A DNA stretch of 64,000 nt from Burkholderiaceae bacterium (lineage in GTDB: Bacteria > Pseudomonadota > Gammaproteobacteria > Burkholderiales > Burkholderiaceae_C), in assembly GCA_019234815.1 (NCBI GenBank), contig JAFALA010000090.1, forward strand, positions 46,857-110,856, in the 5' to 3' direction. Each line of letters begins with the position of its first letter. Within the stretch, counting starts at the first letter, position 1. Below are positions 1 through 64,000 of the stretch, piece by piece. The translations under genes were made by a program, and so were the position numbers. A model generated the notes under the pieces. The model saw only the letters and a program-made list of their open reading frames with translations, did no database searches and had not been told where the DNA came from.

Positions 1-513
1 GCCGCACAGGTCCAGCAGATTGCTGGTGAAGCAGACGTCCAGGTCCGCATACAGGCTGGGCTGCTCGTAATGCGCCATCGGAATCAGGCAGCGCGCCAGG
101 TCGCCACGATAGGCCTTGTTCAAGGTGAAGCCGGCAAACAGGGCCGACGAATGCCGGTAGGTGTTGCCGAACAGGGGATGTTCGAACGCCTGGGCCTTGA
201 TCCGCTTCAGTCCCCCGATGCGGTGCAGCTTGCGGCCCAATTTCTTCAAACCCTGCCAGCGGTTATAGCGATGCAGCGAGTCGCCCGTGACATGCCGCTG
301 GATCAAGGCGTCGAGCGAGAACGGCCGTATCCTGATGCGGGGATGGGACTTGATCCACTGCAGTTCCGGCGCATCGATGGAGCTCGCGGCATCGGTGTCC
401 AGCCAGAGTTCATAGATGTGCTCCGGGTGTTGATGCACAAAGCTGCGGAAATGCAGATCCGTGACTGGCGGCAGGGCACCGGACCAATATCCAAAGAAAA
501 CGACAGGGTTCAT
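1..513 (-). CDS. glycosyltransferase-like protein, C-terminus outside window (partial)
   Basis: Minus-strand reading MNPVVFFGYWSGALPPVTDLHFRSF...YADLDVCFTSNLLDLCG, open through position 1; DXD-like motif (DLD) typical of sugar-nucleotide transferases. Confidence 0.7.
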   Translation of the reverse strand, partial: MNPVVFFGYWSGALPPVTDLHFRSFVHQHPEHIYELWLDTDAASSIDAPELQWIKSHPRIRIRPFSLDALIQRHVTGDSLHRYNRWQGLKKLGRKLHRIGGLKRIKAQAFEHPLFGNTYRHSSALFAGFTLNKAYRGDLARCLIPMAHYEQPSLYADLDVCFTSNLLDLCG

Positions 514-641
514 TGATGAAAAGGGCAAGCCTGCTGGCAAATGGTTGGGCGGTTGGGTTGGGGCGGATTTTGACAGATGACGTCCCGCACCCTGCCAGCC
601 CGCCTTAAACTCCGCGCTCCATTGCGAATCAGGACTTCCGC

Positions 642-1433
642 GTGACAGCCATGCCCTCCCCCTCCTCCGACGCGCCACGATGCCTGCTCAACGTCGTCAT
701 CATCGGTTGGCAGGGATTCGGAGAAAAGGCACGGCACATTGCAGACTGCCTCGCGCAGGCGCCCGACGTGCTGCTGCGCGTCATCTATTCCAACGCCGCG
801 GAGGCCGACGAAACGGGTCCCGGCGAATGGATCAAGGTGCCGAACTCGCATTACTTCGGACTCAAGTTCCGCCGCGCCGTCGCGGATTTCCGGGGCGATG
901 CCCTGGTCATCATCCAGGCCGATGCGGGGTGCGACGAATGGCCGCAGCTGCTGCAACGATGCAGGCAGGCCTTCGCTGCCCACCCTGCGCTCGGCGTGTG
1001 GGCGCCGAAGATCGACTACACCCCCTGGACGGCCGAACGCGTGGACATTCGGCCCGACCCCTCGGGCGCCATGACGCACGTGGCCCACACCGACGGCATC
1101 GTCACCGCATTCGCGGGCTCGGTGGTGAGGCGCCTGCAAGCGCTGAGCTACGACGACAACAACATCGGCTGGGGCATCGACTGGATCGCCATCTGCCACT
1201 GCTACACGCAGGGCCTGCAAGTCATGCGCGACGACAGGCTGTTGGTGCAGCACCCGCCATCGCGGGGCTACGATACGCGCCTGGCCACGCGGCAGTGGCT
1301 GGATTTCATGGGCCAGATGACCGAAGCCGAGCAATCCATGTTCGAGATCCTCAAGCGCTACACCCGTGAAAAAAAGAAAGGGCCGCTGGCCAAGCTCAAG
1401 GCCTCGATTCGACGGCGCCTGAACCGGCGCTGA
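642..1433 (+). CDS. glycosyltransferase-like hypothetical protein
   Basis: Complete 263-aa ORF, LLNVVIIGWQGFGEKARHIADCL...VIIQADAGCDEWPQLLQRC; divergent from the glycosyltransferase at the left edge. Confidence 0.6.
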   Translation: MTAMPSPSSDAPRCLLNVVIIGWQGFGEKARHIADCLAQAPDVLLRVIYSNAAEADETGPGEWIKVPNSHYFGLKFRRAVADFRGDALVIIQADAGCDEWPQLLQRCRQAFAAHPALGVWAPKIDYTPWTAERVDIRPDPSGAMTHVAHTDGIVTAFAGSVVRRLQALSYDDNNIGWGIDWIAICHCYTQGLQVMRDDRLLVQHPPSRGYDTRLATRQWLDFMGQMTEAEQSMFEILKRYTREKKKGPLAKLKASIRRRLNRR

Positions 1434-1478
1434 ACCGCAGCCACCGTGCCGGAACCCGGCATCGGCGAGAATGGCGGG

Positions 1479-3263
1479 ATGCCCAACAAGACCACGACTC
1501 TCAAGACCACCGCCTCGCGCGTCTTTCGTTTCATCCGTCCCCATCAGCACCGCATCTGGCTGTCGGTGCTGGCCTACATGGTGGCCGCCTGCACAGAGCC
1601 GCTGATCCCGGCCATCGTCAAGATCGGGCTGGGCGAAGGCTTCAGCGTGCCCACGGCAAGCCGGATCGGCGGCCTGAACGTGCCCAATATCGAAGTCCCC
1701 ACGGTTTCGTTCTCAATCTGGTGGGTGCCGGTCGTGCTGGTCGGCCTGTTCGCCGTGCGCGGCCTGTTCGGCTTCCTGGGGCAGTACCTGCTGAACTGGA
1801 GCATCGCCAGGTCCGTCACCGACATGCGCAGCGCCTTGCTGGACGCCCTGCTCAAGGCCGATGCGCAGGTCTATACGCGCCTGCAGCCGGGAACCGCCGT
1901 CACCAAGGTGGTCAACGACCCCCTCCAGGTGATGCAGATGCTGGGCGGCTCGGTGATGACGGTGCTGCGCGACGGCCTGCCCGCCATCGCCATGCTGGCC
2001 AGCCTGTTCTACATGAACTGGCAGTTGACCCTGCTGTCGCTGGTCACGACGCCCGCCATGACCTTCGTGGTCAAGAAGATCAATGCGCGCGTCCGCAAAA
2101 TGGGCAACCGTGCCTACGACGCCAGCATGAAGCTGGTCGACAAGGTGGACGACATCACGCGCGCCTGGCGCGTGGTGCGCAGCTTCAATGCCGCCGATTA
2201 CGAGCGCCAGCGCTTCGCCGAGCGCGCCCACGAGGTGCAGGTCAACACGCTCAAGACGGCCGCGGCCAACGCGATGACGCAGCCGATCTCGCAGTTGATC
2301 GCCAGCGTGGGCCTGTCCATCATCGTCAGCCTGGCGCTGCTGCAGTCGCGCCAGCTGCATACCGGGCCCGGCGAATTCGGCGCCTTCATCACCGCGCTGC
2401 TGCTGTTCGCGTCGCGCCTGCGCCACCTGACCGATGTCGCCCAGCCCATCACCAACGCCCTGGTGATCGCGCGCGGCAGCATGGAACTGCTGGACACCGC
2501 GCCCGAGCACGACCTGGGCGGCGGCAGCGTCGCGCATTGCGAGGGCGAGATCCGCGTCGAGAAGCTCCAGCTCTCCTATCCCGGCGCCGAACGTCCTGCC
2601 CTGCAAGACCTGGACCTGCTCATCCCTGCCAACAAGACCACCGCGCTGGCCGGCAGTTCGGGCGCGGGCAAGAGTTCCATCGTGCAGGTGCTGCTGGGTT
2701 TTGCCGAGCCTGAAAAGGGCCGGATCCTGCTCGACGGCGTGGACATCACCACGCTGAAGAAAAGCGAGCTGCGCCGCCAGTTCGCCGTGGTGTCGCAGGA
2801 CATCGTGCTGTTCGACACCTCGGTGGCCGACAACGTCGCCTACGGGCAGCCGCACGACGCCGCCCGGCTGGAGCAGGCCTTGCGCGCCGCGCACCTGTGG
2901 AACTTCGTGCAGACCCTGCCGCAGGGGCTGGACACGACCATAGGCGCCAACGGCAGCAAGCTGTCAGGCGGCCAGCGCCAGCGCGTCGCCATCGCGCGCG
3001 CGCTGTACAAGGATGCGCCCATCTGGGTGTTCGACGAGGCCACCTCGGCGCTCGACAGCGCCAGCGAACGCGCCGTGCAACAGGCGCTGGAGCAATGGCA
3101 AGGCCGCAAGACCCTGATCGTGATCGCGCACCGTTTGTCCACCGTGCGCGGCGCCGATTGCATCCACGTGCTGGCCGACGGTCGCGTGATCGAGAGCGGC
3201 ACCTACGCCGAGCTGGTCGCCCACGGCGGCGTGTTCGCCAACATGGCGGCCGTGCAGCACTGA
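1479..3263 (+). CDS. msbA: lipid A export ABC transporter, ATP-binding/permease protein MsbA
   Basis: TM domain followed by Walker A GSSGAGKSS, signature LSGGQRQRVAIARAL, Walker B IWVFDEATSALD. Confidence 0.9.
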   Translation: MPNKTTTLKTTASRVFRFIRPHQHRIWLSVLAYMVAACTEPLIPAIVKIGLGEGFSVPTASRIGGLNVPNIEVPTVSFSIWWVPVVLVGLFAVRGLFGFLGQYLLNWSIARSVTDMRSALLDALLKADAQVYTRLQPGTAVTKVVNDPLQVMQMLGGSVMTVLRDGLPAIAMLASLFYMNWQLTLLSLVTTPAMTFVVKKINARVRKMGNRAYDASMKLVDKVDDITRAWRVVRSFNAADYERQRFAERAHEVQVNTLKTAAANAMTQPISQLIASVGLSIIVSLALLQSRQLHTGPGEFGAFITALLLFASRLRHLTDVAQPITNALVIARGSMELLDTAPEHDLGGGSVAHCEGEIRVEKLQLSYPGAERPALQDLDLLIPANKTTALAGSSGAGKSSIVQVLLGFAEPEKGRILLDGVDITTLKKSELRRQFAVVSQDIVLFDTSVADNVAYGQPHDAARLEQALRAAHLWNFVQTLPQGLDTTIGANGSKLSGGQRQRVAIARALYKDAPIWVFDEATSALDSASERAVQQALEQWQGRKTLIVIAHRLSTVRGADCIHVLADGRVIESGTYAELVAHGGVFANMAAVQH

Positions 3264-3280
3264 AACGCGAGGCATCGGCC

Positions 3281-3664
3281 GTGTCGCGCCTGCTCCGTCT
3301 CGGCATGATGTGGCTGGCGCTGCTGGCCTGTGGACTCCCGGTGCAGGCCAAAGAAGCTCAGGGCGCGGGCATGACCACCGGACAAGCGCTGCCGCTGGAG
3401 CTCAATCAAGCCAGCCGCGCGGAGCTGGAGTCCCTGCCGGGCCTGGGCATTGCCCTGACCGCGCGGCTGCTGGACGCGCGCCAGCAACGCCCCTTCAGCG
3501 ACTGGCGCGACCTGCTCCGGCGCCACCTGGGCATAGGCCCCGCGCTGGCCCGCAAGCTGTCGGACCAGGGCCTGCGCGTCCAGGGTCAGAACTGGAAACC
3601 CGACACCGTCGGACCGCCCGAGGCGGCGGCCTCTGCAGCCTCCGCGGCCTCAAACTCGCTCTGA
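3281..3664 (+). CDS. ComEA-like helix-hairpin-helix protein
   Basis: Signal-like N-terminus, then LELNQASRAELESLPGLGIALTARLLDARQQRPFSDWRDLLRRHLGIGPALARKLSDQGL; start GTG 3281 or ATG 3305. Confidence 0.75.
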   Translation: MSRLLRLGMMWLALLACGLPVQAKEAQGAGMTTGQALPLELNQASRAELESLPGLGIALTARLLDARQQRPFSDWRDLLRRHLGIGPALARKLSDQGLRVQGQNWKPDTVGPPEAAASAASAASNSL

Positions 3665-4965
3665 CGGATCGTGTCCACGAAGCTGTTGCGCCGCCGCAGC
3701 GATGCGCGGCTGGTTTTCGGCGCCTGCGCCGGCCAGCCGAAGAAGCGCTGCACATCGGCGCGTCGCGCCAGGGTATCGGACAGGCCCAGGTTGATCAGCT
3801 CGCAGGTGAACGAAGGCTCGAACAAGAGGTAGCTGGTCAGCGCCGAACCGCTGGCCGACTTGCCCTCGCCCGATACGCCCACGCTGCGCAGCATGGCCCG
3901 CATGGGCGCGGGGAGGCTGCCCTGGTGCTCGGCGGCAATGTCGTCGATGCGGCGGCTGGGCGCGATCACCAGCACGTCGATGGGGCGCAGCGGCGTCTTC
4001 TGCAATGCCTCGGGCGTCAGCAAGGAGAGCGTCTTGTTGATGCGCTGCAGCCGCTCCACGTCGACCGCCAGGGCATCGAGGAAGATATTGGACAGGGCAT
4101 GGCCGGCAATCTGGGCCATGGACGGATGGCCGGTGTCCGCCAGCACGCGGCGGCCCGGCGGCTCATGCATGCGGCCCGCGCCGATCACCAGCACGCGCTC
4201 GGCCCCCAGGTGAACGGCGGGCGAGATGGGCGCGCTCTGGCGCATGGAGCCGTCGCCGAACCATTCCATCTGGCCGTCCAGGTCGAGCTCCTCGGCCGGG
4301 AAAATAAAGGGAATGGCGGACGAGGCCAGCAAATGGCCGACTGTCAGCTGCGCCTCCACCGCCAGGCGTTGGTGGCGCAGCCAGGGCGCCACCTTTCTGG
4401 CCGACTGGTAAAACGTGACATGCTGCCCCGAGGTGTAGCTGGAGCCGCTCACGGCCAGCGCGTCCAGGTGCCCGGCCTGGAACATGGCATCCAGCCGGTC
4501 CAGGCGCACCCAGCGGCTCAGCAGGCGCCGCAGCGGCTCGTTGTCGAGCAAGCTGCGCGGCCGCGTGCGGCGCCAGCGCGCCACGGCCCACCCCAGGCTC
4601 ATCATGGTCATCCAGCGCGCGCCGGTCTTGATGACGCCGAAGGAGTCGGCGCAGTAGACCTGCTCGGCATGGATGCCCTCCCAGATCGTCATCAGGCCGT
4701 CGACGGCCGAATCGAAATCGTCGGCCTGGCAGCCCAGCGTGGCCGCATTGATGGCGCCCGCCGAGGTGCCGGCGATGACCTGAAACGGATTGGTCTTGAG
4801 GATGCCGGCGTCGCGCCGCAGTTGCGCGATACCCGCCAGCACGCCGACCTGATAGGCCGCGCGCGCCCCGCCGCCCGTGAGAATCAGGCCGGTTCGCATT
4901 TCATTGCTCGTCAAATGGATGCCTGCAACATGAGCTGCTGCAGCACCATTACCCACATCGTTCAT
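3586..4965 (-). CDS. patatin-like phospholipase family protein
   Basis: LILTGGGARAAYQVGVLAG, GTSAGAINA (GxSxG) and later DGS motif; 459 aa. Confidence 0.88.
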   Translation of the reverse strand: MNDVGNGAAAAHVAGIHLTSNEMRTGLILTGGGARAAYQVGVLAGIAQLRRDAGILKTNPFQVIAGTSAGAINAATLGCQADDFDSAVDGLMTIWEGIHAEQVYCADSFGVIKTGARWMTMMSLGWAVARWRRTRPRSLLDNEPLRRLLSRWVRLDRLDAMFQAGHLDALAVSGSSYTSGQHVTFYQSARKVAPWLRHQRLAVEAQLTVGHLLASSAIPFIFPAEELDLDGQMEWFGDGSMRQSAPISPAVHLGAERVLVIGAGRMHEPPGRRVLADTGHPSMAQIAGHALSNIFLDALAVDVERLQRINKTLSLLTPEALQKTPLRPIDVLVIAPSRRIDDIAAEHQGSLPAPMRAMLRSVGVSGEGKSASGSALTSYLLFEPSFTCELINLGLSDTLARRADVQRFFGWPAQAPKTSRASLRRRNSFVDTIRQSEFEAAEAAEAAASGGPTVSGFQF

Positions 4966-5075
4966 GGCGATGATTGTGCCCTTGGTGATGGAGACCCGAG
5001 GATTTGATCATCGCGGCAATCCAGGCAGGTGGCTAGCCTCAATTCAAGGGTTTTGCCGTGCTTTCTCACTGCACT

Positions 5076-8000
5076 TCAGGAGGCCTCGAACACGATGTGG
5101 CCGGCCCCTTGGGTCGACCCGGTCAGGCGCGCCAGCGCTTCGTCGCTGGGCCAGAAACGCGAGGCATCGCCGAGATCGAGCTCCGCCTGGGCGCCCTCGC
5201 GCTGGATGCTCAGGCGCAGCGCCAGCCCCAGGGTCGACGTGCCGTGCTCGCTTTCCTGCGCATGCGGGGGCCAGGTCTTGACCACCTCGGCGATGGCCGG
5301 TGCCGCCGCCGCATCCAGGCGCACGAAGCGGCCCATGCGGGCACGCGCCGCCGCCAGACTTGAGATCTGCTGCACGTTCAGGCGCAGGCCGCCGGAGAAG
5401 CGGTCAGGCTGTACCTTGCCGGTGACGATGATCAGCTCGTCGTCGGCCAGCACCTCCTTGTTGGCATTGATCAGCTCCTCGTTGGCCACGGCCTCGATCA
5501 CGTCGCTCTTGTCGTCGAGCTTGAAGATGGCAACCTTGCCACGCTGGCCGTTGATGATGCGCATGTCGCTGACGATGCCGGCCACGCTGACGGGCTCGCG
5601 GCTGTCCTGCAGGTCGGCGATGCGGCGCTTGACCATGCGCCGCACCTCGTCCGCGCTCTGGTCGAACAGATGGCCCGAGAGGTAGTAGCCGATGGCGGTC
5701 TTCTCGAGGCTCAGGCGCTCCTTGATGCTCCAGGTCGGCACCTGCACAAGCTCGGGCTCGGCGGTGGACGAGCCGTGCGCGTCGTCGAAATCGAACAGGC
5801 CGCCCTGGTCAGCGTTCTGCGCCAGGTTGTCGCCGTAGGTGTAGCCGAGCGCGACGCTGGCCAGCAGGCGCGCGCGGTCGCTCTCGATGGCGTCGAAGGC
5901 GCCGGCCTTGATCAAGGCCTCCACCACGCGCTTGTTGACCGACTTGCGGTCCACGCGGGCGCAGAAATCGAAGAAGCTCTTGAACGGGCCGCCTTCCGCG
6001 CGCGCCGCCACCACGGCCTCGATCGCGCCCTGCCCGGTGCCCTTGATGGCGCCCAGGCCGTAGTTGATCAATTTATTGGTGATGGGCTCGAAGCGGTACA
6101 CGCCGCGGTTCACGCAAGGCGGCTGGAAGTCGATGCCGAACAGCTTGGCATCGTTCAAGAGCACCTTGAGCTTGTCGGTGTCGTCCATTTCGATGGTCAT
6201 GTTCGCGGCGAAGAACTCGGCCGTGAAATGCACCTTGAGCCAGCCGGTGTGATAGGCGAGCAGCGAGTAAGCGGCGGCATGCGACTTGTTGAAGCCGTAG
6301 CCGGCGAACTTCTCCATCAGGTCGAACACCTCGTCGGCCTTGGCCTCGTCGATGCCCTTCTCGGCCGCCCCCTTGCGGAAGATGGCGCGGTGCTCGGCCA
6401 TTTCCTCGGCCTTCTTCTTGCCCATGGCGCGGCGCAGCATGTCGGCGCCGCCCAGCGAATAGCCGCCCAGCACCTGCGCGGTCTGCATCACCTGTTCCTG
6501 GTAGACCATGATGCCGTAGGTCTCGGCCAACACCGGCTCAGCCAGCGGGTGCGGGTACTCGACCACCTCCTTGCCGTGCTTGCGCGCGACGAAGGTCGGG
6601 ATCAGGTCCATGGGCCCCGGCCGGTACAGGGCGTTGAGCGCGATCAGGTCTTCCAGGCGCGTGGGCTTGGCGTCGCGCAACATGCCCTGCATGCCGCGCG
6701 ATTCAAACTGGAACACCGACTCGGTCAGGCCGTCGGAAAAGAGCTTGTAGACCTTGGGGTCATCCAGCGGGATGGTCTCGAAGGCGAAGTCCTTCTGCGC
6801 CGGATGGCGGGCGACGATGAACTCCTTGGCCAGCTCCAGGATGGTCAGCGTGGCCAGGCCCAGAAAGTCGAACTTGACCAGGCCGATGGCTTCGACATCG
6901 TCCTTGTCGTACTGGCTGACCGCGCTGTTGCTGCCGGGCTGCTGGTACTGCGGGCAGAAGTCGGTGATCTTGCCCGGCGCGATCAGCACGCCGCCGGCGT
7001 GCATGCCGATGTTGCGCACCATGCCCTCGACGCGCGCGGCCAGCTTGAGCAGCTCGGCCACCTCCTCTTCCTGCGCCTCCCGCTCCTCGATCTCGGGCGC
7101 CTCGTGCCGGGCGTAGATCATCTTCTCCTTGTCGGGATCGAAGTTCTCCGGCAGGCGGGCCAGGGTCACGGTCTTGCCCGGCGGCGCCGGGATCAGCTTG
7201 GCGATCGAGTCGACCTGGCCGTAGCCCATGCCCAGCACGCGGCCGATGTCGCGCAGCGCCGCCTTGGCCGCCATGGTGCCGAAGGTGGCGATCTGGCTGA
7301 CCGCCGGACGGCCGTACTTCTCCTTGACGTAGTCGATCACGCGGTCGCGGTTGCCCTGGCAGAAGTCGACGTCGAAGTCGGGCATGGAGACGCGCTCGGG
7401 ATTCAGGAAGCGCTCGAACAGCAGGTTGTACTGCAGCGGGTCGAGGTCGGTGATGGACAGCACATAGGCCACCAGCGAGCCCGCGCCCGAGCCCCGCCCC
7501 GGCCCCACCGGGCAGCCGTTGGCCTTGGCCCAGCGGATGAAGTCCGACACGATCAGGAAGTAGCCGGGAAAGCCCATCTTGATGATGGTGCCAAGCTCGA
7601 ACTCCAGCCGCTCGACATAGCGCGCGCGCTCGGCTTCGCGCCGGGCCGGGTCCGGATACAGCAGCTGCAGGCGCTGCTCCAGCCCTTCGAAGCTCAGTTC
7701 GCGGAAGTACTGCTCCATCGGCATGGGCGTGCCGTCGGACTGAATAGGCGTGGGGAAGTCCGGCAGGCGCGGCTTGCCCAGCAGCAGGCTCAGGCTGCAG
7801 CGCCGCGCGATCTCCACCGTGTTGGCGATGGCGCTGGGGATGTCGGCAAACAGCGCCTCCATGTCGGCCTGCGAGCGGAAATACTGGCCCGGCAGGAAGC
7901 GCTTGATGCGCTTGGGGTTGGCCAGGGTTTCGCCCTCGGCCACGCACACGCGCGCTTCGTGGGCGTCGAAATCGTCCTCGCCCAGGAACTGGATCGGATG

Positions 8001-8588
8001 CGTCGCCACCACGGGCAGGCCCAGCTCCGCGGCCAGCGGCACCGAAGCGCGCACCAGCGCCTCCTGGCCCGGCAGGCCGGCACGCTGCAGCTCGATGTAG
8101 AAGCGGCCCGGGTAGATCTCGGCCAGCCGCGTGGCCCATTCGCGAGCCTTGGCCGGGTCGCCATTCATCAAGGCCTGGCCCAGGGCGCCAAACTGGGCGC
8201 CCGACAGGCAGATCAAGCCCTCGCTGAGTTCGCGCATCCACTCCAGCTTCAGGCAGGCCTGGTTGCGCTGCACGTTGAGGATCCAAGCCCGCGAGAGCAG
8301 CTCGGAGAGGTTCAGATAGCCCTGCGTGTTCTGCACCAACAGCAAAAGCCGCGTGGCGGGCTTGTCGCCGCTTTCGGCTTCCAGCCAGCAGTCGGCGCCC
8401 AGGATGGGCTTGACGCCCTTTTTGCGGCAGGCGTTGTAGAACTTGACGCCGCCGAACAGATTGGCCAGATCGGTCAGGCCCAGGGCCATTTGTCCGTCTT
8501 TGGCGGCGCTGCTGGCCGCGTCGTCAATTCTCAGGGTGCCGTCAACGACGGAATATTCGGTATGGGTGCGCAGGTGAACGAATGGCAT
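5076..8588 (-). CDS. dnaE: DNA polymerase III subunit alpha
   Basis: MPFVHLRTHTEYSVVDGTLRI (PHP N-terminus), GPGRGSGAGSLVAY, PDFDVDFCQGNRDRVIDYV; ORF track over-extends upstream, true ATG at 8588. Confidence 0.95.
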   Translation of the reverse strand: MPFVHLRTHTEYSVVDGTLRIDDAASSAAKDGQMALGLTDLANLFGGVKFYNACRKKGVKPILGADCWLEAESGDKPATRLLLLVQNTQGYLNLSELLSRAWILNVQRNQACLKLEWMRELSEGLICLSGAQFGALGQALMNGDPAKAREWATRLAEIYPGRFYIELQRAGLPGQEALVRASVPLAAELGLPVVATHPIQFLGEDDFDAHEARVCVAEGETLANPKRIKRFLPGQYFRSQADMEALFADIPSAIANTVEIARRCSLSLLLGKPRLPDFPTPIQSDGTPMPMEQYFRELSFEGLEQRLQLLYPDPARREAERARYVERLEFELGTIIKMGFPGYFLIVSDFIRWAKANGCPVGPGRGSGAGSLVAYVLSITDLDPLQYNLLFERFLNPERVSMPDFDVDFCQGNRDRVIDYVKEKYGRPAVSQIATFGTMAAKAALRDIGRVLGMGYGQVDSIAKLIPAPPGKTVTLARLPENFDPDKEKMIYARHEAPEIEEREAQEEEVAELLKLAARVEGMVRNIGMHAGGVLIAPGKITDFCPQYQQPGSNSAVSQYDKDDVEAIGLVKFDFLGLATLTILELAKEFIVARHPAQKDFAFETIPLDDPKVYKLFSDGLTESVFQFESRGMQGMLRDAKPTRLEDLIALNALYRPGPMDLIPTFVARKHGKEVVEYPHPLAEPVLAETYGIMVYQEQVMQTAQVLGGYSLGGADMLRRAMGKKKAEEMAEHRAIFRKGAAEKGIDEAKADEVFDLMEKFAGYGFNKSHAAAYSLLAYHTGWLKVHFTAEFFAANMTIEMDDTDKLKVLLNDAKLFGIDFQPPCVNRGVYRFEPITNKLINYGLGAIKGTGQGAIEAVVAARAEGGPFKSFFDFCARVDRKSVNKRVVEALIKAGAFDAIESDRARLLASVALGYTYGDNLAQNADQGGLFDFDDAHGSSTAEPELVQVPTWSIKERLSLEKTAIGYYLSGHLFDQSADEVRRMVKRRIADLQDSREPVSVAGIVSDMRIINGQRGKVAIFKLDDKSDVIEAVANEELINANKEVLADDELIIVTGKVQPDRFSGGLRLNVQQISSLAAARARMGRFVRLDAAAAPAIAEVVKTWPPHAQESEHGTSTLGLALRLSIQREGAQAELDLGDASRFWPSDEALARLTGSTQGAGHIVFEAS

Positions 8589-8651
8589 GGGGCAATTGTA
8601 GGGAGTGCACGTAACATCGCCCGACTCCAAAAAACCCAGGTCCGACACTTC

Positions 8652-9608
8652 ATGAACGCTCTGAATTGCAAGTCCGCGCTGATGGCGCTCGCATTGGCCG
8701 CCAGCGGCGCATCGGCACTGGCGGCGACGGCTCCCGCTGCTGCCGTGGCTCCTGCGCCTGCGCCCGCCGCATCGGCCCCCACGGCGGACGAGATCGTGGC
8801 CCGCTCGCCGGCCAGCGACTGGCACGCCGTTGCGCCCGACGAGGTCCTGCAGATGACGCTGCCCCAAGGCCAGGTCTACATCCAGCTGGCGCCCCGGTTC
8901 GCGCCGCGCCACGTGGCCAACATCCGGACCCTGGCCCATGAAGGCTATTTCAACGGTCTCAGCATCCTGCGCGTGCAGGACAACTACGTCACCCAATGGG
9001 GCGACCCGCATGGCGACGAGCCGGAAGCCAAACCGCTGGGCGCAGCCGACACGCACCTGCCGGCCGAGTTCAGCATTGCCTACCACGGCATTCCGTTCGA
9101 CGCCATCAAGGAGCGCGACGGCTGGTCGCCGGTCAGCGGCTACGTCGACAGCTTTCCCGCTGCCGCCGATCCGAACCGCAACCAGGCCTGGCTCGCGCAT
9201 TGCTACGGCGCGGTGGGCGCGGCACGCAATGCCGCGCCTGATACCAGCAACGGCACCGATCTGTACGCCGTCATCGGCCAGGCGCCGCGCGCACTGGACC
9301 TCAACATCACGCTGGTCGGCCGGGCGCTCCGGGGCATGGACTTGCTCAGCGCCCTGCCGCGCGGCAGCGCCACCCTGGGCTTCTACGACAAGCCCGAGCA
9401 GCTCATTGAACTCCAACGCGTGGTGCTCCTGAGCGACCTGCCCGAAGCGGAGCGCCCCAAGGTCGAGGTCCTGAACACGGAAAGCGCCACCTGGCGCGCG
9501 CTGCTGCGAGCCAAGCGCCATCGCAGCGGCTGGTTCGTACGCAGCCCCGAACGCGTCGACCTGTGCGGCATCGTGCCGCCGGCCCGCGTCACGGCAGCAG
9601 CCCAATGA
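8652..9608 (+). CDS. exported cyclophilin-type peptidyl-prolyl cis-trans isomerase
   Basis: Ala-rich signal peptide then QVYIQLAPRFAPRHVANIRTLAHEGYFNGLSILRVQDNYVTQWGDP; ATG 8652. Confidence 0.8.
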   Translation: MNALNCKSALMALALAASGASALAATAPAAAVAPAPAPAASAPTADEIVARSPASDWHAVAPDEVLQMTLPQGQVYIQLAPRFAPRHVANIRTLAHEGYFNGLSILRVQDNYVTQWGDPHGDEPEAKPLGAADTHLPAEFSIAYHGIPFDAIKERDGWSPVSGYVDSFPAAADPNRNQAWLAHCYGAVGAARNAAPDTSNGTDLYAVIGQAPRALDLNITLVGRALRGMDLLSALPRGSATLGFYDKPEQLIELQRVVLLSDLPEAERPKVEVLNTESATWRALLRAKRHRSGWFVRSPERVDLCGIVPPARVTAAAQ

Positions 9609-9674
9609 ATCCATTGAACCGCTGCCTTTGACCTTAGAAACCGTTTGAACGGGGGCTGGAAATTACAATGGGCC

Positions 9675-10457
9675 ATGCAGCAGCTCCCCATTCTCAACAT
9701 CTCCTCGTACAAGTTCGTCGCCCTGCCTGACTGCGAGGCCCTGCGAGACAAACTCCATGCCTCGGCCCTTCAACTCCAGCTCAAGGGCACCGTGCTGCTG
9801 GCCGAGGAAGGCATCAACCTGTTCCTGGCCGGGCCTGGAGAAGCGGTGCGAGCCTGGGTCGATCAGCTGCGAGACGACGAACGCTTTGCCGACCTGAACC
9901 CCAAGGAAAGCTGGAGCGAGTCCGTTCCCTTTCGCAAGCTGCTGGTCAAGGTCAAGCCCGAGATCATCCGGATGAACCATGCGGCCATCCGGCCCGACCA
10001 ACTGCCGCGCGCCCCCGCCCTGCCCGCCGCCACCCTGGCGCGCTGGCTGGCGCAAGGCCACGACGACGAAGGCCGGCCCGTCGTCACGCTGGACACCCGC
10101 AACGCCTTCGAGGTCGACTACGGCACCTTCGAGAACGCGATCGACTGGCGCATCACCAAGTTCAGCGAATTCCCCGAAGCCGTCCAGGCCCACAAGCAGG
10201 AGCTGATGGGCAAGACTGTCGTGAGCTTCTGCACCGGCGGCATCCGCTGCGAAAAGGCCGCCATCTACCTGCAACAGCAGGAACTGGACGGCCCGGTGTA
10301 CCAGTTGGAAGGCGGCATCCTCAAATATTTCGAGGAAACCGGCGGCCCGCACTACCAGGGCGCCTGCTTCGTCTTCGACCAGCGCGAGGCGCTGGACGCG
10401 GGTTTGGCGCCGTCGACCGAGTTTGTTCGGCCGGAGAGCGAGGCGCATCGGGCTTGA
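9675..10457 (+). CDS. trhO: tRNA uridine(34) hydroxylase / rhodanese-domain protein TrhO (YceA family)
   Basis: [14 protein letters not shown]...[16 protein letters not shown]...[18 protein letters not shown] rhodanese active-site loop. Confidence 0.88.
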
Positions 10458-10458
10458 A

Positions 10459-11181
10459 TCAAGCTTCCAAATCAAACACCAGCAGTTCCGCCCCCTGGCC
10501 CTGGCTGATCTGCACCGTCGCCTCGTCGGTCAGTTGCAGCGCATCGCCGCCCTTGAGTGCTTGCCCGTTCACGGTCGCCTCGCCGCGGATCAGGTGCACG
10601 TAGGCCTGGCGACCGGCTTGCAGCGGCAGGCTGGCTTGCTCGTCACCATCGAACAGGCCGGCGTACAGGCGCGCATTGGCGTGGATGTCGATGGAGCCGT
10701 CGGCGCCGTCCGGTGAGACCAGCAAGGCCAGGCGGCCGCGCTTGGTGCTGGCTTCGAAATGCTGCTGCGCGTAGCGGGGTTTCACGCCCATTCGATTCGG
10801 TTGAATCCAGATCTGCAGAAAATGCGTGGTCTGGTCCTGGGCGTGGTTGTATTCGCTGTGCATCACGCCGGTGCCCGCGCTCATGCGCTGCACGTCGCCG
10901 GGCCGGATCACACCGGACTCGGCACTGCCGGGCTCGCCGTTGCCCATGCTGTCGCGGTGCGCGAGCTCGCCTTCAAGCACGTAGCTGATGATCTCCATGT
11001 CGCGATGGCCGTGGACGCCGAATCCGGTGCCCGGCGCAATCCGGTCTTCGTTGATGACGCGCAAGGCGCCAAAGCCCATGCGCTGCGGGTTCAGGTAATT
11101 TGCAAACGAAAAGCTGTGAAAGCTCTTCAACCAGCCGTGGTCGGCGTAGCCGCGGTCGCAGGATTTGATCAGTTCAAGCAT
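10459..11181 (-). CDS. pirin family protein
   Basis: GWLKSFHSFSFANYLNPQRMGFGALRVINEDRIAPGTGFGVHGHRDMEIISYVLEGELAHRDSMGN. Confidence 0.92.
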   Translation of the reverse strand: MLELIKSCDRGYADHGWLKSFHSFSFANYLNPQRMGFGALRVINEDRIAPGTGFGVHGHRDMEIISYVLEGELAHRDSMGNGEPGSAESGVIRPGDVQRMSAGTGVMHSEYNHAQDQTTHFLQIWIQPNRMGVKPRYAQQHFEASTKRGRLALLVSPDGADGSIDIHANARLYAGLFDGDEQASLPLQAGRQAYVHLIRGEATVNGQALKGGDALQLTDEATVQISQGQGAELLVFDLEA

Positions 11182-11266
11182 ATTGCCTCCTATGCCGCTA
11201 CTGTAGAAGTCCTGTTCCTGAAAGGGCTGCATGCACTTGACGCCTCCATTCAAATAAGATGAAGCC

Positions 11267-12229
11267 ATGAGCCCAACCGACAAGCGCCGGGTGCTGACGC
11301 CCGAAGCCCTGCTGATGATGGACAGCGTTGCCCGCACCGGCAGCTTTGCGGCAGCCGCGCGCGAGATGGGCAAGGTGCCGTCGGCCCTGACCTACAGCGT
11401 CAGGCAGCTCGAAGACGCGCTCGACGTGCTGCTGTTCGACCGCAGCGCGCGCCAGTCGGTGCTGACAGCCGCCGGGCAGGAATTGCTCAACGAGGGCCGC
11501 CGCCTGCTGAACGAGATGGACGCGGTGGCCAACCGCGTGCGCCGCATCGCCACGGGCTGGGAGAGCGAGCTCACGATCGCGATCGACGACGCCATTGCGC
11601 GCCGCGCCGTCTTCGACCTGATGGAAGGCTTCTACCAGCACCAGGAAGACGGCCGCCCGCCCCCGACCCGGCTGCGGCTGCGCACCGAGGTGATGTCGGG
11701 CACCTGGGAGGCGCTGTTCTCCGGCCAGGCCGACCTGGCCATAGGCACCTCGGCGCAGCCGCCCGGCTCCAGCTTTGTCTGCGAGCCGATTGGCGCGCTG
11801 GAGATGGCGTTCGTCGTGGCGCCGCACCATCCGCTGGCCAAGGCCGCCGATCCGCTGAGCGCGGAGACCATGGCGCAGCACCGCGTCATCACCGTGGCTG
11901 ACACGGCCCGCTCGCTGGAGCGTCTCACCATGGGTGTGCTGCCGGGCCAGGACGTACTGGCCATGCCGTCGATGTCGCACAAGCTCGAAGCGCTGCTGCG
12001 CGGCCTCGGCTGCGGCACCTTGCCGCGACCGATGGTGAGCCGCCACATCGAGGCAGGACGCCTGGTGCACAAGGAAATGGCCCAGGGCAAGCGCATCATC
12101 GAACTGCACTACGCCCGGCGCAGCAGCGCGCAGCCACCCGCCAAGGCGCTGGCCTGGTGGCTGCAACAGTTGCGCAGCCCCGCCACCCGGCGCGCGCTGG
12201 TCGAGCAGCACGAAGGCCTGCTGCTTTGA
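11267..12229 (+). CDS. LysR family transcriptional regulator
   Basis: N-terminal [44 protein letters not shown]; divergent from pirin. Confidence 0.9.
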
Positions 12230-13167
12230 GTGTTTCCGCCCTGGTCCAGACGCCCTACCGGGGCCGGTTTGCGCCGTCCCCCACCGGGCTGCTGCATGCC
12301 GGCTCGCTGGTGGCCGCGCTGGCCAGTTGGCTGGACGCGCGAGCGCATGACGGCACCTGGCTGGTGCGCATCGAAGATCACGACCTGGGCCGCTGCATTC
12401 CCGGCGCGGGCGACCAGATCCTGGCACAGCTGGCCTGCCTGGGCCTGCTGCCGGACGAGCCGCCGGTCTGGCAGTCCAAGCGGGGTGCGCTGTACCAGCA
12501 GGCGCTGGACCGCTTGGTCGGCTCGCATTGGACCTATCCCTGCGCCTGCTCGCGCCGCGAGATCCAGCAGGTGCTGGAAGCGCAGGGAAGCGGGCATGCG
12601 CGCAACGCCGAGCTGGTCTATCCCGGCACCTGTAGAACGGGCATTCCCGCCGATCTGGCCGCGCGCCCGCAGCGCGCCTGGCGCTTGCGCAGCAGCGCCG
12701 ACCTGGCCGGCCAGCGACCCCTGCTGCTGGACTGGACGGACCGCCGCCTGGGGCCGCAAAGCCAGGATCTGACGCATGCCGTCGGCGATTTCGTACTGCG
12801 CCGCGCCGATGGACTGTGGGCCTACCAGCTTGCCGTCGTGGTCGACGATGCCGCGCAAGGCATCACGCACGTGGTGCGCGGCGAAGACCTGGCCGACAAC
12901 ACGCCGCGCCAGATCCGCCTGCAGCAACTGCTGGGCTTGCCCACGCCCAGCTACCTGCACACGCCGCTGGTGCTGGGTCCGAACGGCGAGAAGCTGTCCA
13001 AGCAGAACGGCGCCGAGCCGCTAGACCTGGGCCAGCCGCTGGCCGCGTTCAAGGCCGCGGCACATGCCCTGGGCCTGGACTTGCAGGCCACGACGCTGGG
13101 TGATGCGCGGGCGCAAGCCTGCGCCATGTGGGCCGGCTCGCCCATCAGTGGCATGATGCCGGCCTGA
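12226..13167 (+). CDS. gluQ: glutamyl-Q tRNA(Asp) synthetase
   Basis: [52 protein letters not shown]; likely TTG start overlapping the upstream LysR stop (TTGA). Confidence 0.88.
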
Positions 13168-13196
13168 ATTTTCATTTCATCGACAAGAGGTTCCCC

Positions 13197-13544
13197 ATGA
13201 TCACCACCGAAAGCGGCCTGCGATACGAAGACACCGTGGTTGGCGAAGGCGCTGACGCGCAAACCATGCGCTACGTCACCGTGCACTACACCGGCTGGCT
13301 CTACAAGGACGGCGAAAAAGGCGCCAAGTTCGACTCCAGCAAGGACCGCAACGACCCCTTCCGCTTCCCGCTGGGCGCCGGCCACGTGATCCGCGGCTGG
13401 GACGAAGGCGTGCAGGGCATGAAGGTCGGCGGCGTGCGCACGCTGGTGATTCCGCCCGAACTCGGCTACGGCGCACGCGGCGCGGGCGGCGTGATTCCGC
13501 CCAACGCCACGCTGATCTTCGAAGTGGAGCTGCTGGGGGTCTAA
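13197..13544 (+). CDS. FKBP-type peptidyl-prolyl cis-trans isomerase
   Basis: [67 protein letters not shown]. Confidence 0.93.
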
Positions 13545-13549
13545 ATCCC

Positions 13550-13676
13550 GAAAAGTGCTTTCTGAAACCGTAGCGAGCGGCCCGCAGCGCCCGCGAGGAG
13601 CGGAGCCGTACGAGCGTACGGTGAGCACCACAGCGGGAGTTCCGGGTTGCGCAGCAGGTTTCTGGAAGTACTTTTC
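13550..13676. repeat. 127-bp imperfect centred palindrome between convergent genes (REP/terminator-like)
   Basis: Outer arms gaaaagtgctttctgaaacc / ggtttctggaagtacttttc (17/20 complementary); perfect core CCGTACG-AG-CGTACGG at 13606-13621 exactly at the centre. Confidence 0.75.
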
Positions 13677-15540
13677 AGTGCTGCAGCGTGTAGACGCGGT
13701 ACAGCGCCGCACCCGCCAGGATGGCCAGCACCAGCAGCACGTAGGGCCAGCGTGAGGGCTTCTCGGCGTAGGGGTCTGACATCGAACGCTGCGCATTGGC
13801 GGGCAAGGTGGCCAGCTGCGTCAGCGAGGTGCCGAACGGGATGTTGATGCGCGCCCGCGCATTGATGGCCCAGCCGTTGGCATCGAGGATGGGTCCCAGG
13901 TTGCGGCTGCGCAGCTTGAACCAGGCCAGCAGCACGGCGGGGCCGGAAATGACCAGCATCACGCCCACCACGGCCAGCGGCAGCTGCCACCACTTGAGCG
14001 CGAACAGGCCCGTCATCATCGAGGCCAGCGCGGTGCCCAATGCGCCGACCGCCAGCCCCAGGGCCGCGAAAATGCCGGCGAACTTGCCCACGTCGAAGGT
14101 GCTGGGGCCGGCAGCGGGCTTGGCACCGGCCTCGGCCTTGTGCGCCACGTCGGCTGCGGCAGCATTCAAGCCATCCTGCGAGGCCTTGGCCTTGCTGGCG
14201 GCGATCTTCTGCATCTGCTCGCCCATCAGGCGTGCGACCTGCTTGTAGGGCGACCAGAAGGCCTGCCGCAGGCTGATCGGATGCTCGACGAGCTTGATGA
14301 TGGTGGCGTCCCAGTCGCGGCCCTGGCGGTCGTAGAACACGCCGTTGCGGCCCACCATCAGCTGGTCGGCGTCGCCGGCCGTGAAGGCGGCGGCAATGGT
14401 CTGCTTCTCGGCACCGCGCGTGCAGGCGCAATAGACCAGGCAGATACGCGCCAAGCCCGCCAGCGCGCCATGCTTGGCCGCGTCGGCGGCCGACACGCAC
14501 AGATCGCATGAGCGGCCGTCCAGGTACAGGGTGCCGAGCTGGAAGGTGGCCTTGCCTTGGCCGGTGTAGAAATCCTTGAAGGCGACGAAATTGTTGGCCA
14601 GCGAGTGCAGGTCGCGGACATAGCGCGAGAGCCGCTCCAGCTCGCGCACGCCGTCGCCCACCGAGGCTGGATCGGGCTTGCCGGCCAGCCAGCTTGCGTA
14701 AGGCGCCATGGCCGTGCGGATGGACTCCCAATCGGCAGCGCTGATCTGTTCACGCTCGCCCAGCAGAGGCTGCACCAGGACATCCTTGAGCTGCACCAAT
14801 GCGGCGGACCAGGCCGGGTTGCTGCCCGGCCCCAGGGGCAGCCGCGCATCGGCGGCGATATGGGCCAGCGGCAGGCGCGCCAGGGAGCTGGTGTCGCTCA
14901 GCACGGCCTGCTGCGCGAGCAGCTTGAAATCGTCGAGCGAGGCATTGAGCGCTTCGCTGGCCTGCGGGTCGAAGGCCGCCAGTTGGCAGCGCAGGAAGAA
15001 ATCATTGATCTTCTCGGCCACGGCCGTCATGGAGGCATGCGCATCGGCAGTGGCTTCGCCCAGCACCTGGGCATCGGCGCCGGCCGCTTCCCAGTCGGCC
15101 AGGGCCTTGGCGGCATAGACGGCCTGCGCGGTGCTGGTCTCCTCGACCGTGAGCAGATCGGATTCGGTCTTGCCCACCTCGGCGGCGACGGCCAGCGCGG
15201 CGGCATGGATGCGGGCGCCCTCCTCGTCGTCGGTCCGGATCGCCGATATCGGCACGCCCGCCACATGCTGGGTCAGCACATGGTTGTTGCTCAGGCGCTC
15301 ACCGGCCCACTTCACCGCGGCGATCAGCTCGGGAGCGCGCACCTGGCCGTCCGCGTCGGCGTCGATGAACTCCAGGGTCCGGCTGTCGAACTCGATGCCC
15401 TTGACCGGACAGGACAAGGCCACCCAGAGTTTCTGGTCGAGCTGGTCGATGGCCAGCAGGTCGGCGGCCGTGTCGAGCCGGACTTGGTCAAAACCGCCAG
15501 CGAGGAAGAACCGCCATTGATGCGAAGCGCCCATGCTCAT
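13675..15540 (-). CDS. hypothetical membrane protein with EF-hand loop
   Basis: MSMGASHQWRFFLAGGFDQ...; canonical EF-hand loop DADADGQVRAPE; C-terminal hydrophobic helices; RBS-like agaggaa before ATG 15540; 621 aa. Confidence 0.75.
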   Translation of the reverse strand: MSMGASHQWRFFLAGGFDQVRLDTAADLLAIDQLDQKLWVALSCPVKGIEFDSRTLEFIDADADGQVRAPELIAAVKWAGERLSNNHVLTQHVAGVPISAIRTDDEEGARIHAAALAVAAEVGKTESDLLTVEETSTAQAVYAAKALADWEAAGADAQVLGEATADAHASMTAVAEKINDFFLRCQLAAFDPQASEALNASLDDFKLLAQQAVLSDTSSLARLPLAHIAADARLPLGPGSNPAWSAALVQLKDVLVQPLLGEREQISAADWESIRTAMAPYASWLAGKPDPASVGDGVRELERLSRYVRDLHSLANNFVAFKDFYTGQGKATFQLGTLYLDGRSCDLCVSAADAAKHGALAGLARICLVYCACTRGAEKQTIAAAFTAGDADQLMVGRNGVFYDRQGRDWDATIIKLVEHPISLRQAFWSPYKQVARLMGEQMQKIAASKAKASQDGLNAAAADVAHKAEAGAKPAAGPSTFDVGKFAGIFAALGLAVGALGTALASMMTGLFALKWWQLPLAVVGVMLVISGPAVLLAWFKLRSRNLGPILDANGWAINARARINIPFGTSLTQLATLPANAQRSMSDPYAEKPSRWPYVLLVLAILAGAALYRVYTLQH

Positions 15541-15596
15541 TTGATTCCTCTGGGAAAAGCGACGGGCCGATGGTAACTGAGCTCGCCCCGACGCAA

Positions 15597-18416
15597 TCAG
15601 TCGTAAACAGACCTCTCGGCCCGACGCGCCAGCACTGCGATCGGCGGTGCCCAGCGGTCGCCGCGCGGCTTCTTGCTGGTGACCAGCGTGATCTCGGACG
15701 GTTCGAACACCTCGACGTTGTGGGTGATGGGCGTGGTCAGCAGGTACTGCGCACGGGTGCTGCGCAGGAAATGGCCGACCAACTGGATGTTGCGCACGTC
15801 CAAGTGGGCAAACGGTTCGTCGATGAAGACGAAGCCGCCCGCGCTCTCGTCGTCCTTCATCAGGGCCACCAAGAGGATCAGGCTCTTGAGCACCTGCTGG
15901 CCGCCCGAGGCCTCGCCGTCGTTGAGGCCCACGTCGCCCTTGCCGTCGAAGTTGAACTTCACATGCAGGCCGGCCTGGGCCAGCACCATGTCGTCGTTGT
16001 CCAGGTGCGGCAGTTCGGCCAGCGCGATCACGCCGGCGAGTTCGCCGAGGTCCTGTACGTTCTTCTTGTAGCGGCGCACCGTGGCGCGCAGCACGTCGAT
16101 GTAGCGCTCGCGGGCGTTGAAGGCGGCGATGCGCGCCATCTCGTTGCTGGCCCGGCGGTCGTCGAGCTGGGTGCTCTGCTCCAGCACCGACACCGTCATG
16201 CGCGCATGGCGCTCCTGCACCTGCGGATCGGTCTCCCAGACGCCGGTGTCGAGCTCCTGCTGCACATGGCGCATCGCGATCTCGGCCTGCTTGGCGTTCT
16301 CGAACTCGTCGCGCAGGGCCTGGACCTTGGCCGGCTGCACCCAGGCGGCCGGGAAACCTTCGCGCGCCTGGCGCGAGGCCTTGGAGGCCTGCGCCAGGTC
16401 TTGCCGGCGGCCGTCCTGCTCGCGCTGGATGCGCAGCACGTTCTCCTCGCTGCCCTTGAGGCCTTGCTGGGCGGACTCGTAATCGCGCTCGCTGCGGGTC
16501 GCTTGCGTGAGGCTGCGGTCGTGCTCCTGCTCCAGCGCGCTCATGCGCGAAGCGGCCTCGACGCGGGCCTGGCGCAGCGCCGGCATACGGGCGCGGCACT
16601 CGGCGAATTCGTCCGAGCGCTCCGACAGCTCGCGCGCGGCCTTGTGGCCCTGCGCGGCGCGCTGCGCGTCCTTGAGCTGGCGCTCGACCTCGGCCTGTTC
16701 CTTGGCAATGCGGCTGAGCTCGCCGTCGTAGCGGGCCAGCTCTGACTCCAGGGCCTTGCGCCGCGACTCCAGCGCCGACACGCCGAACTGGAAGTCGCGC
16801 GGCTCGACCCACAGGCTGCGGCCGCCGCGGCCGTCGCGGTAGTAGGCGTCCGGCGTGATCCATTCGCCGCCGGCCTGCGCGCCCTGCTCGGTGTCCTTGA
16901 CGCAGCGGATGCTGGCCAACTGGCGCAGCAGCCAGCCCGGCAGCCTGGCGTTGATCTTCAGGGCCGCCAGCAGCGAGTCCTTGGGCAGGGAGGACGGCGC
17001 ATGTTCGGCGTCGGCCACCACGTAATGGCGGTAGCGTTCCTTCGCGGCCAGCGCAAAGGCGCGGCTCTCGTCGCCGGACTTGGCCAGCACCACCACCCAG
17101 CGCGAGGGGCGCAGCAGGCCTTCGGCGGCGGCGCGCCAGACCTCGTCGGCGATGTCGATGCAATCGGCCAGCACGTGGTGCGCGATGCCGGCCTCGTCGA
17201 GCGCGCGCCGGAAGCGCGTCACCTCGGGCGGCGGCGGCGGCAGGCGCTGGCCGCTGAGCGCGTCCATGGCGGCCTGGGCCTTGCGGCTCTGATCGTTGGC
17301 GCGGGTGAAGCTTTCGCGCAGCGCATGCTGGCGCCCGCTCAGCTCCTCCAGGCGCTGCGTCAGCTCCTGGGCGTCGGCTTCGACGGCGGCCAAGGCACGC
17401 AACTCCTCCTCGCGCTTGGCCAGCAGCTCCATCGGGCGCTCGGCTTCGCGCGCGGCGTCGAAAGCCATGCGGGCCTGCTTGCGCTGCGCTTCCAGGTCGA
17501 CGAGCTTTTGCTTGGCGGCTTCATGCGCGTTGAACAAGGCCAGCAACTCGGCGCGCTTGCCCGCCATGTTGCGCTGGTCGTGCGCCGCAAACAGACGCTG
17601 GCGATGCAACTCTCGCAGCGACTGGGCGGTGCGCTGGCGCGACTCGCTCCACTGGAGGACCGGCAGCACCTCGGTGGCGAGCCGCTCGCGCTCCTTCAGG
17701 CGCAGCTGGTACTGCTGGTAGCTATTGACGCGGTTGGACAGGTCCGAGAGCTGGGCCTGCGTGTGCGAGAGCTCCTGGCCGGCCTGCTCGACTTCCTTGC
17801 TGAGCTGCTGCTGGTGGCTGCGGGCCTGGTCGTAGCGGTCCAGAACCTCCTGGTCGCCGAACACCTCGAACACCAGGCGCAGCAGGTCCTTGGGGCTGAG
17901 CTCGCAGAGCCGGTCGGTCTGGCCCTGCTCCAGCGCCAGCACGCGGCCGATGGCGCGCGTGAGGCCGGCGGCTTCGAGGCGCTTCTTCCAGGCCTCGATG
18001 CCCATCCAGTCCTTGTCGCCGCGCAGGGCCAGCGCTTCGATCTCGTGCACGCCGTCGAGCAGTTGGTAGCGCCGCTGCCAGTCGCCGCCGTGGCGCTCGA
18101 TGCGGCAGACCAGGGTCACCTGGTCTGCATACAGTAGCGAGCTGGCGAACGGGCGGCTGGAATTCTGCCGCGCACGCGGACGGTTATCCACCAGGGCGCG
18201 CAGCCAGGCCGTCTCGGCGTTGGCGTGGCGCGCATAGGTCTTGTAGGTGCGGCCGCCCGAGCACTCCAGGCCCAGCAGGGTGCGCATGGCATCGAGCAGC
18301 GTGGTCTTGCCCGAGCCGTTGGGGCCGGCGATGGTGATGATGGCGCCGTCCAGCGGCATGGAGACGCGCTGGCAGTAGTCCCAGTGCAGTAGTTCCAGCG
18401 ATTGCAAATGAAACAT
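15597..18416 (-). CDS. SMC/Rad50-like ATPase (MukB/MksB/JetC-type)
   Basis: Walker A AGPNGSGKTTLLDAM at N-terminus, long charged coiled-coil regions with a hinge-like middle, C-terminal signature SGGQQVLKSLILL and Walker B GFVFIDEPFAHLD; 939 aa from ATG 18416. Confidence 0.85.
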   Translation of the reverse strand: MFHLQSLELLHWDYCQRVSMPLDGAIITIAGPNGSGKTTLLDAMRTLLGLECSGGRTYKTYARHANAETAWLRALVDNRPRARQNSSRPFASSLLYADQVTLVCRIERHGGDWQRRYQLLDGVHEIEALALRGDKDWMGIEAWKKRLEAAGLTRAIGRVLALEQGQTDRLCELSPKDLLRLVFEVFGDQEVLDRYDQARSHQQQLSKEVEQAGQELSHTQAQLSDLSNRVNSYQQYQLRLKERERLATEVLPVLQWSESRQRTAQSLRELHRQRLFAAHDQRNMAGKRAELLALFNAHEAAKQKLVDLEAQRKQARMAFDAAREAERPMELLAKREEELRALAAVEADAQELTQRLEELSGRQHALRESFTRANDQSRKAQAAMDALSGQRLPPPPPEVTRFRRALDEAGIAHHVLADCIDIADEVWRAAAEGLLRPSRWVVVLAKSGDESRAFALAAKERYRHYVVADAEHAPSSLPKDSLLAALKINARLPGWLLRQLASIRCVKDTEQGAQAGGEWITPDAYYRDGRGGRSLWVEPRDFQFGVSALESRRKALESELARYDGELSRIAKEQAEVERQLKDAQRAAQGHKAARELSERSDEFAECRARMPALRQARVEAASRMSALEQEHDRSLTQATRSERDYESAQQGLKGSEENVLRIQREQDGRRQDLAQASKASRQAREGFPAAWVQPAKVQALRDEFENAKQAEIAMRHVQQELDTGVWETDPQVQERHARMTVSVLEQSTQLDDRRASNEMARIAAFNARERYIDVLRATVRRYKKNVQDLGELAGVIALAELPHLDNDDMVLAQAGLHVKFNFDGKGDVGLNDGEASGGQQVLKSLILLVALMKDDESAGGFVFIDEPFAHLDVRNIQLVGHFLRSTRAQYLLTTPITHNVEVFEPSEITLVTSKKPRGDRWAPPIAVLARRAERSVYD

Positions 18417-19171
18417 CAGTCGGCTCGCTCGTCTTGTTGTTCTTGCGGTGCGGGGGTTTCGTCCAATTCGGGCTCCAGGTCCAGCTCGCCCGGACGGGCC
18501 ATGGCGTCGCGCAGCGCGTGCGCCAAGGTCGGATCGGTGCTGCGCGCCAGCACGTCGGCCAACGCGCCGTCGAGAATGCGCGGCGCCAGCGTGTCGTAGT
18601 CGAGCAGCAGATCGAGCAGCGGGCCTTCGGCGATGTCTTCGCCGCGCCGGATGATGAAGCCGTTGCGCTCCAGCAGCTTGAGGTTGGAGTCCAGCCGCAT
18701 CTTTTTGCCCAGCTGGTTGCCGAAGTCGGCCAAGAGGCTGCGGTAGCTCAGCGTGGGCGAGACGCTGGCGGCCAGCGGCAGCGGCTTGTCGGTGGCGAAC
18801 ATCTCGCCCTGCCCGGCTTCCTTGGCGTCGGCGCGCGCGACCTGGCGCTGCCGCTTGGGCAGCACGATCAGTGCCCACAGCACGACCAGCAGGGCCACGC
18901 CGTCGCGCGGCAGGTCCAGGTTGTTGTTGGCGGCCAGGCCGGTTTCGCCGAACACGGCCGTCTCGGCGGGGCGCAGCATGGCGACGCTGATGTGGTCGGC
19001 ATAAAGGTTGTCGACCACGCGCAGGCCCACGGCGGCGAGGCGGTCGCCCAGGGCGGCCCAGAGCTCGTTGTCGATCAGGGCGCGGCGCACCATCGCATGG
19101 TTGCGCGGCAGCCAGCGGCGGGCGATCAGTTGCGCGGCCAGGTGGGCCGCGTCGTCCAGGGTGTTGCTCAT
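18416..19171 (-). CDS. KITE-like (MukE/MksE/JetB-type) winged-helix subunit
   Basis: ISVAMLRPAETAVFGETG...LPRDGVALLVVLWALIVLPKR...LLADFGNQLGKKMRLDSNLKLLERNGFI winged-helix-like pattern; 1-nt overlap (TGATG) with SMC gene. Confidence 0.65.
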   Translation of the reverse strand: MSNTLDDAAHLAAQLIARRWLPRNHAMVRRALIDNELWAALGDRLAAVGLRVVDNLYADHISVAMLRPAETAVFGETGLAANNNLDLPRDGVALLVVLWALIVLPKRQRQVARADAKEAGQGEMFATDKPLPLAASVSPTLSYRSLLADFGNQLGKKMRLDSNLKLLERNGFIIRRGEDIAEGPLLDLLLDYDTLAPRILDGALADVLARSTDPTLAHALRDAMARPGELDLEPELDETPAPQEQQDERAD

Positions 19172-20535
19172 GATGCTTTGGATTCGGTATCAGTGGACGA
19201 GGCGTTGGTAGGTGCATCTACGCTGCGCAGCAAGCCGCGGCTCATCCAGGCGACGAACTCGTCGTCGGTCTCGCCCTGCTCGGCCGACCAGTGCACGCGC
19301 CAGGGCTGGCGCGCCATGTCGCCGGTCGCGCCCTGCAAGTGCTGGGCCTGCGGATCGCCGAGCAGCGGCAGCAACTGGGCGCGGTAGGAGGCGCGCGCAT
19401 AGCTGTGGCCCAGCACGGCGGGCGCTAGGTCGTTTTCGGTCACGCCGGCGTCGGCCCAGGTCTGCAGCAGCACCTGCATGGTGCCCATGTCGGGCGGCAA
19501 CTCCATCACGGCCAGCTTGCCTTCGGGTGCGGGCTGGCCCTTGGGCAGGGGCGCGGGCTCTTCGGCCTGCGGCCGGTCGCGTTCGAATTCGGCCTCGGCG
19601 GTGTCCAGCAGTTCATGCTGAGACACCAGCACCGGCAGCACCGGGCGCGACAAGGCGCCCAGCGAGAGGTTTTCCAGGAAGGGCACGTTCTGCAGCCAGC
19701 GCCGCACGTCGGTGGTCGTGATGCCGGTGGAGCCCAGCGTGACGCGCTGGCGGTCGACCTGCTGCAGCGCACGGTTGAACTGGCTGGCCATGGCCAGCAG
19801 CCGCGCCTGCGCCAGGCCCAGCTCACGCGCCAGGCGCTCGAGCTTGGCATTGCCGTCGGCCTCGGCCTGCTCGATGATGGCCGACAGCGCATCACCGGCC
19901 CGCTCGACCAGTTTGAGCGCGCGCTCGAAACGCTGGCGCGCACGGCGCAGATGGAATTCGGAACCGCTGGCGATTGCATCGGCGAACTCGTCGTACAGGC
20001 GCGCCAGCTGGGCTTGCAGATGGTGCAGTTGCGCCGGGTCCAGCGTGCCAAGCTGATGCGCGCCGGTGACATTGGCGAGCAAAGCGGCCAGGTCGGCATC
20101 CTGCCCGTTGGACAGGCCCAGCGGCGACAAAATGCCGATCAGCTGCTGCGCCAGCGGCGTGATGGCGTACTGCTGGTTGGAGCCGTCCCAGGCCAGCAGA
20201 TCGGCCTCGCGCAGGCGCTTGAGCACCAGCTCCAGCGCCTCGTCGCGCAGCATGTGGAAATGGCGGTTCAGCGTGTCGCGCGGCAGGCGCGACTCGGGCA
20301 AGGCCATCAGCTCCATGAACACCCACAGGCGCAGCCGTACCAAGGCCGCCGGGCCGTGGAACAGCGCCCGCAACGCGTTCAGCAGCGTCTCGTTGCGCTC
20401 CAGCTGCCACCACAGCAGCGCCTCGCCGGGCGCGGCGCCTTCTCGAAAGTAGTCTTCGAAGCGGGTGGTGTCCTGCTCGGCCACCAAGTTGTCGGGCGCT
20501 TCGCCGGCGCCTCTTGTGTCGTCATACGCGGTCAT
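19168..20535 (-). CDS. kleisin-like (MukF/MksF/JetA-type) subunit
   Basis: N-terminal winged helix RDTLNRHFHMLRDEALELVLKRLREADLLAWDGSNQQYAITPLAQQL, long helical middle, 4-nt overlap (ATGA) with next gene. Confidence 0.6.
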   Translation of the reverse strand: MTAYDDTRGAGEAPDNLVAEQDTTRFEDYFREGAAPGEALLWWQLERNETLLNALRALFHGPAALVRLRLWVFMELMALPESRLPRDTLNRHFHMLRDEALELVLKRLREADLLAWDGSNQQYAITPLAQQLIGILSPLGLSNGQDADLAALLANVTGAHQLGTLDPAQLHHLQAQLARLYDEFADAIASGSEFHLRRARQRFERALKLVERAGDALSAIIEQAEADGNAKLERLARELGLAQARLLAMASQFNRALQQVDRQRVTLGSTGITTTDVRRWLQNVPFLENLSLGALSRPVLPVLVSQHELLDTAEAEFERDRPQAEEPAPLPKGQPAPEGKLAVMELPPDMGTMQVLLQTWADAGVTENDLAPAVLGHSYARASYRAQLLPLLGDPQAQHLQGATGDMARQPWRVHWSAEQGETDDEFVAWMSRGLLRSVDAPTNASSTDTESKAS

Positions 20536-20579
20536 GAGGGGATTATCTCAGGGCGGCAAAGCCCATCCAGTATCGAAAC

Positions 20580-21380
20580 TCAGGAGAACAGCTTCCAGAG
20601 GCGCGTCTCCAGGAACCAAGGAGGCAGGCGACTCGATGCAAGCCTGATGCTTTCAAAATCAGTCACTTCGGCGAGCAATTTGTGTTTGGAGCCCGAGTTG
20701 TCAAAGATATAGGCCCGATGCGCCAACTCGCAGGCCCGAGTCATCAGGTCGATCGACTTGCGATACCGCTCGATGACTTTGCTGTCATCAACGGGATGCC
20801 CGCCCTGCAACACACGCCGCCGCACCCGGTCAATATTGATTTCAGGATCGTCTGTCGCCACGAAGTAAAGATAGACGCGATAACCGCGCGACCTGGCCTC
20901 CCTCATGAAATCGATCTTCGACGCATGGGACATCACCGTCTCGAACGTGAAGGTCTGTCGCGCCCTGAGCAGTTCGTGGCGGACGGCGTCTGCCAGTGCG
21001 GCGGCCAGGTACGAGTCGTAAGGACCTGGCACATGGAGCGTCATGCTCTTGTCGAGGGTCATGCCCGCGAGCAAAACTGGCAGATTGAGTCGCTTTTCAA
21101 AGCCCGAGGTACTGAGGCTCTGTTTGATCCGTTCCAGCACCTTGCCTGCCACACCGCGAACGCGACGTTTGCACAAGTCCAGACGCCCCTGCGTTGCCTT
21201 GAGCTCGCGCTCCATCTCGTCGGCGTTGACGAACGTACCTATCCACTGGGGCTTGAGGTCGAGCATGATTGTGCTCTTACCTGAGCCGTTGGGTCCGGCA
21301 AGAATTCTCAGACGCGGTTGCGCCTGCCGGGTCACCACGGGCCTGACGGTCCTACCGTCGCCCGCCGATTTACTTGACAC
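20580..21380 (-). CDS. zeta-toxin / COG4185-type P-loop kinase, putative toxin
   Basis: RLRILAGPNGSGKSTIMLDLK, FVNADEMERELK, FTFETVMSHASKIDFMREARSRGYRVYLYFVATDDPEINIDRVRRRV. Confidence 0.85.
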   Translation of the reverse strand: MSSKSAGDGRTVRPVVTRQAQPRLRILAGPNGSGKSTIMLDLKPQWIGTFVNADEMERELKATQGRLDLCKRRVRGVAGKVLERIKQSLSTSGFEKRLNLPVLLAGMTLDKSMTLHVPGPYDSYLAAALADAVRHELLRARQTFTFETVMSHASKIDFMREARSRGYRVYLYFVATDDPEINIDRVRRRVLQGGHPVDDSKVIERYRKSIDLMTRACELAHRAYIFDNSGSKHKLLAEVTDFESIRLASSRLPPWFLETRLWKLFS

Positions 21381-21624
21381 GCTTGAGAACAGTACCCGGC
21401 TTGACGCGCTTGCCCAGCGGCAGCGCCTTGATCACCGTCACGGAGCCGTCGCGCTTGCGCTCGACAAGCTGCCCCTTGCTCGTCTTCACCGTGACAGCGC
21501 CGGTCAGCTTGAGCGTCGCTTTATAGGCGTCGTGACCCGCTTTCGCCGCGAGCTGCGGGATGCGCTGCTCGGCGATTTGCATCCCTCGTTCGGTGAGGGG
21601 GGTCCGATTGGTACGTGAAGACAT
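21370..21624 (-). CDS. putative cognate antitoxin (84 aa)
   Basis: Small ORF directly upstream of and overlapping the zeta-like kinase by 11 bp; MSSRTNRTPLTERGMQIAEQRIPQLAAKAGHDAYKATLKLTG. Confidence 0.65.
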   Translation of the reverse strand: MSSRTNRTPLTERGMQIAEQRIPQLAAKAGHDAYKATLKLTGAVTVKTSKGQLVERKRDGSVTVIKALPLGKRVKPGTVLKRVK

Positions 21625-21629
21625 GGTGA

Positions 21630-21643
21630 TTCGTTTAAACGAA
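21630..21643. promoter_or_regulatory. 14-bp perfect palindrome TTCGTTTAAACGAA, candidate operator of the TA pair
   Basis: Perfect inverted repeat immediately upstream of the antitoxin ATG at 21624; related half-motif AGTTTAAC follows at about 21652. Confidence 0.55.
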
Positions 21644-21715
21644 GTCCTGTCAGTTTAACAGTCGTAACCGGAAATGGTGATACGTAGGAAGGCAACTGAA
21701 CGCCATCCTGCCACC

Positions 21716-24079
21716 TCACACCGCCAACACCCGCGCCACCTTCTGCATGCCCTCGACCGCCTTGCCCTTGCGCGCGCGCTTGCCGATGTGCTGCATCAGC
21801 GCCGCGCCCTTGAGCACCTCGTCCTTGGGCTTGCCGCCGCGGCCCGAGCCGAGCACGCGCAGTTGCTGGTCGAAGGCGGCGACGCTCAGCAATTGGTCTT
21901 TGCCTTCGAGCTCCATCAGCGTCAGGCCTCGGCCGCCCTTGGGCTGGTGCTTGAGCTCATCGAGCGGGTAGACCAGTAGTCGACCGTCCATCGACAGGCA
22001 GGCGAGGTTCAGCGTCAGCACATCGCCTTGCACCGGGCTGGGCGGCAGCGGCAGTTCATTGCCCTCCAATGACAGGAAGGTCTTGCCGGCCTTCTGGCGT
22101 CCGACCAGGTCACCCACCAGCGCGATCAGGCCGAAGCCGCCGGTATTGGCCAGCACCAGGCGCTGGCTCGCGCCAGCTGCAAAGTAATGCGCGATCTGGC
22201 TGCCGCTTTCGAGCTCGATCAGGGTCGTGATGGGCTGGCCGTCGCCGCGCCCGCCGGGCAGCACCGAGACCGGCACCGAGTAGACGCGCCCGTTGTTGCC
22301 GAACACGATCAAGGGGTCGATGCTGCGGCACTGAAAGGTGCCGTAGAGCTGGTCGCCGGACTTGAAGCTCAGGGCCGCCGCGTCGACCTCGTGGCCCTTG
22401 AGCGCGCGCACCCAGCCCTTCATGCTGACCACGACCGTGACGGGCTCGTCGACCACGCGCACTTCGGCCACGGCGCGCTTTTCTTCCTGGATCAGGGTGC
22501 GGCGCTCGTCGCCGAAGGTTTTGGCGTCGGCCTCGATCTCCTTGACCACGATGCGCTTGAGCACGCCGGGGTTGCCCAGGATGTCCTCGAGCTTGCCCTG
22601 CTCTTCGCGCAGCTTGCCGAGTTCCTGCTCGATCTTGATGGCTTCCAGGCGCGCCAGCTGGCGCAGGCGGATTTCGAGAATGTCTTCCGCCTGGATCTCG
22701 CTGAGCCTGAAGCGCTCGATCAGCGCGGCCTTGGGCTCGTCGGACTGGCGGATGATGGCGATCACCTCGTCGATGTTGAGCAGCACCAGCTGGCGGCCTT
22801 CCAGCACGTGGATGCGCGCCAGCACCTTGTCCAGCCGATGCTGGCTGCGGCGCTGCACGGTGGCCAGGCGGTAGCCCAGCCATTCGACCAGGATCTGGCG
22901 CAGGCTTTTCTGCGTGGGCCGGCCGTCCGCGCCGATCATGGTCATGTTGATCGCGGCGCTGGTCTCCAGGCTGGTGTGGGCCAGCAAGGTCGTGATCAGT
23001 TCCTGCTGCTCGATGGTTCGGCTCTTGGGTTCGAACACGAGACGCACGGCGGCGTCCTTGCTCGACTCGTCGCGCACGCCGTCCAGCACCGCCAGCAGCG
23101 AGGCCTTGAGCTGCATCTGCTCCTGGCTGAGCGCCTTCTTGCCGGCCTTGACCTTGGGGTTGGACAGCTCCTCGATCTCCTCCAGCACCTTCTGGCTGCT
23201 GACGCCATGCGGCAGCTTGGTGACGACCAGCTGCCACTGGCCGCGCGCCAGGTCCTCGATCTTCCAGCGCGCGCGCAGCTTCAGGCTGCCGCGTCCGCTG
23301 CGGTAGGCAGCGCGGATGTCGTCCTGCGGGCTGATGAGCTGGCCGCCGCCCGGATAGTCGGGGCCGGGGACCAGGTCGAACAGCTCCTCGTCGCTGAGCT
23401 TCTCGTTCTTGAGCAGGGCCACGGCCGCCGCCGCGACCTCGCGCAGGTTGTGGCTGGGCACCTCGGTGGCCAGGCCCACGGCAATGCCGCTGGCGCCGTT
23501 GAGCAGCACAAAGGGCAGCCGCGCCGGCAGTTGGCGCGGTTCCTCGGTCGAGCCGTCGTAATTGGCAATGAACTCGACCGTGCCTTCGTCGATCTCGTCG
23601 AGCAGCAGGCGGGTGATGGGGGCCAGGCGCGCCTCGGTATAACGCATCGCGGCGGCGCCGTCGCCGTCGCGGCTGCCGAAATTGCCCTGGCCGTCGATCA
23701 GCGGATAGCGCTGGCTGAAGTCCTGCGCCATGCGCACCAGGGCGTCATAGGCCGCCTGGTCGCCGTGCGGGTGAAAGCGGCCCAGCACATCGCCGACCAC
23801 GCGCGCGCTCTTGACCGCCTTGGGGCCGGCCGCCGTCGTGAAGGCCAGGCCCATGCGCTCCATCGAGTACAGGATGCGGCGCTGCACCGGCTTCTGGCCG
23901 TCGCAGACATCGGGCAAGGCCCGGCCCTTGACCACCGACAGCGCGTACTCCAGGTAGGCGCGTTCGGCATAGGCGGCCAGGCTCAACGCGTCGCCGCCGT
24001 CGTCGGTGGGCGGCGAGGACTGAGGTCGGGCGGGCGATGGAGATTCAGGGTCGTCGAAATTGAAGGAATTCTGGTTCAT
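21716..24079 (-). CDS. parC: DNA topoisomerase IV subunit A
   Basis: [41 protein letters not shown] active-site region; 787 aa. Confidence 0.95.
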
Positions 24080-24816
24080 GGTGTCGCTGATTTCGCAAGT
24101 CGCTCGGCTGACCTGACACGGTGTTCAGCCTGCTCAATTTTCATCTGCTGCGCCAGGGCCGGCAGGCTGCGCTGCAGCAAGGCCCAGTACAGCTCCAGCA
24201 CCATGTGCACATGGGCCTGTGTCTCGTCGATGGGCGGCATTTTGCCGCCAGCGCGACGCACCGCCCCCTCGCCTGCGTTCCAGGCGGCCAGCGCTGCGTC
24301 GACATGGCCGAAGCGGCGTATCAGGTCGGCCAGCATGCGCGCGCCGATCTGCACATTGCTGCGCGGATCGAGCAAGAGATCCAGGGCCGGACGCTGCGCC
24401 TCCTGCGGCGTCGCGTAGCGCTGCGCCGCCACGGCCGAGATCTGCATCAGCCCCGTTGCGCCGCGCGGCGACACCGCATCGCGCTTGTAACCGGATTCGA
24501 CGGCGATCACCGCCTCCAGCAACTCGGCGTCCACGCCGTTGCTGCGCGCGGCCTCCCGCACATAAGGCTGCACCGACAGCACCTCGGGCGCAAAGTCCAG
24601 CCAGGTCAGCAACTGCCCGCCCGCATCGGTCTTGCCCGGGACCTTCAAGGGGTCCGCAGTATCGCTCATCACGGCCTGGAAGCGGCTGTCGAGCCGGCTG
24701 CCGGAGAAATGCGCCACCCGGTCGCCGTCGACATAACCCCAGAGTTCAGCGCGAGCAGACTGGACCAAGCCGGCCAGCGCCAACAATGCCAACAGGCAGG
24801 TGAAAAACCGCTTCAT
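24076..24816 (-). CDS. lytic transglycosylase domain-containing protein
   Basis: [28 protein letters not shown] motif; signal peptide; overlaps parC start by 4 bp. Confidence 0.9.
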
Positions 24817-25367
24817 GTGCCCTCTTCCCCCAGCGCCGTGCGCGCGCGGTACTCGCGGTCCAGCATGGACATGACGATCAGGCTGTCATAGCCGTCCGCG
24901 CCCTCGCCCGTGACGCGCACGCTCTCGCGCAGGCGGCCCTCCTCGACAAAGCCCTCGCTCGCATACAGCTTCAAGGCGCGCGCATTGAGCGCCTTGACGT
25001 CCAGCCAGAAGCGGTGCGCATGCAGCTGGGTGAAGGCGAGCTTCTTGAGTTCGCGCACGCAGATGCGGCCCAAGCCCTGTCCCTTGGTTTCAAGCACCAG
25101 GCGTTTCATCTCGATCGAGCCATGCGGATTGCGGCAACCCTGCAAAATCGCATAACCGATGCGGCTGTTGCCCGCCGTGCTGCCCGGAAGGTCATCTCGC
25201 TCGATGATGAAGTGGCGCGAATCGGGAAAGCGGATCGCACCCTCGTGCTGCATGCGCTCCCAGGGCGTGATGAAGGGCAGGTTCGCCACGTCGCTCTCCA
25301 GCGACACCACGTAGTCGAGGTCGGACAGCATGGTCGGGCGCAAATGCAGGCGGGGCTGATTCATCAT
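24813..25367 (-). CDS. GNAT family N-acetyltransferase
   Basis: HLRPTMLSDLDYVVSLE...LVLETKGQGLGRICVRELKKLAFTQLHAHRFWLDVKALNARALKLYASEGF. Confidence 0.9.
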   Translation of the reverse strand: MMNQPRLHLRPTMLSDLDYVVSLESDVANLPFITPWERMQHEGAIRFPDSRHFIIERDDLPGSTAGNSRIGYAILQGCRNPHGSIEMKRLVLETKGQGLGRICVRELKKLAFTQLHAHRFWLDVKALNARALKLYASEGFVEEGRLRESVRVTGEGADGYDSLIVMSMLDREYRARTALGEEGT

Positions 25368-25472
25368 CCTTCCATTCTGCACACGACCTTGCAACAGCGA
25401 GCGCCGATAAAACGCGGGTTCAGGCGACTACTTCACACGGCTGCTTCATGTGGCTGCGTCAGGCGGCGGCCT

Positions 25473-27482
<2,010 letters not shown>

Positions 27483-27581
27483 GGGGCGGCATTGTAGGGA
27501 GAGCTCACTCAACCAAAACCTCGCCCAAGCCAGGCGGACTGCGCTAGAGTCCGCGCGGATGTAGCGTTGGAGGTTTTTTTG

Positions 27582-29054
27582 ATGGCCACGTCCCCCGCCA
27601 CTGCGCCGTCTGCGCAAGCGCCCTTGCGTTCGTTCTCGGACCTGCCCGGCCCGCGCCGCATGCCGGTGTTCGGCAATGCGCTGCAGATCGACCGGACCCG
27701 TTTTCATCAGCAACTCGAAGGATGGGCGCAGGAGTTCGGCCCGCTGTACCGGCTGCGCTTCGTGGCGCGCGACGTGCTGGTGGTCGGCGACCATGCCGAA
27801 ATCGCCAAGATCCTGCGCAATCGGCCGGACGGCTTTCATCGCACCAGCCGCCTCAACGAAATCTGGACCGAGATGGGCCTGCCGCCCGGCGTGTTCGGCG
27901 CCAACGGCGAAACCTGGAAGGCGCAGCGCCGCATGGTGATGGCCGGGTTCGATCCGGCCCACGTGAAATCGTACTTTCCCAGCCTGCTCAAGGTTTCGCG
28001 GCGCCTGGCGCGGCGCTGGCAGCGTGCTGCGGACGAGCAGGCCTTCATCGACCTGCAGCCCGACCTGATGCGCTTCACCGTCGACACCATCGCCGGACTG
28101 GCCTTCGGCGCGGACGTGGACACGCTGTCGAGCGACGACGACGTCATACAGCGGCACCTGGACCAGATCTTCCCGGCCCTGTTCAAGCGCATCCTGGCCC
28201 CCATCCCCTGGTGGCGCTGGTGGCCCTCTGCGGCAGACAAGGCCTTGAAGACCAGCCTGCTGGAGGTGCAGGCCGCCGTGACGGACTTCATCGCCAAGGC
28301 CAGGGCCCGCATGCAGGAGCGCCCCGAGCTGGCGCGCCAACCCGAGAACCTGTTGCAGGCCATGATCGTCGCGGCCGATGCCGAAGGCGGCGCCCTGAAC
28401 GATGAGCAGGTGGCCGGCAATGTGTTGACCATGCTGCTGGCCGGCGAAGACACCACCGCCAACACCCTGGCCTGGATGCTGCACCTGCTCTGGACCCATC
28501 CCCATGAGCTCAAGCGCGCGACCGAGGAGGTCCGGCAGGTCCTGGGCGCAGCCCGTGAACCCGGCCTGGAGCACCTGGCTGCGCTCGATTTCATCGAGGC
28601 CTGCGCGCATGAGACCATGCGCCTCAAGCCCGTGGCGCCCATGCTGCCCCTTCAGGCGGCCACCGAGCTGCAGATCGCCGACGTGGCGGTCCCGCGCAAC
28701 TGCGTCGTCATCAGCCTGCTGCGCCGCGACAGCGTCAGCGACGCGCATGTGCCGCAGGCCGGGGAATTCCTGCCCGACCGCTGGCTGCAGGACGGCGAGC
28801 CCGGACAGCCCACGCATCTGGCAACGCAGGCCAAGCGCATTTCCATGCCTTTTGGCGCCGGCCCGCGCATCTGCCCCGGCCGCTACCTGGCGCTGATGGA
28901 AATGAAGATGGCCATGGCCACCCTGCTGGCAAACTTTGACATCGTGGACGTCAGCACGGCCGACGGGCAGGCGCCGCTGGAATACCTGAACTTCACCATG
29001 GCGCCACTGGGCTTGCGGATGCGCTTGAATGCCAGGCTGCCGGCCCATGGCTGA
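27582..29054 (+). CDS. cytochrome P450
   Basis: AGEDTTANT I-helix, ETMRLKP (ExxR), heme-binding FGAGPRICPGRYLA. Confidence 0.95.
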   Translation: MATSPATAPSAQAPLRSFSDLPGPRRMPVFGNALQIDRTRFHQQLEGWAQEFGPLYRLRFVARDVLVVGDHAEIAKILRNRPDGFHRTSRLNEIWTEMGLPPGVFGANGETWKAQRRMVMAGFDPAHVKSYFPSLLKVSRRLARRWQRAADEQAFIDLQPDLMRFTVDTIAGLAFGADVDTLSSDDDVIQRHLDQIFPALFKRILAPIPWWRWWPSAADKALKTSLLEVQAAVTDFIAKARARMQERPELARQPENLLQAMIVAADAEGGALNDEQVAGNVLTMLLAGEDTTANTLAWMLHLLWTHPHELKRATEEVRQVLGAAREPGLEHLAALDFIEACAHETMRLKPVAPMLPLQAATELQIADVAVPRNCVVISLLRRDSVSDAHVPQAGEFLPDRWLQDGEPGQPTHLATQAKRISMPFGAGPRICPGRYLALMEMKMAMATLLANFDIVDVSTADGQAPLEYLNFTMAPLGLRMRLNARLPAHG

Positions 29055-29177
29055 GCCCCCTGACGGACAAAGAGTGAAAGAAGAACGGAAGACGGTCGAA
29101 AAGGTTCGAACAGGGGGCGGCCGCCCCGAAAAAGCGGCGTAGCATGTGCGGCTGCTTTTCAGGCTCCCGACCCGTAC

Positions 29178-30803
29178 ATGCTCGATTCGTTCCGTCGTCT
29201 TCTCCCTCTCGTGGCAGCGATCGCCGCCGCCGCATGGGTGCCGAGCGCTGCGGCGCAAAGCTCGCCGCCCGCGCCCGGCAAGGCCGCGTCCTCGGCATCC
29301 TCAATGCCTGCGTCTTCAGCGGCCCCAGCGGCTTCAGCAGCATCAGCAGCCAGTAGCGACACGAACGAGGCCACCGCCCCTGAACCCACGACCATCCCCG
29401 CCTTCAAGGCCAGCGCGCCGCTGAACCTGGAGCTTTTCAACGCGCAATGGTTCGACGGCACGAGCTTCAAGCGTGGCAGCCTGTTCGTGGAAAACGGCTA
29501 TTTCGTTTCGCAACGCCCCAAGCACCTGAACCGGCGCATGGACCTGAAGGGCGAATTCCTGATCGCGCCGCTGGGCGAGGCCCACAACAACAACCTGCAA
29601 AGTGAGTGGGGCGTGGGCAATTTTGCCCAGCGCTACATGCAGGACGGCGTGTTCTACGCCGCCATGCTGTGCGGTGACCCTGCGAACGTCAATCCGGTGC
29701 GAGGCAAGCTGAACCAGCCTGACACGCCCGACACCCTTTTCGTGACGGCCTGCATCACTGCCTCGGACGGCTATCCCCTGGCCATGCTGCTGGCCAGCCC
29801 GGTGGCGGCCGGCCAGCCCGCGCCCAAGGTGGCCGACTTCGCCGACAAGCAGTTGCTGCTGATGGACAGTCCGACCGAAGTCGATCTCAAGTGGCCCCTG
29901 GTGGCCGCGCGCAGGACCGATCTCGTCAAACTGGTCTTCAGCTATCACGACCGACCGGAATACCATGGCCGCCCGGCTCAAATGGGCCGGCTCGGCGTGA
30001 CCCCCGCGACCGCCGCCGCCATCGTCCGCCATGCCCACCACGACGGCTTGAAGGTGGTCGCGCATGTCGAGACGGCCACAGACTTCGAAGCGGCAATTCG
30101 CGCCGGCGTTGACCAGATCGGTCACCTGCCAGGCTACTTCGACCACAACGACGACGGCCCCGAGCGCTTCCAGATCGCGCCGGCCGTCGCGGCCATGGCT
30201 GCGAAGCAAAAGGTCGAGGTGGTGACGGGCACGGCCGCCAGCAACTTGTTCGCGATGGATGCCGCCCAGCGCGAGCAGATCCGGCAAACCCAGGCCGGCA
30301 ACCTGCGCCTGCTGAAGTCGGCCGGCGTGCCGTTGCTGCTGGGATCGGACGTTTTCACGGGGACCTCGCTGACCGAGTTGCAGAACCTGGCCGGCTTGAA
30401 TGTCTGGAGCAATGCCGAACTGCTGCGCATGGCCAGCGTCGACACACCGAAGGCCCTGTTCCCCAAGCGCCGCATCGGCTGCTTCGAGGCCGGATGCGAG
30501 GCCTCCTTCCTGGTGCTGGCGGGCAACCCGCTGCAAGACTTGGCCATGCTGGACCACCCGCTGCTGCGCGTCAAGCAAGGCCGCCTGCTGTCGCAGATGG
30601 AAGACGTCGCCCGTGCCAGCAGCCTGACGCAGGCCGCGGTCGCCAAACCCGGCCGGGCCGGACGGGCCGCCAAGGGCATGGCGGCCCGCCACGCCGCCCA
30701 TGCCAGGTCGGCTGCAACCGCGGCGACGGGCAAGTCCAAGCCCAAGTCCAAAACCAAGGCGGCGGCGAAATCCAGCCGCCCCGCCCCGGCCCGATCGCAG
30801 TGA
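29178..30803 (+). CDS. exported amidohydrolase family protein
   Basis: Signal peptide; FLIAPLGEAHNNN, VVAHVETATDFEAAIRAGVDQIGHL, LGSDVFTG; Lys/Ala-rich C-terminal tail. Confidence 0.8.
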   Translation: MLDSFRRLLPLVAAIAAAAWVPSAAAQSSPPAPGKAASSASSMPASSAAPAASAASAASSDTNEATAPEPTTIPAFKASAPLNLELFNAQWFDGTSFKRGSLFVENGYFVSQRPKHLNRRMDLKGEFLIAPLGEAHNNNLQSEWGVGNFAQRYMQDGVFYAAMLCGDPANVNPVRGKLNQPDTPDTLFVTACITASDGYPLAMLLASPVAAGQPAPKVADFADKQLLLMDSPTEVDLKWPLVAARRTDLVKLVFSYHDRPEYHGRPAQMGRLGVTPATAAAIVRHAHHDGLKVVAHVETATDFEAAIRAGVDQIGHLPGYFDHNDDGPERFQIAPAVAAMAAKQKVEVVTGTAASNLFAMDAAQREQIRQTQAGNLRLLKSAGVPLLLGSDVFTGTSLTELQNLAGLNVWSNAELLRMASVDTPKALFPKRRIGCFEAGCEASFLVLAGNPLQDLAMLDHPLLRVKQGRLLSQMEDVARASSLTQAAVAKPGRAGRAAKGMAARHAAHARSAATAATGKSKPKSKTKAAAKSSRPAPARSQ

Positions 30804-31360
30804 GCATTGCGCCAAACCCCTCCGCCTGGCTGACACGCTGGCCGCAGGCGCTGCGCCCGGGCGCCCGCGCCCTCGATCTCGCCTGCGGCTCGGGCCGCAA
30901 TTTCCGCCATCTGGCCCAGCGGGGCTTGAAGGTCACCGGCGTGGATCGCGATGCGCAAGCCACGGAAGGCCTGCGCGCCCTGGGCGAAGTGCTGGTTGCC
31001 GACCTCGAGGCGGGCCCCTGGCCGCTCGCTGGCCGGCAATTCGACCTCGTCGTGGTGTGCAACTACCTGTGGCGCCCCTGTTTCCAGCAAGTCCTGGATT
31101 GCTTGGCGCCCGGCGCCTGGCTGATCTATGAGACCTTTGCCGACGGCCAGCAGACCGTGGGCCGGCCCGGCCGCCCCGAATTCCTGCTGCAGCCTGGAGA
31201 ATTGCTCAGCCTGTGCGCCGGATTGCGCGTGGTGGGCTTTGAAGACGGATTTTCTTTGCCCGACGTGGCCGGCGGTGTCGGCGAACGCTTCGTCCAGCGC
31301 GTTGCAGCAGTGCGCGAAGACCCGGCCACGGCCCCGTTCCCCCGCTATTTCCTGACTTGA
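30800..31360 (+). CDS. class I SAM-dependent methyltransferase
   Basis: ALDLACGSGRNFRHLAQRGLKVTGVDRD; GTG start overlapping upstream stop (GTGA). Confidence 0.9.
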   Translation: MSIAPNPSAWLTRWPQALRPGARALDLACGSGRNFRHLAQRGLKVTGVDRDAQATEGLRALGEVLVADLEAGPWPLAGRQFDLVVVCNYLWRPCFQQVLDCLAPGAWLIYETFADGQQTVGRPGRPEFLLQPGELLSLCAGLRVVGFEDGFSLPDVAGGVGERFVQRVAAVREDPATAPFPRYFLT

Positions 31361-31423
31361 ACGAAATGCTCGGCGGGAGTGCCGCGGCGCTTCAGTAGAA
31401 TCGACAGATTGCAAGGAACTCTC

Positions 31424-32305
31424 ATGAAACCGATTGTTGGCAGCATCGTGGCCTTGGTGACCCCGATGCAGGAAGACGGCAGCGTCGATTACGACGCGTT
31501 GCGCAAGCTGATTGACTGGCACATTGCCGAAGGCACGGACTGCATCGGCGTGGTCGGCACGACCGGCGAATCGCCCACCGTGAGCATGGAAGAGAACCGC
31601 GAGATCATTCGCGCGGCAGTCCAGCATGCCGCGGGCCGCGTGCCCATCATGGCCGGCACCGGCGCGAACGCGACGGCCGAGGCCATCGAGCTCAGCCGCT
31701 ATGCCAAGGAAGTCGGCGCCGACTGCACCCTGTCGGTCGTGCCCTACTACAACAAGCCCTCTCAGGAAGGCATCTACCAGCATTACAAGGCCATCGCCGA
31801 AGCGGTCGATATCCCGATGATGCTGTACAACGTGCCCGGCCGCACCGTGGCCGACATGCAGCCCGAGACCACGCTGCGCTGCGCCCAGCTGCCTGGCGTG
31901 TTCGGCGTCAAGGAAGCGACCGGCAACATCGAGCGCGGCGCCTACCTGATCAAGCACGCACCCAAGGGCTTCTCCATCTATTCAGGCGACGACGGCACCG
32001 CCATCGCCTTGATGCTGCTCGGCGGCCAGGGCAACGTCAGCGTCACCGCCAACGTGGCGCCGCGCCTGATGCACGAGTTGTGCAAGGCCGCCATGGCGGG
32101 CCAGATCGCAGAGGCCCGGCACATCCACTTCCAGCTGCTGGGCCTGCACAAGCACCTGTTCTGCGAACCCAGCCCGGCGCCAGCCAAATGGGCGCTGGAG
32201 CGGCTGGGCCGCTGCAAGGCGCACATGCGCCTGCCCATCACCCCCCTGACCGCCAGCGGCCAGCAGGTCGTTGAACAAGCCCTTCGTGAAGGCGGCCTGC
32301 TCTGA
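31424..32305 (+). CDS. dapA: 4-hydroxy-tetrahydrodipicolinate synthase
   Basis: [52 protein letters not shown]. Confidence 0.95.
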
Positions 32306-32363
32306 CGAGCGGGCGCCCGTCCCCACCCACCCCGGTAATACACCGTTGCCATCCTTCGCGGAG

Positions 32364-33584
32364 ATGTCTAGCGTGACACGTTCCCTCAATGCACCGACCA
32401 AAACCCTGACCTACAGCCTGGCCGGAAGCCTGGTCCTGGTCTCGCTGACCGCCTGCAGCACCATCGAGGGCTGGCTGGGCGCCGAAAAAACCGACTATCA
32501 CGATGCCGCCAAGCAGAATGCCCCGCTGGACGTGCCGCCGGACCTGACGCAGCTCGCCAAGGACAGCCGCACGCAAGTGCAAGGCGGCGTGATCAGCGCG
32601 TCGGCCATGCAGCAGCAAGGCAACAAGCTGGTGCTGCCGCAAGCCAGGCCGAATGCCGCCGGCCCCAACCAGGTGGCGCTGGACAACGCCGGCGAGCTCA
32701 AGTTGGTCCGCCTGGACAACGAGCGCTGGCTGCACAGCAGCCTGACGCCCGAGCAACTGTGGCCGCAGGTGCAGGCCTTCTGGATCTCGCGCGGTTTCGC
32801 GATCGAAAGCGAACAACCCGAGATCGGCATGATGGAAACCAACTGGCTGGAAGACCGCAGCAAGCTGCCGCAGGATTTCTTCCGCAAGGCCTTGGGCCGA
32901 CTGGTCGACGGCCTGTATTCCTCAGGCCTGCGCGACAAGTACCGCACACGCATCGAACGCGCGCCAGGCGGCGGCACCGACATCTTCGTCTCGCACCGCG
33001 GCGCGGCCGAGGTGTACACCAGCAGCCAACGCGACACCACCGATTGGCAGCCGCGTCCCAGCGATCCCGGTCTGGAGGCGGAAATGCTGTCTCGCATGAT
33101 GCTGAAGCTGGGCGGCAAGCAAGACGAACTCGATGCCGCCAGGCTGGCATCCGCGGCCTCTGCCGCCAGTGCCGCGAACGCGCCCGCACCGGCCGTGGCA
33201 GCCGTGGACCCGGTGGACTTGGACAGCAAGAAGGAACTGGCCAAGGTACCCGACAGCCTGGCCGTCACCGACGACTTTGAACGCGCCTGGCGCCGCGTGG
33301 GCCAATCGCTGGACCGCCACGGTTTCACCGTGGAAGACCGCGACCGCAAGCAGGGCCTGTTCTTCCTGCGTTATGCCGATCCCACACAGGCCGGCAAGGA
33401 AGAGCCAGGCTTCTTCGCGCGCCTGTTCGGCAAGGACAAGGCCAGCACTGCCGAACGGTACCGTGTATCCGTGGCCGCCGACGGCAAGCACAGCGTGGTC
33501 AAGGTGCTGAACAGCCAGGGCCAGCAAGTGACGGACGAGAACGCCAAGCGCATCCTGCGCCTTCTGATGGAAGACCTGCGCTGA
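32364..33584 (+). CDS. bamC: outer membrane protein assembly factor BamC
   Basis: Lipobox LTAC, position immediately after dapA, DVPPDLTQ..., two C-terminal BamC-like repeats. Confidence 0.88.
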   Translation: MSSVTRSLNAPTKTLTYSLAGSLVLVSLTACSTIEGWLGAEKTDYHDAAKQNAPLDVPPDLTQLAKDSRTQVQGGVISASAMQQQGNKLVLPQARPNAAGPNQVALDNAGELKLVRLDNERWLHSSLTPEQLWPQVQAFWISRGFAIESEQPEIGMMETNWLEDRSKLPQDFFRKALGRLVDGLYSSGLRDKYRTRIERAPGGGTDIFVSHRGAAEVYTSSQRDTTDWQPRPSDPGLEAEMLSRMMLKLGGKQDELDAARLASAASAASAANAPAPAVAAVDPVDLDSKKELAKVPDSLAVTDDFERAWRRVGQSLDRHGFTVEDRDRKQGLFFLRYADPTQAGKEEPGFFARLFGKDKASTAERYRVSVAADGKHSVVKVLNSQGQQVTDENAKRILRLLMEDLR

Positions 33585-33606
33585 TCCAGCCTCAGATCTA
33601 TCAATG

Positions 33607-33644
33607 AAAAACCTCCCCGGCTGCATGGCTGGGGAGGTTTTTTT
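33607..33644 (+). terminator. rho-independent terminator after bamC
   Basis: aacctccccggctgcatggctggggaggtttttt: 9-bp stem plus T-tract. Confidence 0.88.
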
Positions 33645-33667
33645 ACAAGTGCCAAAGAGGCACCATG

Positions 33668-33700
33668 AAAAAAGCCGCCTGACCTCGCGGCCGGCGGCTT
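33668..33700 (-). terminator. rho-independent terminator of the small lipoprotein gene
   Basis: minus-strand aagccgccggccgcgaggtcaggcggcttttttc stem-loop plus T-tract. Confidence 0.85.
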
Positions 33701-33721
33701 CCTCAGTGATCGGTTAACCGA

Positions 33722-33919
33722 TTACTTGCTGGCAGCTTCCGAAGCGGCAGGAGCCGAAGCTTCTGCAGCAGGAGCCGAAGCTTCCATGGCGGGAGCCGAA
33801 GCGGCTTCCGAAGCGGCAGCAGCGGGAGCGGGAGCGGGAGCAGCTTCTTCAGCCTTCTTGCCGCAAGCGGTCAGGGCAACAGCAGCCAACAGGGAAGCCA
33901 ACAGGATCGACTTTTTCAT
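33722..33919 (-). CDS. small Ala/Pro/Ser-repeat lipoprotein
   Basis: MKKSILLASLLAAVALTACGKKAEEA..., lipobox LTAC, EASAPAAEASAPAASEAAS tail; own terminator and RBS. Confidence 0.8.
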   Translation of the reverse strand: MKKSILLASLLAAVALTACGKKAEEAAPAPAPAAAASEAASAPAMEASAPAAEASAPAASEAASK

Positions 33920-33951
33920 ACTTGTCCTCAGAATCTATTAGACGAAAGATC

Positions 33952-33965
33952 AATTACCGGTAATT
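33952..33965. promoter_or_regulatory. perfect palindrome AATTACCGGTAATT upstream of small lipoprotein gene
   Basis: 14-bp perfect inverted repeat in an AT-rich upstream region. Confidence 0.45.
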
Positions 33966-34109
33966 AATCGAGCCCAGCAAAGCGATTTCCAGGCAGCGTT
34001 ATCAAACACCGCTTTTCCAACACAGAACTCGGCTCGTCAGACAAGACGTGGAAACCTCGAGCGCTCCCTCGCCTAGCCGAAAATTATAACGCCAGTTTAC
34101 GCACACCTT

Positions 34110-34634
34110 TTACAAGCCCAGGGTGCTGGCCGGAAAGGATTCGGCACACCGTTGCGCGAGCGCATCAAATTCGAGCTTCAACTCGTGCAGAACCCGAACG
34201 TCGGTGCCATAAGTCCAACGCCAATAACGCTGATCCAGCAACTGCAGCACGCCGTGGTCCGCCGCCATGCAGGTACTGCCGGGCACTGCCAGGGGCCCGT
34301 CGTCACGGTTCAACTGGCGCGCCTGCACGACATGGTCGTGCCGCTGGCGCCAGCTGACAAACCGCGGATGCGCGCGCCGCAAACCCTCGAAGTCATCTGC
34401 CAGCATCAACAGCTGGCGCTGCGGTTTGGCCCACTGCGTCAGCGCATCCAGCACCAGCTGCTCGGACAAGGGCCACGAGGCGAAGTCGCGGTCCAGCCAG
34501 ATCAGTTGATGGCAGGCGGGCGGATTCAGCAGGAGCTCGCGCAAGGCCTCGAGGTAGGACGCCCGCGATGCGCCGCTCCCGGCCTGCAACGCAGCGTTGG
34601 ACGGATCCAGCCATGAATCGGACGATGTAGGCAT
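34110..34634 (-). CDS. hypothetical protein
   Basis: 174-aa ORF in an otherwise unexplained interval, plausible protein composition; family not recognised. Confidence 0.6.
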   Translation of the reverse strand: MPTSSDSWLDPSNAALQAGSGASRASYLEALRELLLNPPACHQLIWLDRDFASWPLSEQLVLDALTQWAKPQRQLLMLADDFEGLRRAHPRFVSWRQRHDHVVQARQLNRDDGPLAVPGSTCMAADHGVLQLLDQRYWRWTYGTDVRVLHELKLEFDALAQRCAESFPASTLGL

Positions 34635-34691
34635 GATGGTCTGCTCGGCGTGAGCCTGGATGCTAATCCAATGCGCCAGCGCCGCGGTGGT

Positions 34692-35825
34692 TCAGCGCGT
34701 GCCGGCGACCGGCTGCACCCAGCCGTCCTCGCACCACTGGTCCAGCAGCTCGCGCGCCCCCTTGGACAAGGCGGCAATCTCCTTGGCACTCAACGCGCGC
34801 TGGTCCGCCAGGACCCGCATCAGACGCGCATCGCGGCCCGCGGCCCGATAGGACTCGCCGTTCAGGAACACATGGGCGCGATCGTACATCATGCGGCTGC
34901 GTCGATCCAGGGCGACGCCCATGCCCGCCGGCAGCACGTCGCCGGTCTCGAACCAGACGCGCGGCTTGGGCTCGGTCAGGGCCTCGCCCAGCGCCCGCTC
35001 CAAGGCCAGCGGCTCCTTGAGCGCGCGCTCGGTCGCATCGCGGGCGAAGTCGAGCAATTGCTGCGGCACCTCGCCGGGCGCGGACGTGGCAGGCTGCTTG
35101 GGATCGCTGTACATGCGGTTCTGGTAGGCGCGCGAGTCGTCGTCCATCAGGCGCTGCAGCAGTTCTCGCGCCAGTTCGGCGCGCCATGGCGTGCGAAAGC
35201 CCACCGAGCAGGTCATGCACTCGCCGACCGCGATGCCGTCGTGGGCCCAGCCCGGCGGCAGGTACAGCATGTCGCCCGCGTCCAGTTCGAACTCCTGCTC
35301 GGGCTCGAAATCGGCCAGCAGCTTGACCGGCGCGCCTTCCACCAGCGCGCCGCTGGTGGCCATGCCCTGGCGTCCGATGCGCCAGAGGCGCTTGCCCTGC
35401 ACCTGGATCAGGAACACATCGTAGGAATCGAAATGCGGCCCGACGCCGCCGCCGTCGGTGGCGTAGGAAATCATCAAGTCGTCGAGGCGTGCCTCAGGCA
35501 CGAAGCGGAAACGATCCAGCAACTCGCGCGCCTCGGGCAAATGCAGGTCCAGCCCTTGCACCAGCACGGTCCATCCCGCCTTGCTGTAGGGCAGTAGCTT
35601 GGCCACGGGCCCCTGCCGCAAAGCCCAGCGCCCATCGAAGCGGGAAATCAGCCGCGACTCCACGTCTTCGCTGGCCGCCAGCTCGGCGAGCTGACGGCGG
35701 CTGACCGGCGGCTGAACGCCCGGCAGCGCCTGACGCACCAGCAAGGGCTTCTTCTGCCAGTGGCGCCGCATGAATTGTTCGGGTGAAAGCCCACCCAGGA
35801 GTTCGGTCGATGTGGAAATGTTCAT
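34692..35825 (-). CDS. cupin domain protein, ribosomal uL16-type 3-hydroxylase (RoxA/YcfD-like)
   Basis: FMRRHWQKKPLLVRQALPG, GGGVGPHFDSYDVFLIQVQGKRLWRIG, LEAGDMLYLPPGWAHDGIAVG-like motif. Confidence 0.88.
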   Translation of the reverse strand: MNISTSTELLGGLSPEQFMRRHWQKKPLLVRQALPGVQPPVSRRQLAELAASEDVESRLISRFDGRWALRQGPVAKLLPYSKAGWTVLVQGLDLHLPEARELLDRFRFVPEARLDDLMISYATDGGGVGPHFDSYDVFLIQVQGKRLWRIGRQGMATSGALVEGAPVKLLADFEPEQEFELDAGDMLYLPPGWAHDGIAVGECMTCSVGFRTPWRAELARELLQRLMDDDSRAYQNRMYSDPKQPATSAPGEVPQQLLDFARDATERALKEPLALERALGEALTEPKPRVWFETGDVLPAGMGVALDRRSRMMYDRAHVFLNGESYRAAGRDARLMRVLADQRALSAKEIAALSKGARELLDQWCEDGWVQPVAGTR

Positions 35826-35917
35826 GGCGCGGATTGTCCCGCATCGCTCAGGAAGCGCCCTGCGCCGCATCAAACCGCGCCGCACCAGGGGAATGCGCGA
35901 TATGAAACAATCGCGGC

Positions 35918-36439
35918 ATGCAAATCACAGCCCCCTGCGTGGTCTCCCTGAGCTGGAGACTGGAAGATGCCCAAGGCCAATTGATCGATGAATTGGTCGA
36001 GCCGCTCGAATTTTTCTACGGCGGAGAAGACCTCTTTGCCAAGGTCGAAGAGGCCTTGAACGGCCAAGAAGCCGGTTTCGAGGCCCAAGTGGCGCTGGAG
36101 CCCGAGCACGCCTTCGGCGAATACGACTCCGCCCTGGTCTGCTTCGAAGCGCGCAGCGTGATGCCCGAGAACGTTGACGTCGGCATGCAGTTCGAAGGCC
36201 TGCCCGAGGGCGCGGCCACGCCGGACATGCCCACGGAGGCGATCTACACCGTCACCGAGGTCTATCCCGAGCACGTGGTGCTGGACGGCAACCACCCGCT
36301 CGCCGGCATCGGCCTGCGCATGCACGTGCGCGTGCGTGACGTGCGTGAAGCCACTGAAGAGGAAATTGCCGCCGGCAGCCTGGGTGAAGCCGTATTCAGC
36401 GTCGCCATGGGTACGCCGCCCGGCGAGATCCTGCACTGA
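35918..36439 (+). CDS. SlyD-like FKBP-type peptidyl-prolyl isomerase
   Basis: VSLSWRLEDAQGQLIDE...GGEDLFAKVEEALNGQEAGFEAQVALEPEHAFGEYD...VVLDGNHPLAGIGL. Confidence 0.88.
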   Translation: MQITAPCVVSLSWRLEDAQGQLIDELVEPLEFFYGGEDLFAKVEEALNGQEAGFEAQVALEPEHAFGEYDSALVCFEARSVMPENVDVGMQFEGLPEGAATPDMPTEAIYTVTEVYPEHVVLDGNHPLAGIGLRMHVRVRDVREATEEEIAAGSLGEAVFSVAMGTPPGEILH

Positions 36440-36530
36440 TCGAGGGGAAATTCTTGCCCCCCAGGCGGACGCCTCCAGCCCTCACCGCTGTCGTGCCGCA
36501 GCGCGACCCGTCATCAGAAGCGCGTTGCAA

Positions 36531-37310
36531 TCATTGCAGGTCGCTCGTTTCGGTATAGACCCAAGTCACGCCCCCGACGGACTTGATCCCTGCCTGCGCA
36601 AAAGCAGGCTGCAGATCAGGATCGGCCGCGGCGTTGCGGGAACTTCCGACGGTCTTGATGATCCCTCGTGCGCTCGCAGGCTCGGCAGTCCTGAAGCGGC
36701 CGATCAGGTCCACGTCCGGGCGTTGGTCGAGGCACTTGACGAGGAAGTGCTCTCGCCCCTGCCCCAGACACACGAATTCCTGATGGTCCGCAACTCGCGG
36801 GTGCGGATCCAGTATCGAGAAAATCGGCGTCTGCTCGACGACGAACGATACGTTCTCGTACCGACGCAGACCGCCGCGCTCAAAGTGGCCCTCGAAGACA
36901 TTGGCGCGCCAGCCAGGCAGACGATCCGCAGCGTCCGGCGCGGCGCGGTCAAGGTCAAACGGTTCAGGTTCGATGGACCAATGGACGTGTGCCCTTGCCA
37001 GGGTCCGCCGCAATCGGGCATCGAGTGACGGGGCGGCGATCCGAACGCGAAAAACCGCCTGCACATCATGCGGACCATGGAACATCGGCATGTGGGAGGT
37101 GTAGAGCCCCTCGAACCCGCCGAAGAGCACCATGCCGTGCGTACCGAAGCGCGACGGCGTCGGCATTTCGGCAGGCGACGAAGCCACCGGTGGCGATGAC
37201 GCCGCGCGGGACCATGGCACCCCCACCAGCCCGAGACCGGCCACCGCAGCCGACTGTACGAGGAAGCGGCGGCGATAGAGCAATTGACGGTTCGACGGTT
37301 TCGTTTTCAT
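36531..37310 (-). CDS. hypothetical protein with twin-arginine signal
   Basis: YRRRFLVQSAAVAGLGLVGVPWSRA Tat-like leader; remainder unrecognised. Confidence 0.7.
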   Translation of the reverse strand: MKTKPSNRQLLYRRRFLVQSAAVAGLGLVGVPWSRAASSPPVASSPAEMPTPSRFGTHGMVLFGGFEGLYTSHMPMFHGPHDVQAVFRVRIAAPSLDARLRRTLARAHVHWSIEPEPFDLDRAAPDAADRLPGWRANVFEGHFERGGLRRYENVSFVVEQTPIFSILDPHPRVADHQEFVCLGQGREHFLVKCLDQRPDVDLIGRFRTAEPASARGIIKTVGSSRNAAADPDLQPAFAQAGIKSVGGVTWVYTETSDLQ

Positions 37311-37325
37311 GCTGGAATTGTTCTG

Positions 37326-37775
37326 CTAGTGCTTGCCGGTCGAGCCGAAACCACCCTCGCCGCGCTCCGAACAGTCGAATTCATCGACGCGCTTGAACGC
37401 GGCCTGCACCACCGGCACCAGCACCAGCTGCGCAATGCGCTCCATGGGCTGGATCACGAAGGTGGTCAGGCCGCGGTTCCAGACGCTGACCATCAGTTGG
37501 CCCTGGTAGTCTGAATCGATCAGGCCCACCAGATTACCCAGCACGATGCCGTGCTTGTGGCCCAGGCCCGAGCGCGGCAGGATCATGGCGGCCAGGCCCG
37601 CGTCGCCGATGTGGATGGCCAGGCCGGTGGGCACCAGCACGGTCTGCCCGGGCTCCAGGGTGACGGCGGCGTCCAGGCAGGCGCGCAGGTCCAGGCCGGC
37701 GCTGCCGGGCGTTGCATAGGCGGGCAGCTGTTCGGCCATGCGGGCGTCCAGCACTTTCAGTTCGATCGTGGTCAT
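37326..37775 (-). CDS. dut: dUTP diphosphatase
   Basis: [49 protein letters not shown]. Confidence 0.96.
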
Positions 37776-37821
37776 GCGGATTCTCTGCGGCGAGCGCAAT
37801 TCAAGAGATAGTCAAACTTGC

Positions 37822-39063
37822 TCAAATCTGGTCGACTCGACCAAGCCGGCGCGCGATGTCGCGCACCAGTTCGCGCGCCAGGCTGAGCTTGTCGGCGCGC
37901 GGCAGTTCGCGGTCACCGCTGGCATCGACCAGCAGCAAGGCGTTGTCGTCGCGGCCAAAGGTGGCGGGGCCGAGGTTGCCCACCACGAGCTGGACCTTCT
38001 TGCGAACCAGCTTGTCGCGCGCGTGCCGGGCGAGGTCCTGGCTCTCGGCGGCAAAACCGACGCAAAAGGGCTGGTGCCGCGGGTCCTGGGCCGCCTGCGC
38101 GGCAACGGCGGCGAGGATGTCGGGGTTCTCGGTCAGATCGAACGAAAGCACGGAACTGTCCCCCGTCTGTTTCTTGACCTTGTGCGCATGGGCCTGGACG
38201 GGCCGCCAATCGGCCACCGCGGCCGTGCCGATGAACACGTCAAAGGCGCTGGCGCGCGGCAGCACGGCGTCGAACATCTGCTGCGCCGTCTGCACGTCGA
38301 TGCGCGTCACGCCGCGCGGCGTCGGCAGGTGCACAGGGCCGGCCACCAGCGTCACGTCGGCGCCCGCCTGGGCAGCAGCCTGCGCCACCGCGAAGCCCAT
38401 CTTGCCGCTGGACAGATTGGTCAGGCCGCGCACCGGGTCTATGGGCTCGAAGGTGGGGCCCGCGGTGAGCAGCAGTTTTTTGCCGGCCAGGACCTTGGGT
38501 TGGAAGAAGGCCACCACCTCGTCGAACAGCTCGGAGGCTTCCAGCATGCGGCCGTCCCCCACTTCACCGCAGGCCTGGTCGCCATGGTCAGGACCGAATA
38601 CGAGTGCGCCATCGGCCCGGAGTTGTGCCACATTGCGCTGCGTGGCCGGGTGCGCCCACATTTCGCGGTTCATGGCCGGCGCCACCGCGAGCGGGCACCG
38701 ATCAAGCGGACGCGCGAGCGCCGTCAGGCTGAGCAACTCATCGGCCCGCCCCTGCGCCAGCTTGGCGATGAAATCGGCGCTGGCCGGCGCGATCAGCATC
38801 AGGTCGGCCTCGCGGCTGAGGTTGATGTGCGCCATGTTGTTGTCTTCACGGGCGTCCCACTGGCTGGTGTAGACCGGCCGGTTCGAGAGCGCCTGCATGG
38901 TGACGGGCGTGATGAAGGCCTGCGCGGCCTCGGTCATGACGACCTGTACCATGGCGCCGGCCTTCACGAGCAGGCGTGTCAGCTCGGCGATCTTGTAGCA
39001 GGCGATGCCGCCGGACAGGCCCAGCAGCACGTGCCGGCCCGAGAGTTGTTGTGCGTCAGACAT
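37822..39063 (-). CDS. coaBC: bifunctional phosphopantothenoylcysteine decarboxylase/phosphopantothenate--cysteine ligase
   Basis: GRHVLLGLSGGIACYKIAELTRLLVKAGA, APAMNREMW, LLTAGPTFEPIDPVRGLTNLSSGKMGFAVA. Confidence 0.95.
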   Translation of the reverse strand: MSDAQQLSGRHVLLGLSGGIACYKIAELTRLLVKAGAMVQVVMTEAAQAFITPVTMQALSNRPVYTSQWDAREDNNMAHINLSREADLMLIAPASADFIAKLAQGRADELLSLTALARPLDRCPLAVAPAMNREMWAHPATQRNVAQLRADGALVFGPDHGDQACGEVGDGRMLEASELFDEVVAFFQPKVLAGKKLLLTAGPTFEPIDPVRGLTNLSSGKMGFAVAQAAAQAGADVTLVAGPVHLPTPRGVTRIDVQTAQQMFDAVLPRASAFDVFIGTAAVADWRPVQAHAHKVKKQTGDSSVLSFDLTENPDILAAVAAQAAQDPRHQPFCVGFAAESQDLARHARDKLVRKKVQLVVGNLGPATFGRDDNALLLVDASGDRELPRADKLSLARELVRDIARRLGRVDQI

Positions 39064-39091
39064 GGGGAGGGACTCTAGCAGGCTGACCGCT

Positions 39092-39802
39092 TCATGGCTT
39101 GCGGCGGAACACCAGGTCCCAGACGCCGTGGCCGAGCTTGAGGCCGCGGCTCTCGAACTTGGTCAGCGGCCGGTAGGCGGGTTTCTCGGCATAGGCGCTT
39201 GCCGTGTTCTCGAGCAGCGGCTCGGCGCTCAGTACCTCCAGCATCTGCTGCGCATAGGGCTCCCAGTCGGTGGCGCAATGCAGGTAGCCGCCGGGCCGGA
39301 TGTGGTGCACGAGCTTGGCAACGAATGGCGCCTGGATCAGGCGGCGCTTGTTATGGCGCTTCTTGTGCCAGGGGTCGGGAAAGAAGATGTGCACGCCGGC
39401 CAGGCTGCCCGGCGCGATCATGTGCTCCAGCACCTCGACGGCGTCGTGCTGGAAGATGCGCACATTGCTGAGCCGCTTCTCGTCGATGTGCTTGAGCAAG
39501 GCGCCCACGCCCGGCTCATGCACCTCGCAGCCCAGGAAATCATGGTCCGGCAAGGCCTGCGCGATCTTGGCCGTGGCGTCGCCCATGCCAAACCCGATCT
39601 CGAACACCACCGGCGCCTGGCGCCCGAACACCAGCTCGGGCTGCAGCAGCTCAGCGCGGAACGGAAGCACGAAACGGGGCCCCAGTTCCAGCAAGGCCTT
39701 CTGCTGGCCCGTGCCCATGCGGCCGGCACGCACCACGAAGCTCTTGATGCCGCGACGCGGTGCGTCCGCCTCAGGAGCGGCCTTGGGACTGGATTCGGTC
39801 AT
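39092..39802 (-). CDS. trmB: tRNA (guanine-N7-)-methyltransferase
   Basis: [43 protein letters not shown]. Confidence 0.95.
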
Positions 39803-39845
39803 GGTGTGCGCGAGCGAAATTCTGGAGGGGCTGAAGTCTAGCAAC

Positions 39846-40274
39846 TTACAAATCGAGATGCCCCGGACCGAAGCTGGCCGGCAGCAGTTGCGCCAGGGTC
39901 CAATGCTGGCGTATGCCGCCGGGATCGGCCGCGATGACGAGCAGATCGTCGGCGCCAAATTCCCGCAATTTCTGCCGACAGCCGCCGCAGGGCGTGATGA
40001 TGGTGGGCCCCGGTCCGCTGACCAGCACCGCGGTCGCGCGCCGCCCCCCTGCCATCACCATCGCGCCCAGCGCCGTGGCCTCGGCGCACCAACCTTGCGG
40101 ATAGGCTGAATTCTCGACATTGCAGCCGCCGTGGATGCGGCCCTGCTCGTCGAGCACGGCGGCGCCCACGGCAAAGCGCGAGTACGGCGCATAGGCGTGC
40201 TGGCGCGCGGCCAGCGAGGCCCGCAGCAAGGCTTGGACGAGGCTGTCGGACAAAGGAAGCGGAGGAAGATTCAT
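39846..40274 (-). CDS. cdd: cytidine deaminase
   Basis: [55 protein letters not shown]. Confidence 0.94.
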
Positions 40275-40324
40275 AGGCTTGACCCAACGCAAAGCAAGAA
40301 CTCGACACTGCAATTACGCATTGC

Positions 40325-40345
40325 GAATGCGAGTCTTTCTCATTT
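40325..40345. promoter_or_regulatory. Fur-box-like inverted repeat upstream of feoAB
   Basis: gaatgcgagtctttctcattt; differs at 3 of 21 positions from the idealised GAATGAGAATCATTCTCATTT repeat. Confidence 0.6.
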
Positions 40346-40400
40346 AGAATGCGGTACGCTTTTTGCGATTGTCGTGCTTTCCCGCTTGATTTGAGCTCCC

Positions 40401-40672
40401 ATGACCCACACTTCGAAATTCACGCTCGCGCATGCCCGAACCGGCCAGGCGCACCGGGTCAAAGGCCTGCGCGCGCCCAGCCATGCGCCGGAATGGATCC
40501 AATGGCTGGAGGAGATCGGCTTTGTCGATGGCGAACACGTCAGCGTGCTGGCGCGCGGCCTGCCCGGCTCCGATCCGCTGGTCATACGCATCGGTCAGTC
40601 GACCTTTGCGCTGCGCAAGGCCGAGGCTGAATGCGTGGAGTTGCACGACGGCATGCATGCGGAGCAAGCGGC

Positions 40673-40676
<4 letters not shown>
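40401..40676 (+). CDS. feoA: ferrous iron transport protein A (FeoA)
   Basis: Small SH3-like protein, 4-bp overlap with feoB; GFVDGEHVSVLARGLPGSDPLVIRIGQSTFALRKAEAECV. Confidence 0.88.
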
Positions 40677-42541
<1,865 letters not shown>

Positions 42542-42596
42542 TCGCCAGAGAAAGAACTGCCGGGTCTTGGCGAATGGGCCCGCCGTGGCCCGCCCG

Positions 42597-43526
42597 TCAT
42601 GCGGACTGAGGCGACTCTGAAAGCATCAGCCTCGCCCCAACGACTTCCGCCAGCCAGTCCATCACCACCCGCACGCGCCGCGACAGATTGCGGCGGTGCG
42701 CATAGACCAGGGTGAGCGGCATCGGCGGCGCGAGGTGCTCAGGCAGCACCTCCACCAGCAAGCCGTTCGCCAGCAAGTCGTCAACGCCCAGGTGCGGCGC
42801 CTGGATCAGCCCCAAGCCCGCCAGGCAGGCCGCCTGATAGGCCTCGGCGTTGTTGACCGTGACCGCGCCGGCCATGGCGTGGTGCGCCACGGCACCGTCG
42901 CGTCCCTGCGTTTCAAAGCCACCCGAGCGCGCACCCAGCGTGCCCACGTAATGCACCAGCCGGTGCTGCGCCAGGTCGGCCAAGGTGCGCGGCGTGCCCA
43001 TGGCCGCGAGGTAGGCGGGGCTGGCGCAATTGGCCATGTGCAGCAGGCCCAGCGGCCGCGCGACCAGCCCGGCGTCTCCCACCGCCCCTGCGCGCAACAC
43101 GCAGTCGAAGCCCTCGCGCACCAGGTCGACGCGGCGCTCGGTGCTGCTGATCTCGACCTCCAGCGCGGGGTGGCGCTGCAACAGGTCCGGCAATTGCGGG
43201 ATCACCACGTTGCGCGCGAGCCCCGTGGACATGTCGATACGCACGCGTCCGCGCAACAGCGCACCCCCGGGGTGCTGGAACATGGCCTGGAAGTCGTCCA
43301 GCTCTGCCAGCAGGTCCTTGCAGCGCTCATAGCAGGCCTGGCCGTCCTGCGTGAGCTGCACGCGCCGGGTGGTGCGGTGCAAGAGGCGCGTACCAAGCTG
43401 GGTTTCGAGCTGCTGCACGGCCAGCGAGGCGCTGGCCTTGGGCAGGCCCAGGGCCTCGGCGGCCTGGGTGAAGCTGGCCAGTTCGGCCACGCGCGTGAAA
43501 ACCTGCATGCATTCAATGGGGCTCAT
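42597..43526 (-). CDS. LysR family transcriptional regulator
   Basis: VFTRVAELASFTQAAEALGLPKASASLAVQQLETQLGTRLLHRTTRRVQLT; divergent from SDR gene. Confidence 0.94.
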   Translation of the reverse strand: MSPIECMQVFTRVAELASFTQAAEALGLPKASASLAVQQLETQLGTRLLHRTTRRVQLTQDGQACYERCKDLLAELDDFQAMFQHPGGALLRGRVRIDMSTGLARNVVIPQLPDLLQRHPALEVEISSTERRVDLVREGFDCVLRAGAVGDAGLVARPLGLLHMANCASPAYLAAMGTPRTLADLAQHRLVHYVGTLGARSGGFETQGRDGAVAHHAMAGAVTVNNAEAYQAACLAGLGLIQAPHLGVDDLLANGLLVEVLPEHLAPPMPLTLVYAHRRNLSRRVRVVMDWLAEVVGARLMLSESPQSA

Positions 43527-43641
43527 GGTCACTTAATTGGTTTAAAAATTTGAACAAACAAATTAATTATTTGCTATTTATGCATTTTTTCCAGACAAAT
43601 AAAGTGCCAGGCATCGCAACCACCTGACGCTAGGCCTGACC

Positions 43642-44418
43642 ATGACGACCCATACCGCATCCTCCGCCCCCATCGCGCTCATCACCGGCGGCAGCCGCGG
43701 CCTGGGCCGCAACGCGGCGCTACAGATGGCGCGCGAAGGCATCGACGTGATCCTGACCTACCGCAGCCGCGCCGACGAAGCACAGGCCGTGGCGGCCGAA
43801 ATCGAAAACATGGGCCGCTGCGCCGTGGCCCTGCCGCTGGATGTCGGCCGCAGCAGCAGCTTCAAGGATTTCACCGGACAAGTGCGCGAGGCGCTGGCGC
43901 GCACTTGGTCGCGCGAGCAGTTCAACTTCCTCGTCAACAACGCGGGCATCGGCATCCACGCAGCGTTCGCCGACACCACCGAAGCGCAGTTCGACGAGCT
44001 CATGGCCGTCCACCTCAAGGGGCCCTTCTTCCTCACCCAGGCCCTGCTGCCGCTGCTGGCCGACGGCGGGCGCATCGTCAATCTGTCCTCGGGCCTCGCG
44101 CGCTTCGCGCTGCCGGGCTACGCGGCCTACGCCACGATGAAGGGCGGCATGGAGGTGCTGACGCGCTATTTGGCCAAGGAACTGGGGCCGCGCGGCATCG
44201 CCGTCAACATCGTGGCGCCGGGCGCCATCGAAACCGATTTCGGCGGCGGCACGGTGCGCGACAACGCCCAGGTGAACGCCTTCGTCGCCTCGCAGACGGC
44301 GCTGGGCCGCGTGGGCCTGCCCGACGACATCGGCGGCGTGATCACCTCCCTGCTGCAGCCGGCAAACCGCTGGATCAACGCCCAGCGCATCGAGGCCTCG
44401 GGCGGCATGTTTCTGTAA
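43642..44418 (+). CDS. SDR family oxidoreductase
   Basis: ALITGGSRGLGRNAALQMAREG, NNAGIG, YAAYATMKGG (YxxxK). Confidence 0.95.
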   Translation: MTTHTASSAPIALITGGSRGLGRNAALQMAREGIDVILTYRSRADEAQAVAAEIENMGRCAVALPLDVGRSSSFKDFTGQVREALARTWSREQFNFLVNNAGIGIHAAFADTTEAQFDELMAVHLKGPFFLTQALLPLLADGGRIVNLSSGLARFALPGYAAYATMKGGMEVLTRYLAKELGPRGIAVNIVAPGAIETDFGGGTVRDNAQVNAFVASQTALGRVGLPDDIGGVITSLLQPANRWINAQRIEASGGMFL

Positions 44419-44427
44419 GGCGCGGCT

Positions 44428-45390
44428 TCAGGCCAGGCAGCCCAGTCCCCGCAAGGTCTGTTCGACCGCCGCATCCAAAGGCGTGTGCGGTTCGCTGCCG
44501 AGAAAGGCCTGCAGCTTGCGGTTGTCCAGCCTGAGCGGGCGCTGCCACAAATAGCGCATTTCCAGCAGCTCCCGCGACAGGGGATGAACCGGGCTCGCCA
44601 GGCGCAGCAGCCACCACGGCAGGCGGCGCACCGCCACCGCCCGGCCGATGGCGCGGCGCATGGCATCGATCATCAAATCTCCTGACGCCAGCCAATGCCC
44701 GCCGAAATTGAAATGGGCCGCCACGCCCAAATCGGGCTCGCGCTCCAGCAAGGCGGCGACCGTGCCGCCCAGGTCGGGCAGATAGGCCCAGGCATGCCCG
44801 AGCGCGAGGTCGCCGGGGTAGGTGATGGCGTGGGCGCGCCGTCCGGGCCTGACCATGGCCGCGCTGAACCAGGAATTGACCGATGCATGCGAGCCGAAGA
44901 AGTCGCCAGCCCGCACCATCAGGCTGCGCATGCCGCGCGACGAGGCCTGCTCAATCATCTCCTCCATCTCCAGCCGGATCCAGCCCTTGACAGTGTCGGG
45001 GCGCTTCGCCGTGTCCTCAGCCACCCGATCGCCGCCGTCGCGCCCGTAGACATAGACGTTGGCCGGGAACACCAGGCGGGCGTCCGCCGCCTGCGCCGCC
45101 GCAATGGCGTTGCCCAGCATGGGCAGCGCCAGTTCGCGCCAACCCTGGTAGCGAGGCGGATTGACGCCATGCACGACGACGTCGCAGCCTCGCGCCGCTT
45201 CCACCACCTGGCTGCGCTGCATGGCGTCGCCGACATGCACCTCGACAGACGGGTGGACGGGCTGCCCCGTGCTCTGTCCCGAGGCTCTGCGCAGCGTGCG
45301 CACTCGCCACCCGCGCTCAATCAGGGCTTGGGCCGTCGCCGCCCCAAAACTGCCAGCCGCACCCAACACGAATGCCGTACCGCGCGCCAT
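44428..45390 (-). CDS. NAD-dependent epimerase/dehydratase family protein
   Basis: FVLGAAGSFGAATAQALIERGWRVRTLRR, NVYVYG, extended-SDR-like. Confidence 0.85.
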   Translation of the reverse strand: MARGTAFVLGAAGSFGAATAQALIERGWRVRTLRRASGQSTGQPVHPSVEVHVGDAMQRSQVVEAARGCDVVVHGVNPPRYQGWRELALPMLGNAIAAAQAADARLVFPANVYVYGRDGGDRVAEDTAKRPDTVKGWIRLEMEEMIEQASSRGMRSLMVRAGDFFGSHASVNSWFSAAMVRPGRRAHAITYPGDLALGHAWAYLPDLGGTVAALLEREPDLGVAAHFNFGGHWLASGDLMIDAMRRAIGRAVAVRRLPWWLLRLASPVHPLSRELLEMRYLWQRPLRLDNRKLQAFLGSEPHTPLDAAVEQTLRGLGCLA

Positions 45391-45484
45391 ATGCACCCCT
45401 TCAGTTTCAATCGGATGCTGAATATTAGGGTTCGGATGTATAAACGTAAATCGACGTTCGTGAATAGCATTCATGCAAAAACGT

Positions 45485-46390
45485 ATGAACAAGCCTGAGC
45501 CTGCATTGTCCTGGGAACATTTGCGTTATTTCCTGGCCGTGATGGAACACGGAACGCTCTCGGCCGCCGCCCGCAAGCTGGGAGCGACGCAGCCGACGAT
45601 GGGTCGGCACATCGACGCCCTGGAAGCGGAAATCGGCGGCCCGCTGTTCACACGCTCCAGGCACGGCCTGCTGCCCAACGACAAGGCGCGCGCGCTGCTG
45701 CCCCATGCGCAGACCATGGCGTCCGCGGCGGACGCGCTGCTCCGGTCCGCCACCGGAGATGCCGATGCGGCCCTGTCCGGCGCCGTGCGGATTTCCGCCA
45801 GCGAAATGATGGGAAGCGAAGTGCTGCCGGAGATCCTGGCCCGCTTCGCCATCCAGCATCCCGGCGTCCACGTGGAGCTGCTGCTCAGCGACCAGCCCGC
45901 CGATCTGCTGCGGCGGGATGCCGACATTGCCGTGCGCATGTTCCGTCCCACCCAGGGGGCGCTGCGCGCGGCACGCGCCGGGCGGGTCGGCGTGGCCCTG
46001 TATGCCCACAGCGCCTACGCGGCGCGCAAGGGCATGCCCAAGACCCTGGCGGACGCGCGCTCGCATGTGCTGATCGGGTATGACCGCAACCCGCTTGGCA
46101 TCCAGGCCGTCAAGCAGGCTGGCCTGGCGCTGCGCCGCGAGGATTTCAGCTTCCGATGCGACCGCGAAACCTCGCAGCTCGCGGCGCTTCGCGCAGGCTA
46201 CGGCATTGGCGCCTGCCAACAGCCCATCGCCCGCCGTGACCCGCAGCTCCTGCCGCTCTTCCAGGACAAGCCGCTCTTCGAGCTGGAGGTCTGGGTGGCC
46301 ATGCACGCAGAGCTGCGCGCAGAGCCGCGGATGAGCGCCCTGTTCCGCCACCTGCAGTCGAGTTTGCGCGCCTATTGCGAATCACGATAA
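45485..46390 (+). CDS. LysR family transcriptional regulator
   Basis: FLAVMEHGTLSAAARKLGATQPTMGRHIDALEAEIGGPLFTRSRHG; divergent from epimerase; alternative ATG 45473. Confidence 0.93.
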   Translation: MNKPEPALSWEHLRYFLAVMEHGTLSAAARKLGATQPTMGRHIDALEAEIGGPLFTRSRHGLLPNDKARALLPHAQTMASAADALLRSATGDADAALSGAVRISASEMMGSEVLPEILARFAIQHPGVHVELLLSDQPADLLRRDADIAVRMFRPTQGALRAARAGRVGVALYAHSAYAARKGMPKTLADARSHVLIGYDRNPLGIQAVKQAGLALRREDFSFRCDRETSQLAALRAGYGIGACQQPIARRDPQLLPLFQDKPLFELEVWVAMHAELRAEPRMSALFRHLQSSLRAYCESR

Positions 46391-46444
46391 TGAACGCTTG
46401 TCCCGGGCAAACACCAAACCAACATCAGGCAAGGCGGCTCGAAC

Positions 46445-46873
46445 ATGAAGATCATTCATGCATTGATCGCGGTGGGGCTGGCTGGCGGCGGTTACCACTA
46501 CTGGAAGCACCATCGCGAGCACGCGGCCGCCATGGCATCAGGCCCGTCCACCAGTGCCGGCCCTTTTGTCGCCCTGCCACCGGCCGACGGACAGGACCCC
46601 GCCACGGTCTTCGTCGTCGCGGCGCAGAACTGCCCGCATGCCGACGCCCAAAGAGCCGACCGACTCGCCGAGGCGCTTGCGCAAAGAGGCATCCCGGTCC
46701 AGCGCACCCATGACGTCCGTTTCCACTTCCATAGCCGGCCCGACAGCACCGTCGTGGATCGAATGAACGGCATCATGAACGGCCCCTTGCCCGTCGTCTT
46801 CGTGCGCGGCCGCGCCAAATCAAACCCATCCCTTGATGAAGTTATCGCGGAATTCAAGGATGAGCACAAATGA
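46445..46873 (+). CDS. small membrane-anchored/exported hypothetical protein
   Basis: MKIIHALIAVGLAGGGYHYWKHH N-terminal anchor; VFVVAAQNCPHADAQRADRLAEALAQRGIPVQRTHDV...GPLPVVFVRGRAKSNPSLDEVIAEF resembles a glutaredoxin-like fold. Confidence 0.65.
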   Translation: MKIIHALIAVGLAGGGYHYWKHHREHAAAMASGPSTSAGPFVALPPADGQDPATVFVVAAQNCPHADAQRADRLAEALAQRGIPVQRTHDVRFHFHSRPDSTVVDRMNGIMNGPLPVVFVRGRAKSNPSLDEVIAEFKDEHK

Positions 46874-47201
46874 AATCTACGGCCATGGCGGCAGCGGCTG
46901 GTCGCTATCCTGGGGATCGGCGCAAGTCGCGATGGGCTGGGTGCTTCCTCACCGGCCCCGCCATCTGGCCGTCATCGGCGCTGGCGCGATCGGACTGACG
47001 ACGGCCCGCGTTGCGCAGCGCGCGGGCTTGCGTGTACACATCTACTTGAATGATCGCGGCCACGACCTGTTCGTCGTGCCCAGACGCGACGGCCTTCTCG
47101 TCGCCACCCAGGAAACCCGCGACTTTGGCAACGCGGACGCGCGTATCGATTGGGCAGTGTCCGAAGGTGCAGTGGAACGGCTGGGGGCGTTGTTTGGGTG
47201 A
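46860..47201 (+). pseudogene. internally deleted FAD-dependent oxidoreductase (D-amino-acid-oxidase type) remnant
   Basis: YGHGGSGWSLSWGSA + HLAVIGAGAIGLTTARVAQRAGLRVHIY (FAD Rossmann) joined directly to DLFVVPRRDGLLVATQETRDFGNADARIDW; N-terminus, substrate domain and C-terminus missing. Confidence 0.7.
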
Positions 47202-47432
47202 GGGTCAGCGGCCTATACGCCCTGGTGCCCCTCTTATCGTGCTGACCCGTTTGCCGGAATCTGGCGGCCATTCATGACCTTCTGCGTACTTTCGTCGCGA
47301 TCACATCCATAGAATAGAGCGATGGTGGCATCCGATATGTGCCACTTTTTTCTTGCCAGCAGGCCGGAATGGATGTGCCCCGCTTCATTCGAGGAATTCA
47401 CCCGCCTTGGCCTGCTCATCGGGTGAACTAAT

Positions 47433-48191
47433 GTGAAAAGGTTTCCAATTCAATTGCTCTGCCTGACTGCTGCGCTCCAAATCTCAGTCGCCAGGGCCGA
47501 TCGATACGAGTTGCTGGTCTACAGTGACGATCTACCCGGCAAGGGTGAGTCCGAATTCGAGGAATTGCTCAGCGTAGCCAAACCCCGCGACATCAGTGCA
47601 TTTCCTGGCCCCACCGTTTGGCAATCGCATACGGAAGTGAATTACGGTCTAGGTAAAGGGTGGGAAATCGGCGTGGAGGGGCACGCAACTGCCAGCGGCA
47701 CGTCGCGAAAATTCGGTGGACTGGCGGTGGAAGTCGAGTACGTGGATGAACATGACGAAGCGCGCGGTTTCTATTGGGGGATACGGGCCGACATCGGCCG
47801 CCAGGCCTCGTACTATGAAGACGACTGGGGAAGCGCCATCGACGTCAATCCAATTCTTGGTTACCGCAATTCTGGATTTCATCTGGTTCTGAATCCGTCC
47901 CTCGAAGTTCCCTTGGGAGGGGCCAAGAGTTCGTTGTCTCTCCAGCCCTCAGCCAAGGCAGCGTGGCAAATCCCGGATCGCAGCGAAGTCGGATTCGAGT
48001 ACTTTGGCGACTGGGGCAGCCTGCGCCAGCAGTTTTCGAGCCCACAGCGCAACCAGACGCTGTATCTCGTCTGGGACGGGCAGGGAACCTGGGGACATTT
48101 CAATGTCGGAATGGGCAAATCAATACGGACCAGTGCCGGTACGCCCGACAACTGGGTGCTCAAGCTTGGCGTGCAAGTTGAATTGGACTGA
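47433..48191 (+). CDS. exported hypothetical protein, outer-membrane beta-barrel-like
   Basis: Signal peptide MKRFPIQLLCLTAALQISVARAD; alternating aromatic/amphipathic strands (VNYGLGKGWEIGVEGHAT..., LYLVWDGQGTWGHFNVGMGK, WVLKLGVQVELD). Confidence 0.65.
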   Translation: MKRFPIQLLCLTAALQISVARADRYELLVYSDDLPGKGESEFEELLSVAKPRDISAFPGPTVWQSHTEVNYGLGKGWEIGVEGHATASGTSRKFGGLAVEVEYVDEHDEARGFYWGIRADIGRQASYYEDDWGSAIDVNPILGYRNSGFHLVLNPSLEVPLGGAKSSLSLQPSAKAAWQIPDRSEVGFEYFGDWGSLRQQFSSPQRNQTLYLVWDGQGTWGHFNVGMGKSIRTSAGTPDNWVLKLGVQVELD

Positions 48192-48408
48192 CGTAATGGC
48201 ATGCCATTTTTCAGCCAACGACAGTTTTGCGGCGCCCAACCCGGCGCAATGAATGGCAGAAATGAGGTGTCGAGAGCGCACCTATCCCCAAACAAGCCCC
48301 CCTTTGGAAGGGTTGACCCCAGACTGCCCCTCAGGTCCACTCCACTGTCAAATCCAGATTAAATGACAGCGAGTGTCGATCTCACTCGGCATCGCTGAAG
48401 GAGTTGCG

Positions 48409-48612
48409 ATGAACCAAAAGACTTATATTCTCGGCAGCTTTCTTGCGGCGACTGCGGGCATTTGTGGCTGGCTGACTGGCAATGCCCTGCTCTACATCGT
48501 CAGCGGGATTGCGATGGGCAGCGTGGGCACGTCCATTTACGAGAGGACCAAACGAAGCGATGCGTGGAAGGCCTCGCAATTCCACAGCACGCAGCAGTCG
48601 AGCTTTCGTTGA
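48409..48612 (+). CDS. small two-helix membrane protein, hypothetical
   Basis: MNQKTYILGSFLAATAGICGWLTGNALLYIVSGIAMGSVGTSIYERTKRS; RBS-like gaaggag. Confidence 0.6.
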   Translation: MNQKTYILGSFLAATAGICGWLTGNALLYIVSGIAMGSVGTSIYERTKRSDAWKASQFHSTQQSSFR

Positions 48613-48652
48613 ATGGCCGCAACACTCATCCATTGAATCGATGAAAGCGTCG

Positions 48653-49204
48653 TCAGACGACGCGTTCCAGCATCTTGTTAGCGCTGTCCTTGTAGCGGCA
48701 CTCTCCAAATACTTCATAGCCCAGATGGGCCGCGACCCGCAGTGAGGGCAGGTTGTCGCCGCCAATCAGGCACACCGTACGCGGCGGCACCAGGGCCTGG
48801 TCGATCCAGTCGTGAGCGGCCTTGGCGGCTTCCAGGGCGATGCCCTGCCCTTGCGCCGCCCGGGTCATGATCCAGGCCGCCTCGAGATGGCCGTCGAACA
48901 GCTCGCCCAGCCCCCGGTGGAAATCAGCCAGACCCGTTTCGCCCAAAAACACGCCGTCGGACTTCCTGAATACCGCAAAGAGGCCGAAGCCGAGCAGCGT
49001 CCAGTGCCCGGCGTAGCGCAAGAGCCTGTTCCAGGCATCTTCGCGAGACATCTGGGGCGCCGCAATGAACTTGAAAAGCTCGCGGTCCGAAAACATCGCG
49101 TACCAGGGTTCGAAATCGCTCAGCCGGTGCGGCCGGAGCAACAGCCTGTCCGTCTCGATGAGCGGCCCGGTTTCAACTGGATGGAGCACCGTTCTTTGTT
49201 TCAT
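48653..49204 (-). CDS. GNAT family N-acetyltransferase (RimJ/RimL-like)
   Basis: LIETDRLLLRPHRLSDFEPWYAMFSD...AAQGQGIALEAAKAAHDW. Confidence 0.9.
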   Translation of the reverse strand: MKQRTVLHPVETGPLIETDRLLLRPHRLSDFEPWYAMFSDRELFKFIAAPQMSREDAWNRLLRYAGHWTLLGFGLFAVFRKSDGVFLGETGLADFHRGLGELFDGHLEAAWIMTRAAQGQGIALEAAKAAHDWIDQALVPPRTVCLIGGDNLPSLRVAAHLGYEVFGECRYKDSANKMLERVV

Positions 49205-52017
49205 CCCGCCTCTTTCATCAGCTTCGCCACCTCGACCTGCTTGACATAGGCATTGCCCAGCTTGGACAGGCGGTCGAGTTCGGCGCGGGCCTGGGCCTTG
49301 TCGCCGGTCTGGATCAGGTAGCGCGCCAGGTTGAGACGGTAGTCATTGCCCTTGGGGTCCAGTTGCACGACGCGCTTCTGGGTGGCGAGCGCCTTGTCCC
49401 ATTGCTTATCCTCGGCGAGCGCCAGGGCATAGGTATCGAGGACGTTGGGCACGTTGGGCGCGTGCGCCACGGCTTTTTCGGCATAGGCCAGGGCGCCCGG
49501 CTCCTTGCGCTGCAGGCGTATCCAGGCCACGTTGTTGAGCACCAGGATCTGGTCCGGACGCTTCTTCAGGACGTCCTGGTAGCGGGACTCGGCGCCGGAC
49601 AGATCGCCGCTGGCCAACGCCCGGTCCGCCAGGTAGAGCGCGAAATCCTCGTCATTGGGGTGCTGTTTCTGCCAGCCGTCGGCAAAACGCTGCGCCTCGG
49701 CCTGACGTTGGGTGCCCAGGAGCACACTGTGCAGGCGTTCGGCGGCGTCGGAGGGGACGGGCATGGCAGCCAGCTTGCGATACACCGCCAGCGCGGCATC
49801 CCATTGCTGCTGCGATTCATCGATGCGGCCTTCGGCCAGGAAGCCGGCGGCGTCCTGCGGCAGCCGGCTCTGCCTGTCGCGGGCCCAGACCAGCGCGTCC
49901 TGCGGGTGCTGGGTCTGCAAAGCCAGCTGGATAGCTGTGTTGAACACGGGCGCGGCGTCGGGACTGATGGAAAAGGCTTTCGCCAGGTCGGCTTGCGCTG
50001 CGGCCCAGTTCTTCTCGGCCGCGTGCAGCTTGGCGGCGCCGAGGGCGCCCGCCGGACTTTCAGGCGCCATGGCGCTGAGCTTGCCGAAACTGCTGAGCGC
50101 CTGCGCGGAGTCCCCGGCGCTCCACTGCGCCATGGCCAGGCGCTCCAGCAGTTCTGGCTGGCTGGGCAAGGCCGCCACGGCCGATTGCGCCGCATTCAAG
50201 GCGCCCTTGTTGTCGCCCTGCCCGGCCAGCTGCTCGATCTGCACCAGCCTGGCCCTGGGGTTGCCAGGGTCGGCCTGCACGGCATCGGCCAGCACGCGCT
50301 GCACCTCGGCGGCTGGCGCGCCGGACTTCTGGCTCAACTCGGCCAGCGCCAGCAGGGCCGGGCTGTTCTTTGGATGGGTCTTGAGGAAGTCCTTGAGCCG
50401 GCCGATCGCCGCATCGGGTTTCTGCGCCTGCAGGTCCAGGGCCGACAGCCCGAGCACGCTGGGCAGGTACTGGGGGTCGAGCTTGAGCGAGGCCTCATAA
50501 GCTTGCCTGGCCTTGTCCAGCTCGTTCTTCAGGAGCCATGCGCGTGCGCGCAGCTGGTCGGGCATGGGGCTTTGCGGGATCTTTTTAGCCAGCTTGTCGA
50601 TCGCGTTCAGCGCCTGGGTGGCGTCGCGATGTTGGAGCTCCGCGCTGATCAGCGTCAGGTCGACGCGCGTGCCGGTGTCGGCAGCCGCCAGCCGGGTCAA
50701 GGCCGCCGTGGCAGCCTCGGTGCGGCCCTTGGCCATGTCCGCCAGGGCCATGGCGACATGCAAGCCTTGGTCGTCGGGCTTGATCTGCGATGCATGGCGG
50801 AACCACTCGTCAGACTGTTTGGTATCGCCCTGCATCAGCGCGGCTTCGGCGGCGATGCCAAAGGCCGCCGCGTCCTTCGATTGCGCGTCCAGCAAGGGGG
50901 TCAGGACTTGAATCACGTCGGCGGGCCGCTTGAGCTGCAGCAGCACTTGCGCATTCAGGCGCCGCATCAGATCGTTGTCGGGCGCCAGCTCGATGGCCTT
51001 GGCAGACAGGCTTTCAGCCTCGTTCAAATCATTGAGCTTGAGGCTGGCCAGGGCACCCAGGCGCAGCAGCACCTGGTTGTCAGGCGCATTGCGACGCAGC
51101 TCGTCCACCAATTCGCGCACGCGCTTGTAGTTGCCGGCGCCGTATTCCACCTGCGCTTCCAGCACCTGCGCACGCCCCGGCATCGCGCCCGCGGCCTTCA
51201 GCGCGGCCAGCTGCTGCTTGGCCGCCGGCACATCGTGCGCCTCCAGGGCCAGGGTGATCAGCGCCGCATGCGCGTCGAAGGACTTGGCATCCTGCGCCAG
51301 CGCCTGGCGGTAGGCTGCCATGGCGGCCGGCGCATCGCCCTTGACGCGCCAGAGCAGCTGGGCCCGCAGCAGCAAAGCCTCCATGTCGCGCGGATTCTTC
51401 TGGAGCAGGCCCTCGAGTTGCGCCAGCGCCGGCTCGACCTGATGCGTCTGCGCGAGCAGCCGCGCCTGCGCCAGCTGCACGGCATGCAGGTCTGGCGCCA
51501 GCGCCGAGGCCTCGTCCAGCAGGCTGCGCGCCGCATCGGTTTCATGCAGGCTCAGGTGCGCCGTGCTCAGGCTGACCTTGATGTCGGCCAGCGCGGCCTT
51601 GTCGCTCACGTCCTGCAGGCGCTCGGCCGTGAATTCGGCGATCAACTTCTGGGCCTGGCCCTTGCGAAGCAGGGTCTGGGCCAGCTGCGGCAAGACCTTG
51701 TCCTTGGCATAACCCTGTTCGAGCGCCTTGCGGTAGGACGCTTCCGCGCCGCCCAAATCGCCGGTGGCGAGTTGGGTCTCTGCGAACAGGAAGCGGCCTT
51801 CGGCATGGCCCGGATTTTTCAGCAGCAGGTTCTTCAGCTCGATGATGGCCGCCTTGGGCTCGTTCTTCTGCAGATCGGCCTTGGCCGCCTGCAGCATCTC
51901 CTGCTCGGACTCGCCGCCGCAGGCGCTCAGCAGCGCCAGGGACAAGCCGGCGGACAGACCCAGGGCCAGCATGGATGGCCGGAACGGGCTCGCTGTTGCG
52001 CGGTGCTTGATGCTCAT
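49201..52017 (-). CDS. TPR-repeat lipoprotein, PEP-CTERM/XrtA-system PrsT-like
   Basis: Lipobox LLSAC, then GGESEQEMLQAAKADLQKNEPKAAIIELKNLLLKNPGHAEGRFLFAETQLATGDLGGAEASYRKALEQGY and many TPRs. Confidence 0.8.
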   Translation of the reverse strand: MSIKHRATASPFRPSMLALGLSAGLSLALLSACGGESEQEMLQAAKADLQKNEPKAAIIELKNLLLKNPGHAEGRFLFAETQLATGDLGGAEASYRKALEQGYAKDKVLPQLAQTLLRKGQAQKLIAEFTAERLQDVSDKAALADIKVSLSTAHLSLHETDAARSLLDEASALAPDLHAVQLAQARLLAQTHQVEPALAQLEGLLQKNPRDMEALLLRAQLLWRVKGDAPAAMAAYRQALAQDAKSFDAHAALITLALEAHDVPAAKQQLAALKAAGAMPGRAQVLEAQVEYGAGNYKRVRELVDELRRNAPDNQVLLRLGALASLKLNDLNEAESLSAKAIELAPDNDLMRRLNAQVLLQLKRPADVIQVLTPLLDAQSKDAAAFGIAAEAALMQGDTKQSDEWFRHASQIKPDDQGLHVAMALADMAKGRTEAATAALTRLAAADTGTRVDLTLISAELQHRDATQALNAIDKLAKKIPQSPMPDQLRARAWLLKNELDKARQAYEASLKLDPQYLPSVLGLSALDLQAQKPDAAIGRLKDFLKTHPKNSPALLALAELSQKSGAPAAEVQRVLADAVQADPGNPRARLVQIEQLAGQGDNKGALNAAQSAVAALPSQPELLERLAMAQWSAGDSAQALSSFGKLSAMAPESPAGALGAAKLHAAEKNWAAAQADLAKAFSISPDAAPVFNTAIQLALQTQHPQDALVWARDRQSRLPQDAAGFLAEGRIDESQQQWDAALAVYRKLAAMPVPSDAAERLHSVLLGTQRQAEAQRFADGWQKQHPNDEDFALYLADRALASGDLSGAESRYQDVLKKRPDQILVLNNVAWIRLQRKEPGALAYAEKAVAHAPNVPNVLDTYALALAEDKQWDKALATQKRVVQLDPKGNDYRLNLARYLIQTGDKAQARAELDRLSKLGNAYVKQVEVAKLMKEAG

Positions 52018-52093
52018 ATTCACCTCACTCATTCCTTCGTTCGGTTCATCTTCGGTTCATCGCATCGGGCCGCCAATTCAAGGCGGCAGGACT

Positions 52094-53515
52094 CTATATA
52101 CGTACCACCGGCGCCCTCGCCGCCACCAAGGCGCCTGCGGCGCAGGTGACGGCCATCAGCACGAACACCAGGTGAAACGCAAACTGGATGTCGCTGGGCG
52201 GCAATAAAAGGAAATCACGAGCCGATGCACCCGCGGGCAAGCTGGGCAGCAATCCAAATATCAAGGCCCCGAAGACCGTCGTTCCCGCGGCCGCGCCCAT
52301 TGAGCGCGACAGGGAGGCCAGCGAAGTGGCCGTCGCCAGCCGGCCGCGCCCGGCCACCGTCTGCACGATGATCTGCGTGGTCGGCATCACCGTGCCGAAA
52401 CCCAGGCCGGTGACCACGCCCAGCGAGGCAATCATCTTGGGTTCGGCGCCCAGCCAGGCCAGCAAGCCTAAAGCGGTGGCAGACACCGCCAGGCCGACGG
52501 CGGGCACCCATTTGGGCAGCACGCCCATGGCCATGGCACGGCCTCCCGTCGTCGCGCCGAGCACGATGCCAGAACTGAGCGGCAGCATCAAGAGGCCCGA
52601 CTTGACGGCGCTGCTTTTCAGGAACAGCTGCATGTAGATGGGCAGGAAGAACACCAGCGCGAACATGCAGGCCGCGAACACCATGGTGCAGATCAGCGCC
52701 GCCCGTATCGCCGGCTGCGACAGCAATTCCAGGTCCAGGAAAGGCTGGCTGTGCCGGCGCTCATGGTGCAGCAGCACCAGCATGCCGATGAGCACGGTCA
52801 GCACCAACGCAATGCTGACCGGGGCCTGCCAGGCAAACCGATGCTGGACAGCCGACAGCCAATAAATGGTGCACGCCACGCAAAACGGGAACAGGCCCAG
52901 GCCCAGCCAGTCAACGCGGCTGTCCGCTCGGGCCGGGTGCGCCGGATGCTGCAGCTGCCGCAGGCGCCAGACGGCAAAGGCCGCAAGCGGCAGGTTGATC
53001 CAGAACAGCACCCGCCAGCTGAGATGCGCCACCACCAGGCCGCCCATCACCGGCCCGCCCACGGCCGCCAGCGTGAAGACGGCGGCAAAGTAGCCCTGGA
53101 AGCGGGCCCGCTCGCGCGGCGGAATCAGCTCGCCGATCATGGCCTGCGACAGCGTCATCAAGCCCCCGCCGCCCAGGCCTTGCAAGACCCGCGCCGCCAC
53201 CAGCATGGGCAAGCTCAGGGCCGAGGCGCAGCCGATCGAGCCCAGGGTGAACAGGCCCAGGCTCCACTGCAGGATGCGTCCGAGCCCGAAGCGGTCGCCT
53301 GCCCAGCCGTACAGGGGCACCGCCGCGGCGGCGGCCAGCAGGTACGCCACCGCGATCCAGGAGGTGTCGCGCAAGCCGCCCAGTTCGGCGGCGATCACGG
53401 GCGTGGCCGTGGCCAGCAGGGTCTGATCGACCGCGGCCATGAACATCGGCAGGAACACCGCCGAGAACACCGGCAGGAATTGCCTCAGATGAATGGGCTG
53501 CTGCGGCTCGTTCAT
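52094..53515 (-). CDS. MFS transporter, DHA2-like drug efflux
   Basis: VFLPMFMAAVDQTLLATATPVIAAELGG, GRILQWSLGLFTLGSIGCA, multiple TM segments. Confidence 0.9.
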   Translation of the reverse strand: MNEPQQPIHLRQFLPVFSAVFLPMFMAAVDQTLLATATPVIAAELGGLRDTSWIAVAYLLAAAAAVPLYGWAGDRFGLGRILQWSLGLFTLGSIGCASALSLPMLVAARVLQGLGGGGLMTLSQAMIGELIPPRERARFQGYFAAVFTLAAVGGPVMGGLVVAHLSWRVLFWINLPLAAFAVWRLRQLQHPAHPARADSRVDWLGLGLFPFCVACTIYWLSAVQHRFAWQAPVSIALVLTVLIGMLVLLHHERRHSQPFLDLELLSQPAIRAALICTMVFAACMFALVFFLPIYMQLFLKSSAVKSGLLMLPLSSGIVLGATTGGRAMAMGVLPKWVPAVGLAVSATALGLLAWLGAEPKMIASLGVVTGLGFGTVMPTTQIIVQTVAGRGRLATATSLASLSRSMGAAAGTTVFGALIFGLLPSLPAGASARDFLLLPPSDIQFAFHLVFVLMAVTCAAGALVAARAPVVRI

Positions 53516-54195
53516 AGATCGTCAAGCGCGACGTCGGACCCCTTGTCGGATCTCTTGTCGGGCCTCTTGCGCCCCTTCCAGACCCCCCAGATCACGAACA
53601 GCCCCGGCAGGAGCAGCATGCCCCAGATGATCTTTTCCAGGTTGTGCTTGACCCAGGGCACGTTGCCGAACACATAGCCCGCAAGGGTCACGCTGCAGAT
53701 CCACAGCACGCCGCCGGTGACGTCGAAGAAGGTGAACTTGCGCCGCGTCATCTGCGCCACGCCGGCCACGAAGGGGGCAAAGGTGCGGACAAAGGGAATG
53801 AACCGCGCAATCACGATGGTCAGCCCGCCGTAGCGCTCATAGAACTCGTGCGCCTGCAAGAAGGCCTTGCGGTTGAAGAAGCGCGAGGACTCCCAGTGGA
53901 ACACCCTGGGGCCGAACAGGCGCCCGAGCGCGTAATTGGTCTGGTTGCCCAGCACGGCGGCCGCGCTCAGCAGTGCCAGGCTTGCGCCCAGGTCGAGCAG
54001 GCCCGTGCCGCACATGGTGCCGACCACGAACAGCAGCGAGTCGCCCGGCAGCACCGGCGTGACCACCAGGCCGGTCTCGGCAAAGATGATCAGGAACAGC
54101 AGCCCGTAGATCCACGGACCGTAGGCGGCCACGAAATGGGTCAGGTGCTGGTCGACGTGCAGCACGAAATCGATGACGGAAGCGAGTAGATCCAT
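53512..54195 (-). CDS. DedA family membrane protein
   Basis: IFAETGLVVTPVLPGDSLLFVVG, FYERYGGLTIVIARFIPFVRTFAPFVAGVAQM. Confidence 0.93.
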   Translation of the reverse strand: MDLLASVIDFVLHVDQHLTHFVAAYGPWIYGLLFLIIFAETGLVVTPVLPGDSLLFVVGTMCGTGLLDLGASLALLSAAAVLGNQTNYALGRLFGPRVFHWESSRFFNRKAFLQAHEFYERYGGLTIVIARFIPFVRTFAPFVAGVAQMTRRKFTFFDVTGGVLWICSVTLAGYVFGNVPWVKHNLEKIIWGMLLLPGLFVIWGVWKGRKRPDKRSDKGSDVALDDL

Positions 54196-54253
54196 GGCCG
54201 GGCATTATGGCGGCTGCCCGTGACGCACTGGCGCGTCCCTACAATCCGGCGCC

Positions 54254-56257
54254 ATGGATGTTTCTTCGCCTTCTCCTTTTTCTTCACCTGGATCGGCCCC
54301 CGCCCAGCTCCCCTTCTCCGACTCGGCCGCACCCGCACGCCGCGTCATCCAGGAGCTGCCGGACGAACTGGTCAGCCAGATCGCCGCCGGCGAGGTGGTG
54401 GAGCGCCCGGCGTCGGTGGTGCGCGAACTGGTCGACAACGCGCTCGATGCCGGCGCCGGCCAGATCCAGCTCAAGCTGATGGCCGGCGGCGTGCGCGCCA
54501 TCGTGGTGGAGGACGACGGCCTGGGCATTCCGGTGGAAGAACTGCCTCTGGCGCTCAAGCGCCACGCCACCAGCAAGATCCGCAACCTGGAGGATCTCGA
54601 ATCGGTCTCGACCATGGGCTTTCGCGGCGAGGCGCTGGCCGCGATCGCGTCTGTCTCCGACTTGGCGATCGCCACGCGCATCGAGGGCGCCGCGCACGGG
54701 CACCGCCTGGAAGCCCGCAGCGGCGAGCTCAAGGTGGCGGCGCGCGCGCGCGGCACCAGCGTGGAGGTGCGCGAGCTGTTCTTCAGCACGCCGGCGCGGC
54801 GCAAGTTCCTGAAGACCGACGTCACCGAGCTGGCGCACTGCATGGAAGCCGTGCGCCGCCACGCGCTGGCCCGCCCCGACGTGGGCTTTACCGTCTGGCA
54901 CGAAGGCAAGCTCGTGACGCAATGGCGGCCCAGCAGTTCCGAACAGCGCCTGGCCGAGGTGCTGGGCGCCGAATTCATGGCGCAAAGCCGCGCCGTGTAT
55001 GCCGAGAACGGGCCCTTGCGCGTCTACGGCCGGGCCGGCCTGCCCGAGGCGGCGCGCAGCCGCAGCGACATGCAGTACGTCTATGTCAACGGCCGCTTTG
55101 TGCGCGACAAGCTGATCGCCCACGGCATACGCAGCGCCTATGAGGACGTGCTGCACGGCAACCGCCAGCCCAGCTATGTGCTGTTCATCGACATCGCGCC
55201 CGACCGGGTCGACGTCAACGTGCACCCGACCAAGATCGAGGTGCGCTTCCGGGATGGCCGCGAAGTCCACCAGAAGGTCCGTTTCGCCGTGCAGGACGCC
55301 TTGGCTCTGTCCAATGCCAATGTCAGCGCCGAGGCAACGCCCGCCGACGCCCTGCCCACGCCCGAAGCCGCTGCGGCATTCGCGGCCTCGGTGGCGGGCA
55401 ACCGCCCCGGCCCGGGCCAGGCGCCGGCCTGGTTCCGCGAGGCCGATATGCCTTTGGCTCAGCCCGGACTGCCGGCACAAGAGCAACGAGCCGGCTACGG
55501 CGCGCGCAGCGAAACCCCGAGCTGGCGTGCCAACCGCCAGACCTCGCTGGGCCTGAGCGAAGTGGCGGCGCTCTACGGACCGGGATCTGCCAGCTCGAGT
55601 TCAGGCTCCGGCTCCATCACCGACACGCCCGCGCCAGTGCCTGCGGCGGCGCCCACCCCCTTGCCGCCTGGCGAATGGCCGCTGGGCCGCGCCATCGCGC
55701 AGATCGGCGGCATCTATGTGCTGGCCGAGAACGCGCAGGGCCTGGTGATCGTCGACATGCACGCCGCGCATGAACGCGTGGTCTACGAGCGCCTCAAGGC
55801 CAGCCTGGGCGCCGCGGCCATCGAGTCGCAGCCGCTGCTGATTCCGGTGACGTTCTCCGCCACCCCGCACGAGATCGCGACCACCGAGGCGCAGGCCGAT
55901 ACGCTGACGCGGCTGGGCCTGGATGTGGCGCCGCTCTCGGCCCAGGTCTTGGCCGTGCGCGCCCGGCCCGCCGCGCTCGACGGCGGCGACGTGGTCGAGC
56001 TGGTGCGCGGCGTGCTGGCCGAGCTGGCGCAGTTCGATGCCAGCCACGCGATCGAGCGGGCGCAGCACGAGATCCTGGCCACCATGGCCTGCCACGGCGC
56101 GGTCCGCGCCAACCGGCAGCTGACGCTGGACGAGATGAATGCTTTGCTGCGCGACATGGAACGCACCGAGCGCGCCGACCAATGCAACCACGGCCGCCCC
56201 ACCTGGCGCCAGCTCAGCATCCGCGAACTTGATGGTCTGTTTCTGCGCGGACGCTGA
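54254..56257 (+). CDS. mutL: DNA mismatch repair protein MutL
   Basis: [63 protein letters not shown]. Confidence 0.96.
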
Positions 56258-56319
56258 GTTGCAGGTACCACGGTCCGCGGCCATCGTGGTCCAATACATG
56301 TCTTAGACACCCAAGCAGC

Positions 56320-57783
56320 ATGGCGACCCTCACACTCAAGAAAAAGACCGGTGGACCGAGCAGCCACCGCAAATCCCCCGGTAAGCCCGGCGGCCCCAGG
56401 TCCGCGGCAGGCGACGAGCAGCCGGAGCGCCGCAAGCCGCTGCGCGGCGCCGGCGTGTCGCGCGTGCGTCCGACGCTGGAGCAGGCCCAGAAGGAGCGCG
56501 CCGAGCGCCAGGCTGCCTACGAGGCCCGCAAGGCCCAGGCCGAGCGCAGCGCCAGGGCAGGCAGGCCGGACGCGCCGTCGCGCCCCGCGCGCCCATCGGG
56601 ACCCACCGAACGCTTCGGCAAACCCGTGGACGCACGCTTCGAGCATGGCACGGGCCGCCGTCGCGGCGACGCCGACATGCCCTCGCGCGAACGCCAACCC
56701 ATGGGCGAAGGGAATTTCGGCCGCCATCCCGACGACCGCTTCAACGACAGCTTTGACGAACGCTTCCGCGCACGGCCCCGCGATCGATTCGAAAATCGTG
56801 GCGCGGGCCAGGCCGCTCCCCAGGCCGCTCCCGTCAACCGACGGCCCGACGAGCGCCATCGTCCCCCCTACGAGACAGCACGCCGCGATCAACGGCGCAC
56901 AACCGGGCCGCACGGCGGCTTCCCTGCCCATCCCCGCGAGGAACGCGACGAATACGCGTCCGGCGGCGAGGCCGAGGGCCTGCGCCTGTCCAAGCGCCTC
57001 AGCGAGCTGGGCATGGCCTCGCGCCGTGAAGCCGACGAATGGATTGAAGCCGGCTGGGTGCGGGTGGACGGCAAGCTGGCCGTGCTGGGCCAGCGCGTGG
57101 CGCCGGACGCCAAGATCGAGATCGACCCCGCCGCCCACAAGCAGCAGGCGCAGCGCGTCACCATCCTGATCAACAAGCCCATCGGCTATGTCTCTGGCCA
57201 GGCCGAAGACGGCTACGAACCCGCCTCGGTGCTGATCAAGACCGACACGCACTGGGAAGACGATGCGTCGGGCCTGAAATACCACATCGGCCATTCGCGC
57301 GGCCTGGCGCCTGCGGGGCGCCTGGACATCGACTCGACCGGCCTGCTGGTGCTCACGCAGGACGGCCGCATCGCCAAGGCCTTGATCGGCGAGGACTCAC
57401 AGATCGAGAAGGAGTACCTGGTGCGCGTCGAGTATGTGGGCCTGCCCGGCCAAACAGCCGAAGCGCCTGAAACGCCAGAACCGCAGGAGCCTGGAGCCGA
57501 ACCCAGGCGGCCTTCCGAACTGCTGCCGGCGCAAGCCCTGGCGCTGCTCAACCACGGCCTGTCGCTCGACGGCGTGGCGCTGCGCCCTGCCAAGGTCAGC
57601 TGGGCCAATGAAGACCAACTGCGCTTCGTGCTGCGGGAAGGCCGCAAGCGCCAGATCCGCCGCATGTGCGAGCTGGTCGGGCTCAAGGTCACAGCGCTCA
57701 AGCGCGTGCGCATCGGCCGCATCACGCTGTCGCACCTGCCTGTGGGGCAATGGCGCTTCCTCGCGCCCTGGGAACGTTTCTGA
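56320..57783 (+). CDS. RsuA/RluB-family pseudouridine synthase with basic N-terminal extension
   Basis: [29 protein letters not shown] (S4), [20 protein letters not shown] catalytic motif, [15 protein letters not shown]. Confidence 0.9.
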
Positions 57784-57801
57784 GCACCACCGCCCCCTGT
57801 C

Positions 57802-58731
57802 ATGAATGAGTTTTCGCCCATCTGCCTGGCCGGCCCCACCGGCACGGGCAAAACGGCCTGCGCGCTGAAGATTGCCGACTACCTGCCGGTGGAGATCATC
57901 AGCGTCGACTCGGCGCTGGTCTATCGCGGCATGGACATCGGCACCGCCAAGCCGAGCAGCGCCGAGCGCGCCGCCGTGCCGCACCACCTGATCGACATCA
58001 TCGATCCGCTCGACTCCTATTCGGCCGCCGAATTCGCCCGCAGCGCGCAGAGCCTGGCAACCGAGATCCGGTCGCGCGGACGCCTGCCCCTGCTGGTGGG
58101 CGGCACCATGCTGTACTTCAAGGCGCTGTTCGAGGGCCTGTCGGACCTGCCGCAAGGCGACGAGGATCTGCGCGACAAGCTCGACGCCCAGGCCGCCGAA
58201 ATCGGCTGGCCCGCCATGCACGCCGAACTGGCGCGCGTGGACCCCACCACCGCCGACCGCCTGGCCCCCAACGACTCGCAGCGCATCCAGCGCGCATTGG
58301 AGGTCTGGCATATCACCGGGCGGCCCCTGTCGGTGCTGTACGCCGAGCAGAGCCGCAGCACCGGTGTCGACTGGCCGCTGATTTCGCTGGAGCCGCGCGA
58401 CCGCGCCTGGCTGCACCAGCGGCTCGACCAGCGTTTCGAACAGATGCTGGCGCAAGGCCTGCTCGACGAGGTGCGCGCCCTGCGCGAACGCGGCGACCTG
58501 CACCTGGGTCTGCCCTCCATGCGCTGCGTGGGCTACCGCCAAGCCTGGGAGGCCCTCGCCGCCAACGACTTCAGCGACCTGTCCGAACGCGGCGCTGCGG
58601 CGACGCGCCAACTGGCCAAGCGCCAGATCACCTGGCTGCGCTCCATGCCCAAACGCCTGGTGGTGGCCTGCGACGAACCGCAGGCCGACCTGCACGTACT
58701 GGCCCTGCTGCAGCGGCTGATGGCGGCCTGA
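57802..58731 (+). CDS. miaA: tRNA dimethylallyltransferase
   Basis: [54 protein letters not shown]. Confidence 0.95.
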
Positions 58732-58859
58732 CCCCGATCCGTTTCCTTCAAGCCAGCGCGCGGCGGGCTTGCCTTGCATCAAGGCGCGATAAGCTGTTTC
58801 ACGGTCAGATGATCGTTGTGGTCAAGAACAACAAAGCCCCGGCTGGAGGAGACGTGTCC

Positions 58860-60995
58860 ATGAGTTCGAGCGCCCTGATGCTTCACGATCTGGAAGCCGC
58901 CGTCGACGCCGTATTGCAGCGGATCGAAGGCGCCATCGTGATGGCCCTGCCTTTGGGGATAGGCAAGCCCAATCGCTTCGTCAACGCCCTGTATCGGCGC
59001 ATCAAGGCCGACGGGCGGCGCCAGCTGCAGGTCTTCACCGCCCTGTCGCTGGAAAAGCCGGTGGGCGCCAGCGAACTGGAGCGACATTTCATGGGCCCCT
59101 TGGTCGAGCGCGTGTTCGCCGACTATCCGGATTTCGATTACCTCGAGGATCTGCGGCACGGACGGCTGCCCGCCAACATCGTCGTGCATGAGTTCTTCTT
59201 CAAGACCGGCGACTACCTGCACAACGACGCGGCACAGTCGCGCTTCGTCTGCACCAACTACAGCATGGTGGTGCGCGACATGATGGCGCTGGGCGTCAAT
59301 CTGATCGCGCAGGCTGTGGCGGTGCGCCGCGAGGCGCAAGACCCTCAAGGCCTGCAACTCTCGCTGTCCTGCAATCCGGACCTGACGCTGGAGCTGGTGG
59401 AGCGCTGCGCCCAGGCCTCTCAGCCGCTGATGACCGTGGCCGTCGTCAACGAGGCCCTGCCCTTCATGCCGGGCGACGCCGTCCTGCCGCTGGACGTGCC
59501 GGACTTGGTGGTCGACTGCCCGGCCGGCACGCACACGCTGTTCGCGCCGCCGAATGCCGCCATCGGCTGGGCCGACTATGCCATCGGCCTGCATGCCTCC
59601 AGCCTGGTGCGCGACGGCGGAACCCTGCAGATCGGCATCGGCTCGCTGGGCGACGCGATCGCGCAATCGCTGATCGTGCGCGACCGTGAGAACGAGACCT
59701 ACCGCAGCATCCTGTCGGCCTTGAATCCGCAAGGACTGGCCGATCGCGAATGCGAGCCGTTCAAGGAGGGGCTGTACGGCTGCTCCGAGATGTTCGTCAA
59801 CGGCATCATGCGCCTGATCGACGCCGGCATCGTGCGCCGCCGCGTGTTCATGGACGAGGACCTGCAGGCCCTCTCCAGAGACCTGGGGCCGCATCCCGAT
59901 GCCAACGTACTGGCCGCGCTGCGCAAGCGCGGCCGGATTGGCTCCGCGCTGACTGCGGACAATCTCAGTTATCTGAAGCGCTTCGGCATCCTCGACGACG
60001 ACGTGCAGCTGGACGGCGAGCATCTGCAATGCGGCGCGCTGCGCATTGCCAACCGGCTCGATTCGGACGCAGCGCTTGACGCCTTCAAGCCCCTGCTGGG
60101 CCGCGCGTGGCGGCGCGCCTACCTGATGCACGGCGGCTTCTTCCTCGGCCCGCGCGACTTCTACCAGCGCCTGCGCGAGATGCCCGAAGCCCTGCGCGAA
60201 CAGATCGGCATGACGCGCATCAGCTTCATCAACGAGCTCTGGAACGACAGCCTGGGCAGCGAGGCGCTCAAGCGCGCGCAGCGCGTCAAGGCGAGTCTCA
60301 TGAACACGACCATGCGCGTGAGCCTGCTGGGCGCGGCCTCGTCCGACGCGCTCGACTCCGGCCAGGTCGTCTCCGGCGTGGGCGGGCAATACAACTTCGT
60401 CGCCATGGGCCATGCGCTGAGCGACGCACGCTCCATCTTGATGCTGCGCGCCACCCACCAGAACCGGCGCGAGGGCCTGACCAGCAGCATCCACTGGGCC
60501 TGCGGCAACGTGACCATTCCGCGCCACCTGCGCGACATCGTCGTGACCGAATACGGTGTGGCCGAACTGCGCGGCCAGCCCGACGGCGAGGTGATACGCC
60601 GCCTGCTGGCCATCGCCGATTCACGCTTCCAGCAAAGCCTGCTGGCCGAAGCCAAGGCCGCAGGCAAGCTAGATCGCGACTACCAGATCCCCGAAGCGCA
60701 GCGCCACAACACGCCCGAGCGCCTGCGCGCATGCCTGCAGCCCTGGCGCGACAGCGGGCAACTGCCCGATTTCCCTTTCGGCACCGATCTCAATGCCGAC
60801 GAGCTGACGATGGTGCGAGCCCTGCGCAAGCTGCAGGCAGCCAGCACCCACCCGGTGGAACTGGTCAAGCTGGCCTTCAAGAGCCTGACCCGCCAGCCCG
60901 CGGTGCCGCCGGCCTATCTGCAGCGCCTGGGGCTGGATGAGGCGCACAGCTTCAAGCAGTTGCTGCTGCGCAGGCTGTTCGCGGCGAATCTCTAG
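58860..60995 (+). CDS. acetyl-CoA hydrolase/transferase family protein
   Basis: IGIGSLGDAIAQSL, GVGGQYNFVAMGHALSDARSILMLRATHQ, IPRHLRDIVVTEYGVAELRGQPDGEVIRRLLAIAD; strong RBS ggaggag before ATG 58860. Confidence 0.88.
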   Translation: MSSSALMLHDLEAAVDAVLQRIEGAIVMALPLGIGKPNRFVNALYRRIKADGRRQLQVFTALSLEKPVGASELERHFMGPLVERVFADYPDFDYLEDLRHGRLPANIVVHEFFFKTGDYLHNDAAQSRFVCTNYSMVVRDMMALGVNLIAQAVAVRREAQDPQGLQLSLSCNPDLTLELVERCAQASQPLMTVAVVNEALPFMPGDAVLPLDVPDLVVDCPAGTHTLFAPPNAAIGWADYAIGLHASSLVRDGGTLQIGIGSLGDAIAQSLIVRDRENETYRSILSALNPQGLADRECEPFKEGLYGCSEMFVNGIMRLIDAGIVRRRVFMDEDLQALSRDLGPHPDANVLAALRKRGRIGSALTADNLSYLKRFGILDDDVQLDGEHLQCGALRIANRLDSDAALDAFKPLLGRAWRRAYLMHGGFFLGPRDFYQRLREMPEALREQIGMTRISFINELWNDSLGSEALKRAQRVKASLMNTTMRVSLLGAASSDALDSGQVVSGVGGQYNFVAMGHALSDARSILMLRATHQNRREGLTSSIHWACGNVTIPRHLRDIVVTEYGVAELRGQPDGEVIRRLLAIADSRFQQSLLAEAKAAGKLDRDYQIPEAQRHNTPERLRACLQPWRDSGQLPDFPFGTDLNADELTMVRALRKLQAASTHPVELVKLAFKSLTRQPAVPPAYLQRLGLDEAHSFKQLLLRRLFAANL

Positions 60996-61008
60996 CGCGG
61001 GTAGCCTT

Positions 61009-62559
61009 TCAATGCGCCCCGCCCGCATCCACCGACTCCAGCTTGGGCGGTCGCTTGGTCAGCCAGATGCTGGCGATCAGCAGCAGGAAGATCGCGGCGG
61101 AGATCAGGAAGATGTCGTCGGCGGCGCGGGTGAAGGCCTGCTGGTCGACCAGGCGGTTGATCTGCGCCAAGGCCTGCTGGGAGTTCAGGCCCAGTTGCGT
61201 GAGCTGCTCCAGCGTCTGGCCGGCGATGGCATTGCCCTGTGCCAGCACCTCGGCGAGCTGGTGGTGGTGCAAGGTGGCGCGGTTGTCCCAGATGGTCGTC
61301 GCGATCGAGGTGCCCATGGCGCCGGCAGTGATGCGCACGAAGTTCGACAGGCCCGCCGCCGCCGCCAAGCGCTCGTGCGAGATGCCGCTCAAGGTGATGG
61401 TCGTCAGCGGGATGAAGAAGCAGGCCATGGCCGCGCCCTGCAGCAGGGTCGGGATCATGATGGTCCACAGGTCGGTGTCGGTCGTGAACATCGAGCGCAT
61501 GCCCAGCACCACGGCGAACATCACGAAAGCGAAGGTGGCAATCTGGCGCGGATCGATGCGCGTGATGTTCTTGCCGACCACCGGCGAGAGGATGATGGCC
61601 AGCAGGCCCACTGGCGCCAGCGCGAAACCGGCGTCGGTCGCGGTGTAGCCCATGTACTGCTGCAGCCACAGCGGCATCAACACCACGTTGCCGAAGAACA
61701 GGCCATAGGCGATCGACAGCGTGGCCGCGCCGAACAGGAAGTTGCGCCCCGCGAACAGGCGCAGGTCGACCACCGGATGCTCGTCGGTCAACTCCCAGAT
61801 CACGAACACCACCAGGCCGATAGCCGCCAACAGGCCCAGCACCTGGATCGTGCTGCTGTTGAACCAGTCGAGCTCCTTGCCCTTGTCCAGCATGACCTGC
61901 AGCGAGCCGACCCACACCACCAGCAGGCCTAAGCCGACGCTGTCGATGGGCAGCTTCTTGACCGGGGTTTCACGCCCGCGGTAGATGCTCCAGGTGACGG
62001 TGGCGGCCAGCAGGCCCACCGGCACGTTGATGTAGAAGATCCAGGGCCAGGACACGTTGTCGGTGATCCAGCCGCCCAGCAGCGGCCCGACCACCGGCGC
62101 CACCAGCGTGGTCATGCCCCATAGCGCCAGCGCCGTCCCGGCCCGCTCGCGCGGGTAGCTGGCCAGCAGCAGGGTCTGCGACAGCGGAATCATGGGCCCG
62201 GCCACCAGGCCCTGGAACACCCGGCAGGCAACCAGCATTTCCAGCGAAGTCGCGAAGCCGCACAGCCACGAGGCCAGCACGAACAGCAGGATGCTCATGG
62301 TGAACAGGCGCACGGCGCCGAAGCGCTGCGTGAGCCAGCCCGTCAGCGGCACCGAGATGGCATTGGCCACGCCGAAGCTCGTGATCACCCAGGTGCCCTG
62401 CACGGGGCTCACGCCCAGGTCGCCCGAGATGGCGGGCAGGGACACGTTGGCGATCGACGAATCGAGCACGTTCATGAAGGTCGCCAGCGACAGCGCGACC
62501 GTCCCCAATGCCAGTGTGCCGCCATGCAGCGGCGTGAGGTGTGCAGCCTGCTTGCTCAT
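61009..62559 (-). CDS. emrB: DHA2-family MFS multidrug efflux permease, EmrB-like
   Basis: LATFMNVLDSSIANVSLPAISGDLGVSPVQGTWVITSFGVANAISVPLTGWLTQRFG. Confidence 0.92.
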   Translation of the reverse strand: MSKQAAHLTPLHGGTLALGTVALSLATFMNVLDSSIANVSLPAISGDLGVSPVQGTWVITSFGVANAISVPLTGWLTQRFGAVRLFTMSILLFVLASWLCGFATSLEMLVACRVFQGLVAGPMIPLSQTLLLASYPRERAGTALALWGMTTLVAPVVGPLLGGWITDNVSWPWIFYINVPVGLLAATVTWSIYRGRETPVKKLPIDSVGLGLLVVWVGSLQVMLDKGKELDWFNSSTIQVLGLLAAIGLVVFVIWELTDEHPVVDLRLFAGRNFLFGAATLSIAYGLFFGNVVLMPLWLQQYMGYTATDAGFALAPVGLLAIILSPVVGKNITRIDPRQIATFAFVMFAVVLGMRSMFTTDTDLWTIMIPTLLQGAAMACFFIPLTTITLSGISHERLAAAAGLSNFVRITAGAMGTSIATTIWDNRATLHHHQLAEVLAQGNAIAGQTLEQLTQLGLNSQQALAQINRLVDQQAFTRAADDIFLISAAIFLLLIASIWLTKRPPKLESVDAGGAH

Positions 62560-62561
62560 GC

Positions 62562-63857
62562 TCAGGCCTTGGCCGGCTTGGTCGTGTGCAGCTTGGCCAC
62601 CTTGGCGCCGGCCTTGGCCGTCGATTCCTTGGGCGCGGCACCGAGGTTGGCCTTGATGATGCGGTCGACCTCAGCCTGCGCGGCTTGGTCCTGGGCGTCG
62701 AACACCGAGGTCTGGGCCTTGGCGGCCTGGCTCGGCGCGTCGGCCAGCGACTTGCCGCCCTGGTCGGTCACGTCGACGCTAACGTTCATGGACAGGCCGA
62801 CACGCAACGGATGCGCCGCCACTTCCTTGGCATCGAGCTCGATGCGCACCGGCACGCGCTGCACCACCTTGATCCAGTTGCCAGTTGCGTTCTGCGCCGG
62901 CAGCAGCGAGAAGGCGCTACCGGTACCGGCACCGATGCCGGCCACCTTGCCGTGGTAGGTTACGTGGCTGCCGTATACGTCGGCGTTCACTTCGGCCGGC
63001 TGGCCGATGCGCACATTGTTCAGCTGCGATTCTTTCAGGTTGGCATCGATCCACACATTGTCGAGCGGTACGATCGCCATCAAATTGGTGCCGGCAGACA
63101 CGCGCTGGCCGATCTGCACCGAGCGCTTGGCCACGAAGCCGGTGATCGGCGCCGGCACTTCGCTACGCACCGCATTGATATATGCCTGCTCGTAATTGGC
63201 ACGCGCCTGCAGCACGGCCGGGTTGTTGAGCAAGGTGGAGTTGTCGGTCAGCGAACGGGCCACGTCGAGCTGGCGTTCGGATACCTTCAGCCCGGCCTCG
63301 GCCGATGCCAGCGCGGCTTCGGCGCTGGTCACCGCGGTCTTGGCGTGAGCCAGGTCTTCGGCCGACAACGCAGCGCTACCGGAAAGCTGCTGACGGCGCG
63401 CCAGGTCTTCACGTACCCGCGTCAGGTCGGCCTGCCGCTGCGTTACGTCGCTCTTTTTCTGATCGAGCACGGCATTGAACTGGTCGACATTGCGAAACGA
63501 CTGGCGCGTTTGGCGCACGGCGTTGGCCAAGGCAGCCTCGGCCTGAGCCAGGCTCACGTGGGTGTCGGCACCATCGAATTGCACCAGCGACTGGCCAATC
63601 TTGACCAACTGGGTATCGTCGGCGCCAATGCCTACCACGGTGCCGTTCACCTGGGCATTCACATACACCAGGTTACCGTTGACATAGGCATCGTCGGTAT
63701 CTTCGTGAAAGCGCTGGTACAGGGCGTAATAAGCGCCATAGCCGATGGCTGCCAGGGCAAATACGCTACCGATTTTCAGCAACAGCGCTTTGCGCTTGCC
63801 GTTGCCATTACCGTTGCTGGGGCTGTTATTCGAGGTTTGTTGTGCTTGTTCGGACAT
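62562..63857 (-). CDS. emrA: HlyD-family efflux periplasmic adaptor, EmrA-like
   Basis: HEDTDDAYVNGNLVYVNAQVNGTVVGIGADDTQLVKIGQSLVQFDGADTHVSLAQAEAALANAVRQ; stop 2 bp from emrB start. Confidence 0.92.
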   Translation of the reverse strand: MSEQAQQTSNNSPSNGNGNGKRKALLLKIGSVFALAAIGYGAYYALYQRFHEDTDDAYVNGNLVYVNAQVNGTVVGIGADDTQLVKIGQSLVQFDGADTHVSLAQAEAALANAVRQTRQSFRNVDQFNAVLDQKKSDVTQRQADLTRVREDLARRQQLSGSAALSAEDLAHAKTAVTSAEAALASAEAGLKVSERQLDVARSLTDNSTLLNNPAVLQARANYEQAYINAVRSEVPAPITGFVAKRSVQIGQRVSAGTNLMAIVPLDNVWIDANLKESQLNNVRIGQPAEVNADVYGSHVTYHGKVAGIGAGTGSAFSLLPAQNATGNWIKVVQRVPVRIELDAKEVAAHPLRVGLSMNVSVDVTDQGGKSLADAPSQAAKAQTSVFDAQDQAAQAEVDRIIKANLGAAPKESTAKAGAKVAKLHTTKPAKA

Positions 63858-63876
63858 TGCTCTGTTCTCCCAATAC

Positions 63877-64000
63877 TCAGCGGGTCGCGCCGCTTGTGGC
63901 GGCGGACTGGGACTCGTCGCGGTAACCGCCGCCCAGCGCCTTATACAAATCCACCCGGGCAACCAGCGCCCGGTTATTCAATTGCTGTTGTTGATCTTGC
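63877..64000 (-). CDS. outer membrane efflux lipoprotein (NodT-type), C-terminal end only
   Basis: Minus reading ...QDQQQQLNNRALVARVDLYKALGGGYRDESQSAATSGATR-stop; typical LYKALGGG end and position after emrAB. Confidence 0.75.
   Translation of the reverse strand, partial: QDQQQQLNNRALVARVDLYKALGGGYRDESQSAATSGATR

Follow-up and report, generated by a model that had tools for sequence, protein, structure and literature searches.

An EF-hand membrane protein encoded next to an SMC operon belongs to a free-standing, uncharacterised family

The 621-aa protein encoded at positions 13675-15540 on the minus strand of the window (the whole analysed stretch of 64,000 nucleotides) belongs to an uncharacterised family of free-standing membrane proteins with an EF-hand. 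Its gene adjoins those of an SMC complex by accident and in this genome alone, which reflects no conserved partnership. We regard it as highly probable that the family is real and independent of SMC. A preliminary description of this DNA, which did not give the strand, had ascribed to the product a textbook EF-hand loop, a long helical body and three hydrophobic C-terminal segments, and had linked it to a neighbouring SMC ATPase. The frame and these features, as well as the nature of the neighbour, are borne out by the results presented below, whereas the link is not.

The gene and its EF-hand loop

The open reading frame starts with an ATG at 15540, directly 5' of which a purine-rich stretch is found. 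The features assigned to it are as follows.

13675..15540, minus strand: EF-hand membrane protein, 621 aa (open frame; homologues in at least 127 loci; no gathering-level Pfam match)
15328..15363, minus strand: EF-hand loop DADADGQVRAPE, residues 60-71 (ligand pattern conserved among homologues; predicted helix-strand-helix)
14281..14535, minus strand: strongly conserved beta-rich domain, about residues 336-420 (strands of the model; conserved residues)
13909..14091, minus strand: predicted transmembrane hairpin, about residues 484-544 (family-averaged hydropathy and predicted helices)
13765..13905, minus strand: conserved segment after TM2, residues 546-592 (RNLGPILDANGWAINARARINIPFG...; mean column entropy lower than in any other region)
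13681..13749, minus strand: predicted third transmembrane helix, about residues 598-620, sequence unconserved (hydropathy and predicted helix)

The pattern DxDxDGxxxxxE occurs in 0.04% of composition-preserving shuffles of the 621-aa protein and is therefore not attributable to chance. The preliminary description had chosen the conservation of the acidic loop residues in orthologues as a test of its claim, and conservation is what we observe: of the 127 homologues which cover the loop, 125 retain the pattern of acidic ligands at loop positions 1, 3, 5 and 12 (D60, D62, D64 and E71), the two deviating members being L174 and L197. Position 1 as well as position 5 is occupied by Asp in 126 of these sequences, position 3 by Asp in 122 and by Asn in four, and position 12 by Glu in 125 and by Asp in two, while positions 2, 4 and 7 are variable. 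The pattern persists in homologues down to about 41% identity, and in the homologue alignment the loop acids belong to the best-conserved acidic residues of the whole protein. Judged from this alignment, fixed ligand positions combined with variable positions 2, 4 and 7 are what is to be expected from metal ligation. Such a pattern shows a metal site, although it does not separate a sensing from a structural role. Binding of Ca2+ by the loop appears plausible, yet affinity and selectivity are uncertain since most members, including the window's protein, possess one canonical loop only and position 9 is, unusually, an Arg in 124 of the 127 homologues.

In the AlphaFold model the loop region consists of a helix (residues 53-59), a strand (66-68) and a second helix (69-82) with pLDDT values above 90, so that helix-loop-helix geometry with a short strand within the loop is present in the predicted structure. 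The protein thus shares with the Pfam families EF-hand_1/5/6/7 the 12-residue loop with acids at positions 1, 3, 5 and 12, the flanking helices and, in its model, the strand at loop positions 7-9. It differs from them in its weak scores, its single canonical loop, the Arg at position 9 and the unclassified membrane architecture in which the loop is embedded. None of the Pfam EF-hand profiles matches the window's protein (P0001) itself, while EF-hand_6 is weakly matched by nine of 55 members (best value 0.013). In a sequence-profile search against the PDB the family profile touched, at residues 54-91, an EF-hand protein (2aao; E value 0.5), which can be taken as a hint only.

The longer homologues (n = 59) contain two inserts not present in the window's protein, one of which carries the motif FNGDGVV.P and resembles an additional loop of the EF type. 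In the homologues L175-L214 this additional EF-like FNGDG loop is located in an insert before residue 143. By this comparison the window's protein, which lacks it, represents the shorter type within the family.

Membrane part and topology

An AlphaFold model based on 97 homologues reached a mean pLDDT of 91.4 and a pTM of 0.80, compared to a pLDDT of 79.5 for an initial model based on 55 homologues. After the EF-hand the model shows a helical body up to about residue 319. The subsequent beta-rich domain harbours the invariant or nearly invariant residues D341, R343, H357, C373, R398, D409 and W410. A zinc site formed by C345, C348, C371 and C373 was considered and is not claimed, as near-invariance is seen at C373 only. 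A long helix (residues 424-467) lies between this domain and the membrane region, for which helices are predicted at residues 484-514, 517-544 and 598-620. Hydropathy averaged over 128 homologues peaks at 480-518, 504-545 and 595-621, i.e. the three hydrophobic C-terminal segments recur family-wide and are predicted to be helical at the places formerly assigned to them. Conservation is highest within segment 546-592 and the beta-rich domain and lowest within the last helix. A search with the C-terminal part returned mainly frames of full-length size, and we therefore do not propose a separate C-terminal domain.

No hydrophobic N-terminal signal is present in the 621-aa protein, and segment 546-592, taken to be cytoplasmic, carries a net positive charge, the stretch after TM2 being strongly basic (K+R 4.85 versus D+E 1.0). 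For these two reasons the large soluble part, including the EF-hand, most likely resides on the cytoplasmic side, a topology derived from charge and hydropathy only.

Relation to the SMC operon

Upstream of the EF-hand gene the window contains, at 15597-20535 on the minus strand, a three-gene Wadjet/MksBEF-like operon without JetD:

15597..18416, minus strand: SMC-type ATPase, JetC/MksB-like (SMC_N in Pfam, 8e-15; Wadjet JetC in PADLOC, 1.7e-25)
18416..19171, minus strand: KITE-like subunit, JetB/MksE-like (weak matches to DUF4194, 0.003, and JetB, 0.004; synteny with SMC)
19168..20535, minus strand: putative kleisin-like subunit in the JetA/MksF position (conserved operon place only; no convincing family match)

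A Zeta-toxin-like protein (20580-21380, minus strand; Pfam Zeta_toxin, 4e-11) is encoded between parC and the gene at the kleisin position; at the related parC-SMC loci examined no such gene was detected. The SMC gene ends 56 bases upstream of the EF-hand gene on the same strand and no terminator is predicted between them, so that co-transcription is possible in this genome.

This arrangement was not found at the other loci and genomes compared. At none of 80 homologous loci (the best 80 of at least 533 relatives), the flanks of which are in some cases short at contig ends, was an SMC, KITE, kleisin, parC or zeta-like gene detected nearby. Among 301 genomes of the same taxonomic family the EF-hand gene is present in 50 (one of them by a weak match which leaves the result unaffected) and SMC in 53. 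Both occur together in eight, compared to about 8.8 expected (Fisher p = 0.84), and co-occurrence with the SMC operon, by which the preliminary description wished its proposal to be judged, is hence at chance level. Only in the window do the two adjoin. In the other seven genomes the two genes lie on separate contigs, except in G443, where about 370 kb separate them. Conversely, SMC operons 85-88% identical to that of the window lack the EF-hand gene. The relatives L218, L220 and L221 show parC, kleisin, KITE and SMC in the same order without it, and in L217, L224 and L225 the SMC gene faces gluQ-lysR at a distance of 2.7 to 6.3 kb, again without it. In L217 other open frames lie in the gap between SMC and gluQ. 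The stretch which separates the SMC operon from gluQ is therefore variable, and the position of the EF-hand gene within it accounts for the adjacency to SMC in the window. Given the missing SMC neighbourhood at the 80 loci, the chance co-occurrence and the related operons without the gene, the idea that calcium sensing is coupled to a condensin-like complex is not supported. While the three neighbouring genes are of the same kind as Wadjet JetABC or MksBEF, the EF-hand gene is, by operon presence and co-occurrence, not a component of such a system and should not be annotated within this operon. A functional partner could not be derived from gene order either, as the neighbours of homologues elsewhere are many different genes which change with the lineage and include no shared partner.

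Proposed role and alternative explanations

The explanation we favour, a free-standing inner-membrane protein facing the cytoplasm which binds Ca2+ and responds to it independently of SMC, appears to us somewhat more probable than its negation; we do not rate this combined explanation higher because we only infer the regulatory role. The N-terminal EF-hand would bind Ca2+, and occupancy of the loop would shift the helical body. This shift may be passed via the long helix to the membrane hairpin and segment 546-592, which would form the working part, and the protein would act through its own membrane domain. Both the signal transfer and the topology are assumed in this scheme, and the protein may in this way serve as a Ca2+-responsive regulator at the membrane. 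A more specific version, according to which the proteins constitute an undescribed inner-membrane family whose cytoplasmic EF-hand acts as a sensor of intracellular Ca2+ and thereby drives a membrane domain with an experimentally unseen fold, is put forward tentatively.

It might be argued that the EF loop is structural, permanently holding Ca2+ (or Mg2+) or stabilising the fold of a protein whose function is unrelated to calcium signalling. The single canonical loop, the conserved Arg at position 9 and the even stronger conservation of the beta-rich domain and of the segment after TM2 agree with this view, which we nevertheless consider rather doubtful as the metal-ligating positions are specifically kept while positions 2, 4 and 7 vary, an observation that by itself does not tell sensing from structure. 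A periplasmic large domain, whose EF-hand would sense or buffer extracellular Ca2+, has a precedent in some bacterial EF-hand proteins, for instance Caulobacter CaBP, which is described as periplasmic (PMC13171946). The lack of a signal sequence and the positive charge after TM2, however, render this topology improbable. Even less credible, and in our view very improbable, is the notion that the protein serves the SMC complex as an accessory subunit which is anchored in the membrane, responds to Ca2+ and replaces the fourth gene, JetD. The appeal of this notion stems from the close, terminator-free spacing on one strand and from the more remote SMC operons of the family, some of which show a JetD match (PADLOC about 1e-13; Pfam DUF2399) directly 3'. 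Such a JetD-like fourth gene lies directly downstream of the SMC operon in L159, L163, L165 and L162. The EF-hand gene occupies the position of a JetD-like nuclease in some relatives, and no match to this JetD was found in this genome (G000) or in several relatives. For MksBEF, loss of JetD has been proposed (PMC10586767). Yet the EF-hand gene is missing from every other SMC operon examined, including those 85-88% identical to the window's, no homologue lies near SMC among the best 80 of at least 533 relatives, and co-occurrence does not exceed chance.

Family identity and distribution

Bacterial cytoplasmic calcium signalling is poorly understood and few sensors have been named. The present family of membrane proteins, which is widespread and whose EF-hand loop hardly varies, is a concrete candidate. 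EfhP of Pseudomonas aeruginosa, likewise a bacterial EF-hand protein, is much smaller and simpler than the protein of the window. Binding of Ca2+ and a part in mediating Ca2+ regulation have been reported for EfhP (PA4107), which has two canonical EF-hands (PMC9132961, PMC4053335), our comparison being one of descriptions only. Searches of the open-licence literature, which covered SMC/Wadjet as well as EF-hand proteins of bacteria, revealed no description of the present family.

The window's protein yielded no match in Pfam or PADLOC and a sub-threshold match in NCBIfam. Since weak matches below the curated cut-offs were all that these three collections provided, no family was assigned from them. 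Matches to XopAW in three members were taken as EF-hand cross-matches. A sequence search of the PDB revealed no significant relative of the family, and fold searches with two models against the PDB, and with the better model against viral structures, gave no whole-chain match with E < 0.001, a result which single domains can escape. A phage or mobile origin was likewise dismissed, as viral contigs contained no relative and plasmids one short partial match.

Homologues were collected from species genomes (the best 80 of at least 533 relatives) and by whole-genome searches. The family is scattered through Pseudomonadota and occurs in 13 of 399 sampled genomes of the phylum, three of which lie outside the class of the window. 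In one homologue, L210 (G051), an in-frame TAA divides the gene into two frames, which could be due to a broken gene or to a sequencing error. Finally, a 746-aa frame contains a stretch, L236 (G740:C531:2441-2692), which is distantly homologous to the C-terminal membrane part (33% identity), a similarity which suggests a wider superfamily.
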